Of a DNA stretch of 64,000 nucleotides, positions 1 to 64,000 are shown in pieces. Each line of letters starts with the position of its first letter. Position 1 is the stretch's first letter. The DNA is from Candidatus Lutacidiplasma silvani. GTDB taxonomy: Archaea; Thermoplasmatota; Thermoplasmata; Lutacidiplasmatales; UBA184. The translations under genes were made by a program, and so were the position numbers. The notes beneath the pieces are model-generated. The model did not search any database, was not told the DNA's origin, and saw only the letters and a list, made by a program, of their open reading frames with translations. The stretch covers positions 1 through 64,000 of the forward strand of contig JAKIVZ010000009.1 in NCBI GenBank assembly GCA_022750295.1. The letters are read 5' to 3'.

Positions 1-645
1 ACCACAATCGACGACCCTCGAGGGGGATTCGGAGCTGCGCCACAGGCTCCTAGGATCTCGCGCGGGTCGTACGCGATGACCGGGACGGGAGTAGCGTACT
101 CGGTGGCGAGGGTCCCGTCCAGAAGCAGGAACTTGGCTGGCACTGGGCCCGTTAGAAGGCTCCGGGCCCGGGCGGCAGCGATGGGGAAGAGGAGCGGGTC
201 CTCGAAGTTGAGCTGGACCTTGATGAGACCGGTGGTCGCCGAGGTCGTCGGGTACTGGAGGTTCACGGTCATCATCCGGTTGTTGTGCCCGTAGTGGAAG
301 GTCTCCGGGTGGTTCGCGCGATACCCATTTTCCGTGGCCCAGGTCTGGAACCACGCTTCGAGCTCGCTGCGTGGGCCGCACCGCTCGGCGGAAACTCTGC
401 GTTCCGGCTGGCGCCCGAGCACCTTGGCCCGAGTCCACCCAGGTGAAGTCGAGGTCGGTGCTGAACCGTGGATAGTCCAGCTAGCACTTGATGAGGCACG
501 TTCCTCCCTTGAACGCCAGGTGGGGCCCGAAGTTTGGGTCGCGGCTGAGGCTCCCGAGGAGGCGGTGAAGACGCACGTCCTTCTCGAGGAGTTCCTGGTC
601 GGGGATGTTGAGATGCTCCGCGAGCATCGGGACGAGGGTTCTCAC
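1..645 (-). pseudogene. AbiEii/AbiGii-type nucleotidyltransferase toxin, disrupted (in-frame TAG plus frameshift; runs off left edge)
   Basis: Minus-strand GTG at 645 overlaps the AbiEi stop (GTGA). Reads VRTLVPMLAEHLNIPDQELLEKDVRLHRLLGSLSRDPNFGPHLAFKGGTCLIKC*LDYPRFSTDLDFTWVD (AbiEii KGGT...YPRFSTDLDF motif). TAG at 483-481, then a frameshift near 430-445 continues as TRAKVLGRQPERRVSAERCGPRSELEAWFQTW...YDPREIL. Confidence 0.75.
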
Positions 646-1286
646 AGGTGCTCCTCCACCCTCTTCCGGACCGGCTCAGGGTAGTGCGCGAGGTACTGGC
701 GAAGCTTCGCGGCATGGACCGACGAAAGGTGCCCCAACCACCCACGGGATTCCGGATGCCCCTTCCTCGAGGCCCAGTAATCGAGGTACGCGAGGTCGAG
801 GACGGTCTTCTCCGGGTCACTGGCTCGGTAGGTACCTCGCCGCACGAGCCCGAACCCGAAGAGTTCGGGCCCCCACTTGTGGATCACGAACCGCCGGCTT
901 CCGATGGGTACTCCGCCGATCCGGTAGAAGCGCCGGCTCACAACTGTCTCCTCCCGACGGTCCTCATGGGTGAGGCCGTTCAGGCGCAGGGCCGTATGGA
1001 GGCCGTAGTACCACTCCCCGAGGCCCTTCGCGCGGGCCGCGAGCGCGAACAGTTCGAGAGGATCGTGGCGCTCCGTGTGAAGGCGCAGTTCCTCAGGGCT
1101 CCGGACGTAGTAGTAGCCGCGGAAGAGCGGGAGCAGGTACCCCTCCCGACGAAGGTGCCGGAGCGCGTGCTCGGGCGTGGCCCCGATGCGGCGGGCCATC
1201 GCGGAGAGAGCGTCCGTGGTGAGCACCTCGCGGCCTTCGCGGACGGGCACCTCCCAAAGGGATGTGCTAGAGCCCCGGGTCGTCAT
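642..1286 (-). CDS. AbiEi-like antitoxin / transcriptional regulator
   Basis: 214 aa ORF with N-terminal winged-helix-like region (LSAMARRIGATPEHALRHLRREGYLLPLFRGYYYVRSPEE) and AbiEi_4-like body; overlaps the AbiEii-like ORF. Confidence 0.75.
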   Translation of the reverse strand: MTTRGSSTSLWEVPVREGREVLTTDALSAMARRIGATPEHALRHLRREGYLLPLFRGYYYVRSPEELRLHTERHDPLELFALAARAKGLGEWYYGLHTALRLNGLTHEDRREETVVSRRFYRIGGVPIGSRRFVIHKWGPELFGFGLVRRGTYRASDPEKTVLDLAYLDYWASRKGHPESRGWLGHLSSVHAAKLRQYLAHYPEPVRKRVEEHL

Positions 1287-1321
1287 ATCACAGAAGGACG
1301 TAAAGTGTCCATTTGTGATAT
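1285..1321. promoter_or_regulatory. Inverted repeat ATATCACA-N21-TGTGATAT over the AbiEi start and promoter region (putative autorepression operator; includes TATA-like ACATATATC on the minus strand)
   Basis: Perfect 8-bp arms at 1285-1292 and 1314-1321; TATA-like sequence about 30 bp upstream of the AbiEi ATG. Confidence 0.5.
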
Positions 1322-1346
1322 ATGTTTCTCTCCGAAGTTGAGGGGC

Positions 1347-1357
1347 GTAACTGCTCA
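1347..1357 (+). repeat. Left terminal inverted repeat of IS66-like element
   Basis: GTAACTGCTCA, exact inverse of 2972-2982; similarity extends outward (gagg..c / gagg..c). Confidence 0.75.
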
Positions 1358-1645
1358 GCTCTCTCGCCGGCCTGAGTAAGATTCTTTGCCTTTGCTCTCG
1401 GACCGGAAGTACTAAATCCGGGCAGCTGTTGTCCCTTCGCCGACGGGACTTTGCTCTCGGCGGCTTCGGCGGTTCGTCTCGCCCCGGACGAGGATGACGA
1501 GCCGGTCACCATCTATCCGCCCGAACGCAAGAAGCTCCGGGAGCGGCTGGAACGCGCCGACCGGCTGGAGGAGGAGGTTCGGGAGCTTCGGGAGAAGTAC
1601 CGCCGACTCCATGACGAGCTCCGTTGATACCAGGCCCGCGCTCCG

Positions 1646-2974
1646 ATGCTCGCCGCCTCGGACCGCACGGCCGAGGCGGGCAGCATTCCCTCGAGTCGTG
1701 TCTTCTATCGCCGGCCGATCCGAAGCGACCCGCGCACGACGGGAGCCCAGCCGGGCGACCCCGGTCGGGCGCGGGAGCGCCCGGTCCCCAACGCGCCTGC
1801 GGCGAAACTCTCTCTGGAGCGGTGCACGGACTGCGGGACTCGCCTCGGGGAGCCGTTCGAGGTCCGTCGGCGGACGATCACCGACCTCCCTCCTCCGCGG
1901 CCGTTGATCTTCGACGTGGAGATCCCTCGCCACAACTGTCCGGGGTGCCGTCGGCGAATCGAACCGGAGAGCGCGTATCCGAAGCACCAGCCGTACGGGT
2001 TCTCCCTCGTCGCTCGAGTCGTCCAGTTGCGACTCCTCGGGCTGAGCACGGCAAAGATCGCGGACTACCTCGAGGGGGCCCACGGGATCCATCTCTCGAC
2101 GGCCGCGGTCCTGAAGCTGGAGCGATGGGCCGCCGAGTCGGTCGCTCCGTTGTACGAGTCGCTGAAGGCTCAGGTCGCTGACCAGCCGGGGACTCACGCT
2201 GACGAGACGAAGTTCCGAATGGGCGGGGAGAACGGCCGGCTCTGGGTCTTCTCTCACCCCGACGCGGTCGTCTATCGGATCGCTCCGAGTCGCGGCCAGG
2301 ACGTCGTGCTCGAGGTCCCCGAAGGTGCTCGGGGGACGATCGTGGACGTCGGGTGGGTGCCGTACGACATCCTTCGGACCGCGCGCCACGAGTTCGACCT
2401 ACTCCACGCGAATCGGTGGCTCGAGAAGGAAGAGATCCTCCATCGGCTCGGGCCGAGGCCGCTCGTTCAGGAGGTTCCCCCGAAGCTGACGGCGGCGGGT
2501 CCGCCGCCGAGAGAGTTCCTCGAGTTCGCGGACGGAGTGCGTTGGCTGCTCCGCCACGCCATCGCGTGGTCGGAGCGGAATCCCGACGCTTCCGAGGAAC
2601 AAGGGCGTCAGTTCTACGCGTCGATGCGATGGATGACGGTCGACCATCTCCGGAAGGAGTGGCACGACCCCGGGGCGGCTCGGATCGCGGACGAGCTGTG
2701 GAAGCGGCGGACGAGCCTCTCCACGTTCCTCGTCGTTCCCGGGGTGGCGTGTCACAACAACGAGGCGGGGACCCAGATCCGCCAGGGAGTGCTGTATCGG
2801 AAGATCAGCGGGGGCCGACGGTCGTGGACGGGAGCGTGGGTGCTCGAGCGGCTACTCTCAATCTATCGGACGTGCCGGAAACGAAGTGTGCCGTTCTTCA
2901 AGGTGCTCAAGGACGCGCTGTCAGGGTCGGGCTACCCAGAGTTAGGCGCTCCGTCGGCTCGGCCACAAACTTGA
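1646..2974 (+). CDS. IS66-family transposase (main ORF; N-terminal coiled-coil leader lies in the same frame upstream of a TGA)
   Basis: Zn-finger CTDCGTRLGEPFEVRRRTITDLPPP...NCPGCRRRIEPE and DETKFRMGGENGRLWVFSHPDAVVYRIAPSRGQDVV. Leader ...DDEPVTIYPPERKKLRERLERADRLEEEVRELREKYRRLHDELR* ends at 1625-1627 in frame. Confidence 0.85.
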   Translation: MLAASDRTAEAGSIPSSRVFYRRPIRSDPRTTGAQPGDPGRARERPVPNAPAAKLSLERCTDCGTRLGEPFEVRRRTITDLPPPRPLIFDVEIPRHNCPGCRRRIEPESAYPKHQPYGFSLVARVVQLRLLGLSTAKIADYLEGAHGIHLSTAAVLKLERWAAESVAPLYESLKAQVADQPGTHADETKFRMGGENGRLWVFSHPDAVVYRIAPSRGQDVVLEVPEGARGTIVDVGWVPYDILRTARHEFDLLHANRWLEKEEILHRLGPRPLVQEVPPKLTAAGPPPREFLEFADGVRWLLRHAIAWSERNPDASEEQGRQFYASMRWMTVDHLRKEWHDPGAARIADELWKRRTSLSTFLVVPGVACHNNEAGTQIRQGVLYRKISGGRRSWTGAWVLERLLSIYRTCRKRSVPFFKVLKDALSGSGYPELGAPSARPQT

Positions 2975-2982
2975 GCAGTTAC
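2972..2982 (-). repeat. Right terminal inverted repeat of IS66-like element
   Basis: TGAGCAGTTAC, exact inverse of 1347-1357. Confidence 0.75.
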
Positions 2983-3058
2983 GTTCCTCCGTGAAGCCCC
3001 AGCCCGCCAGCGAGCCAGCGCTGGTCTGCAGAAACGTGGCAATTCCCTTGACCAGCCC

Positions 3059-3366
3059 CTAGGCTGGCGTCGGCGGCGCCCGGAATGCTCCGGCACTGTC
3101 GGCGTAGGCGGCCCCGACGGAAATGATCAGAACCGCGCCGAGGACGATCGGGACGGGACTTCGGAGTCCTCCAGTCGAACGCCACGGGACGGACCGCGGA
3201 CGGCCGTCCCATGTCGAATCAATTCACCCAGAGCCCCTGCACGAACACGCGATCCCGGGGAGGCGCGATTCGAATCGTCCCAACGGGTGGGTTGTCCGCA
3301 CTGTGGGCAGATGGGGGGAGCCCCGGATTGGACCCTGCCGCACCGGAGGCAGGCGACGTCGCCCAT
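3059..3366 (-). pseudogene. Zinc-ribbon plus single-TM protein, apparently frameshifted
   Basis: Frame starting at 3366: MGDVACLRCGRVQSGAPPICPQCGQPTRW...; a TM segment LRSPVPIVLGAVLIISVGAAYADSAGAF ending at 3059 lies in another frame. Confidence 0.35.
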
Positions 3367-3582
3367 CCCGTCCCCCCGACGCGAGGGTTGGTAATCGATC
3401 TGACGCCGGACCCCGGGGAGACGCAACCGTTGCGGGCACCGTGCGGCCGTGCCATAGGGCCCCATCTGCGCGAGCTTTCTGCGAGGACCGCGCGGCTGGT
3501 GACGCGACTGCGAGGCTCGCGCGATTGATCCCGAGACCTCGAGGAACGCGGCAGGACGTCATGAGCCGACTCGAGCCGAAGC

Positions 3583-3849
3583 ATGATGAGGTGGAGACGC
3601 CTCCCGGGTTCGATGGCCCCGGGCCGGTTCACGGCGTGGAGCGTCCGCTGGCTCCCCGAAACGCTTGCCATCGTCGCGACCATCCAGCTGGCGATTCTAT
3701 TGGCCGCCACCTTCGTCTGGCGCGAAGGCCCCGTCGTTCTCGTCGCGAATGGGATCGTGACCGTTCTCTTCGCGGCCTCGTCAGCGCTGATGGGCTGGTC
3801 CCGGAGGACTCCGGCCCCCTCCTCGGTTCCGGCACTCGCGCACCGCTGA
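3583..3849 (+). CDS. Small two-TM membrane protein
   Basis: ORF with two hydrophobic segments (TLAIVATIQLAILLAATFVW; GPVVLVANGIVTVLFAASSAL). Confidence 0.4.
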   Translation: MMRWRRLPGSMAPGRFTAWSVRWLPETLAIVATIQLAILLAATFVWREGPVVLVANGIVTVLFAASSALMGWSRRTPAPSSVPALAHR

Positions 3850-4415
3850 CGGGCCCACCCGTTGACGTTCGGAAGGCGTCACCCCAGAGTACTCGCGTCT
3901 CGCCGCCTCCCCAGCCAGCCCTCGTTTGGGCTTCCGGCGGAGCCCGGTGGAGCGCCTCGCTGGCGCTCGCAGGGAGTCTGTTGGCGGCGATCGGCATTGT
4001 TGTCGTGTCGTATCCGACTTGGGAACTCTCGGCCGAAGGGGGCATCTGCTTCGGCGGGCCGTGCGCAATCCCTCCGCCAAGGTTCATTCCCGCGGTACCG
4101 ACGATAGTCCTCGCGATTTGGGGGATTCTCAGCGTGGCTCCTCTCGTATCGCTCGCAGTCCGATGGGGCTTTGGGATCGGGATCGCCGCGTCGGCGGCGC
4201 TGGCCAGTCTAACCGCCGATTTCGCCTTTTGGGTCGAGCCGGGGACCAATTCAACGAACCCCGTCCTGCTCTTCCAAGGAACGATTGCGGTCTGCATCGG
4301 GGCATGCCTGTGTTTCGCCGGGTACTGGACGCTCCTCGAGGCCGCTCGTAGCCGAGCCGCGACGTTCCTGCCCGGGCCGACGAGTGAATCCGGCCAGACC
4401 GCGTGGACCCCATAG
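3846..4415 (+). CDS. Multi-pass membrane protein (start codon uncertain)
   Basis: About four hydrophobic segments in the C-terminal part of the 3123..4415 frame (SLALAGSLLAAIGIVVVSYPTW; PTIVLAIWGILSVAPLVSLAV; FGIGIAASAALASLTADFAFW; GTIAVCIGACLCFAGYW). Confidence 0.45.
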   Translation: MTGPPVDVRKASPQSTRVSPPPQPALVWASGGARWSASLALAGSLLAAIGIVVVSYPTWELSAEGGICFGGPCAIPPPRFIPAVPTIVLAIWGILSVAPLVSLAVRWGFGIGIAASAALASLTADFAFWVEPGTNSTNPVLLFQGTIAVCIGACLCFAGYWTLLEAARSRAATFLPGPTSESGQTAWTP

Positions 4416-4654
4416 ACCGCGATGGTGCCCGGTGAATACCGCGAGGAGCGCGCGCGACGGGTTCGCGCTGGCGGAGCCACCCGGGTGGATGTCCGCCTGT
4501 CGGCCGTCGCGACGCGCCGACGCCCTGCCGACCTACGGACGCTGGGAGCCCAGCCCGAGGAGCCCAGCGGAACATTAAGACGGACGTGCTCTGGGTCGCC
4601 AGTCGGCTCCTCTGACCTCCGGGCCGGGGCCGGGCGAGCGGGGCGCGCACACCG

Positions 4655-5194
4655 ATGGTGAATTTCGGGACGATTGCCCTCTGGACGACCGGCGCGACGT
4701 GGGCGCTCGCGATCGGAACGCTCCTCGCCCTTTACTGGCAGACCCGGCAGGCCGGACAGCTGAACTCCGCGAACGCGGTGATCACGTTGCGCGAGCGGTT
4801 CGACTCGCCCCGGATGCGGAGGGCGCGCCGGCAGACCAGCCAACATCTGCTCAAGAACGACCTCGGCGATATCACGAGCCTCGAGGTCCTCACCTTTTTC
4901 GAGCTGATCGGGGCCCAGACCTCGCGGAAGATCCTCGACGAAGAGATGGTCTGGGAAGCGTTCGGAGGTTGGATCACCAGCTACTACGGAGCGATGCGCA
5001 GCCCCGTCGACCGGATCCAGCAGCTCCGCGAGCTCGCGCACGACCCGCTTCTCTTCCACAAGCTCGAGTGGCTCAGCCAGCGGATCACCTATCTCGACCG
5101 CAAGCAACTGGGCGCGCTCTACTCGGAAGGAACGAGTGCGCTGGACGAGAATCGGCTGTACCTCACGCGCGAGGCGAGCCTCGAAGTCGAGTAA
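4655..5194 (+). CDS. DUF4760-like protein, N-terminal TM
   Basis: N-terminal TM then helical ...QAGQLNSANAVITLRERFDSPRMRRARR...FFELIG...YYGAMRSP; resembles the ORF at 25218. Confidence 0.6.
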   Translation: MVNFGTIALWTTGATWALAIGTLLALYWQTRQAGQLNSANAVITLRERFDSPRMRRARRQTSQHLLKNDLGDITSLEVLTFFELIGAQTSRKILDEEMVWEAFGGWITSYYGAMRSPVDRIQQLRELAHDPLLFHKLEWLSQRITYLDRKQLGALYSEGTSALDENRLYLTREASLEVE

Positions 5195-5295
5195 GGCGCT
5201 CCCTGGGCAGTGCGCGGCTCCGTACGCCCGTTCGATCGAGGGTCCGAGAGTCCCGAGCCCGACCATGGAGGGCGGAGACGGGGAAGTCAGCCCGA

Positions 5296-5802
5296 ATGTC
5301 GCGTACGGCGGTGAGGCGGATTAATCCAGTCGCAGGAGGTCCCGGGCTCGTGCCGTGGGCCTGGGGCAAGAAGGAAGGGGCACCCGCGAACCCCAGTCGA
5401 GCGCCGGACCCTGCTGGTCCCGACCCGGGGATTCTACTGCCGGACAATCCCCAGGGCACGACCGGACCACCGGGGGCCGGGCCGGTTCGGTTTCGGATCG
5501 ACAAGGTGTACTCGATCGCGGGGCAGGGGTGCGTCGTGACGGGGGAGGTAGTGGAGGGGATTCTGCGACTTCCATTGGCCATGAGGCTGGTGACGCCCAC
5601 GCCACGCCCGGAGACTCCAGTATCGATCCAGGTCCTGCGAGCCGCGGCTCACCGAAAGGACGTGATCGAAGTCGCCCCCGGCACCCCTGCCGGATTGACT
5701 CTGGCGGGCCTCGTAGGAGTGAAGGCCCACCCGGTTCTGGAAGCGGGGTCCCTTCACCGGAAGTGGCCCGTCGAACCGGGGGACTTTCTGGTCAGTCCCT
5801 GA
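5296..5802 (+). CDS. Stand-alone EF-Tu/SelB domain-2-like beta-barrel protein
   Basis: FRIDKVYSIAGQGCVVTGEVVEGILRLPLAMRL...VIEVAPGTPAGLTLAGLVGVKAHPVLEAGSLHRKWPVEPGDFL; no GTPase motifs. Confidence 0.6.
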   Translation: MSRTAVRRINPVAGGPGLVPWAWGKKEGAPANPSRAPDPAGPDPGILLPDNPQGTTGPPGAGPVRFRIDKVYSIAGQGCVVTGEVVEGILRLPLAMRLVTPTPRPETPVSIQVLRAAAHRKDVIEVAPGTPAGLTLAGLVGVKAHPVLEAGSLHRKWPVEPGDFLVSP

Positions 5803-6066
5803 GACAGCTGACGTTAGGAGGGCTCCAAATCCGCCCCGATTGGAGTACTGCGGCCCCCGCGCGACTCCCGAATCATGGCGAATTTCCCCGATTCGGCGCG
5901 AATCTTCCGAGCCCGCTCGTCAATGGAACGGATGCGGTGGGGGCGGATGCGCCACGATCGAGGCTCGGTCGCGCCGGTTTCCGATCCCTTCCAGGCTCTA
6001 GTGAAATCGGCCACCTCGAGCTCGGCCCCGGGTCGCTGCGCGAGCCGCGAGGCGGGCCGGAGTGGT

Positions 6067-6591
6067 TCAGTTCGGGCGATTCGGGCGGGGCCCCCACGGA
6101 GGGTCGGGCATCGGGGTTCCGTCCAGGGAGGCCGCCAAGCGGTCGAGGAACACCCTCAGGCCCCGGGCGAAGGTCTCAGCCGTGGGACGAGTGAGCTTCC
6201 GGTGGGTCAGGACCACCAGGGTCCCTCCTTCGGAGGGGCTCAGATCCCAACGAACGACGGACGCCTCTCCGTTGGGCTGATTGGGTCCCGGGGGGAGCGT
6301 CCACTCGTACTCGTACGTTCGAGGCGGCCGCCATTCCAGGACCCGCCCCGTGGCGTGGACGCCGTTCGGGTGTTCCATTTCCAGGCGCCCGCCGGCCCGA
6401 TCCTCGCGGGACACTTTGGCCATGAACCACGACTGAATCTTCTCCGGGTCGGTCAACGCCGACCAAACCTCGTCGATCGGGTGTCGGAGCCACCGACGGA
6501 ACAGGATGCTCGCGTTCTCGTCCTCGACTTGGAGGAGTCCCGGCCCGCCGACGCTCCCGGCTTCGCCGGTCAAGGTCGCCGTATCGCTCAT
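6067..6591 (-). CDS. SRPBCC / AHSA1-domain protein
   Basis: RRWLRHPIDEVWSALTDPEKIQSWFMAKVSREDRAGGRLEMEHPNGVHATGRVLEWRPPRTYEYEW; ATG overlaps the ArsR stop. Confidence 0.8.
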   Translation of the reverse strand: MSDTATLTGEAGSVGGPGLLQVEDENASILFRRWLRHPIDEVWSALTDPEKIQSWFMAKVSREDRAGGRLEMEHPNGVHATGRVLEWRPPRTYEYEWTLPPGPNQPNGEASVVRWDLSPSEGGTLVVLTHRKLTRPTAETFARGLRVFLDRLAASLDGTPMPDPPWGPRPNRPN

Positions 6592-6923
6592 GGTCGCGGC
6601 TCCGACGGCGCCGGCCTCGTCGAGTCGAGGAATGCCTCGAGGGAGTCCAGCTCGGTCGCCCAGAATCCGCGGTACTTGGAGATCCACGCGTCGACCTCTG
6701 CCAATCGCTCGGACTTCAGCGAATAGTACCGGTGCTGTCGCTCCTTGCGCACACGAACCAAACCGGCCTCTCGCAGAACCCGCAAATGCCGCGACATCCC
6801 GGGCTGGCTGATCTGGGGGAACAGCCGCCCCAGGTCCCCCGCGGCCCGCTCGCGGCGGGAGAGGAGGTCGAGGATCTGCCTCCGCGTCGGGTCCGAAAGT
6901 GTCGCGAATACATCTCGTGGCAT
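6588..6923 (-). CDS. ArsR-family winged-helix regulator
   Basis: MPRDVFATLSDPTRRQILDLLSRRERAAGDLGRLFPQISQPGMSRHLRVLREAGLVRVRKERQHRYYSL. Confidence 0.9.
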   Translation of the reverse strand: MPRDVFATLSDPTRRQILDLLSRRERAAGDLGRLFPQISQPGMSRHLRVLREAGLVRVRKERQHRYYSLKSERLAEVDAWISKYRGFWATELDSLEAFLDSTRPAPSEPRP

Positions 6924-7104
6924 GGCCGGTGGCCCCAACATAACGCCCGGATTAATTAGACCCTTCGTCTCCGCGGTCGCTCTCCGACATGCCTCACGTT
7001 GGGCCTTCAGTACGACGTGGGCCGGGATCTAGGCGGAGTACCGTATATACCAAGTTGGTTATGCTAATTTTGCGGCCAGTCCGAGCGGAGAGGAACGAAG
7101 ACAC

Positions 7105-7659
7105 ATGTCGAAATCCACGGTAACGCCGAAGTCCCGACTGCGAAATCCCGCGACGATCGTGCCCGAGGCGATGGGTCCGCTCCAGGACCTCGGCAAGTTT
7201 CTCGGTTTGCTGCAAGGCGAGCCTGCCCGAGCCCTCGCCCTGGCCATGCTCCGGGTCAGCCAACTGAATGGCTGCGCTCTCTGTCTGGAGGGGAGCTGTG
7301 TGACGATGCGCGGGTTCGGCGAGACCGAGGAGCGGCTGTTCGCCGTCTCCGCATGGAGAGAATCGACTCGATTCACGGCCCCAGAGCGCGCGGCCTTCGC
7401 TCTCGCCGAATCGATGACCCGGCTCAGCGACCGGCTCGACCCGGTCCCCGATGAGATCTGGGAAGACGCGGCGCGCCACTTTCCCGAGCGCGAACTCGCG
7501 GTCCTGGTCCTCGGGATCGCGACGATGAACCTCTACAATCGGATCAACGTCACCACACGCCAGGTCGCGGCGGAAGGGGGAGGAGAAAGGGAATCGGGAA
7601 CCGGCAAGGGCTGGGACGCCGAGGCGGCCAAAGAGTGGGCCGCGAAGAACAAGGCGTGA
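7105..7659 (+). CDS. AhpD-like / carboxymuconolactone decarboxylase family protein
   Basis: LNGCALCLEGSCVTMRGFGETEERLFAVSAWRES...LTAPERAAFALAE type CMD architecture. Confidence 0.8.
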   Translation: MSKSTVTPKSRLRNPATIVPEAMGPLQDLGKFLGLLQGEPARALALAMLRVSQLNGCALCLEGSCVTMRGFGETEERLFAVSAWRESTRFTAPERAAFALAESMTRLSDRLDPVPDEIWEDAARHFPERELAVLVLGIATMNLYNRINVTTRQVAAEGGGERESGTGKGWDAEAAKEWAAKNKA

Positions 7660-8067
7660 GACCTGGCGGAGGTCGGCCTGCCAACGGGATGCGGGGGGGG
7701 ACCGACCCGCCGCTCGGCGGCTCATCCCACCCGGACTGAATTCGGGCCCCCGCGGTTCTCCGCTCCACCGGACGCCGCGCATCCTCGATTCAACTCCGCT
7801 GCCGTAGGCCCCACGCCGCCGGGCGGGAGCGAGATCCGGTGTCGCACCCGAACCGAGGCGACTGGCCGGTGGTGCCCCTCGAGACTAGGGATGGAGGGTT
7901 AAGTAGTGGTACGGGCTCGTCCGCATTCAGAAAGGACGGATGGCGGCGCGAACTAGGTCGACCGCGACTCGGCCCCGGAAGACGGGTCCACGCGGAACGG
8001 AATTTGAATTGGCTTCGCCCGCTGCGCCGTGCACTCGCGTGGAACGATCAATCTCGGAGCTCCAAGA

Positions 8068-10143
8068 ATGAAGAAAAACGGCGTACCGGTGGCGTTCGTC
8101 CTGCTGATCATGGTCCTCGGCGTTCTGTCGGCCACGACCCAGATTGGCCAATCCTACGGGACGCCGGGATCGTTTTCCGCCCAAGGCGCGGGCATCGCGG
8201 GCTCACCGCCTTCGAACGCGGTCGCGCCCGCGACGGTGCACCCGATGACCGGAGGCTTCCAACGGACGGTCCTCGTCGAGACGTTCACCGGAGTCTGGTG
8301 CATCCACTGCCCGACGGAATCCCAGGCCCTCTACAATCTCGACCATATCGATAACCACACCTACTTGATCACCGCCGAGCTACACGTCTGCGCTTTCGCG
8401 CCCGGCTCGGGGCCGTGCCTCGACAGCTACGTCCCGCCGGACAACACCTCGACGGTGCGGGGGTCGTTCTACAATGTTTGCGGATTCCCCGACGTTTTCT
8501 TTGACGGCCAGTACCCATCGTGCGGCTCGTCAGACAACGAGTCCCAGATGCAGGCGCAGTACGTCCAGGCCATCGCGAACGCCTCGGAGGTCCCAGGGAA
8601 CGTCTCGATCTCCCAGAGCGCGACCGTTTCCTCCCCCGGAAATGTGACCGCTTACGCGAACGTGACCTCGGACATTACCGGCACGTACAACGCGGTGACC
8701 TACCTCCTCGAGTACATCGGTAAGACCGGCGTGACGGTCGGATACGGTCCCCACAGCGTCGGCAACGTGGTTCGGGAGACGCTCGCCAACCACCCGGTCA
8801 CGCTGACGGCGGGGTCGACGACCTCGATCACCTCACGAGGGGAGCTGAACGCGACGTGGAACCAGCAGAACCTCAGTGTCATCACCCTCATCCAGCAGAA
8901 CTCGACGAAGATCGTGGAGAATGCCAACCTCGCCCCGGTCACGACGTTGACGACCGCGGTCGGTTCGAGCCAGTCCACGCTCGTCGCCGGTAAGAACTCG
9001 ACGATCACGGTCGAGGTTCGGAACAGCTCGACGAATGACCCGCTGGTCGGTGCGACCGTGAGTCTCAACGGGAGCGACGGCGGCACCTTCACCCCGTCCA
9101 CCGGAGTCACCGCCGCGAACGGCTCGTTCCAATCGACCTTTACCGCGCCCGCGGTGGTCTCCCCGGGGAACGACCGGATTACGGCCCAAGTGGCGGCGAC
9201 CGGGTACACGAACGGCTCGGGGGTCGCAACGATCTTGGTGAACCCGCTCGTCCTCCCGAGCTATGCGACCGGATTGACCGTCGCCCCGGGTCGGGAGCAG
9301 GTCACCCTCAATTGGACCATCCCGGCGTCGGGAGGGGCGGGCCTGACCTACCACATCTACCGCGCGAGCTCCGAGGACGGAGCGTACTCGGAGATTGGGA
9401 CGTCTCCCACCACGGGCTACGTCGACACGGCCCCGATCGGCGGGGACAGCTACTGGTACACGGTGAGCGCCGAGAGTTCGATGGGATTCTCCGTGAACTC
9501 CACCCCGGTTTCGGCGACCTCCGTGACCGCGACCCCTCAAGGATTGCCGGGGGTCATCGGCTGGTGGATCCAGATCGATGGGAGCACATTCAATGCCACG
9601 GCCGCGACGGCGCAGTATCTCTACCTGCCCGTCGGTGACTTCTCGTATGGGTATGGTCCGGATTCGTACGCCTACGTCGCGTCCGCCACCTCGACGAGCG
9701 TCACGGCCTCCGGAAGCCCCATCCTCCTGAACGCCACGTTCCAGCCCCGCTACGCGACCCTCCAGGGGACCGTCGCGCCGTCGGACGCGAGCGTGACGGT
9801 CGACAACGCGACGGTGGCCATCGTCAGCGGCTCGTTCGTCGACACCCTCGCGGCGGGAACCTACACCCTGAATGTCACGGCACCCGGGTACCAGTCGAAT
9901 GCGTCCTCGGTCGTCCTGACGCCCGGGAACGTGACCCCCGTCACCGTCGAACTGCAGAGGACCCCCTCGGTCGGAGGTGGGGTTTCGGCCGCCGGAGGAC
10001 TGACGACCACGGAGACCGTCGCGATCGTCGGAGTCGCCGCCGGAGTCGCGATCCTCCTCGTTGCCGTCGTGGCCATGTCGGCAGGCCGGAAGCCACCTGC
10101 CCGTACCTCCGGAAGATCCCCACCCCGCTCTTCGCAACCGTGA
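8068..10143 (+). CDS. Secreted Omp28-like thioredoxin-fold protein (CxxC) with Ig-like and Fn3 domains and C-terminal TM anchor
   Basis: Signal MKKNGVPVAFVLLIMVLGVL; VLVETFTGVWCIHCPTESQAL; Fn3 region ...APGREQVTLNWTIPASGGAGLTYHIYRASSEDG; C-terminal TM ETVAIVGVAAGVAILLVAVVAMSAGRK. Confidence 0.75.
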   Translation: MKKNGVPVAFVLLIMVLGVLSATTQIGQSYGTPGSFSAQGAGIAGSPPSNAVAPATVHPMTGGFQRTVLVETFTGVWCIHCPTESQALYNLDHIDNHTYLITAELHVCAFAPGSGPCLDSYVPPDNTSTVRGSFYNVCGFPDVFFDGQYPSCGSSDNESQMQAQYVQAIANASEVPGNVSISQSATVSSPGNVTAYANVTSDITGTYNAVTYLLEYIGKTGVTVGYGPHSVGNVVRETLANHPVTLTAGSTTSITSRGELNATWNQQNLSVITLIQQNSTKIVENANLAPVTTLTTAVGSSQSTLVAGKNSTITVEVRNSSTNDPLVGATVSLNGSDGGTFTPSTGVTAANGSFQSTFTAPAVVSPGNDRITAQVAATGYTNGSGVATILVNPLVLPSYATGLTVAPGREQVTLNWTIPASGGAGLTYHIYRASSEDGAYSEIGTSPTTGYVDTAPIGGDSYWYTVSAESSMGFSVNSTPVSATSVTATPQGLPGVIGWWIQIDGSTFNATAATAQYLYLPVGDFSYGYGPDSYAYVASATSTSVTASGSPILLNATFQPRYATLQGTVAPSDASVTVDNATVAIVSGSFVDTLAAGTYTLNVTAPGYQSNASSVVLTPGNVTPVTVELQRTPSVGGGVSAAGGLTTTETVAIVGVAAGVAILLVAVVAMSAGRKPPARTSGRSPPRSSQP

Positions 10144-11108
10144 GCGCGACGGCCGCTGCTCCTCGAGAGCGCAATCGCGCGCCCGGAGCTCGTCGAGGGC
10201 TGGGAAGCTGGACCATCGGGGCCGCGACCGTCGTCGCCCTCTGCCTCCTGATCGGGTCGGGAGGCGGCGCGGCCTCCTCGCCCCGGCCGGCTTCGACCGG
10301 GGTGGCCTTGGATATCTACCAGTCGACCAACGTCCCCGAAACGGGGAACTTCACGGTCTCCCTCGAGGTCGCCAGCACCGCGAACGTCCACTTCGTCTAC
10401 TTCACCTTCTGCCAGCTCAGTAGCCCGCTCTGCTACCTCCCCGTCGCCATGAGCGCCCAGGGCTCGAACTGGTACGTGGGAACGACAAACCCGATGACCA
10501 GCTACAATGGAATGACCCCCGGCGTTCGGGCCGGCTACAACATCACGGTCGAGTACTCGAACGGGACGAACGTGACGGAGCCCACCGTTCCCAACCCGTT
10601 CGCCAACCTGACCATCGCCCAATCGGTCACCGGCGAGTACATGTTCCAAATGACGGTCAATGGGCCGACGTACCAGCTCTCCGGGGTCGTCACCAACTCG
10701 GCAACCGGGTCGGGGATGTCCGGGGCCACCGTGCTCGTCACCCCCGGCAACCTCACCGCGACGACCACCGGCGCCACGGGGGCGTACTCGATCTCGGGTC
10801 TTGCGAACGGCACCTACACCATCTCGGTAGCCGACCCAGGCTTCCAAACCACCCAGGGGACCGTGACGATCGCCGGCTCGGACGCCGTGAAAAACCTCGT
10901 CCTCTCGACGTCCACGTCGGGGACCGGAGGGGCCGACACCTGGCGGATCCCCGGCGTCGGGTCGGTCAATCCGCTCGTGGTTCTCGTTCCGATCGGACTC
11001 GTGGTCGTCGTGGGCGCCGTTCTCGTCCTCACGCGGAAGTCGCGAAACGGCGGACCTCCGCCGACGCCGAGCGGTCCGGCTCCCTCCCCGTCGGAACCAA
11101 AGACTTAA
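10140..11108 (+). CDS. Secreted carboxypeptidase-regulatory-like domain protein with C-terminal TM
   Basis: YQLSGVVTNSATGSGMSGATVLVTPGNLTATTTGATGAYSISGLANGTYTISVADPGF; TM LVVLVPIGLVVVVGAVLVL; GTG overlaps preceding stop. Confidence 0.75.
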   Translation: MSATAAAPRERNRAPGARRGLGSWTIGAATVVALCLLIGSGGGAASSPRPASTGVALDIYQSTNVPETGNFTVSLEVASTANVHFVYFTFCQLSSPLCYLPVAMSAQGSNWYVGTTNPMTSYNGMTPGVRAGYNITVEYSNGTNVTEPTVPNPFANLTIAQSVTGEYMFQMTVNGPTYQLSGVVTNSATGSGMSGATVLVTPGNLTATTTGATGAYSISGLANGTYTISVADPGFQTTQGTVTIAGSDAVKNLVLSTSTSGTGGADTWRIPGVGSVNPLVVLVPIGLVVVVGAVLVLTRKSRNGGPPPTPSGPAPSPSEPKT

Positions 11109-11171
11109 GGTCGGGCCAATCACCGGGAAATCGGAGGCGACGGCGGAGCACCATCCTCCCGGCAGACGACC

Positions 11172-12596
11172 ATGACACCCGAGGGGACAGGGATCGATTC
11201 CGCGGGTCCTGCCGCGGCCACCACACCCGGGGCCCTACCCGCGACGGGCGTCGGGCCCCGTCCGAAGCGGATTCGATTTCGGACGGTCCTGGTCATCGTG
11301 GTCGTGGCGCTCGCCGTCGTCGGCGCCGCGGTGTACTTCGTCCACGTGCTTCCCGGCTCGAAGTCGAGCTCGGGCGGTTCCTCCGTGGCGCCGACCTTCA
11401 CCCTGACCGACATCTACGGTCAGCCGTTCAACCTGACGAGCTACCGCGACTCCGACGTCGTGATGGTCGAGTTCACTTCGCTCTCGTGCAGCGAGTGCCA
11501 GGTCGTGGAGCAGAGCCTCCACTCGATCTACGGGAGCTACAACGCGACTGGGGACAGCGACGTTCGCATCGTCTCCGTCTACATCGAGCCCGAGTTCGGC
11601 GACACGATCCCGGCCCTGAAGTCGTACCACACCTCGCACAACATCACCTGGACCATGGCGCAGGACACGCCGAGCCTCGCGGTCTCGAGCTCCTACGGCG
11701 TGACGGACATCCCGACGGTCGTGATCGTCGACAAGCAGGGCCAGCTCGTCTACGACGTTTCCGGCGTTCAGGACGACAACCAGCTCCAGTCGACCCTCAC
11801 CGCGGCGCTCTCCGGTTCGGCCAGCACGGTCTCGCTCGTGACGTTCAGCGTCTTCGCTCTCGCCGCGGTGGCCGGGGTCACGACGTTCTTCTCGCCCTGC
11901 GCGTTCCCGATGTTCCCCGGGTACATGGGGCTCTTTCTCGGGCTGAACACCACCCAGACCGAGACGTCGTCCGGTGGTGGCCCCACCTACAAGGGGGCCG
12001 CGCGCCGCGCCGCGTTTGCGGGCTCGATCACCGCCCTCGGGATGATCGTGGTCTTCCTCACCCTGGGCGTCGCGCTCATCTTCGCCGCGAAGATCATCAG
12101 CGGCTACATCCCGGACCTTCTCATCGTCGTCGGGGCGATCCTCGTGGGCCTCGGCATCCTCCTCCTGACCAATCTCCAATATTGGCGGATCATCACGCCC
12201 CTCCAGGCGGTCTGGCACCGCATCGGCGGCCAGAAGCCGGAGGCGGCCCTGGGCGCCCCGGCGGCGACCTCGGGGAAGGCGTTCTACCTGAAACTGTTCA
12301 GCTACGGAATGGGCTACGCGGCAGCCGCGGCCGGTTGCGTCGCCCCGGTGATCTTCTCGGCGATCGTGGCGGGGCTCGCCCTCGGCCTCCTCGGCGGGAT
12401 CCTGAACATCCTCATCTTCACCCTGACGGCCGCGCTCCTCATGGTCGTCGTCACCGTCATGCTCGCCATCGCGGGCAAGAAGTACGTCAACCAGCTGAAG
12501 GCGTTCACCCCGGTGATTAAGAAGATCAGCTCGGTGGTCCTCATCGTGGTCGGGTTCTACCTGATCTACTTCTTCTACACGAGCTGGATCGTTTAG
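11172..12596 (+). CDS. TlpA/thioredoxin-like domain fused to CcdA-type transmembrane domain
   Basis: APTFTLTDIYGQPFNLTSYRDSDVVMVEFTSLSCSECQVVEQ...GVTDIPTVVIVDKQG, then CcdA/DsbD-like VTTFFSPCAFPMFPGYMGLFLG...YAAAAAGCVAPVIFSAIVAGLALG. Confidence 0.88.
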   Translation: MTPEGTGIDSAGPAAATTPGALPATGVGPRPKRIRFRTVLVIVVVALAVVGAAVYFVHVLPGSKSSSGGSSVAPTFTLTDIYGQPFNLTSYRDSDVVMVEFTSLSCSECQVVEQSLHSIYGSYNATGDSDVRIVSVYIEPEFGDTIPALKSYHTSHNITWTMAQDTPSLAVSSSYGVTDIPTVVIVDKQGQLVYDVSGVQDDNQLQSTLTAALSGSASTVSLVTFSVFALAAVAGVTTFFSPCAFPMFPGYMGLFLGLNTTQTETSSGGGPTYKGAARRAAFAGSITALGMIVVFLTLGVALIFAAKIISGYIPDLLIVVGAILVGLGILLLTNLQYWRIITPLQAVWHRIGGQKPEAALGAPAATSGKAFYLKLFSYGMGYAAAAAGCVAPVIFSAIVAGLALGLLGGILNILIFTLTAALLMVVVTVMLAIAGKKYVNQLKAFTPVIKKISSVVLIVVGFYLIYFFYTSWIV

Positions 12597-12865
12597 GCGA
12601 TTCGGGCGCGCGGGGCCCCGGTGGCCCGCGGAACCCTCACCGAGCGGCGCCCCGCCGGAGGCGACCGTACCGAGTTCTGGGGAGATGCGGCCCCGACGTT
12701 CCACGCTCACGACGGGGCCGGAGCCGAACCCCGGCCGGCGAATTCGAGCTGGGAGCGCTCACCGGGGGACGTCCACCGGGCGACCGCAAACTCGCCGGGG
12801 CCCGCCCGCTCCTCCGAATACGATCGCGTCCGGAACGGCCCTCGCAGCGGGGGAGTCGCCCGGGG

Positions 12866-13930
12866 TCACGCGCGGGGGAGCGTGGGGAGTCGGAACGCCG
12901 CCGGGACGCCGACGCCGCCCGAAGTCACCGTGATCGACTCCATGTGGACGATCGCCTCGCATACGTCGTGCACGTGGATCAGATAGTGTCCGGCTGGAAG
13001 GGGGACGCCGTCCCGGTAGGCAAGCGGGACCGTCGCGTTGAACGTCGTCGCTCCGAGCGAACTGTTCTCCCAGATCGATTGGATCTCGGTCCCGTTGTTC
13101 GGATACTCGACAACGGCTCGGAACGAGGTGTTCGAGACCGTCCCGTCGAGCTCCAGCGTGGCGTTCGTCCCCGCGGGGGCGGGCGAGCCCGACGACGCGA
13201 CGACGCCGACGAACGGAGCCGGGTAGAACGTGCTCGGCAGGTACGGCGACGTCGCGTTCGACGAGGGGACCGACCACGGACCGTTGTCGGTCGCTCCGCC
13301 CTTCCCCGGGACGATCGTCCAATGCCAGCGGAACTCGAGCGTCAGCGACCCCGAGGCCGCCGCGGCCATGACCGCGTACTTCGCCGTCGACAAGTACGCG
13401 CTCGCCGTCGAGAAACTGGCTTTCGAGACGAGGGTCGTATTCCCGGTAATGGGGACGGACCAACCACGTCCGGTGATCGTCGTGTTCCGGGCCGCGAAGT
13501 TCACGTCGAGCGAACCGGTCGGGAGCGTCGGGAGAACGGCCTTGACCGTCGGTAGATAGATCGCCTTCCCGCGGTCGGCCGCGACGTACCCTTTCACCTC
13601 GAATTCGTACGACACGCCCACGACCGTGCCGGCCGACCGCGAGTGGCTCGGGTTCGCGAGCGGAATGTTGAGGGCCGCAGGACTCACATTGTTCGGGTTG
13701 CAGGTCCAGGTGTTCCAGGGAGGGATCGAAGCGCTCGTCGTGAGCGGGCTCGAAGCCGAGGAGGACACCGGAAGCCCAGCGGGGAGGGGGAATACGAGAA
13801 TCAGCAGAATCGCGAACGGGCCTCCGAATCCGACCGCCATCCGCAGTCGACCGGACCGAGGACGGGCGCCCGGGCGTCCTCTCGCAACGTGGGCAACCAT
13901 AGGGCGCGACCGATGCGCACGGATGCTCAT
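12866..13930 (-). CDS. Secreted hypothetical protein
   Basis: N-terminal TM (LRMAVGFGGPFAILLILVFPLPAG) and sequon-rich beta-type sequence. Confidence 0.65.
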   Translation of the reverse strand: MSIRAHRSRPMVAHVARGRPGARPRSGRLRMAVGFGGPFAILLILVFPLPAGLPVSSSASSPLTTSASIPPWNTWTCNPNNVSPAALNIPLANPSHSRSAGTVVGVSYEFEVKGYVAADRGKAIYLPTVKAVLPTLPTGSLDVNFAARNTTITGRGWSVPITGNTTLVSKASFSTASAYLSTAKYAVMAAAASGSLTLEFRWHWTIVPGKGGATDNGPWSVPSSNATSPYLPSTFYPAPFVGVVASSGSPAPAGTNATLELDGTVSNTSFRAVVEYPNNGTEIQSIWENSSLGATTFNATVPLAYRDGVPLPAGHYLIHVHDVCEAIVHMESITVTSGGVGVPAAFRLPTLPRA

Positions 13931-14215
13931 GGCCTCTTGAACGTTTGGGGTCCTCCAGCTCCATCTCGAAACTGGCGGCGCCTTTCGAACTCGAGCTCGG
14001 CTGCTCCTCAACTCTGCACTCCCAATTCGCCCCTGTCGCCGTCAACCCTCGGAGTTTGCGGGGACGAGTTCGTGCGAGTCCGACCCCGCGGTTGGGGAGC
14101 GGCCGAGCCGGATCCCGTGCCCGTTGAAGGCTGCGGCCCCGAGGATCTGATCGCCGGCCGATTGGCCCGACGGGTCGGACGGATTGGATCGGGGGCGGGC
14201 TCCGACGCCCGCGGC

Positions 14216-15343
14216 TCAGTGGTCGAATCTCCCACGGGCGGAGCCCCCGGCGGGATTCGGGATGCGAGAGGAGTCGTCCCCTCCAACCACGTCGGCAAGA
14301 TTGGTGGGCAGGCCGGGTCCGTCCCACCGCTGCCCCGTCCTGAATCGTTCCTGGACCAGGAATTCGAGCAACGTAGGAGCGTCCAACGCCGGACCCGCCC
14401 GCTCGGCAAGACGTGAAACATAGTCGGAATCGTCGAGCCCTAGAAACTTGGTGAGTCCGCCCGCCGCGTGAACTTGCTCCGCGACCTCGGTCATCCATTG
14501 TCGCTTCTGGACCGAGGAATCCGCCAAGAATTGCAGACGGGCGCGCCCTTGGGCAAGACCAAGTCTCGCCAATCCAGCAGACCCGGTCGTGAACATCGTC
14601 CGAACCGCCTCGAGGCCGAGCGTGACCCGAATGAGCGGCGGAGACAGAGGCGAACTCCGATTTGCTCCGGGGGGACGGTTCCCCTCGGAAAGCCACCGGG
14701 GGACCCCGACCACGTGTCGCAGGTAGCGGGAGTCGTATGGGCGTTCCAAGGAATCTGAGAGAAGATATCGCCGCTTACGGTCGGCGCGCCTCCAATATTC
14801 CTCGGCCCCCGGAGCGTCGTGGAGCACGCAGAGGCGCCGAGGGAGAACCTTCGTCGTGCCGCGAACTTCCGGGAATCCCTGACTGGGCCCGCTGAAACGA
14901 ACGGCGTCCCGACGATAGACTCGCATTTGGTACGTGAACCCCCGAGCGCCGACCTCCCACCGAGGGAGGACGTACGCATCCGCGGCCTCCAAGTGCCTCA
15001 GCTCGGCGAGCAAGGGCTCCGACAACCGTTCGTCGGAATCGAGCTGGAGGATCCGGTCCGAGGCCATCTTACTCACCCCAAACGGCCGAAGGAGGTCGAC
15101 ATTGCCCAACGGAGGGGCGGATTCGATCCTCTCCGGAGGCGCCCTCAGTCGGGAGCGAAGCCTCGAATGTGCCGCTTCTTCGGAACTATCGACGACGACA
15201 ATCTCGTCGACCACGGTGCGCAGCGTTTCGACATTGCGAACGACCCCCGCGATATCGTTCCGGCAGAACGTCAGAAGGCCGAGGGTCGATCCCGAGCGCG
15301 GGACCCCGACCGGCGGGTCAAGTTTCTTCCCGCGTTTCGCCAC
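14216..15343 (-). CDS. Glycosyltransferase family 2-like protein (GTG start)
   Basis: LGLLTFCRNDIAGVVRNVETLRTVVDEIVVVDSSEE...ILQLDSDERLSEPLLAELR. Confidence 0.75.
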   Translation of the reverse strand: MAKRGKKLDPPVGVPRSGSTLGLLTFCRNDIAGVVRNVETLRTVVDEIVVVDSSEEAAHSRLRSRLRAPPERIESAPPLGNVDLLRPFGVSKMASDRILQLDSDERLSEPLLAELRHLEAADAYVLPRWEVGARGFTYQMRVYRRDAVRFSGPSQGFPEVRGTTKVLPRRLCVLHDAPGAEEYWRRADRKRRYLLSDSLERPYDSRYLRHVVGVPRWLSEGNRPPGANRSSPLSPPLIRVTLGLEAVRTMFTTGSAGLARLGLAQGRARLQFLADSSVQKRQWMTEVAEQVHAAGGLTKFLGLDDSDYVSRLAERAGPALDAPTLLEFLVQERFRTGQRWDGPGLPTNLADVVGGDDSSRIPNPAGGSARGRFDH

Positions 15344-15552
15344 CCTCTCTCCTCTTGTACGTTCGGGTGAGGCGTTCGGGACTCCCCTACTCGTTGCAAA
15401 CCTGAGCGTTGAGGCGGACTTTAGATACGGGGCCCGGGCCCCCCGCCCGAGACACCCAGGCAACTTGCCGGCCCGTCGCCGAGCGGTTCCTCCGAACGAC
15501 GTGGGCGTTCCGCCCCATCGAGGCAGAATCGCCGGTCTGGTCGAGTGGACGG

Positions 15553-17157
15553 TTACGAGACCAGTCGCTTGACGAACTCGCCGTAGTCGGTCGGCCATCG
15601 GTCCTTCGGTGCCGATTGGCCCCCCCGGAGACCCGGGACGAGCAGCGCCGCGCGGCGCGCCGCGGTCGAGGGGTCCACCTGGTCCCAGACCGCCCGGAGA
15701 TCGACCCGTTTCAAGAGTCCCTTGGTCACGGGCCGCTTCGCGTCGAAGAACGTCACCGCCTCAAAGAACTCGAGGGCGGGGTCGGAGTTGAGAAGCGCCG
15801 CGAGCACCGCCGCCGACATCGGGTCCTGGGTGGGAACGAAATAGCACGTGTCGTCGAGCATGACCGGGCGTCCGTCGATCTCGCCGACCGCGCGGAAGAT
15901 CGCCTTCTTGTACATTCCCGAGATCGCGACCTTGCAGGGAGAGAACGAATACGGCCCGACACCGAACATGCCGAACGGGGGTCCGCCCAGGTAGATTCTC
16001 GACTTCCGGGCGTCGAAGAGGGGCTTGTGGCCCATCAGGTAGGCCCAGAGCTTCGGCGCATCGCTCCGGAGGGCGTTCGTGTCCTCGCCGTTCTTCCGTT
16101 GCGTCACAATCACGCGACGCTGGATGTCTTTCGGCCGCTCGCTTCCGAGGTCGGAACTCTTGAGGAGGGGGTACACGTACTCCGGCTCGACCTCGACCTC
16201 CTCGCCGAGTCGATTGAGGAGCCGACCGTCGTCCTCGAGGACGAGCTCCATGGCCGCGGCCGCGTCATGCTTGATCCCCTGCCGCCACTCGAACGGGAAC
16301 GTCCCCTCCGACGAACTGACCTTCTGGTACCGGTTGACGTCCGGCACGAGGTGGCCGTTCACGATCCCGATGATGGCGCTCGGGAGTGGGGCGTCGAGTG
16401 AATCGTAGACCCGGATGGTGTAGTCCGGGGCGCCGTGCCCGACGTGAAGGGTGAACAGGCAGGCCGGCACGCTGACGCCGAACCACATGTGGGCGTCGAT
16501 CATCCGCATCGAACCGTCGTAGACGCTCAGCCGTTCCTGCTGGGCGTACCGAACGACGTTTCGCGCGACCGAGGTCTTGCAAAGGAGCGCGATCGAGGGG
16601 TTCAGCGGGTAGAGGTCGCGGAGGAGCTTGACCCAGATGTACTCGGCCAGGTCGAAGTTCGAGGTGCCGCTGATCGCCTCGAACCCCTTCAGGTTCCGGG
16701 AGTTCGACTTCGCCGGGACGTTCTCCCCGCCCAGGCGGGCGAGCTCGGCCGTGGTGACCCATGGGGGGTTGCCGACCACGAGCAACGGGCCCTTCGTCTT
16801 CCACTTGACGAGCCGGCTGAGGTCGGCCCGCAGAATGTCGGCATTGAGGACCGTGACGTCGGTGGTGGCGGTCGAGAGGCGAGGCGCCCCGCCGATGAAG
16901 CGGTCTCCCTGGACCTCAATCCCGACGATCTCCTTCGGCGGGTAGCGGTGCTCGGTCAGGGCGTGAATGAAGGCCCCGTCACCGCAGGTCGGCTCCAAGA
17001 CCCGGCTCCACTTCGAGCCGATCGGGCCGAGGGTCGCGAGGATGTCTCGGGCGAGCTCGATCGGGGTCGGAAAGTCCCCGTACTCCTCCACGGACGGCAA
17101 CGCGACGGGGGGGAGGGTCCGGTTCGGCTTGCCCGAACCCCCCGGACTCCACTCCAT
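15553..17157 (-). CDS. N6-adenine DNA methyltransferase (TaqI/Eco57I-like), apparently orphan
   Basis: Motif I RVLEPTCGDGAFI; motif IV LLVVGNPPWVTTAEL; long C-terminal region typical of gamma-type enzymes. Confidence 0.85.
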   Translation of the reverse strand: MEWSPGGSGKPNRTLPPVALPSVEEYGDFPTPIELARDILATLGPIGSKWSRVLEPTCGDGAFIHALTEHRYPPKEIVGIEVQGDRFIGGAPRLSTATTDVTVLNADILRADLSRLVKWKTKGPLLVVGNPPWVTTAELARLGGENVPAKSNSRNLKGFEAISGTSNFDLAEYIWVKLLRDLYPLNPSIALLCKTSVARNVVRYAQQERLSVYDGSMRMIDAHMWFGVSVPACLFTLHVGHGAPDYTIRVYDSLDAPLPSAIIGIVNGHLVPDVNRYQKVSSSEGTFPFEWRQGIKHDAAAAMELVLEDDGRLLNRLGEEVEVEPEYVYPLLKSSDLGSERPKDIQRRVIVTQRKNGEDTNALRSDAPKLWAYLMGHKPLFDARKSRIYLGGPPFGMFGVGPYSFSPCKVAISGMYKKAIFRAVGEIDGRPVMLDDTCYFVPTQDPMSAAVLAALLNSDPALEFFEAVTFFDAKRPVTKGLLKRVDLRAVWDQVDPSTAARRAALLVPGLRGGQSAPKDRWPTDYGEFVKRLVS

Positions 17158-17350
17158 CCGACCCTCCGTTCGCTCGGGGACGAGGGCGGAGAATCCGTCC
17201 CCCGGCGCCGGGCGCTCTTGAGGGTGGAGGTGCGTTCCTTCATATAGCGACTCCTGTTCGAAGAACTCGTACTTCTCCTGCGGCGAGTCCCGACCCGCCG
17301 GCCCAATGCGACGGTCGTGTCGTCCGGATCGAGGCTTGGAAGTGCCGGGG

Positions 17351-17749
17351 CTACGGCAGAGGGGGGCTCGTGCCGGAGCCCTCGAACACCAGAGAGATCG
17401 AGTTGACGCAATGCCGAGTGTTCTTCGGGGTCAGCCGCTCCCCCGTGAAGACGTGGCCAAGGTGCGCCCCGCAGGCGTGGCAGCGGATCTCCACCCGCTC
17501 ACCGTCCGCATCCGGGAGACGGTCGACCGCCCCTGGGACTTCGTCATCGAAGCTCGGCCAGCCGCAGTGGGCGTCGAACTTGCTCTCGGAGCGGTAGAGG
17601 GCCGCATTGCACCGCTTGCACCGGTACGTTCCGGCGGCCCGGTGGTGCTCGTACTCCCCCGAAAACGGACGCTCGGTTCCCCCCCGGACAATGACGCTCT
17701 CCTCGGCCCGATTCAACGATCGCCAGCCGGGCTTCGACTCCGCGGACAT
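17351..17749 (-). CDS. msrB: Peptide-methionine (R)-S-oxide reductase
   Basis: [43 protein letters not shown]...[34 protein letters not shown]. Confidence 0.93.
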
Positions 17750-17847
17750 TCGGGTACGGCGAGACGCCTCGGCCTAATACCGCCGCGGGCTCCAACGGTC
17801 GGACGTTCCGCGAGTACGCTTTCTGGGGCTACCGGGTCCTCCGCTCG

Positions 17848-18708
17848 ATGCGCCGTCCGGACCCCGCGGATCTCGACTGCACCGGTCACGATGGGATCGG
17901 CCCCCGCGGCCGCCTCTGGATCCCCTCGGGAGAACCGACCGCGGTCGCCCTGCTCGTCCACGGCTTGAAGGACCACAGCGGGCGGTATGCCGGGCTTGCC
18001 GCGGCGCTCACGGATTCGGGGGTCGCCGTGATCGCCTTCGACCTCCGCGGGCACGGCCGCTCGGGCGGCGACCGGGCGTGGGTTCGGAACTTCCGGGAGT
18101 ACGGTTCCGACCTCGACGTCGAACTTCAGACCGTCCGGTCCCGGTATCCGGACCCGCCGCTCGTCTTGTTCGGCCATAGCCTGGGTGGGGCGATCGCGGC
18201 CCGGTACGCCCTCGACCATCCGGAGCGGGTGAGCTCCCTCGTCTTGAGCGCCCCGGCCCTTCGCCCCCCGCCGGGGACGAACGCGGCCGCCTCAGGGGTG
18301 GTCCGCCTTCTTGGCGTGATCGCTCCGCACACCCGGGTCTTCAAACCCGACCTCAACGGGTTCTCGCGCGACCGATCCGTCGTCGAAGCGATCCTCCGAG
18401 ACCCCCTGGTCGATTCCCGCCCCGTTCCCGCCCGGACCGCCGCCGAGCTTCTCCGCACGATGGCGTCGATCCGGACGGATGCCCCGAAGCTGGCCGTCCG
18501 GCTCCTTGCCCTCCACGGGACGGCCGACCGGATCACCGACCTTCGGGGGACCTCCGAATTTGTCGACCGCGTCTCTTCTTCCGACCGACGGCTCGTACGC
18601 GTCCCGGGGGCTTACCACGACCTGTTCCACGAGCCCGAGTCGTCGGACCTCCGACGGGAACTGGTCGAATTCGTCGCGGCGCGCCCGTCGACCGGCCCAC
18701 CTGGGTAA
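17848..18708 (+). CDS. Alpha/beta hydrolase (monoacylglycerol lipase-like)
   Basis: VALLVHGLKDHSGRYAGLAAALTDSGVAVIAFDLRGHGRSGG...LFGHSLGGAIAARYAL. Confidence 0.88.
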   Translation: MRRPDPADLDCTGHDGIGPRGRLWIPSGEPTAVALLVHGLKDHSGRYAGLAAALTDSGVAVIAFDLRGHGRSGGDRAWVRNFREYGSDLDVELQTVRSRYPDPPLVLFGHSLGGAIAARYALDHPERVSSLVLSAPALRPPPGTNAAASGVVRLLGVIAPHTRVFKPDLNGFSRDRSVVEAILRDPLVDSRPVPARTAAELLRTMASIRTDAPKLAVRLLALHGTADRITDLRGTSEFVDRVSSSDRRLVRVPGAYHDLFHEPESSDLRRELVEFVAARPSTGPPG

Positions 18709-18803
18709 GCCTCCGGAACCGGACCCGCGCGCGGTTCCGTCGGGCGACGGGATCGCCGCGAAATCGCGGTCCCTCGCCCAAAACGTGAGAAGGAGTGCGA
18801 TGG

Positions 18804-18809
18804 TTTAAA
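18804..18809 (+). promoter_or_regulatory. TATA-like element (TTTAAA) upstream of thermopsin gene
   Basis: About 28-33 bp upstream of ATG 18837; suits a near-leaderless archaeal promoter. Confidence 0.4.
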
Positions 18810-18836
18810 GTCAAGATATACGTCACGGACCGAGCC

Positions 18837-21359
18837 ATGACGCGTTGGTGGCAGGCCGCAGGGATTTTGGTTGTCGCGATTGCCGCAGTGATGCTCCTTC
18901 CGGCGTTCTCCGTCGGACTTGGGGGCGCTGCCGTCACGTTGCCGAACGCGCATCCGGCGGGTACGACCGCCACCGCGGCCCGGTCCGCGACCACGGCGGA
19001 CTCCGCCCTCGTCGCCAAGGCGCTCGCCGCCGGGAAGGCGGACAACATTCCGACCAGCTCGATCTTCGTCCCGAACGTGAACTCGGCCCCCACCGCCTCG
19101 AACGGGGTCGTCCAGCCCGGCTACGTCGCCACCCCGGCGCCGATGGGGCTCGGGTACTTCGGGATCCAGAAGGTCGGCGGCGTCAACGTGGGCTCCATTA
19201 GCTACTATCCGAGCGTCGAAGCGGCCGTGACGCTCAACAGCGTCGACCCGCTCTACCTCGCCTCGTCGAGCCCCGACATCTTCACCATGCAGCTGAACAC
19301 CGTCGCGACCCACGTCGACGTGCTCGGCAACACCACGGGAACGTTCTGGATCCAGAACGTCCCCGTGTACACCGCCTCGACTCAGACTCTGAACATCGAG
19401 GACAACATCTGGAACTTCAGCTCCCCGGGTGCCGGGATGCAGGTGCACACCCTCCACAGCTACGACGGCAACCTCGTGCCGGGCGTGTTCTACTACGCCG
19501 TCGGGCCCAGCTGGCACGTCCCGACGCCGTTCACGATCCAGCTGTACAACAACCTGACCATCCAGAACCTTCGCCCGACGATGTTCTTCAACTACTCCGT
19601 CACGACGTCGAACGGCTCCCGGTTCTGGGGCTCGTACGACCAGGTGGAGTTCAACTCGGCCGTCCACCCGACGACCGCCGCGCCCCGCCCGACATTCCAG
19701 ATCAACGGGCAGCAGACGAACGCCTTCGGTCTGCTGAACGACGCCGAGATCATGATCGGAGGGCCCGGCGGCGGCTCCACGACGACGTTCTTCAACATCA
19801 ACGCCACGATGGGGCTCTGGACCCGCGCGAACGGCTCCTCGACCTACACCGCGGTCCCCGCGGGATACGACTTCGGGACCGACACCGGGGAGACCTCCGA
19901 GGGGATCGCCGAGTGGACCCCGGGTCCGTCGAACCCCGTCGCGGAGCTCGGCTCGGGCCCCGGCCTCTTGCAGCCGCTGTGGGGCCTCGTCGGAGCGCAA
20001 TCCGGGTTCATCCGGGAGACGATCACCGTGAGCCCCTCGAACGCGTTCGTCTTCGCGAACCAGGGCGGGACGTGGAACGAGAACACCGCAGGTTGGGCCC
20101 CGGTGCCGGCGAGCGGCGTGGCGACGTACGACCTGTCGCCCCACACGTACTCGTTCGACTTCCTCCTGAGCGACCACAACTCGGCCACGGTCACTCTCTC
20201 GTCGACCACGACGCTGTCGGTGAGCTTGGGATTGAACACTTCGACGGGCGTCTACACTCCGCTGTGGGCGTGGAACAACGGGCAGCTCGCGGCGATCTCC
20301 TCGGGCGGGACGGGGACGATGCACAACCCGTACGTGCTCGACAACAACGCCGTTGGCCCGGTGAGCGCCCTGTTCGGGGAGTTCAACGACTACTACTACC
20401 CGGTCTTCTCGGGGATCTTCCTGAGCGGGACCACGGCGTACGTGAGCGCCACCGGCCTCTCCGACTTCAACGTCGCGTACACCCTCCCGGTGGAGGCGGC
20501 GTTCAGCGGTCACTTCGAGACGCCGTTCTCGAACAACCTGGGGCTGCAGTTCTACAACGACACGCACGTGTCGCTCGTGAACAACGCACAGATCACCGGT
20601 TGGACGTTCTCGCAGGACCCGTACATCTCGAGCGTCCTGTTCTGGGGCTCGAGCGACAGCCTGGTCGCGGGGAACTCGTTCCAGGTCCAGAGCATCGGGA
20701 TCATGACGTTCGGCGGCACAAACAACGTGATCTCCGGCAACGTGTTCACCGCGGCGACGACGACCGCGGCGGACCCGGGCCAGGTGCTCTACTCGACGTC
20801 CCAGCAGGCGCTCCAGGTCTACGAGTCGGGCGACCTGATCTACAACAACGCGTTCCTCACCCCGGTCACGGCGGTGGCGCCCCCATTCAACCTCTACACC
20901 GGGGCGTTCCAGCCTTGGACCGACCGGTGGAACGTCACGCCCCAGTCGGCGACGCATGGGCGGATCGTGAACGGCTGGAACCTCTCGGGAAGCATCGTGG
21001 GCGGCGCGATCGAGGCCGGGAACTACTGGGCGAACTACGGGACCCCCTCGAACCCGTACGGCGTCGTTCCGTACACCGACAGCGGCGGGATCTTCCTCGG
21101 CGGCGACTACAAGCCGCTGACCCTCGCCCCGCTCCACCGGATCGTCTTCACCGAGAGCGGCCTTCCGGCCGCGACCCCCTGGTCGGTGACGATTGACGGG
21201 TACACGCAGAGTTCGAGCACCACGACCATCACCTTCCTGGAGACGAACGGTCTCTACGCCTTCTCGGTCGGGGCGGTTTCGGGGTACACGGCCTCCCCGA
21301 AGTTGGGCGCGGTGAACCTCCACGGGACGTTGGCATCGGTCGCGGTCACCTGGACCTGA
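18837..21359 (+). CDS. Thermopsin-family (A5) secreted protease with C-terminal GLP..W/GY repeat domain
   Basis: APMGLGYFGIQKVGGVNVGSISYYPSVEAAVTLNSVDPLYL...DIFTMQLNTVATHVDVLGNTTGTFWIQNVPVY...NLVPGVFYYAVGPSW. Confidence 0.88.
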   Translation: MTRWWQAAGILVVAIAAVMLLPAFSVGLGGAAVTLPNAHPAGTTATAARSATTADSALVAKALAAGKADNIPTSSIFVPNVNSAPTASNGVVQPGYVATPAPMGLGYFGIQKVGGVNVGSISYYPSVEAAVTLNSVDPLYLASSSPDIFTMQLNTVATHVDVLGNTTGTFWIQNVPVYTASTQTLNIEDNIWNFSSPGAGMQVHTLHSYDGNLVPGVFYYAVGPSWHVPTPFTIQLYNNLTIQNLRPTMFFNYSVTTSNGSRFWGSYDQVEFNSAVHPTTAAPRPTFQINGQQTNAFGLLNDAEIMIGGPGGGSTTTFFNINATMGLWTRANGSSTYTAVPAGYDFGTDTGETSEGIAEWTPGPSNPVAELGSGPGLLQPLWGLVGAQSGFIRETITVSPSNAFVFANQGGTWNENTAGWAPVPASGVATYDLSPHTYSFDFLLSDHNSATVTLSSTTTLSVSLGLNTSTGVYTPLWAWNNGQLAAISSGGTGTMHNPYVLDNNAVGPVSALFGEFNDYYYPVFSGIFLSGTTAYVSATGLSDFNVAYTLPVEAAFSGHFETPFSNNLGLQFYNDTHVSLVNNAQITGWTFSQDPYISSVLFWGSSDSLVAGNSFQVQSIGIMTFGGTNNVISGNVFTAATTTAADPGQVLYSTSQQALQVYESGDLIYNNAFLTPVTAVAPPFNLYTGAFQPWTDRWNVTPQSATHGRIVNGWNLSGSIVGGAIEAGNYWANYGTPSNPYGVVPYTDSGGIFLGGDYKPLTLAPLHRIVFTESGLPAATPWSVTIDGYTQSSSTTTITFLETNGLYAFSVGAVSGYTASPKLGAVNLHGTLASVAVTWT

Positions 21360-21435
21360 GGTCGTCCGGCGCGGGCGGGGGGCACGCCCCTCACCCGGAC
21401 CCAACCCATTCCCCGGCTTCGTCGGGGTCGACGCG

Positions 21436-23004
21436 TCACGTCGGGAGTTCGTCGAGCATTCGTCGCCCGCTTCGCCCGATGAGATAGACGACCGCGGCCA
21501 GCGACACGCCGACCGCGACGGTCGCGCCCACCAGAACGCTCGCCCCCAGCAGGAACGACGGCCCCCCGAGGGCGAGTGCGAGGCCGATGGCGACGGTGAC
21601 TCCGCCGAGGAGGAATTGGAGCACGGTCGCGCCGAGCATCGGGATCGGCCGGACGAACTGGGGCCGGGGTCGGTCCTGGAAGTCGGAGAACCGGGTGGCG
21701 AAGAGGAGGCCGAGCGCCGTCCCTTCGGCGACCGCGAGTGCGAGCGTGAGGTACGCCCCGGGGAGCGCGACGAGCGGCGGCCGGCTGAGCACGATGCCGG
21801 CGGTCGCGAGCCCGAGGCCGATCGGGAGCGATACGAGCAGGGCCCCGACGGCCTTGGCCTTCAGGACACTTCCCGCGCCCACCGGGAGCGCGTAGAGATG
21901 AACCAGGCCCCTCCGTTCCTGGCCGAACGAGGAAGCGGCGAGGATGAGCCCGGAGAGCCCGGCGACCCATGCGATCAGCCAGAGCGTGAAGAAGGCGGCC
22001 TCGGGGGTGGCCCGGCCGGCCCCGCCCTCGGCGAGCAGCACGATCCCGATGACGAACGGGAGCAGGAGGACGGGGAGGAGCTCGCGGCGTCGGACGAGCC
22101 CGCGGAGGTCCTTCGCAACGAGCGCCGACTCCGGGACGCTGAGCCCCATCGCGCCAAGGACGCGATGGGACGACCCGAACGTGTGGGGCTCGAATTCAAC
22201 CTCGCCACCCGACGGCACCCAGAACCGGGCCCGGCAGCGGGCGGCGGCGTACGCCGTGACGGCGAGGAGCGCGACCTGCCCCGCGAGCGTCGCGGCGACC
22301 AGCGGAGCGTTCCCATGGAGCACCGCGGTCACGGCATCGGAGCCCCACAGGAACGGAATGGCGAGGCCGACGGGGCCGGCGTCGTGGAGCCCGTTCGCGA
22401 CGGCGAACAGGATCACGGGATTGAACAGGAGCTCGAAGGCGAGGAAGACGAACAGGAATCCGGCGGCTCGGACGACGAGCGTCGCCGACCCGCGCCGCTT
22501 CCCGAGCGTCCCGGCCCGCTGGGTCACCGCCCGGAGGACCTCGATGAGGAGCGCCCCCTCGAACAGCCCCGCGACCCCCAGGGCGATCGCGAGGAGCGCG
22601 ACGGGGACGGCCCCGCCGACGACTCCGAGCCCGAGCGCGATGCCGGCGAGGAGCGCGATCGAGAACGAGTAGAGGGCGACGAGGGCCGTCGAGGAGGCGA
22701 CGACGTACTCCTGGCTCGTCACGGGGAGCCAATTGACCGCGTCGGACGAGGCGAACCGGGCGGTCGCCGCGAACTCGAACATCAGGCCGCCGACCAGGAC
22801 CGCCGCGACGCCGAGCAGCGGGACGAACGGGAGGAATCCGGGGAGCACCGAGCCGACGAACCCCGGTCGGACCGACCCGACGAACTCCCCCCCGAAGTAG
22901 CTCCCGAGGAAGAACAGGAGGAACGCCCCGGCGTCGGCGAACGCGAGCGCCGCCGGCCGACCGAAGAAGCTCCCCGGGTCGGAGGAGGCCCGGCCCGACC
23001 GCAT
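21436..23004 (-). CDS. ABC transporter permease (ABC-2-like; start may lie upstream)
   Basis: Many hydrophobic segments; directly downstream of the ATPase gene. Confidence 0.75.
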   Translation of the reverse strand: MRSGRASSDPGSFFGRPAALAFADAGAFLLFFLGSYFGGEFVGSVRPGFVGSVLPGFLPFVPLLGVAAVLVGGLMFEFAATARFASSDAVNWLPVTSQEYVVASSTALVALYSFSIALLAGIALGLGVVGGAVPVALLAIALGVAGLFEGALLIEVLRAVTQRAGTLGKRRGSATLVVRAAGFLFVFLAFELLFNPVILFAVANGLHDAGPVGLAIPFLWGSDAVTAVLHGNAPLVAATLAGQVALLAVTAYAAARCRARFWVPSGGEVEFEPHTFGSSHRVLGAMGLSVPESALVAKDLRGLVRRRELLPVLLLPFVIGIVLLAEGGAGRATPEAAFFTLWLIAWVAGLSGLILAASSFGQERRGLVHLYALPVGAGSVLKAKAVGALLVSLPIGLGLATAGIVLSRPPLVALPGAYLTLALAVAEGTALGLLFATRFSDFQDRPRPQFVRPIPMLGATVLQFLLGGVTVAIGLALALGGPSFLLGASVLVGATVAVGVSLAAVVYLIGRSGRRMLDELPT

Positions 23005-23066
23005 CTGCGACGCGATGAGGACGCGGCTCAGGCGGAGGACCTTCCGAACGTTCGTCGGCGACCCCC

Positions 23067-23873
23067 CTAGTGGCTGAGCGCGCTCACGATGTCCCCGATG
23101 CCGGCGGTGCCGGTGAGCGTCAGGAACACCTCCTCGAGCCCGGAGCCCGGGAGCCCCGCCCGGGCCCGGAGCGACTCGACGGTCCCGGTGGCGAGGACCG
23201 AGCCCCGGTGGACGATCACGATCCGGTCGCAGATCGCCTGGGCGATCTCGAGGACGTGGGTGCTGAACAGGACCCCGACGCCCTCGCGGTGCGCCAGGCT
23301 CGACAGGAGCTCCTTGACGATCCGGGCCGACCGGGGGTCGAGGCCGTTCAACGGCTCGTCGAGGATGAGGAGACGGGGTCGATGGAGGAGCGCCCCGATG
23401 AGGGCGACCTTCTGCTTCATCCCCTGCGAGTAGCCGCTGATCATGGCGTTCTCGTGACCGGCGAGCTCGAGCGCGACGAGGAACGACTGGACCCGCTCGG
23501 CCCGCCCGGCCGAGGGCAGGTCGTACATGTCCGCGAGAAAGTCGAGGTACTCCGCCCCCGTGAGGAACTCGTAGAGCGACGGATTCTCCGGAACGTAGCC
23601 CAGGAGCCGCTTCCGCTCCATCGTCTCCGGGCCGATTTCCCCGTCGAGGACCCGGACCGAACCGGCGTCGGGCCGGACGATGCCGAGCGCGATCTTCATC
23701 GCGGTCGACTTGCCGGCCCCGTTCGGCCCGAGGAGCCCGACGACCTCGCCCGCGCCGACTCCGAACGTCACCGACCGGAGCGCTTCGACGGTCCCGTACC
23801 GTTTCGAGACCCCCTCGAAGGCGAGGGCCGCCGACGGAGGCGGGGGAGCGAACGACGAGGGGAGTGCGACCAT
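23067..23873 (-). CDS. ABC transporter ATP-binding protein
   Basis: GLLGPNGAGKSTAMKIAL (Walker A), YSQGMKQKVALIGALLHRPRLLILDEPLNGLDP (signature, Walker B). Confidence 0.95.
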   Translation of the reverse strand: MVALPSSFAPPPPSAALAFEGVSKRYGTVEALRSVTFGVGAGEVVGLLGPNGAGKSTAMKIALGIVRPDAGSVRVLDGEIGPETMERKRLLGYVPENPSLYEFLTGAEYLDFLADMYDLPSAGRAERVQSFLVALELAGHENAMISGYSQGMKQKVALIGALLHRPRLLILDEPLNGLDPRSARIVKELLSSLAHREGVGVLFSTHVLEIAQAICDRIVIVHRGSVLATGTVESLRARAGLPGSGLEEVFLTLTGTAGIGDIVSALSH

Positions 23874-24004
23874 CGGCCGAAGAACCTCACGGGACGCCCG
23901 GGGCGGCGTCCGCGAAGTATCGAGGGGGCTGCTCCCCTATTATCCAATCCGCTCGCCGGGGCGGAACCCCCCGTTCGCCGACGGAGGCGACCCGGGCGAG
24001 CCGT

Positions 24005-25102
24005 CTACCCGACCTGCCCCGCCCGGACGATGGGAACCCCGTCGACCTCGACGTCGGCGCCGCGGGTCAGCGAGAATAGCTGGAAATCGATCTTCGTCGT
24101 TCCGTCGACGAACGCGTTCCCGCCGATCCCGAGCGAGAACATCCCGGATTCGATCTCCTCGAACAACGGGACGCGCCGCCCCTTCGGGTTGAGGCCGATG
24201 CTGATCGACCCCGGCCGGTCCTTCCCCTCCGCGGCGGTCCGGTAGCTTTGCTCGATCGATTTCGCCGAATCGTCGTCGTACTGGAGGCTGACGAGCCGTC
24301 CGCCGGAGAACTCCCAGCGGCCGGCGCCGAACCGGGCCCCGGAGAACAGGTACGGCTGGTTCGCGACCAGGGTCCCTTCGGCCATCCGCTCGTCGACCCG
24401 GGCGACGACCGCTCCCGCCGGCGAGTTCGCTACGAATCCGGTCGGTCGCGCGAGGGCCCCCTTGTCGAGGAGACCCACTTCGATGCGCGGGGTTTGCCCG
24501 ACCAGGCCGAGGGTCAGGTCGGTCCCGTTGGCGTGCCGGATCCGGAGCGAAGATCCGTCGCGAAGCGCCTTCGCGATGCGGGCCCCGCGGGAGTACATCT
24601 GGTAGGCGTCGGCGAGACCGGCCGCTTGCAGCTGGCCGCGCCAGCGCGGGCCGTCCAAGCCAAGCGGCTTCGCCACGAGGTCGGTGGCGTAGCCCACCCA
24701 GAGCCGGCACCCCCGCAATCCGGCTTTCCGGCCGAGCTTGTACCATTCGTCGTTGCTGGCGAACGCCGCGCCTCCCGCCGCCGCCGGGAGCTTCTGGAGC
24801 CTCGGCCGGTCCTCGGGGCCCCAGAGGTAGACGAACACGTCGGCGGCCAGGATCGCGGCGCGCTCGGACTTGGAGATCCGGGAGGCCGTCGCGGGACGAC
24901 CGTGGGCCAACGCCGCCCACCACGCGCGCTCGTCCTCGTAGATCACGAGCGGCTCGGCCCCGAGTCGGCGGGTCTCCTCGACCAGCGCCGAGACGTACGG
25001 AAGCGAGTGCGCCCACCCCTCGATCACGACGGACTCCCCCTTGCGGACCTTCAGGTTCTTGGCGAGGACGGTGCGGGCGAGGGCGGATTCGGCGCGGGTC
25101 AT
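24005..25102 (-). CDS. Aminopeptidase T-like (M29-like) protein
   Basis: VLAKNLKVRKGESVVIEGWAHSLPYVSALVEETRRLGAEPLVIYEDE...GTDLTLGLVGQTP...GNAFVDGTTKIDFQLFS. Confidence 0.65.
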   Translation of the reverse strand: MTRAESALARTVLAKNLKVRKGESVVIEGWAHSLPYVSALVEETRRLGAEPLVIYEDERAWWAALAHGRPATASRISKSERAAILAADVFVYLWGPEDRPRLQKLPAAAGGAAFASNDEWYKLGRKAGLRGCRLWVGYATDLVAKPLGLDGPRWRGQLQAAGLADAYQMYSRGARIAKALRDGSSLRIRHANGTDLTLGLVGQTPRIEVGLLDKGALARPTGFVANSPAGAVVARVDERMAEGTLVANQPYLFSGARFGAGRWEFSGGRLVSLQYDDDSAKSIEQSYRTAAEGKDRPGSISIGLNPKGRRVPLFEEIESGMFSLGIGGNAFVDGTTKIDFQLFSLTRGADVEVDGVPIVRAGQVG

Positions 25103-25217
25103 GGGGTCCCGAGCCGGCCGCTCTACTTGAGCCCGCGCGGGCTCGCGTCGACCCGGTCGTCCTCGGCGCCCGAGGGCGCACGTTGATACCCCCGGGTCAT
25201 TTGCCCGACCCCACCGG

Positions 25218-25796
25218 ATGGTCGACCTCTCCACCATCATCGCGATCCTCGGCGCCTCGAGCTCGGCGGCCGTCGTCATGAGCGCGATCTTCGTCCTGAT
25301 CCAGCTCCGCCAGAATGCCCGGCTCCTCCGGGCGACCTTGAATCAGTCGGTGGCGACGTTCTCGTTGAACGTCCTCGAGCGGATCACCGATGAGTCGTTC
25401 CCCCGCCGGAGGGCCCGAATGTACGTCGTGCTTCAGAAGTTCCGCGAGACCGATTGGAAGGACGCGTTCGAGTCCCCCGAAGACCTCGAGGTCCGAAACT
25501 TCGCCTACCTCTACGAACTCCTCGGCCAGATGGCGCACTCCAAGATCGTCGACCTCGAGATCGTCCTCGACGCCCTCCAGTACATCGTGGTGCGCGACTG
25601 GCAGGTCTTCGAGCCCCACGCACGGTACATCGCGAAGCAGTACGGGCTCGACGTCAACACCTACGCCAACTTCGAGTGGCTGGCGAAGGAGGCGCGGCTC
25701 CACATGGCCCACCGGGGGGAAGAGCAGAAAGCCGGGGCGTACGATGCCATCACGCACGTCGAGCGGTCGGGGAGCGGCGCCGGCCGTTCCCGCTAG
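25218..25796 (+). CDS. DUF4760-like protein, N-terminal TM
   Basis: IIAILGASSSAAVVMSAIFVLIQLRQNARLLRATLNQSVATFSLNVLERITDESFPRRR...FAYLYELLGQM. Confidence 0.6.
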   Translation: MVDLSTIIAILGASSSAAVVMSAIFVLIQLRQNARLLRATLNQSVATFSLNVLERITDESFPRRRARMYVVLQKFRETDWKDAFESPEDLEVRNFAYLYELLGQMAHSKIVDLEIVLDALQYIVVRDWQVFEPHARYIAKQYGLDVNTYANFEWLAKEARLHMAHRGEEQKAGAYDAITHVERSGSGAGRSR

Positions 25797-25856
25797 CCCG
25801 GGCCCACCCCGGACGCCGCCCTCGGTGCCTAATACCCCACCCCATCTCGTCGAGGG

Positions 25857-26324
25857 ATGACCGACAAGAAACCCGGACTCGTCCTCGACAACCACTACGA
25901 CGTTCCGGTCGAGTTCGCCTACAGCTGGCTGACCGATTTCTACGAGGACGACGCCCAGCGCTACTTTCAGGCCCCCGAACCCGCGACGGTGCAGCGGGCC
26001 GACGGCAAAGTCCACCTCGCCTCGAAGATGGCGTTCGGCTCCTCGAAATTGACCGTCACGCTGTCGCCTCCCGACCGGTGGGTCGCGGACGGGGAGATGC
26101 TCGGGAAGTCCGGAACGCGGATGGCCACGACCCGGATTCGCGAGTCGGTTCAGGCCGACGGAACGGGCACCCGCCATCACGCCGAGTTCGTGCTCTGGCC
26201 GAACGGGTTCGTCCCGAACCTGATGTTCACGCTCGGCCGCGGGCGCTTCGTCCGCGACATGACCGCGTCGTTCGCCCGGATCAAGACCGACCTCGAGGCC
26301 GAGTTCCGCGCCACCCACGGTTAA
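25857..26324 (+). CDS. SRPBCC-like protein
   Basis: LVLDNHYDVPVEFAYSWLTDFYEDDAQRYFQ...MTASFARIKTDLEAEF. Confidence 0.6.
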   Translation: MTDKKPGLVLDNHYDVPVEFAYSWLTDFYEDDAQRYFQAPEPATVQRADGKVHLASKMAFGSSKLTVTLSPPDRWVADGEMLGKSGTRMATTRIRESVQADGTGTRHHAEFVLWPNGFVPNLMFTLGRGRFVRDMTASFARIKTDLEAEFRATHG

Positions 26325-26353
26325 GAGGGGTCGGGGCGTCCGGAGCGGCACCG

Positions 26354-26806
26354 ATGACCGTCGATTTTGCGTACGGAAAGGCGCCGAAGTATCGCGTCGC
26401 GACGCTCCGGGCGAAGGGACGCTGGTCGGAGAACATCTGCCGCCCCGAGTTCGCGAAGCTCGTCGCCTGGGCGAAAGCGAACCGGGTCCCGACCGGTAAG
26501 TGGATCGTCCGCGAGTCCGCCATGGGAAAGTTCGAGGCGTGCCTCGAGATCCGCGGAACGGCGAAGGCGACCGGGGGGATCCGGCTCCGGACCTTCCCCG
26601 CGTCGGCGACGGCCCGCGTCACGTTCGACCCCGACGTCGTCTCCCCCCGGGTCGTCTACCACGGGCTCAACGATTGGCTCCGCTGGCAGAAGAAGGAAGG
26701 CGAACTGAAAGCGGTCCGGGGGACCCGCGAGGTCTACTCGGGCGACCCTTGGACCGACAAGGCGGCCTGGAAGACCACGACCGTCGAGTTCCTCCTCCGC
26801 CGGTAG
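26354..26806 (+). CDS. GyrI-like / effector-binding-domain protein
   Basis: FAYGKAPKYRVATLRAKGRWSENICRPEFAKLVAWAKANRVPTGKWIVRE...GIRLRTFPASATARVTFDP. Confidence 0.5.
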   Translation: MTVDFAYGKAPKYRVATLRAKGRWSENICRPEFAKLVAWAKANRVPTGKWIVRESAMGKFEACLEIRGTAKATGGIRLRTFPASATARVTFDPDVVSPRVVYHGLNDWLRWQKKEGELKAVRGTREVYSGDPWTDKAAWKTTTVEFLLRR

Positions 26807-26867
26807 GTCCGACGGACCCTCTTCCGGTCGAACCGCCCGGGCGCGAGCGGACGCGGGGAATCCGGCG

Positions 26868-27623
26868 GTGAACGGGCGGGGCGATCGCTCGGAGTCCGAC
26901 CCACTCCCAGCCTCGATCCGACGGGGCCACGATTTGGCTCCGCTCCGCGCCGGCCCGATCGTCTCCCCGCGTCGTCTCGACCCTCGCCCGTTCGATACGA
27001 CCCGACCCGCGGACATCGTCGCCCAGGAACCCGCGGGAGAACGCGCGACCGAGGCGGATCGGATCGCCCGGTGGGAAGGGGTGGGTTGGTCGACCTCGAC
27101 CACGTTCGAGGATGCGGACGGCCGCCCATGCTTCCTCGTGGAGCGGGAGCTTCGCCTCGACCGCACCGCGCTCCGTTGGAACCACATCGTCCTGGCGGTT
27201 CTGGTGGTGGAACTGATCGGCAGCGTCTCTCTGGGGCTCGACCTCTCCTCCCGCGGCCTCCCGCTGTGGGAAGGGACAGTGGGGATCGCGCTCGGGGCGG
27301 CGGGGGCGGTCGGATTCGTCGGACGGCTCCCGGTCGTCGAGTTCGTCGGTACCGTGGCACTCGTACGGTTTTCTCGCCGGGCCCCGAACGGCTCGGTCGC
27401 GTCGGGAGGCTCGGCATCTTCGGCCGCTCCACGCGAGTTCGAGGTCTGGGGGGTCTACGCGCGGAGCCGGAACTGGGAAGTTCTCGGGGACCGGGGGGGA
27501 CGGCGGATCCTCCAATCGGCTCCGCTCCCCGACGCGGTTCCGATCCTCGCGGCGCTCGCGGGAGCGCTTTCCGGCGGTCCCTCGACCGGCGGGGGACCGA
27601 ACCCGTCGGCCGGAATTCCGTAG
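26868..27623 (+). CDS. Hypothetical two-TM protein
   Basis: HIVLAVLVVELIGSVSLGL and GTVGIALGAAGAVGFVG segments. Confidence 0.5.
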   Translation: MNGRGDRSESDPLPASIRRGHDLAPLRAGPIVSPRRLDPRPFDTTRPADIVAQEPAGERATEADRIARWEGVGWSTSTTFEDADGRPCFLVERELRLDRTALRWNHIVLAVLVVELIGSVSLGLDLSSRGLPLWEGTVGIALGAAGAVGFVGRLPVVEFVGTVALVRFSRRAPNGSVASGGSASSAAPREFEVWGVYARSRNWEVLGDRGGRRILQSAPLPDAVPILAALAGALSGGPSTGGGPNPSAGIP

Positions 27624-27689
27624 GGATACTCGCCCGCTCGTCTCCGATTGCCCGCCCCGATCGGACAGGCCCCCGACCCGCGCGGAGCG

Positions 27690-27902
27690 TCAGATGTCGT
27701 CGAGGTGGAGCAGGGTGTCGCGCCGAACCAACAGGTCGTCCGCGGGGCCCGCGGGGCGCTGGTGGTCGACGTCCCGCAGGAGGCGGGCGATCGTCTCGTC
27801 CCGGGGCTCGCCCGGCTGGGCGACCGAGTCGAGCCACTCCACGGTGATCGGCGAGAGGCGGGCCCGCGCCGTAGGAACCCCGAACCCCCCAGTCCGATTT
27901 GA
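27690..27902 (-). CDS. Small VapB/DUF7557-like antitoxin-type protein (start uncertain)
   Basis: Minus-strand reading ...VPTARARLSPITVEWLDSVAQPGEPRDETIARLLRDVDHQRPAGPADDLLVRRDTLLHLDDI*; not in the ORF track because no ATG. Confidence 0.35.
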   Translation of the reverse strand, partial: SNRTGGFGVPTARARLSPITVEWLDSVAQPGEPRDETIARLLRDVDHQRPAGPADDLLVRRDTLLHLDDI

Positions 27903-28127
27903 ACCCCCCCTAGCGCGCCGGAATGGCGCCCATCGGCGCTCGGTCCAAGCGATCCCGGGTCCTCGTCGGGAATGGATTCGGGCCGGCGGGGGGTGCGCTT
28001 TGGGACGGTCCGCGTCTCGAGCTCGGACGCCGGTCGCCGCGTCTTCCCGTCCTTGAATTCCCTCCCGCCGCGCCGAGCGGAGAGCCTCGGCGCCTCCCGC
28101 CGGGTCGTCCGGAACGCAAATTCGGAT

Positions 28128-28472
28128 CTAGGGGTCAACCGGCCGACAGATCGCCTCGAGTTCCCGGACGGCCGCTTCGACTTTCCGCGCCGAGGCGAGT
28201 AGGTCCGAAATCGCGCGTCGTCCGTCGTCGAATCGAGGGGGGTCCGAGAACCACGCCTCTCGGAACTGGGCGAGGTCGAGCTCGAGTTGGGACAGGTTCT
28301 GCTGGAACTCCGAGCTCGCCAGGCGAACCCGGTGGTCCTTCGGGAGCAAGCGCGCGAGCTCCCGGTCGGGGTCGAGCGCCAAGAGGCCCCGGCTCGGCGG
28401 CATCGGGACGGACCCGGCGTTTCCGTTCAAGAAGCCTCCGTTCCACTCGAACGGTGAGGGGACCGGCGCCAA
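28128..28472 (-). CDS. Hypothetical helical protein
   Basis: 114 aa ORF, VRLASSEFQQNLSQLELDLAQFREAWFSD...ARKVEAAVRELEAI. Confidence 0.45.
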   Translation of the reverse strand: MAPVPSPFEWNGGFLNGNAGSVPMPPSRGLLALDPDRELARLLPKDHRVRLASSEFQQNLSQLELDLAQFREAWFSDPPRFDDGRRAISDLLASARKVEAAVRELEAICRPVDP

Positions 28473-28533
28473 CCGCGTCCGGGCCAGAGTCCGAACCTCG
28501 GGGCTCGGGGCGACGTTCCCGCCGTCCCGGAAG

Positions 28534-29484
28534 TCAGCCGGGGCTCGTCGCTCGACCGCCGGCGAGTCGGAACGAGTGGATCAGGTTCTCGAGGAAGAAC
28601 GCCGAAAACCGCCACGACCGGTACTCGGTTGGGACCGGGGACCGGCGCAGTTCGACTTCCGAATCGCCTCGCCGGAGCGCCGCCCGCGCCAGTCGGTCGA
28701 GGTCAAACAGATACCGCTCCATCCGGCGGATATCGTCGGCCGAGCCGACCGGACCGTGCCCCGGCAGGGCCTCGGAGACCCCGAGCCCGACGATCCGCCG
28801 CAAGATCGACCTCCAACGCGCCGGGACGCCGTCTCCGGTCGACGGGTGAAGACCGACCGAGACCAAGTCGCCGAGGAAGACGATTCCGCGCTCGGGAAGG
28901 AAGGCGAAGACGTCGCTCGGCGAATGGCCACCCCCGAACGTCCGAACCTCTAGCTCCTGCCGGGTCCCGGCGAGGGTGAGCTCCCGGTCGAACGTCACGT
29001 TGGGCGGGGTGGGGCGGAAGGACCGGGGAACTCGGAGCGTGCCCTCGAACCAACCCCGGTACATCGCCCGTTCGAGGACGGGGGTGGTCGACTCGGGCGC
29101 ATCGAGTCCCGCGAGCGCCCGAGGCATCTCTCGAAGATCGGAGTTCCATTGGTCGACGCCCTTGGTCCGGATCAGGTCTCGAGTCTTGCGCGTGGAGACG
29201 ACGACGGCCGGGGCGAGTCCGGAGTTGCCGCGGATGTGATCCCCGTGCCAATGGCTGTTCACGACCACGTCCGGGGCGCGCCCGGTGCACCTCCGGGCGG
29301 CGAGGCGAAGGGCCATTCCCGCTGTCGGAGTGAGCATCGAGTCGAACACCACCGTCGTGCCGCCGAGGTCGACGATTCCGGCGTTGCAGAGGCCGTACCC
29401 TCCGTCGCGGGCGATGGCGGCCCAAACCCCGGGCGCGATTCGGGAGACCCGGAAGTGGGGAGACCCCGAGCGGCCATCGGTCAT
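28534..29484 (-). CDS. Metallo-beta-lactamase-fold hydrolase
   Basis: VVVNSHWHGDHIRGNSGL (HxHxDH), GGGHSPSDVFAFLPERGIVFLGDLV, LPGHGPVG. Confidence 0.92.
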   Translation of the reverse strand: MTDGRSGSPHFRVSRIAPGVWAAIARDGGYGLCNAGIVDLGGTTVVFDSMLTPTAGMALRLAARRCTGRAPDVVVNSHWHGDHIRGNSGLAPAVVVSTRKTRDLIRTKGVDQWNSDLREMPRALAGLDAPESTTPVLERAMYRGWFEGTLRVPRSFRPTPPNVTFDRELTLAGTRQELEVRTFGGGHSPSDVFAFLPERGIVFLGDLVSVGLHPSTGDGVPARWRSILRRIVGLGVSEALPGHGPVGSADDIRRMERYLFDLDRLARAALRRGDSEVELRRSPVPTEYRSWRFSAFFLENLIHSFRLAGGRATSPG

Positions 29485-29652
29485 GGCCACACTCCGGGAC
29501 CCCCCAAGAACCGAGGACCGCGTGGGGCCCGAGCCGCGCGGGTCTCCGGCCGGGCGCCGGGCGGCCGGTCGCACTCAGCGCGGCCCGACGGATCCACGGT
29601 CCCTGAAATCACCCTCGGCGTTAAGTAACCGTGTGCCCGATTCCGGCTCGCC

Positions 29653-30039
29653 ATGACCGGAAAGGTGGTCCACTTCGAGGTTCCCGCGGACAACGTCGAG
29701 CGTGCCCGAAAGTTCTACCAGAGCACGTTCAACTGGACGATCTCCCCGATGCCCGAGATGGAGTACACCATGGTCGCAACCGGCCCCGGCAACGAAGACG
29801 GATCTCCGAAGGAGCCAGGATACATCGGCGGGGGGATCGCGAAGCGAGGTCCCACGGTGGGCCAACCGGTAATCACGATCCACGTCGACGACATCGACGC
29901 CGCCCTGGCGAAGATCCAGAAGAACGGGGGCTCGACGGTGAGTCCGAAGGCCCCCATCGGCCCGATGGGATTCGTGGCCTACTTCAAGGACTCCGAGGGG
30001 AACACGATGGGACTCTGGCAGTTGGCCCCCGAAGCGTGA
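29653..30039 (+). CDS. VOC / glyoxalase-fold protein
   Basis: VVHFEVPADNVERARKFYQSTFNWTI...GFVAYFKDSEGNTMGLWQ. Confidence 0.9.
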   Translation: MTGKVVHFEVPADNVERARKFYQSTFNWTISPMPEMEYTMVATGPGNEDGSPKEPGYIGGGIAKRGPTVGQPVITIHVDDIDAALAKIQKNGGSTVSPKAPIGPMGFVAYFKDSEGNTMGLWQLAPEA

Positions 30040-30096
30040 AGGTCCCGCCCATTCCGGCGGACTGACAACCACCCCGCTCGGCGGATCCTCCCGAGG

Positions 30097-30567
30097 ATGA
30101 ACTTCGACACTTCCGCGGAGGAGGCCGCTCTCGCGCGCCCAATGGTGCCGGAAACCGCCCTTCCAAGCTTTGACCTCCGAATCGAGCGGGCGATGGAGGG
30201 TTCGCCTGCGGAGTTGTTCCGGGCGTGGACGCAAGAGTTCGACCGATGGTTTGCCGTTCGCGGCTCCGTGCGAATGGAGGCGAAGCCCGGGGACCCGTTC
30301 TTCTTCGAGACCGAATTCGAGGGGGCTCGCCACCCCCACTACGGCCGGTTTCTTCGCCTCGAGCGACCCAAGGTCGTGGAACTGACCTGGGTGACCGCCG
30401 ACACCTCGGGGCGCGAGACCCGCGTCGCCGTCGAGATCGAACCGCGGGGGGAGGGCTCGCTCCTCCGACTCCACCATTCCGGATTCCCCGATGAGGCCTC
30501 GATGGTGAGGCACCGGAACGCGTGGCCCGGAGTCCTCGCCCATCTCGACGCCAGTCTCACCGATTGA
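30097..30567 (+). CDS. SRPBCC / AHSA1-domain protein
   Basis: [27 protein letters not shown]...[41 protein letters not shown]. Confidence 0.8.
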
Positions 30568-31088
30568 ATCCGATCCCGGCCCACCCACTGGCCGAGACCG
30601 ACGTCCTTCCAACACCCTCGGTGTCCTGCCGAGCGCCACCGGCCTCCGGGGCGTATCGGGTGGGGAGACGGCCGAACGAAACGCGCCCGGCCGCCGGGGG
30701 TTCGACTAGGCCTTTCGCGCCTTGAGCCCATCCTCGATCAGGATGAGTGCCTGGGTCGACAGCGACCGGCGGTCGCGGGCTGCGACCACGCGAAGGCGGC
30801 GCAGTACGGCCGGCGGGGCGTAAACGGCGAGGGGAACTCGGCGTGATTCTTGCGGCTTCCTTGGTCGCGGCATTTGTGCTGCTTGCGTCTCCCGGTCGCC
30901 CTAGGGCGTGCACCCGGTGCACGACGAAGGGCGGTTATCCACCTCGGTCCCCTTCGCCGATATAAGGCTGACGATTTTGTCTGCCGAACTCCCCCCGGAC
31001 GCCACGCGGCCGGCCGGGCTCCGACGATACCGGGGGACCGCCCAGAACGAACCGACCGCTTAGATAGTCCGACGATTCGACGGACCGA

Positions 31089-31565
31089 ATGTCGAGCCCG
31101 TCGGTTCGAGCGGTTGCCGCGGAGTTCCCCCGGCTGCACCAGCTCCGCCGGATGGCGTGGGGCCTCCTGCTCCTTCTGGTCCTCGAGAGCCTGCTCGGGA
31201 TCTTCGCGAACTTGTTCATCACCTTGCCGAAGGGGGACGTGATCGGGGCGATTTTCACCTCGATCCCGGTCCTCGCCCTCCACGTGTTCGACGGGTTCGC
31301 GATGCTCCTGCTCGCGGCCTACTTCCTCCTGCTGGCCCACCGCGCGGGACTCCGCCGGCTCCGGAACGTGGCCGCTCTCGAGGTCGTCTTCGTCGCATTT
31401 GCGATTCAGGAAGGGTTCGCGTTTGCCGCGACCCAGAACAACGACTACTCGTTCGGGATGGAGGTCGGCTTCCTGCTCGCCATCCTCGGGGTGGCTCGGC
31501 TCCTCTACCTGCTCGGCCACCAGCCCGTCGACGTCCCGACCGAAGGGATCCCCATCGCGGTCTAG
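31089..31565 (+). CDS. Four-TM membrane protein
   Basis: Hydrophobic segments throughout a 158 aa ORF. Confidence 0.65.
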   Translation: MSSPSVRAVAAEFPRLHQLRRMAWGLLLLLVLESLLGIFANLFITLPKGDVIGAIFTSIPVLALHVFDGFAMLLLAAYFLLLAHRAGLRRLRNVAALEVVFVAFAIQEGFAFAATQNNDYSFGMEVGFLLAILGVARLLYLLGHQPVDVPTEGIPIAV

Positions 31566-32410
31566 CCGGGGAGCCCCGGGCTCCCGTCGAACCCCGCGTC
31601 GATCCGGGGCTGCATTGGGATCTGGGACCTCGGCAACCCGAGCATCCCGAGGAAGGCGTTCGCGGATTCGGGGGCGTACCCCGCGAAGTGGTTGTTGAAG
31701 AACACGAGGGCGCTTTGGACCTCGTCAAGCCGTTCCCGCACCGCGTTGGCCCACTTCCGGGTTTCGGCGGTCCGGTCGATCCGGGTCTCCCCGAGCCGAT
31801 CCTCGGGGATCGACGTATGGTCCCCGATGAACCGGAGGTAGATCCGGTCGGTGGTGAGAAGGGGAGGAACCTCGAGGAACGTGAGGTACGACCAGGCGAG
31901 CCCCGTACGGTGTTCCTGGAGGAGGGACACCAGCCACTCGCGACGGGGCGCGGCGAACCAACCGGCGTCCCGGAGCTCCACCGAGAGCGGAATCGTTGGC
32001 CCCAGCCGACCGACCAGTTCGGACAGTTGCTCCGCCGTCCCCCCGTCTCCCGATCGCGGGGGCCGGAAGGAGGGAGGGAATTGCGCGACCACGCCGGCCA
32101 GCTTCGGTCCCAGCTCCGCCGCCGCCGCGAGGAACGCGTCGGCCTTGGAGTCGTCGAGAGGGTGGTCCCGCTCGAGGAGCTCCTTGGAGAGCTTCAGCGC
32201 GAACCGAAACGGCTCCGGCGTCCGACGGGCCCAGCCCCGGACCATCGACCGAGCGGGAATGGCGTAGTAGGTGGCATCGACCTCGACGCAGTCGAAGAAT
32301 CTCGCGTAGTACGGCAACCGTTCCGTCGGCGCGAGCCCAGCGGGGTAGAGACGACCGTTCCACGCCTCGCTCGTCCACGAGGAACATCCGACACGGACCT
32401 CGCCGACCAC
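31562..32410 (-). CDS. DUF72-family protein
   Basis: VGCSSWTSEAWNGRLYPAGLAPTERLPYYARFFDCVEVDATYYAIPARSMVRGWARRTPEPFRFALKLSKEL...FFNNHFAGYAPESA. Confidence 0.92.
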   Translation of the reverse strand: MVGEVRVGCSSWTSEAWNGRLYPAGLAPTERLPYYARFFDCVEVDATYYAIPARSMVRGWARRTPEPFRFALKLSKELLERDHPLDDSKADAFLAAAAELGPKLAGVVAQFPPSFRPPRSGDGGTAEQLSELVGRLGPTIPLSVELRDAGWFAAPRREWLVSLLQEHRTGLAWSYLTFLEVPPLLTTDRIYLRFIGDHTSIPEDRLGETRIDRTAETRKWANAVRERLDEVQSALVFFNNHFAGYAPESANAFLGMLGLPRSQIPMQPRIDAGFDGSPGLPG

Positions 32411-32677
32411 GGGTTCTCCGAGGCGTCGGGGGGTAATGGACCCGCGGGAATCGTTCGCACGGTACGAGCCTCAACCCGAATCGAGTCCCCGGAGGGAGTC
32501 GCGGACTTGGCAGGCGGCCCCGAATCCCACGAGTGGGGGCCGGGACGTCACGGGACCCCGGGAGGGCCCCAGTCCACCGATCCCCGGTCGGGCTCCCGGA
32601 CCGGGCGGACTTCTCGGACCGGGATCCATTGGGCCGGGGCGGCGAGCCGGGGTCCGGGGGGAGGCCCTGCGCGACCG

Positions 32678-35482
32678 CTACGCGGGGGGCGGCGGCTCCA
32701 CGGCCGAGGCGTCGGGAGCCGAGGCGACCGGCTCCGGCGGGGGGGTCCCGCTCGAGGGCCCGCGTGCGCGCCCCCGTCCGAGGGCGGCTCCGGCTACGGC
32801 CCCCACGAGGGCCGCGACCCCGGCGATTCCGTAGCCGACCACGGCGCCGTAGGCGGCCAGACCCGAGGCCCCGGTGGATCCGGAGACCGAGTTCGTGGCC
32901 TGGAACGTGAGATTGATGGTCAATGGCGCTCCCGCCACCGTCGCGGAGGATTTGAGGGTCGTCGCGGCGTAGCCGGCCACCGTGGAGACCGTCCACGCGA
33001 AGGTGCCGTTCCCCGAGTCGATGGTGAGGGACGTCCCATCGCTCGTGACGTTCTTCGAGCTGCCCCAAAGGACCGACCAGTTCGCGCCCGACGGCAGGCC
33101 CGTCTCCTGGAAAAGCACGGCATACGTCGGAGGCAACGGCGCGAACGCAATCGTGACGGAGGCGAACGCATCCTGGACCGAGACACTGGAGGCGTTCGGC
33201 GTGGCCGCGTAGCCGGCGACCGCGGTCACGTTGAACTGGAACGTCCCGTCCGGCTCGACGATCACCAAGGAGGTCGCGGTCGACGAGACTTGGTGGCCGC
33301 TCATCGTGACCGTCCACGATTGCGCGCTTGGGAGCCCGTGCTCGGAGAACTCCACCGGGTAACGACCGATGTTCGGCAGCGTGACGATCGAAAGAGTGGC
33401 AGATCCGGTGTCGGTGACGAACACTTGACCCCCGGCACCGTCGTCCGAGATCCCCGCCGGATCGACCCCGACGCTCAGCGTTCCCACGACGGTCGCCTCC
33501 GAGACGTTGACCACGCTCACGACGTTCGTACAGGCGCTCGACACGTAGGCAAGGCCGACTTGGGAGTCGAAATCGATCCCAGACGTGCAGTCCGCGATGG
33601 AGAGATTGGTGAGCACCTGGTTCGTGGCCGGGTCGATGATCGAGAGGTTGCCGTTGAAGCCGCCCAAGAGGTTCAGGCGGGAACTTGCCAGAACCTCTCC
33701 GGACGTCGGATCCACCGCGAGGATGCTGGCGTTTTGATCGTCGTGGATCGACGAGACGACGGCCCGGGAGGTCGGGTCGACGACGACGATCGAGTGGGCC
33801 GCCCCTGCGTAGAGGTTCCCGTTGGTCGCGTCGTAGACGAGGCTCGAGACCGGGTCATCGGAGCCGACCGGGAGCGTCCCGACGACCTGGTTGTTCGCGC
33901 CATCGATCTCGGTGATGGCCGATGTCGCCGGAGCGAGGTTGCCATCCGCGACGAAGATGTAGTCGTAGGCCGACGCATACGCGAGCGCATCGGGACCGCT
34001 GGCCACCGGGACAGTCGTCGCGAGGGCGTCCGTCGAACCGTTGAACACCGTCACCGACGACGAGCCGTCGTTCGCGACGTAGAAACACTCGTTCTTCAGG
34101 TCGTAGGCGACGGCCACCGGGTCAATGCCGACCGCGAGGGAGAGGATTCGGACGTCGGTCGTCGCATTGTAGATCCAAAGGGAGTTCTCATCCGAGAACA
34201 CCACGCCGAGCTCGTTGGCGGCCCGATCGTAGGCGGAGGCGACCGGAACGAGTCCAAGTTGGATGGTCCCGGTCGTGGTCCGGGCGGCGGCATCGACGAC
34301 GGTTACGTTGTCCGACGAGGAGTCGGCCACGTACAGGTCTCCGTTGGCGGAGTCGAACGCCAGGCCCGTCGGGCCGATCCCGACCCCCGTCGTGGTGATC
34401 ACGGTCTGGGTTCGGTAGTTGATGGCGGCCATGTCGTTCCCCGTCGTATTGACCGCGAAGACGAGGCCGACGGCACTGTCCGCGGCGAGCGCATTGGGTC
34501 CGAAGCTGAGCGGCACCGAACTGACAACCTCGTTGTCGGAGCCGTCCAGAATCGTCAGGAGGTCCGCCCCCCGGTCCGCGACATACACGAAGTTGGTCCC
34601 GGCCAGCGTCTGGATTCCGTCCGGCTCGGACCCCACCCCAAGGACCGCCACGAGCGAGTTGTTCGACCCCTGAATCACGGAGACATTGGAGGAGACGTCG
34701 CTCGCCACGTAGATCTCCCCGTTCGTCGGGTCGTAGGCGATCGCGGCCGAAGGATAGTCGAGCGGAACGGAGGTCTGCACGGAGTCGGTGGTGAGGTTCA
34801 CGACGGGCACGTCCGCGGCGTCCTCCAACGAGACGTAGAGATTGCCGGTCGCCGAATCGAACGTGGCCGCGTCCGGAGTTCCGTTCAGGGGAATGTGGGC
34901 CGAGACGTCGTCGGTTGTCGCCACAATGACCGTGACGTTTCCCGAGTCCTCTCCGAGGGCGGGGGCAGGGGTGGTGACAACGAGAAGCTCATTGAGGGCC
35001 GGGTCGACCGTGAGTGCGACCGGCACCCCCGTCAACACGATGCGGCCCGTGACGGTCCCGTTGGTCGTGTTGACGACCGAAACGGTCGAGCTTCCCGCGT
35101 CGGCGACGAACAGTACGCCGTGGGCGACATCGGCAGCGGCTTGCATGGGCTCCACGCCGTCCTCGACCGAGGTAAAGTTCCCGTGGAGGAGGGTATCGTT
35201 GATGAAATCCAAGGTCTCCGCCACACTTCCGTATCCGGGGCCGGAGGTAGCGGGTCGGGCCGAGAAGGAACTCCCAACTGCGGACGTCGATGCCACGGCA
35301 CTCGCGGTCCCGAAGACCCCGGCGGCGGGCGGGGGAAGGTTGGTCGCCCCATCGAACGTAGGCGAATCGACGTGTGTAGCTTCTGGGTGGGTTGCCGCCG
35401 TGAGGGTTACGCCCATCGAGGCCCCGAGCAGCAAGACCAGGAGTATCGCCGGGACGCGTCCGTGTTGGCGATGCTCGCTCAT
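32678..35482 (-). CDS. YVTN-type beta-propeller surface protein with two C-terminal GLP..W/GY repeats and TM anchor
   Basis: Repeated VGTLSVGVDPAGI / PDALAY / GEIYVASDVSSNVSVI blade motifs; signal peptide; C-terminal TM. Confidence 0.88.
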   Translation of the reverse strand: MSEHRQHGRVPAILLVLLLGASMGVTLTAATHPEATHVDSPTFDGATNLPPPAAGVFGTASAVASTSAVGSSFSARPATSGPGYGSVAETLDFINDTLLHGNFTSVEDGVEPMQAAADVAHGVLFVADAGSSTVSVVNTTNGTVTGRIVLTGVPVALTVDPALNELLVVTTPAPALGEDSGNVTVIVATTDDVSAHIPLNGTPDAATFDSATGNLYVSLEDAADVPVVNLTTDSVQTSVPLDYPSAAIAYDPTNGEIYVASDVSSNVSVIQGSNNSLVAVLGVGSEPDGIQTLAGTNFVYVADRGADLLTILDGSDNEVVSSVPLSFGPNALAADSAVGLVFAVNTTGNDMAAINYRTQTVITTTGVGIGPTGLAFDSANGDLYVADSSSDNVTVVDAAARTTTGTIQLGLVPVASAYDRAANELGVVFSDENSLWIYNATTDVRILSLAVGIDPVAVAYDLKNECFYVANDGSSSVTVFNGSTDALATTVPVASGPDALAYASAYDYIFVADGNLAPATSAITEIDGANNQVVGTLPVGSDDPVSSLVYDATNGNLYAGAAHSIVVVDPTSRAVVSSIHDDQNASILAVDPTSGEVLASSRLNLLGGFNGNLSIIDPATNQVLTNLSIADCTSGIDFDSQVGLAYVSSACTNVVSVVNVSEATVVGTLSVGVDPAGISDDGAGGQVFVTDTGSATLSIVTLPNIGRYPVEFSEHGLPSAQSWTVTMSGHQVSSTATSLVIVEPDGTFQFNVTAVAGYAATPNASSVSVQDAFASVTIAFAPLPPTYAVLFQETGLPSGANWSVLWGSSKNVTSDGTSLTIDSGNGTFAWTVSTVAGYAATTLKSSATVAGAPLTINLTFQATNSVSGSTGASGLAAYGAVVGYGIAGVAALVGAVAGAALGRGRARGPSSGTPPPEPVASAPDASAVEPPPPA

Positions 35483-35633
35483 GGTGTGGGACCCACGGTG
35501 GCTCTCGACGGAACTCCACTCATAACCGTTACGGAAAGTTTGCGTCTCCAGGGCCCTCGCCGTCGACGATGGGCGAGGGCCGAGGGCCGCGCCTTCGATC
35601 TCGATCGGGCCACCGCACCGGTTCGGGGTCTCG

Positions 35634-35706
35634 AGCCGCCAGGGAGGATTGAACTCCCGACCTGCTGATTACAAATCAGCCGCTCTTCCAACTGAGCTAT
35701 GGCGGC
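35634..35706 (-). tRNA. tRNA-Thr (anticodon TGT)
   Basis: Reverse complement GCCGCCATAGCTCAGTTGGAAGAGCGGCTGATTTGTAATCAGCAGGTCGGGAGTTCAATCCTCCCTGGCGGCT folds as a cloverleaf; TATA-like CTATAAGCC about 30 bp upstream. Confidence 0.95.
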
Positions 35707-36188
35707 ACACGTCAGAGAAAATGCCCGATTTGGCTTATAGACCGGCCCCTCCACCGGCCGAGCATCTTCCGTTGGACCCTGGGGAGCGGGGGTTCTTCAT
35801 CCCAAATGCGCCGCCGGAGAAGCGGTCCGTACGTTTCCTCCCCCACCCGAGCGGAATCTACGCCGCGGCTCGAGCGCACCCCACTCGACGAGGCACGCCC
35901 CAAGCCGAGGGCGAACTATCGTGCGACCGCATTTTCCGAAGTCGAGGGGCGAATCGTCAGACCCATCCGGCCCCGCAGCGCCGCTGTCGGAAATTCCGGC
36001 CGAGGTGAAGCGCGCCAAGGTCGGGAGGCCATCCCCGCGAGCCGCGGCCTGGCCCGCTAGAAAGGTTACGGCGAGGGCCGCGGGCTTATCCACGTCCCGG
36101 CGACCAATCGAGCGTCCGCTTCGGCGAGGGCTCCGACGGGTCCCTCGGGCCCTCGCCCGGCGGAACCACGAGCGGACGGGAGACGACG

Positions 36189-38477
36189 ATGCAGTGGACG
36201 GCGGGTCACCTTTGGTCGCTCCTTCTCCGATACCTCGATGTCGCGAACCGGGGAGTCGCGTCCTCGTGGACCGGCTCGTGGCCGTCGTTCTCGCTCGCCG
36301 CGGCTACGATCCTGACGATCGGGGGCATCCTCCTCGTTTTCGTCGGGTGGGCGACGCTGCCGCGGAAGACCGAGCGCCGGTCGCAGTGGTTCCGGAGCCC
36401 CGGCATGACGGCGTTCGGTCGAGTTCTCCTTGGCGTGGCGATGGGGTCCGTGGCGATGGCGTTTGGCACGTATGCCCTCGACCGGATCACCCTCGCGACG
36501 ATCTTTGACCTGCGGTCGCGGCTCCCGCCCATCGTCCCTCCGGGCGGGACGACGTATTCCGGGGCCGCCGGCACTTCCCTCGCCCCTCTCTTGGGAAGCC
36601 TCAACGGCGTCGTCCATGAATTCGCTCACCTATGGGTCGCCTACCACGTCAACCCGTTCGCGCTCCTCGTGGTGATCGTCCTCGGGGCGTTCGTCGGATG
36701 GATGAGCAGCTCGTCCCGGTGGGCGCTCTCGGGGATCGCGACCTGGCTCGGCCTCCTGATGGTGGCCGTCGGTTTGTTCGGCTACTCGATCCTCATCGTC
36801 GTCGAGGCGCCGGACGCCCTCGCGCGGGTCCTTGGGCTCGTCCTTCTGGTCGTGGAGTCGTCCGGGTTCGTGCTGTTCCTGACCTATCAGTTCTACACGA
36901 TCGAGTACATCGCGGGCAGCCGACTCGACCCCCCGCCGGCCCCGGCGCCCGGCGTCGACCGGCCCTGGCCGTTCGTGGCGGTCCAGGTCGCCTCGTTCAA
37001 CGAGCCGTCGGACGTCGTCGAGCGGTGTCTCCGATCGATTCTGGCCCTCGACTATCCGAAGGACCGACTCCTCGTCCAGCTCCTCGACGACTCCACCGAG
37101 ACCGCCGGGGTCGAGGCCCTCCAGACGTTCTGCGCCGCGAACGGGATCGAGTTCCGGCACCGGACGCACCGGCGGGGATTCAAGGGGGGCGCCCTCAACG
37201 ACGGCCTTCGGGCCCTGCCCAAGGACGTGAAACTGATCGCGATCGTCGACTCCGACTACGTCGTCGACCCCCAATTCCTCCAGGTCGCCGTCGGCCCCTT
37301 CTGGTCGGGGGCGGTGGGGTTCGTCCAGACGCCCCAGGCGTACCGGAACGCGCAGCCCGGCTCGTTCGCCCGCTGGTACGCCCTTGCGGACGCGTACTTC
37401 TACCGGGTCGTCCAACCGGTTCGCGCCCGTGCCCGGTCGTTGATTTTCTGCGGGACGATGGGGGTCGTTTCCCGGGGTGCGATCGAGGGCGCGGGCGGAT
37501 GGTCCGAGACGTGCGTCACGGAAGACGCCGAACTCTCGATCCGCCTCATCGCTCGGGGGTGGCAAGGAGTGTACATCGACCGGACCCTCGGATGGGGGCT
37601 CGCCCCGACCACGATGGCGGCGACGCGATCCCAGCATCGTCGGTGGGCCAACGGCGGCTGGCAGATGCTCGGGATGAACCGGGACAAGTTGCACCCCACC
37701 CACATGAGCCAGCGGCAGCGGCTCGACTTCGCCCTCAGCCGCGTGTTCTGGGTCGACGGGCTGTTCCTGATCGCGGTGACGTTCGCCCTGGCCGGCGTGG
37801 TCGTCGCCTCGTGGACGGGCGTGTACCTCTCGATCCGTACCCTGTCGGCCTTGGCGCTGGTCTCGGCGGCTCCGCTCTTGCTCCTCCTCGACGGTCTCCT
37901 GAAGATCCGGGTCGCCCTCCGCTCCACGACGAAGGTGAGCTACTCCGACGTCGTCGGGGTCCTCGGATTCTGGTACGCGATCAAACTGAACGACCTGTGG
38001 GCCGCCCTCGGCGCGGCGTTCGGCTCCCGGCCGGGCTTCGTTCGCACGCCGAAGGCCCGGACGCTCCGGCCGTCGCGGGCCGCGGCGCTCGCCGGCTCGC
38101 TCCGGGGCTCGGCGTTCGAGACCACGGTCGCGCTCGGACTGTTCGGCATCATCGGGTTCAGTCTCTACCGCTGGCGGTCGGTCCCCGGAGTCAACCTCAC
38201 CCTCCCGGGAGCGATCCTGCTGGTCTGGCTCGGATACTACGCGCTGGCCTTCGCGGCGGCGCCGATCTTCGACTACACGTCCCGGTCCACGCCCGAACCG
38301 CCGGAGGCCGCACCGGGCGCCCCCCGCGTGGCTCCCCGCGCTTCGCGTTCCTCGGTCTCGGCCCCATCCGCGAGCCAGACCGGCCCCCCCACGACGACAG
38401 CACGGACGGCCCCGCCCGCGCCCCGGGACGGACCTGCCCAACGTCCCGAGGGGTTCTCCTCGACGCCTCGCGGCTAG
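36189..38477 (+). CDS. Membrane glycosyltransferase family 2 (cellulose synthase-like)
   Basis: [40 protein letters not shown]...[11 protein letters not shown]...[16 protein letters not shown]...[11 protein letters not shown] plus multiple TMs. Confidence 0.92.
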
Positions 38478-38626
38478 CCCTCCCGAACGCGGCGCAACGT
38501 CCCCTCCCGTCCGGAGCGTCCGCCCCGCCGCGGGACGGCCGCCGTCGGCGTGTCGTGCCCCACGTGCCCACGCGCTTTCCAGTCCGAAACTCGTACGTTA
38601 AGCGACCCGCGAAAGTGGGCGTCGCC

Positions 38627-39088
38627 ATGGCGGAGAAGAAGCGCCCGTCCAAGGCGGCACGGAGCGCATCGAGCGGATTCACCGAGGAAGAACGCGCGGC
38701 CGCCCGCGAGCGGATCCGGGAGCTCCGGGCACGGCGTCCCGGCACGAAGCCGGACGGGGAGAGCGACGTGCTCGCCAAGATCGCCGAGATGGACGCGTCC
38801 AATCGGGCGATGGCCAAGCGGCTCCATGCCCTCGTTCGCGCGAACGCCCCCGAACTCTCCCCGAAGACGTGGTACGGGATGCCGGCGTATGCCCGGGACG
38901 ACCAGATCGTCTGCTTCTTCCGAAGCTCTCAGAAATTCAAGGAGCGGTACGCGACGCTGGGGTTCAGCGATGAGGCGAACCTCGACGAGGGCCAGATGTG
39001 GCCGACCTCCTTCGCGCTCACCGGACTTACGGCCCGAGATGAGGCGCGGATCGCGACGCTCCTCAAGCTCGCGGCACGTCGGACGTAA
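38627..39088 (+). CDS. DUF1801/YdhG-like protein
   Basis: [63 protein letters not shown]. Confidence 0.75.
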
Positions 39089-39245
39089 CGGACGAGACCC
39101 CGCCCCGTTTCGGGAGGCCACGTGGCCCGAGCCCGCCGGGTGCGGCCCACGGGCGCACGAACTCCGGTCAACCGCGGTCGAGGCCCGAAGGGAAACCGGT
39201 GTTCGAGGCCGAGACGATCCGGACCCGAAGGGCCCGGGCCGAACG

Positions 39246-40592
39246 TTAGGGGCGGGGAGCCGAATCGTCCGGGCCGGTCGGCCGGGAATCCCCGGCCGCC
39301 GCGTCGTGATTCGGGGGCCCGCCGCTTCGCACCCCCGGGGAGCGGGCCCAAATGTCCCGGTACACCGCTTCTCCCCGCTCCGTGAACCGGTAGACCCGGA
39401 GTCGTCGGGGTTGGCCCGAAACATGCCGGACGTCGTGGACCAGAACCCCGGCCGCCACGAGGCGGCGCAACACGTTCGTCACGGAATTCTGACCGATCCC
39501 GAGGCTGGCGGCGATGCCGCCTTGCGTGAGGCCGTTGGGGCCGACGTCGTCGGGAGCCAGTCGTCCCTGCGAACCAATGTGGAGGATGACCCTCTGCGTG
39601 AGCTGCAGTCGACCCGCATCGGCCGCTCGCCCTCGGCGCCCCGACGGCGGCCCGACGGGTTCGGTGCTGGCGGGGCCGGCGGCCACGGGAGCTCCATCGG
39701 GCGCGCCGGAACGTTCCGCGGAGAGGGAAGCGGGAGGCGTGGATGAGACGCCGTTCGGAGGTAGGCGCCCCGAGCCGCCCGGATCGACCCCGGCTGGCAC
39801 CGGACCTCGGACGCCCCACCCGAACCGGGCGACGAGCGAGACCGCCACGAGCGCGATCCCGGCGCCGGCAAGGGCGGCGATCGCGAGCACGACCCACCCC
39901 CCGAACACCGAGGCGGCCGCGGTCGACGGAGCCCGAACCGGCACGGGTACGGAACCGACGGCCCAGTGGCCCGCCGAGTCGGTGACGTTCACCCTCGCGG
40001 TGAACGTTCCGGCATGCGAGTACGTGTAATTGACCGGGACGCCCGAGCCGACGCCGCCGTCGCCGAACGCCCAGAACACGCTGACGTAGGTCCCGCTCCC
40101 GCCGGAGATGCTCGCCGAGAACGTGACGGTGAGAGGGACCGACCCCGAGGTCGGGGTCGCCGCGACGGTCACCACGAGCGGTCCCGGGGTCGTGATGACC
40201 GTCACGTTCCCGGTCGCGTTGCACGCCGGCTCGACGACCGTGACCGTTGCGTCGAACGACCCCGGCTCGGCGTACCGATGGAGCGGGTCGGACGCGCCGG
40301 GGGCGGAACTATTCCAGTAGCTTCCGTCCCCGAACGCCCAGTCGTACGCGGAGGGCGTCCCCGAAGTGGGGGTCGCATTCAGCTTCACTTCGAGCGGCGC
40401 GGTGCCGGTGGCCGGCGTCGCCGAGACCCCGACGGTGAATCCACAGGCGTCGGTGTGGGCCGCACTCCCGCCGGGGAGGTTTGCGAGAACGACGACGGCG
40501 AGGGCGATCGTCGCGACGCCGAGAGCGCCCCGTCGGGACGGCCCGGCCGGCCTGGGACGGACGACGGTCGAGCGAAGGGGGCGAGGAGTCAC
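39246..40592 (-). CDS. Membrane-anchored PKD-domain protein with C-terminal cytoplasmic winged-helix domain
   Basis: Signal/TM, two PKD domains (YDWAFGDGS, FWAFGDGG), TM GGWVVLAIAALAGAGIALVAVSLVARFG, then LTQRVILHIGSQGRLAPDDVGPNGLTQGGIAASLGIGQNSVTNVLRRLVAAGVLVHDVRHVSGQPRRLRVYRFTERGEAVYRDIW; GTG start overlaps upstream stop. Confidence 0.82.
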   Translation of the reverse strand: MTPRPLRSTVVRPRPAGPSRRGALGVATIALAVVVLANLPGGSAAHTDACGFTVGVSATPATGTAPLEVKLNATPTSGTPSAYDWAFGDGSYWNSSAPGASDPLHRYAEPGSFDATVTVVEPACNATGNVTVITTPGPLVVTVAATPTSGSVPLTVTFSASISGGSGTYVSVFWAFGDGGVGSGVPVNYTYSHAGTFTARVNVTDSAGHWAVGSVPVPVRAPSTAAASVFGGWVVLAIAALAGAGIALVAVSLVARFGWGVRGPVPAGVDPGGSGRLPPNGVSSTPPASLSAERSGAPDGAPVAAGPASTEPVGPPSGRRGRAADAGRLQLTQRVILHIGSQGRLAPDDVGPNGLTQGGIAASLGIGQNSVTNVLRRLVAAGVLVHDVRHVSGQPRRLRVYRFTERGEAVYRDIWARSPGVRSGGPPNHDAAAGDSRPTGPDDSAPRP

Positions 40593-41560
40593 GGGGCCGG
40601 TTGCCGGGGCGGGCGACCCCGCGGGTCGCGCTCGAGCTCGGCGATCAACGCGTTGCCTTCCTTTCGGAGTCGACGTGTCTGCAGGAGTCGCACGAGGAGC
40701 CCGACCGCGATGGCGGCCACCGCGAACGTCGCCCCCAGTTCGATCCACGACGGGCCGCCGGAGGTTCCCGGGAGCCCCGGGCCGCGCGCCGGCGGCGCGG
40801 CGACCGTGATCGGACCGAGGACCTGGGTGGTCCGGTGCCCGGCCCCATCGGTGACGGTGAGGGTCGGCGTGAACGTTCCCGCGGCCTGGTACACGTGGAC
40901 GACCGGGACCCCCGGCAGCTCGGATCCGGAACTCCCATCGCCGAACGCCCACTGCAGGGTAATCGGCGGGGTGCCACCGGCCACGCTTTCGTTGAACGTG
41001 ACGGAGAGGGGGGCCGTGCCGGAGGTGGTCCGCTCGTACGCCGTGGCCGAGAGCGACGATTGGGGTGTCACGACGATCAAGGCCGTCGAGCCTTCGCCGG
41101 CGCCCCGACTATCGGTGACGACCCCGGTGACGCTGTAGTTCCCGGGCGTGCGATAGAGCTGCTGGAAGTAGCGAGCCGACGTCCCGTTCCACTCGGACGC
41201 GCCGACTCCGCAATCTGGGGCCGGAGTCTGGTGGTCGACGGTCCCGAAGCACACGGAGAGATGGTACGGCGCTTCCCCCCCCGCGACGGCGACGCTGAGA
41301 TTCACGAGGAGCGGGGCGCTGCCGGATTCCGGGCTCGGGACAAGGGTCAGGACGGGGGCGTCGGTCGCCGACCGGAGTTCGCTGGACTCGGGCGACCCGG
41401 GGGCGGTCGGTGCGGCGATCGGGGCCGCGGCCAGGAGGAAGAGGAGGGTCACGGCCAGCAACCTGGCCGCGAGCCACGGAAGGGGTTGTGGGATTCGGGC
41501 GTCGGATCCGAGGCCCCACACGGGGCGCCGCGGCTGGGGTCCGCCTCCCGCGGGGGACAT
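40589..41560 (-). CDS. Secreted PKD-domain protein with C-terminal TM
   Basis: TLQWAFGDGSSGSELPGVPVVHVYQAAGTFTPTLTVTDGAGH; TM IELGATFAVAAIAVGLLVRLL. Confidence 0.8.
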   Translation of the reverse strand: MSPAGGGPQPRRPVWGLGSDARIPQPLPWLAARLLAVTLLFLLAAAPIAAPTAPGSPESSELRSATDAPVLTLVPSPESGSAPLLVNLSVAVAGGEAPYHLSVCFGTVDHQTPAPDCGVGASEWNGTSARYFQQLYRTPGNYSVTGVVTDSRGAGEGSTALIVVTPQSSLSATAYERTTSGTAPLSVTFNESVAGGTPPITLQWAFGDGSSGSELPGVPVVHVYQAAGTFTPTLTVTDGAGHRTTQVLGPITVAAPPARGPGLPGTSGGPSWIELGATFAVAAIAVGLLVRLLQTRRLRKEGNALIAELERDPRGRPPRQPAP

Positions 41561-41570
41561 CGGAGCGCCC

Positions 41571-43226
41571 TCAGGCCTCGCCGCGCGTTCCCGACCTTCG
41601 GGGCGCGAGGACCCGTCGGCGGCCGAGGAAGAATCCCGCGGTCGCCCCCACGATGGCTCCCACGACGGCAGCCGCGACGACCAACCCCTCGGCATCCCTC
41701 GTCCCGAGCGCGCCGGACGCGGGACCGTGACCGGCGATCGGGGTGAGTCCCGAAGAATTGCCGGTTCCGTTCCCCGAGCCGTTGCCGGATCCGTTCCCGC
41801 CGGTCCCGTTGGTCCCCGAAACGTACAGCCAGACGCTCCCGTAGCCGACCAGCACCGAGCCCCACGTCGAGGTCGTGTTGTAGACGAACGCCGTCGCCGG
41901 GAACCATCCGGAGTTCGCGTAGGTGACCGAGACCATCAGCCCGCTTGGCGAACCCGTCGCGTTGCTCCCGGGGAGGCTCCACGTCACCGCGAACGGGGCG
42001 CTCCCGCCGTTGATGTACGCCGAGAGGGTGGTCGCCAACGGAGCGTTCCCCGTGACGGGGGACGCACCGACCGTCACGGAGACCGACGACGGGAAGCTCC
42101 CGGAGGTGTTGGAGCCGCCACCGAGGAATGCGACCACGAGCGGAGTCTGCACGTTGGCGGCGAGCGGCCAGGGACCAACGACCTGCACGGTCACCGTGTA
42201 ATTCCCGGGGGTGGTGTAGAGGTCGCCCGCCGAGAAGACGCCCGAAGTTCCGTTCCAGGCGACGGAGCCGTTCCACGCGGAGTTCCCGAACGAGACGAAG
42301 GCGTACTGCGGTTGAGCGACCGCGGTCACGGTCGCGTTCAGCTCCGCCGAGGCGTTCTGCGAGGTGGGGAAGAGCCGGAGGGTCGCGTTCACGGCGAGCG
42401 AGCCGTCCCAGGCGAGCATCTGGATCACCGTGGAGTTGGGTCCCAGCTGGAGGACCGTCACGGTCGAACCGGCGCTGGTGTTTCCGGTGCCGTTCCCGCC
42501 GGATCCGTTCCCGGAGGAGTTGGCGAACGCGATGGGCAGGGTGGCGTTCACCATCGCCGAAACGCTCCCTTCCGTGACGCGGATCGCCACCGTGCAGTTC
42601 CCTTGGCTGGAGATCGTCGTGGACGTCCCGAACGCCACCGCACCCGCGATCCAGTAGCTCTGGTTCCAGGCGGCCCCGTTGCCGAACCCGACCCAGGCCC
42701 GACTGGAATTGGTCGCGAGGTCGAACGTTCCCGAAACGTTGACCGAAGCCGAAGCCGAGCCGTCCCGGAGCACCGCCGTGGCATTGATGGCCAGGGCGCC
42801 GTTCCACCCGAGGAGCAGCACCGACTCGAACGTCGTGTTCTGAGCCAGGACCGTGACCTGAGAGCCGGAGCCCGAGATTCCGCCGGAGCCGTTTCCGCTC
42901 CCGTTCCCCGAGCCGGTGCCAGAGCCGTTCCCGGATCCGTTTCCCGACCCGGAGCCGTTGCCGGACACACCGCCGGACCCGGAGCTGTTGCCCGAACCGT
43001 TCCCGGAACTATTGCCGGCGGGGAGCAGCAGGGTCCGCGCGCCCCCGTCGTTTGCCCGCAGCGGGGAGAGCGGCGTGAGACCGACGGTCAGGGACGGGAC
43101 GAGTACCAAGACCCCAACGGCCAGGACCGCAAGGATCGCGCCCCAGCGACCCCGCGAGGACAGGGGGGCGGATTCGGACGGGTTCGTTCGACGCGGGCCG
43201 GTTCCGGGCGGCGGTCCGGGCTGCAT
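41571..43226 (-). CDS. Surface protein with sequon-rich (NGSG)n linkers and C-terminal TM
   Basis: Signal/TM; NSSGNGSGNSSGSGGVSGNGSGSGNGSGNGSGTGSGNGSGNGSGG; C-terminal TM VVAAAVVGAIVGATAGFFLG. Confidence 0.8.
   Translation of the reverse strand: MQPGPPPGTGPRRTNPSESAPLSSRGRWGAILAVLAVGVLVLVPSLTVGLTPLSPLRANDGGARTLLLPAGNSSGNGSGNSSGSGGVSGNGSGSGNGSGNGSGTGSGNGSGNGSGGISGSGSQVTVLAQNTTFESVLLLGWNGALAINATAVLRDGSASASVNVSGTFDLATNSSRAWVGFGNGAAWNQSYWIAGAVAFGTSTTISSQGNCTVAIRVTEGSVSAMVNATLPIAFANSSGNGSGGNGTGNTSAGSTVTVLQLGPNSTVIQMLAWDGSLAVNATLRLFPTSQNASAELNATVTAVAQPQYAFVSFGNSAWNGSVAWNGTSGVFSAGDLYTTPGNYTVTVQVVGPWPLAANVQTPLVVAFLGGGSNTSGSFPSSVSVTVGASPVTGNAPLATTLSAYINGGSAPFAVTWSLPGSNATGSPSGLMVSVTYANSGWFPATAFVYNTTSTWGSVLVGYGSVWLYVSGTNGTGGNGSGNGSGNGTGNSSGLTPIAGHGPASGALGTRDAEGLVVAAAVVGAIVGATAGFFLGRRRVLAPRRSGTRGEA
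42885..43015 (-). repeat. Short-period repeat encoding (N-G/S-S/T-G)n sequon linker
   Basis: Degenerate CCGTTCCC(G/C) type hexameric units; smaller patches near 42478-42525 and 41757-41815. Confidence 0.6.
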
Positions 43227-43452
43227 GCGGGATTCGGGTGCGTCCGGGCCTTATAAGGGACGGTCAAAGATACGACGAAGAGACGACCGGCCGAGGCGTT
43301 TCTCCGTCGTTCCGGCCGAGACGAGCCCGCCCCGAAGGTCGCCGCGAACCGGAGCCATCGAACCGCGGACATCGGCCCCTTCCATCGAAGCTGGCTGAAG
43401 CCGTCTCGGGCATCGTCCCGCAACCTTTCAACCTTCGGCACGTAGCCGTGGC

Positions 43453-45144
43453 ATGGCCGACTCCGACGAGCGACGGGAACCGATCCGCGCCCCCCACGGA
43501 CCCTCGCTCGGCTGCCGAGGATGGAGCCAGGAAGGCGCGCTCCGGCTGCTGATGAACAATCTCGACCCCGACGTGGCGCGGGACCCGGCTCACCTGATCG
43601 TCTACGGGGGCCGGGGGAAGGCGGCCCGAAACTGGGCGGCCTACGACGCGATCGTCTCGACCCTCAAGGTTCTCGGGAACGAGGAGACCCTCCTCGTCCA
43701 ATCCGGAAAGCCCGTCGGCGTGTTTCCGACGCACGCCGAGGCCCCCCGGGTCTTGATCTCGAACGCGATGATGGTTCCCCACTGGGCGACCGACGCCGAG
43801 TTCTGGCCCCTCGAGGCGCGGGGGCTCACGATGTACGGCCAGATGACCGCCGGGAGCTGGATCTACATCGGGACCCAGGGGATCCTCCAAGGGACGTACG
43901 AAACGCTCGCCTCGCTCGCCCGGATCGAGTTCGGCCAACCGGACCTCGCGGGGAAGTGGATGCTGACGAGCGGTCTCGGCGAGATGGGGGGCGCCCAGCC
44001 GCTCGCGGTGACGATGCTGGGTGGGGCGGCGCTCATCGTCGACGTCGACCCCCGCGCGATCGGCCGACGGCTCGGGAACGGGTACCTCGACCGGGAAGCC
44101 GGCACGCTCGACGAGGCGCTCGCGCTCGTCCGGGGGGCGGCGGCCGAGCGCCGCCCCCTCTCGGTCGGCCTCCGGGCCAACGCGGCTGAGGTCTATCCCG
44201 AACTCGTCCGACGGGCCGTCGTCCCGGACATCGTATCCGATCAGACCGCGGCCCACGACATCGACGTCGGCTACATCCCGGTCGGGCTGACGCCCGAGAC
44301 CGCGTCGACGCTCCGAGCCTCGGACCACACCGCGTACCTGAGCGCGGTTCGAACGTCGATCGCGCTCGAAGCGCGGGCGATCCTCGAGCTCCGGCGCAAG
44401 GGGACGAAGGCGTTCGACTACGGGAACAACTTCCGGACCCAGGCGCGTGAGGCCGGGGTCGCCGACGCGTTCGAGATCCCGGGCTACGTGCCCGCGTACA
44501 TCCGACCCCTCTTCGCGGTCGGCAGCGGCCCGTTCCGGTGGGTCGCGCTCTCCGGGGACCCGGCCGACATCGCCCGCATCGACCGGATGGTCCTCTCCGA
44601 GTTTGCCGAACGGTCCGACCTTTGCCGTTGGATCCGGCTCGCGGCCGAGCGGGTCCACTACCAGGGGCTTCCGGCGCGGATCTGCTACATGGGGTACGGG
44701 GAGCGGGAGCGGTTCGGCCACTTGGTCAACGACCTCGTGCGTTCGGGCGCCTTGGCGGCTCCCATCGCGATCGGGCGGGACCACCACGACACGGGGAGCG
44801 TGGCGAGCCCGTACCGGGAGACGGAGCGGATGAAGGACGGCTCCGACGCGATCGCAGACTGGCCGATCTTGAACGCGCTCCTCAACGCGGTCTCCGGGGC
44901 GTCGTGGGTCTCGGTCCATCACGGGGGCGGGACGGGGATCGGAAATTCGATCCACGCCGGCCTCGTCATCGTGGCCGACGGGACGACGCAGACGGACCGT
45001 CGGATCGGCCGGGTCCTCCACAACGACCCCGGTCTGGGCGTGGCCCGCCACACCGACGCCGGGTACGAGAGCTCGCTCGCGGTGGCGAAGTCGGCCCGGT
45101 TCTGGATCCCGGGGACGACCGAACGGCCGACCGCCGGACGGTGA
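43453..45144 (+). CDS. hutU: Urocanate hydratase
   Basis: [32 protein letters not shown]...[21 protein letters not shown]...[23 protein letters not shown]...[26 protein letters not shown]. Confidence 0.95.
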
Positions 45145-45277
45145 GCCGGCCTTCGACTGCCATGGCGTAGCACACCGTCCCGCCCACCCCCTGCAGTCCG
45201 GGACGGGGGTTTATGTCGGAAACCCAGGGTCGATTCGTTCGGGACTCGCCAACACGCGGTCCCGAAGGAAGGAACGA

Positions 45278-46678
45278 ATGCAGCGGAACGGACGAACAAT
45301 GGGAACGTGGGCGACGCTCGGCGTGGTCGCGGCGATGGTGCTGGTGATCCCGGCCCTCGCGGCGACCGCCTCGGCCGCCCCCGCCGCCGCTGCCGGCCCG
45401 GCGACCGCCGCGAGCGCGTCGACGAGCCAGCAGTGGGCGTACGGCGGACAGAAATGGGTGAACATCTCGGCGCAGATCGGGAACGCGACGTACCAGTCGC
45501 ACGCGTTCTTCGGTTGGCAAGTGGTGTACACCGCGACCAACACGAGCGCGGGCACGGTCGAGCTGGAGGCGCAGCGCACGATGGGCGCGGACCTCTTCGC
45601 CCAGTACAACGGCTCGCGGATCGTCGGGAACCTCTCGGTGCAGGGCCATGAGTCCGAAACCGGGTTCGCGAACCTGAGCACGACCGCCCAGGTCTACGAG
45701 AACGGGTCCGCCGTCAGTGCGGTCGGGATCGACAACGCCTCCTCCCAGGGGGCCGCGAACCTGACCGAGTCGTACTCGCTGAGCGCCGGCGGCAAGACGG
45801 CGTCGGGTCACCTGGATGTCCAGGGGAACTCGCACAGCGCCGTCTCGTTCTCGCCGTCGTTCGGGCTCGTTCCGTGGAACGTGACCCCGGGCCAGTCGTG
45901 GAACTCGTCGGCGACCTACACCGCCGACGCCGCGTGGTCACTCGCCTACCAGTGGAGCAACACCGGCCTCTTCGGGTTCAACTCGAGCGGGTCTGGTAGC
46001 CCCAACGGCAGCGTCACCGGCACCGGCTCGGTCGCCCTCAGCGGCACCGACCTCGGCACGGTCACGCTCGCGAACGGCCGGACGGTCCCCGTGATCGCGA
46101 TTGCGCTCACCGGTCCGTTCGATGACGTGGACGGGTTCATCCTGGTGCCCCACGGCTTCGAGATCTTCGACGGCGGCGCCCACGCCTGGGGCTCGGGCGC
46201 CCTCGGGACCGAAGCCGTCGCCACCGACCGGCTCGACCTCGCCATCGACGCCCCGCACCACTCGATCGAGGTCGTCGCCTCGGCGACGAGCTATTCGGGC
46301 CAGGACAACACGCTCGCCTCGAGCGGGACCTTGACGACGGCGAACCAGGAGGCGGCTCCCGCCCCCTCGAGCGCGGTCGTCCAGGGCCAGCCCGAGTCGG
46401 TCGCGGACGCGCAGCACAACGCGGCGTGCCTCGCGGGCGGCTGCGGAAGCGGCGGCGCCAGCGGCGCGGCGAGCTCGATCCTGGTGGTCGGGCTGGTCGT
46501 CGGCCTGGTCGCGGTCTTGATCGTCGGGACGGTCGGCGTGGTCGAGTACCGCGCCTGGTCCCGGCGGAAGTCCGGCGGCCACCTCGTCGGCGGCTACAGC
46601 CAGCAGGTCACGTCCAGCCAGGGGCTCCCGCCCCCGCAGGGACCGACCCCTCCGAGCCCCCCGACCGGCGGAGCATAG
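45278..46678 (+). CDS. Secreted protein with C-terminal TM anchor
   Basis: Signal peptide, beta-rich sequon-containing region, TM ILVVGLVVGLVAVLIVGTVGVV. Confidence 0.7.
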   Translation: MQRNGRTMGTWATLGVVAAMVLVIPALAATASAAPAAAAGPATAASASTSQQWAYGGQKWVNISAQIGNATYQSHAFFGWQVVYTATNTSAGTVELEAQRTMGADLFAQYNGSRIVGNLSVQGHESETGFANLSTTAQVYENGSAVSAVGIDNASSQGAANLTESYSLSAGGKTASGHLDVQGNSHSAVSFSPSFGLVPWNVTPGQSWNSSATYTADAAWSLAYQWSNTGLFGFNSSGSGSPNGSVTGTGSVALSGTDLGTVTLANGRTVPVIAIALTGPFDDVDGFILVPHGFEIFDGGAHAWGSGALGTEAVATDRLDLAIDAPHHSIEVVASATSYSGQDNTLASSGTLTTANQEAAPAPSSAVVQGQPESVADAQHNAACLAGGCGSGGASGAASSILVVGLVVGLVAVLIVGTVGVVEYRAWSRRKSGGHLVGGYSQQVTSSQGLPPPQGPTPPSPPTGGA

Positions 46679-46691
46679 GAACGAGACGATA

Positions 46692-46718
46692 GGGCCGGGG
46701 GCTGCCGCCCCCGGTCCC
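46692..46718. terminator. GC-rich hairpin in convergent intergenic region
   Basis: GGGCCGGGGGC-TGCC-GCCCCCGGtCCC between convergent genes; no strong T-tract, so terminator role is tentative. Confidence 0.35.
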
Positions 46719-46748
46719 CAACCCATTCCCGACGCCCTGACCCCGAAT

Positions 46749-47207
46749 CTACGGGGGGGCGGCGAGGTGTTTTTCCACGAGGTCGAGGACGGCGCGGTCC
46801 GCGTCGAATTCGAGCCGCTCCCGGGCCACGTCGAGCGGGACCCAGTCGGCGCGGTCGAACAGATGCTCGGGCCGGACCGGCCGGACCGAGGTCGCGACGA
46901 GGAAGTACACGACGGTCTTCACGACGCTCCGGTCCCGCCTCGGCTGGTAGAATCGGTAGGTCACCTGGCCGATCTCCGGTCCGAGCCCGAGGCCGGTGAG
47001 ACCGGTCTCCTCCTCGAGCTCCCGGATGGCCGCCATCTCGACCGATTCGCCGGACTCGACGTGTCCCTTCGGGAAGCACCAGCGGTCCTCGGAGGAGAGA
47101 TGCAAGAGGAGGAGTTCGCGCCGCGCCGGGTCGACGACGGCCGCTCCGGCGGCCAGCTCCGCCCGCGCGGGCCGGTCGTTCCGGAACTCCTGCGTGTCCC
47201 TTCGCAT
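46749..47207 (-). CDS. NUDIX hydrolase
   Basis: Nudix box GHVESGESVEMAAIRELEEETGL. Confidence 0.92.
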   Translation of the reverse strand: MRRDTQEFRNDRPARAELAAGAAVVDPARRELLLLHLSSEDRWCFPKGHVESGESVEMAAIRELEEETGLTGLGLGPEIGQVTYRFYQPRRDRSVVKTVVYFLVATSVRPVRPEHLFDRADWVPLDVARERLEFDADRAVLDLVEKHLAAPP

Positions 47208-47307
47208 CGTGAGGGTCCGACCCCGCGCACGTCGCAACCGGGGCTTAACGGCTCCCGCGGAGCGGTCGGCCGGGGCCTTAAGGGTCCGAACGGTTCGCCG
47301 GCGCGGG

Positions 47308-48900
47308 ATGCTGGACGCCGGGGAGGTCTACCACGACCTCGCGACGCTCGTTCGCGCCAAGGCGCGGAAGAACGGCGAACGTCCCGCGTTTCGATTCGAC
47401 CGTCGGACGCTGACCTACCAGGACCTCGACGCCGCGACCGACCGCGTCGCGGCGAACTTCGCCATCGCCGGGGTCGGCCGCGCCGACCGGGTCGCCCTCT
47501 TCCTCCTGAACGGACCCGAGTTCGTCCTCGCCTGGTTCGGGCTCGCGAAGCTCGGCGCCGTCGTCGTACCGCTCAATACGGGCCTGAAAGGGGAGATCCT
47601 CCGGTACGAGCTCGCCGACGCCGAGCCGAAGGGGCTCGTCATCGACCGGCGGCTTTGGTCGGCGTACGCCCCCTTCCGGGGCGGGTTGCAGATCGGCACC
47701 GAATGGCTCGTCGACCCCGTTCCGGACGGGACCGCCGCCCCGTCCGAGCCCCGGACGTGGTCCGAGCTCGAAGCACCCCGGGCCGCGGTCGCCACCCCCG
47801 AGCTCACCGGGGGCGACCCGGCGGCGATCCTCTACACGAGCGGCACGACGGGCCCCCCCAAGGGGGCCGTGATCCCCCACGAAAAGTATCTCCGCACGCC
47901 GCAGGAGATCGGGGCCCGCAGCCGGTTGACGCCGGAGTCGGTCCTGTTCAGCGCCCTGCCGCTGTTCCACTGCAACGCCCAGGAGATGACGGCGCTGACC
48001 GCGCTCGAGTTTGACCTCACGGCGGCGTTCGAGGAGCGGTTCCACGCGACCACGTTTTGGGAGACCGCGGCTTCGTACGGCGCCACGCACGTCTCGCTCC
48101 TGATCGCGATGATCAATGTGTTGTTCAAGCAGCCCGAGCGCCCGACCGACCGGACGCACCAGGTGCGGACGGCGCTCACCGCCGGCACGACGCGAGCGGT
48201 GTGGCCGGAGTTCGAGCGGAGGTTCGGACTTTCGATCCTCGAGCTCTACGGGATGACCGAGTGCGGTTGCACGACGCTGATGAACCCCCCGGACCGGGTC
48301 CGGGTCGGGTCGGTCGGAACGCCGCTCGGCTTCGTGGAGGCCGACGTCGTCGACGACGACGACCGACCGGTCGGCCCCGACGTCCGCGGGGAGCTCGTCG
48401 TCCGCCCGAACGCGCCGTACACGATGTTCCTCGGGTACCGGAATCAGCCGGAAAAGACGGTCGAGTCGTGGCGGAACCTCTGGTTCCACACGGGCGACTT
48501 CGTGACGCGGGACTCCGACGGATACTACTATTTCGTCGACCGGAAGAAGGACGTCATCCGACGGCGGGGGGAGAACCTCGCCCCGTACGACGTCGAGAGC
48601 GTCCTCAACCGGCACCCCGCGGTGTTCGAGGCGGTGGTGATCGGGGTCCCTTCTCCGCTGGGGGAGGAGGACGTGAAGGCGTTCGTGCTCCTCAAGCCCG
48701 GGGAGACCGCGTCCGCCGAGGACCTGTTCCGGTTCTGCGTCGAGCACCTGCCGTTCTTCATGGTCCCGCGGTACCTCGAATTCCTTTCCGAGATCCCGAA
48801 GACCGCGAATCAGAAGGCCCAGCGGTACGTCCTCCGGCAGCGGACGGGGGGGCAGCAGTACGACCGGGAGACGCTCGGGATCGCCCTTCGGCGGCCGTGA
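47308..48900 (+). CDS. AMP-binding acyl-CoA synthetase/ligase
   Basis: ILYTSGTTGPPKGAVIPHEKYL, LELYGMTECG, GYYYFVDRKKDVIRRRGENLAPYDVE. Confidence 0.93.
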   Translation: MLDAGEVYHDLATLVRAKARKNGERPAFRFDRRTLTYQDLDAATDRVAANFAIAGVGRADRVALFLLNGPEFVLAWFGLAKLGAVVVPLNTGLKGEILRYELADAEPKGLVIDRRLWSAYAPFRGGLQIGTEWLVDPVPDGTAAPSEPRTWSELEAPRAAVATPELTGGDPAAILYTSGTTGPPKGAVIPHEKYLRTPQEIGARSRLTPESVLFSALPLFHCNAQEMTALTALEFDLTAAFEERFHATTFWETAASYGATHVSLLIAMINVLFKQPERPTDRTHQVRTALTAGTTRAVWPEFERRFGLSILELYGMTECGCTTLMNPPDRVRVGSVGTPLGFVEADVVDDDDRPVGPDVRGELVVRPNAPYTMFLGYRNQPEKTVESWRNLWFHTGDFVTRDSDGYYYFVDRKKDVIRRRGENLAPYDVESVLNRHPAVFEAVVIGVPSPLGEEDVKAFVLLKPGETASAEDLFRFCVEHLPFFMVPRYLEFLSEIPKTANQKAQRYVLRQRTGGQQYDRETLGIALRRP

Positions 48901-48901
48901 C

Positions 48902-49354
48902 GTGGCGACCGGCGAGGTCCTCGTCGTTCTCGACGCCAACGCGCTCTTCTGGCCGTTCACCCACGGGGTCCGGCTCGACGAGGAGCTCGCCCGGGTGTTT
49001 CCGTCGGGGGTCCGTGTCGCGGTCGCCAGCACGGCGATGGCCGAGCTCGAGGGGCTGGCCGCCCGACGGGTTCCGGACGCCGACGCCGCGAGGGCGCTCG
49101 CCGCCCGATACCCGCCATTTCCCGTGGCGGGTCGGGGCGACTCCGGCGTGCTGGCCGCCGTGGCCGGGACCGGGGCCGTCGTCGCGACCGCCGACCGGAC
49201 GTTCCAGACCCGGCTTCGGGCTCACGGGATTGCTGTCCTCGCCCCGCGGGACCGGGCCCGGCTCGAGCTGAAACTACCGACGGGCGAGTTACCGCGCCGG
49301 GCAACGGTTAAAGCCCGCACCCCGCTCGGCCGGCGTCCTTCCCCGAGGCGCTGA
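48902..49354 (+). CDS. PIN-domain protein (Fcf1/VapC-like), GTG start
   Basis: VLVVLDANALFWPFTHGVRLDEELARVFPSGVRVAVASTAMAELEGLA...VVATADRTFQTRLRAHGIAVL. Confidence 0.8.
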   Translation: MATGEVLVVLDANALFWPFTHGVRLDEELARVFPSGVRVAVASTAMAELEGLAARRVPDADAARALAARYPPFPVAGRGDSGVLAAVAGTGAVVATADRTFQTRLRAHGIAVLAPRDRARLELKLPTGELPRRATVKARTPLGRRPSPRR

Positions 49355-49358
49355 CGCG

Positions 49359-64000: not shown

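What the first reader, a model, noticed from the sequence alone, without database searches (positions are those of the whole stretch)
39246..43226. Operon of sequon-rich/PKD surface proteins ending in a PKD-TM-winged-helix protein: candidate surface-to-DNA one-component signalling system
Seen: three minus-strand genes separated by 10 nt and then a 4-nt GTGA overlap. The last gene encodes a signal/TM, two PKD domains, one TM, a low-complexity linker and a C-terminal winged helix (LTQGGIAASLGIGQNSVTNVLRRLVAAGVLVHDVRHVSGQPRRLRVYRFTERG). PKD domains are extracellular adhesion modules and the wHTH lies on the opposite side of the TM. Inference: the upstream proteins form the sensed surface structure and the third couples it to transcription, analogous in layout to ToxR-type membrane regulators but with PKD sensors.
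Basis: partly seen in the sequence, partly recalled or inferred. Interest (0 to 1): 0.72.

Follow-up and report, generated by a model that had tools for sequence, protein, structure and literature searches.

The report
Archaeal surface-protein-coupled membrane transcription regulator
In a soil-type archaeon, a gene regulator anchored in the cell membrane is encoded beside the cell-surface protein it probably listens to, and comparison of dozens of relatives suggests that each such pair controls its own promoter, which would be a new archaeal way of passing information from the cell surface to DNA.

Summary
In detail: three minus-strand genes (41571-43226, 40589-41560, 39246-40592; 10-nt gap, 4-nt GTGA overlap). 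The last encodes TM-PKD-PKD-TM-disordered linker-winged helix, with the wHTH predicted cytoplasmic.

Comparison changes the picture from an isolated one-component protein to a family of two-protein systems. Of 58 evaluable relatives of the regulator, 55 sit next to a large surface protein (PKD, Kelch or NHL ectodomain) with one C-terminal TM. The cytoplasmic tail of that partner usually carries an amphipathic-helix motif (consensus RLRREGExLVREL; gene 2: RLRKEGNALIAEL). Cross-validated, the motif is in 44 of 55 partner tails and in 0 of 28 control tails. Three complete fused one-chain versions (Kelch-PKD-TM-wHTH) lack it. A clade of short regulators has lost its ectodomain, yet 18 of its 19 partners keep the tail.

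Many operons share a promoter box, YGTATCY, a fixed short distance upstream of TATA (21/46 operons vs 6/178 control genes; 0/21 other PKD surface genes). In this genome GTATC-N9-14-TTATA occurs once, at this operon.

Best reading: a new archaeal co-component-type transmembrane regulator that works with gene 2 and regulates its own operon. Signal, direction of regulation and tail docking are inferred.

The parts
39246..40592 (-). Gene 3: transmembrane wHTH regulator, 448 aa, GTG start overlapping gene 2 by 4 nt
40482..40535 (-). Gene 3 TM1 / signal anchor (aa 20-37)
   Evidence: AF2 helix and hydropathy 2.05; K/R-rich N-terminus
40188..40433 (-). Gene 3 PKD domain 1 (aa 54-135)
   Evidence: Pfam PKD, AF2, Foldseek hits to ColG PKD
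39933..40175 (-). Gene 3 PKD domain 2 (aa 140-220)
39822..39893 (-). Gene 3 TM2 (aa 234-257)
   Evidence: AF2 helix, hydropathy 2.54
39630..39821 (-). Gene 3 Pro-rich disordered cytoplasmic linker (aa 258-321)
   Evidence: pLDDT <50 for nearly all of it; variable length across relatives
39342..39629 (-). Gene 3 MarR/PadR-like winged helix (aa 322-417)
   Evidence: AF2 of the domain pLDDT 92, Foldseek SlyA-DNA, RovA-DNA, MepR-DNA, PadR, profile vs PDB Rv3488 E=6e-6
40589..41560 (-). Gene 2: partner surface protein, 2 PKD, C-terminal TM, cytoplasmic tail, 323 aa
40682..40738 (-). Gene 2 C-terminal TM
   Evidence: hydropathy
40634..40672 (-). Gene 2 cytoplasmic tail motif RLRKEGNALIAEL (amphipathic helix)
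   Evidence: cross-validated motif, helical moment peak at 100 degrees
41571..43226 (-). Gene 1: sequon-rich Gly/Ser/Asn surface protein with C-terminal TM, 551 aa; only in the window subclade (a similar low-complexity ORF in L066)
43265..43278 (-). Promoter box TCGTCGTATCTTTG, candidate operator of gene 3
   Evidence: TCGTCGT 14 nt before TATA in 4/4 subclade members; YGTATCY enriched family-wide; unique in genome
43250..43257 (-). TATA box CTTATAAG, about 31 nt upstream of the gene 1 ATG (transcript predicted nearly leaderless)

Best explanation
Gene 3 is a membrane-anchored transcription regulator that works as a pair with the surface protein encoded just before it (gene 2). Both expose PKD domains outside the cell. 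The partner ends inside the cell in a short amphipathic helix (RLRKEGNALIAEL). The regulator ends in a winged helix on a long flexible tether. Proposed mechanism: engagement, assembly or abundance of the surface protein changes the partner's state; its cytoplasmic tail helix acts on the tethered winged helix or its dimerisation; and the winged helix binds the YGTATCY box upstream of TATA at the operon's own promoter, so that the surface proteins adjust their own expression. Shown by comparison: topology, pairing, tail motif and promoter box. Inferred: that the winged helix binds that box, that the tail contacts it, what is sensed, and whether it activates (suggested by the box lying upstream of TATA) or represses.
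For: Topology: K/R inside in 39/39, sequons outside. Pairing: 55 of 58 evaluable regulators, 54 with the partner upstream and one (L117) with it downstream, keeping its tail motif. Tail motif: 44/55 above the 99th percentile of shuffles against 0/28 controls; trained on one class it recognises the other (p=2e-8 and 2e-9); helical moment 0.54 vs 0.34 shuffled, peak at 100 degrees. Natural fusions Kelch-PKD-TM-wHTH (L074, L168, L172) lack the tail motif. A clade of regulators without ectodomain is nested among PKD ones and 18/19 of its partners keep the tail. Promoter box: YGTATCY 21/46 vs 6/178, p=6e-12; with TATA 16/46 vs 1/178, the single control hit being a PKD gene two genes upstream of the regulator in L117; 14/35 after removing close relatives, p=2e-8; other PKD surface genes 0/21. 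Unique in own genome. Winged-helix recognition helix and wing conserved; DNA-bound MarR-type structures among the Foldseek matches. Tail and wHTH distances correlate (Mantel r 0.23, 5/5000).
Against: No functional data. About half of the operons, including the two other systems in this genome (L076, L077), show no box in the region examined. About 10 partners lack the tail motif (L068, L069, L070, L076, L119, L122, L141, L149, L151, L169 and the L130 type). Three regulators have no evident partner (L134, L145, L147). Foldseek matches to the wHTH are good in probability but E only about 1e-3. Relatedness inflates simple counts; the promoter test was repeated on clusters, the tail test was not clustered.
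Confidence: 0.66

Rival explanations
1. Same proteins, different output step: the long disordered linker is cut when the surface protein is engaged and the winged helix is released into the cytoplasm (regulated proteolysis) instead of working from the membrane.
For: Disordered Pro-rich linker 258-321, variable in length and sequence in relatives.
Against: No conserved cleavage-like segment in the linker alignment; does not by itself explain the conserved partner tail.
Confidence: 0.15
2. The winged helix is a DNA anchor, not a signalling regulator: it tethers its own operon to the membrane so that large surface proteins are inserted while they are being made (transertion).
For: Box unique in the genome and at the own promoter; partner and regulator co-encoded.
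Against: The box sits at a fixed distance upstream of TATA, as expected for transcription control; the partner tail motif has no role in this model.
Confidence: 0.08
3. The promoter box is recognised by a different, shared transcription factor; the membrane winged helix regulates other genes or only senses.
For: Binding of the winged helix to the box is not tested; only about half of the operons have the box.
Against: The box is absent from 21 other PKD surface genes and from nearly all other promoters and tracks the regulator as far as another family of the order (L069).
Confidence: 0.15
4. A chance neighbourhood of ordinary surface proteins and a degenerate regulator with no functional link.
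For: Surface PKD proteins are numerous in these genomes.
Against: 55/58 pairings, natural fusions, exclusive tail motif, conserved winged-helix residues.
Confidence: 0.02

Closest known systems
Co-component systems VtrA/VtrC, ToxR/ToxS, TcpP/TcpH (Kinch et al. 2022, PMC9214523)
   Same: Two adjacent, often overlapping genes: a membrane-tethered wHTH transcription factor and a membrane-anchored partner exposed outside the cytoplasm.
   Different: There the wHTH is N-terminal, the partner gene is usually downstream, the partner is a lipocalin-like sensor, and the systems are described in enteric bacteria. Here the wHTH is C-terminal and of a MarR/PadR type, the partner is normally upstream, the ectodomains are PKD/Kelch, the tether is long and disordered, the partner carries a conserved cytoplasmic helix, and the host is an archaeon.
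Transmembrane transcription regulators, TTRs (Demey et al. 2023, PMC10269533)
   Same: One protein with at least one TM and a DNA-binding domain.
   Different: A census class, not a family; the main text has no mention of PKD or of Thermoplasma.
ArnR/ArnR1 of Sulfolobus (PMC6396743)
   Same: Archaeal membrane-bound regulators of surface structures; boxes just upstream of BRE/TATA.
   Different: N-terminal HTH, HAMP-like and sensor domains, two C-terminal TMs, no co-encoded surface partner with a tail motif described; boxes are TCGAC-N5-GTCGA.
MarR/PadR winged-helix proteins (SlyA, MepR, Rv3488)
   Same: Fold of the C-terminal domain.
   Different: Soluble homodimers; here the domain is tethered and below every Pfam cut-off tested for the gene 3 domain.
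wHTH-STAND NTPase proteins of other Thermoplasmata families
   Same: Closest sequence relatives of the wHTH found outside the system (E about 1e-17 to 1e-20).
   Different: Soluble, wHTH N-terminal; several followed by AAA/NB-ARC and TPR domains.

Membership tests
Transmembrane transcription regulator (TTR, definition of PMC10269533) | At least one TM region and a DNA-binding domain in one protein | tested here: met
Transmembrane transcription regulator (TTR, definition of PMC10269533) | DNA-binding domain cytoplasmic | tested here: met
   positive-inside 39/39 and sequon distribution, prediction only
Transmembrane transcription regulator (TTR, definition of PMC10269533) | Regulates transcription | not testable with these tools
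   only a candidate operator
Co-component system (VtrA/VtrC superfamily) | Adjacent partner gene for a membrane or exported protein, in operon | tested here: met
Co-component system (VtrA/VtrC superfamily) | N-terminal wHTH of the OmpR/ToxR type with C-terminal periplasmic alpha-beta domain | tested here: not met
   C-terminal MarR/PadR-like wHTH, PKD ectodomain
Co-component system (VtrA/VtrC superfamily) | Lipocalin-like partner | tested here: not met
   gene 2 is PKD; other partners Kelch/NHL/PKD
Co-component system (VtrA/VtrC superfamily) | Obligate heterodimer of the external domains | not testable with these tools
   no complex prediction available
ToxR-type regulator | Sequence or fold homology to the ToxR/OmpR winged helix | tested here: not met
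   no such family among the best Pfam, NCBIfam, PDB or Foldseek matches
ArnR family | N-terminal HTH with two C-terminal TMs | tested here: not met
   order reversed
MarR_2 (PF12802) / PadR (PF03551) | Score above the Pfam gathering cut-off | tested here: not met
   19.9-23.3 bits (MarR_2) and 14.4-18 bits (PadR) vs 27
MarR/PadR superfamily fold | wHTH fold with flanking helices | tested here: met
   Foldseek prob about 1.0, TM 0.5-0.65
PKD domain (PF18911/PF00801) | Score above cut-off | tested here: met
   78 and 72.6 bits vs 27 and 23.5

The most novel reading that the evidence does not exclude
This order of archaea has a previously undescribed class of self-addressed surface receptors: each large surface protein (PKD, Kelch or NHL) reports its state through a conserved cytoplasmic tail helix to its own tethered winged-helix regulator, which binds a YGTATCY box at that operon's promoter. 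The class exists as one-chain, two-chain and ectodomain-less forms, and up to eight wHTH copies occur per genome.
Probability: 0.45. Interest if true: 0.85.

Novelty: new variant of a known kind. Interest (0 to 1): 0.74.

Why it matters
Archaeal surface-to-transcription signalling outside two-component systems and ArnR is hardly known, and Thermoplasmata surface proteins are mostly unassigned. A compact receptor-regulator-operator unit, with a conserved coupling helix and a matching promoter box, makes the question of how a membrane-bound transcription factor is controlled by an external protein directly testable with short peptides and a 30-bp promoter. If right, it also gives a role to dozens of large PKD/Kelch surface proteins and shows a modular receptor whose ectodomains vary widely while its inner parts stay conserved.

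Tried and rejected
The one genome-contig scan gave five loci, of which only L058 (the record of G007:C40, a Thermoplasmata MAG) was a true relative. Full-length Foldseek search was dominated by PKD/Ig folds and told nothing about the wHTH; a second search with the domain alone did. A strict TATA regex failed to place most operon starts and was replaced by comparison with control genes. Near-matches to the window box elsewhere in the genome showed no TATA box behind them where they were read and were not pursued. A whole-genome scan of 14 relatives with the strict GTATCT-N7-13-TTATA pattern gave four hits, two at system operons and two elsewhere, with two hits of the reversed control, so no wider regulon is claimed. 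Rejected: ToxR homology, ArnR homology, one-component reading, chance neighbourhood. Considered but untestable here: complex prediction of the gene 2 tail with the wHTH.
Full report
What is there. The window is 69.3% GC and lies in a 2.1-Mb Thermoplasmata genome in 29 contigs (class inferred from the relative L058). This fits the published description of the soil order Lutacidiplasmatales (about 69% GC, about 2.1 Mb; PMC9287336), but the assignment was not tested. Gene 1 is a Gly/Ser/Asn-rich protein with 34 sequons (9.3 expected after shuffling) and a C-terminal TM. Gene 2 has two PKD domains, a C-terminal TM and a 30-residue basic tail. Gene 3 has an N-terminal TM, two PKD domains, a second TM, a disordered linker and a winged helix. 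Its flanking genes read as unrelated ORFs on the other strand, so the operon appears to stand alone.

Topology. In 39 PKD-type relatives the 15 residues after TM2 hold more K/R than the 15 before in every case, the ectodomain has 214 sequons where shuffling gives 63, and the C-terminal part has 9 where shuffling gives 14. The winged helix is therefore predicted inside. The domain folds with mean pLDDT 92, and Foldseek's best matches in the PDB are MarR and PadR proteins, including the DNA complexes of SlyA, RovA and MepR. Sequence profiles agree (Rv3488, SlyA). No Pfam model reaches its cut-off for the gene 3 domain, and no NCBIfam cut-off is approached. Helix and wing residues are strongly conserved (Q33, G35, R53, H66, V67, R72, R73, Y77 and G83 invariant in 20 sequences).

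Relatives. A profile of the winged helix finds strong matches in the window's family and in one genome of another family of the same order (G038). Of 47 genomes of the genus that are at least 80% complete, 24 carry one to eight copies and this genome three. In 63 such loci the winged helix is C-terminal. Thirty-nine are PKD-TM-wHTH (class A), twenty are short TM-wHTH proteins without ectodomain (class B) and four are one-chain Kelch/PKD-TM-wHTH proteins (class C; three complete, one cut by a contig end). In 16 loci from other families of the class the related winged helix is N-terminal in soluble proteins, several of them STAND-type NTPases with TPRs. On the tree class B is one clade inside class A, and class C lies nearest the STAND outgroup. 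A path from fused receptor to split pair to ectodomain loss is therefore plausible, though the root is weak and the domain short.

The partner. Of 58 evaluable class A and B regulators, 54 are preceded on the same strand, overlapping or at short distance, by a surface protein with a C-terminal TM; in one (L117) the partner follows instead. Class B partners carry Kelch or NHL/YNCE propellers and PKD domains. The partner tails share an amphipathic helix motif. A 13-residue matrix trained with five-fold cross-validation scores 44 of 55 partner tails, and none of 28 tails of other PKD surface proteins (or of gene 1-type proteins), above the 99th percentile of shuffled tails. Training on class A recognises class B and the reverse. 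The helical moment is well above shuffled and peaks at 100 degrees per residue, and tail distances follow winged-helix distances (Mantel r 0.23, 5 of 5000 permutations). The three complete fused proteins have no such tail, as expected if the motif serves contact between two chains.

The DNA site. In the window's clade (window, L063, L120, L123; support 100/99) all four have the trio, and TCGTCGT stands 14 nt before the TATA box in all four, in otherwise unlike intergenic DNA. Family-wide, YGTATCY is found in the region around the operon start in 21 of 46 operons and in 6 of 178 other genes of the same loci; three permuted patterns show no enrichment. With a TATA-like element at the right distance the counts are 16 and 1, and the one control is a PKD gene two genes upstream of the regulator in L117. 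After clustering at 75% identity, 14 of 35 remain (p=2e-8), and 21 other PKD surface genes have none. The low-GC genome of the other family has the same element (L069: GCGTATCTTTACAATCATTATTTAAAG). L141 has a perfect palindrome CGATACAC-N7-8-GTGTATCG. In the window's genome GTATC-N9-14-TTATA occurs once, at this operon, so the simplest target is the operon itself.

Mechanism proposed. The regulator's tether is long and disordered, so a rigid signal through its own TM2 is unlikely (inference). Class B regulators have no outside part at all, so their signal should come from the partner. The conserved element on the partner's inner side is the tail helix. I therefore propose that the tail acts on the tethered winged helix, and that the winged helix binds the YGTATCY box and regulates the operon. 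The position of the box, about 17-20 nt upstream of TATA, resembles the ArnR boxes (fragment -43 to -84, PMC6396743) and suggests activation. None of these contacts is shown.

Relation to the known. It meets the structural definition of a transmembrane transcription regulator (PMC10269533) and resembles co-component pairs such as VtrA/VtrC and ToxR/ToxS (PMC9214523) in layout, but fails the homology features of those families. It is a new variant of a known kind, apparently undescribed: six library searches found no paper on PKD or Kelch surface proteins paired with membrane winged helices in Thermoplasmata, and absence from this library is not proof.

Limits. About half of the operons, including two other systems in this genome, show no box in the region examined, and about ten partners lack the tail motif. 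Gene starts were chosen by hand for many relatives. Many loci are from fragmented MAGs. The tail test was not corrected for relatedness beyond the between-class training.

Noticed in passing
L117:3356-8334 (G292:C115): Gene order swapped: the motif-tailed Kelch/PKD partner lies downstream of the regulator; an ORF resembling a HIT-family protein sits upstream between the regulator and another PKD gene that bears the YGTATC box.
   Followed up: partly
L074:1086-3605, L168:3638-6244, L172:5838-8741: Natural one-chain fusions of Kelch plus PKD ectodomain, TM, linker and wHTH; they lack the partner tail motif.
   Followed up: yes
L141 upstream region: Inverted repeat CGATACAC...GTGTATCG followed by a second GTGTATC before a TTTAAAA TATA box, possibly a dimer operator.
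   Followed up: partly
L152-L167: In other Thermoplasmata families the same wHTH type is N-terminal in soluble proteins, several with STAND NTPase (AAA_16/NB-ARC) and some with TPR domains (MalT-like layout), up to 14 matches per genome.
   Followed up: partly
L145 and L147 (G070, G273): PKD-TM-wHTH regulators without an evident partner gene next to them, forming their own clade.
   Followed up: no
L066:5495-6736: A gene 1-like first ORF made of long acidic SGNDSGDHDGDSG repeats upstream of the pair.
   Followed up: no
G256:C10:35928-36191: wHTH match inside a 2298-residue open frame, possibly a giant fused receptor-regulator.
   Followed up: no
window 45278-46678 (+): Another sequon-rich, apparently secreted protein with a C-terminal TM a few kb away, on the opposite strand.
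   Followed up: no
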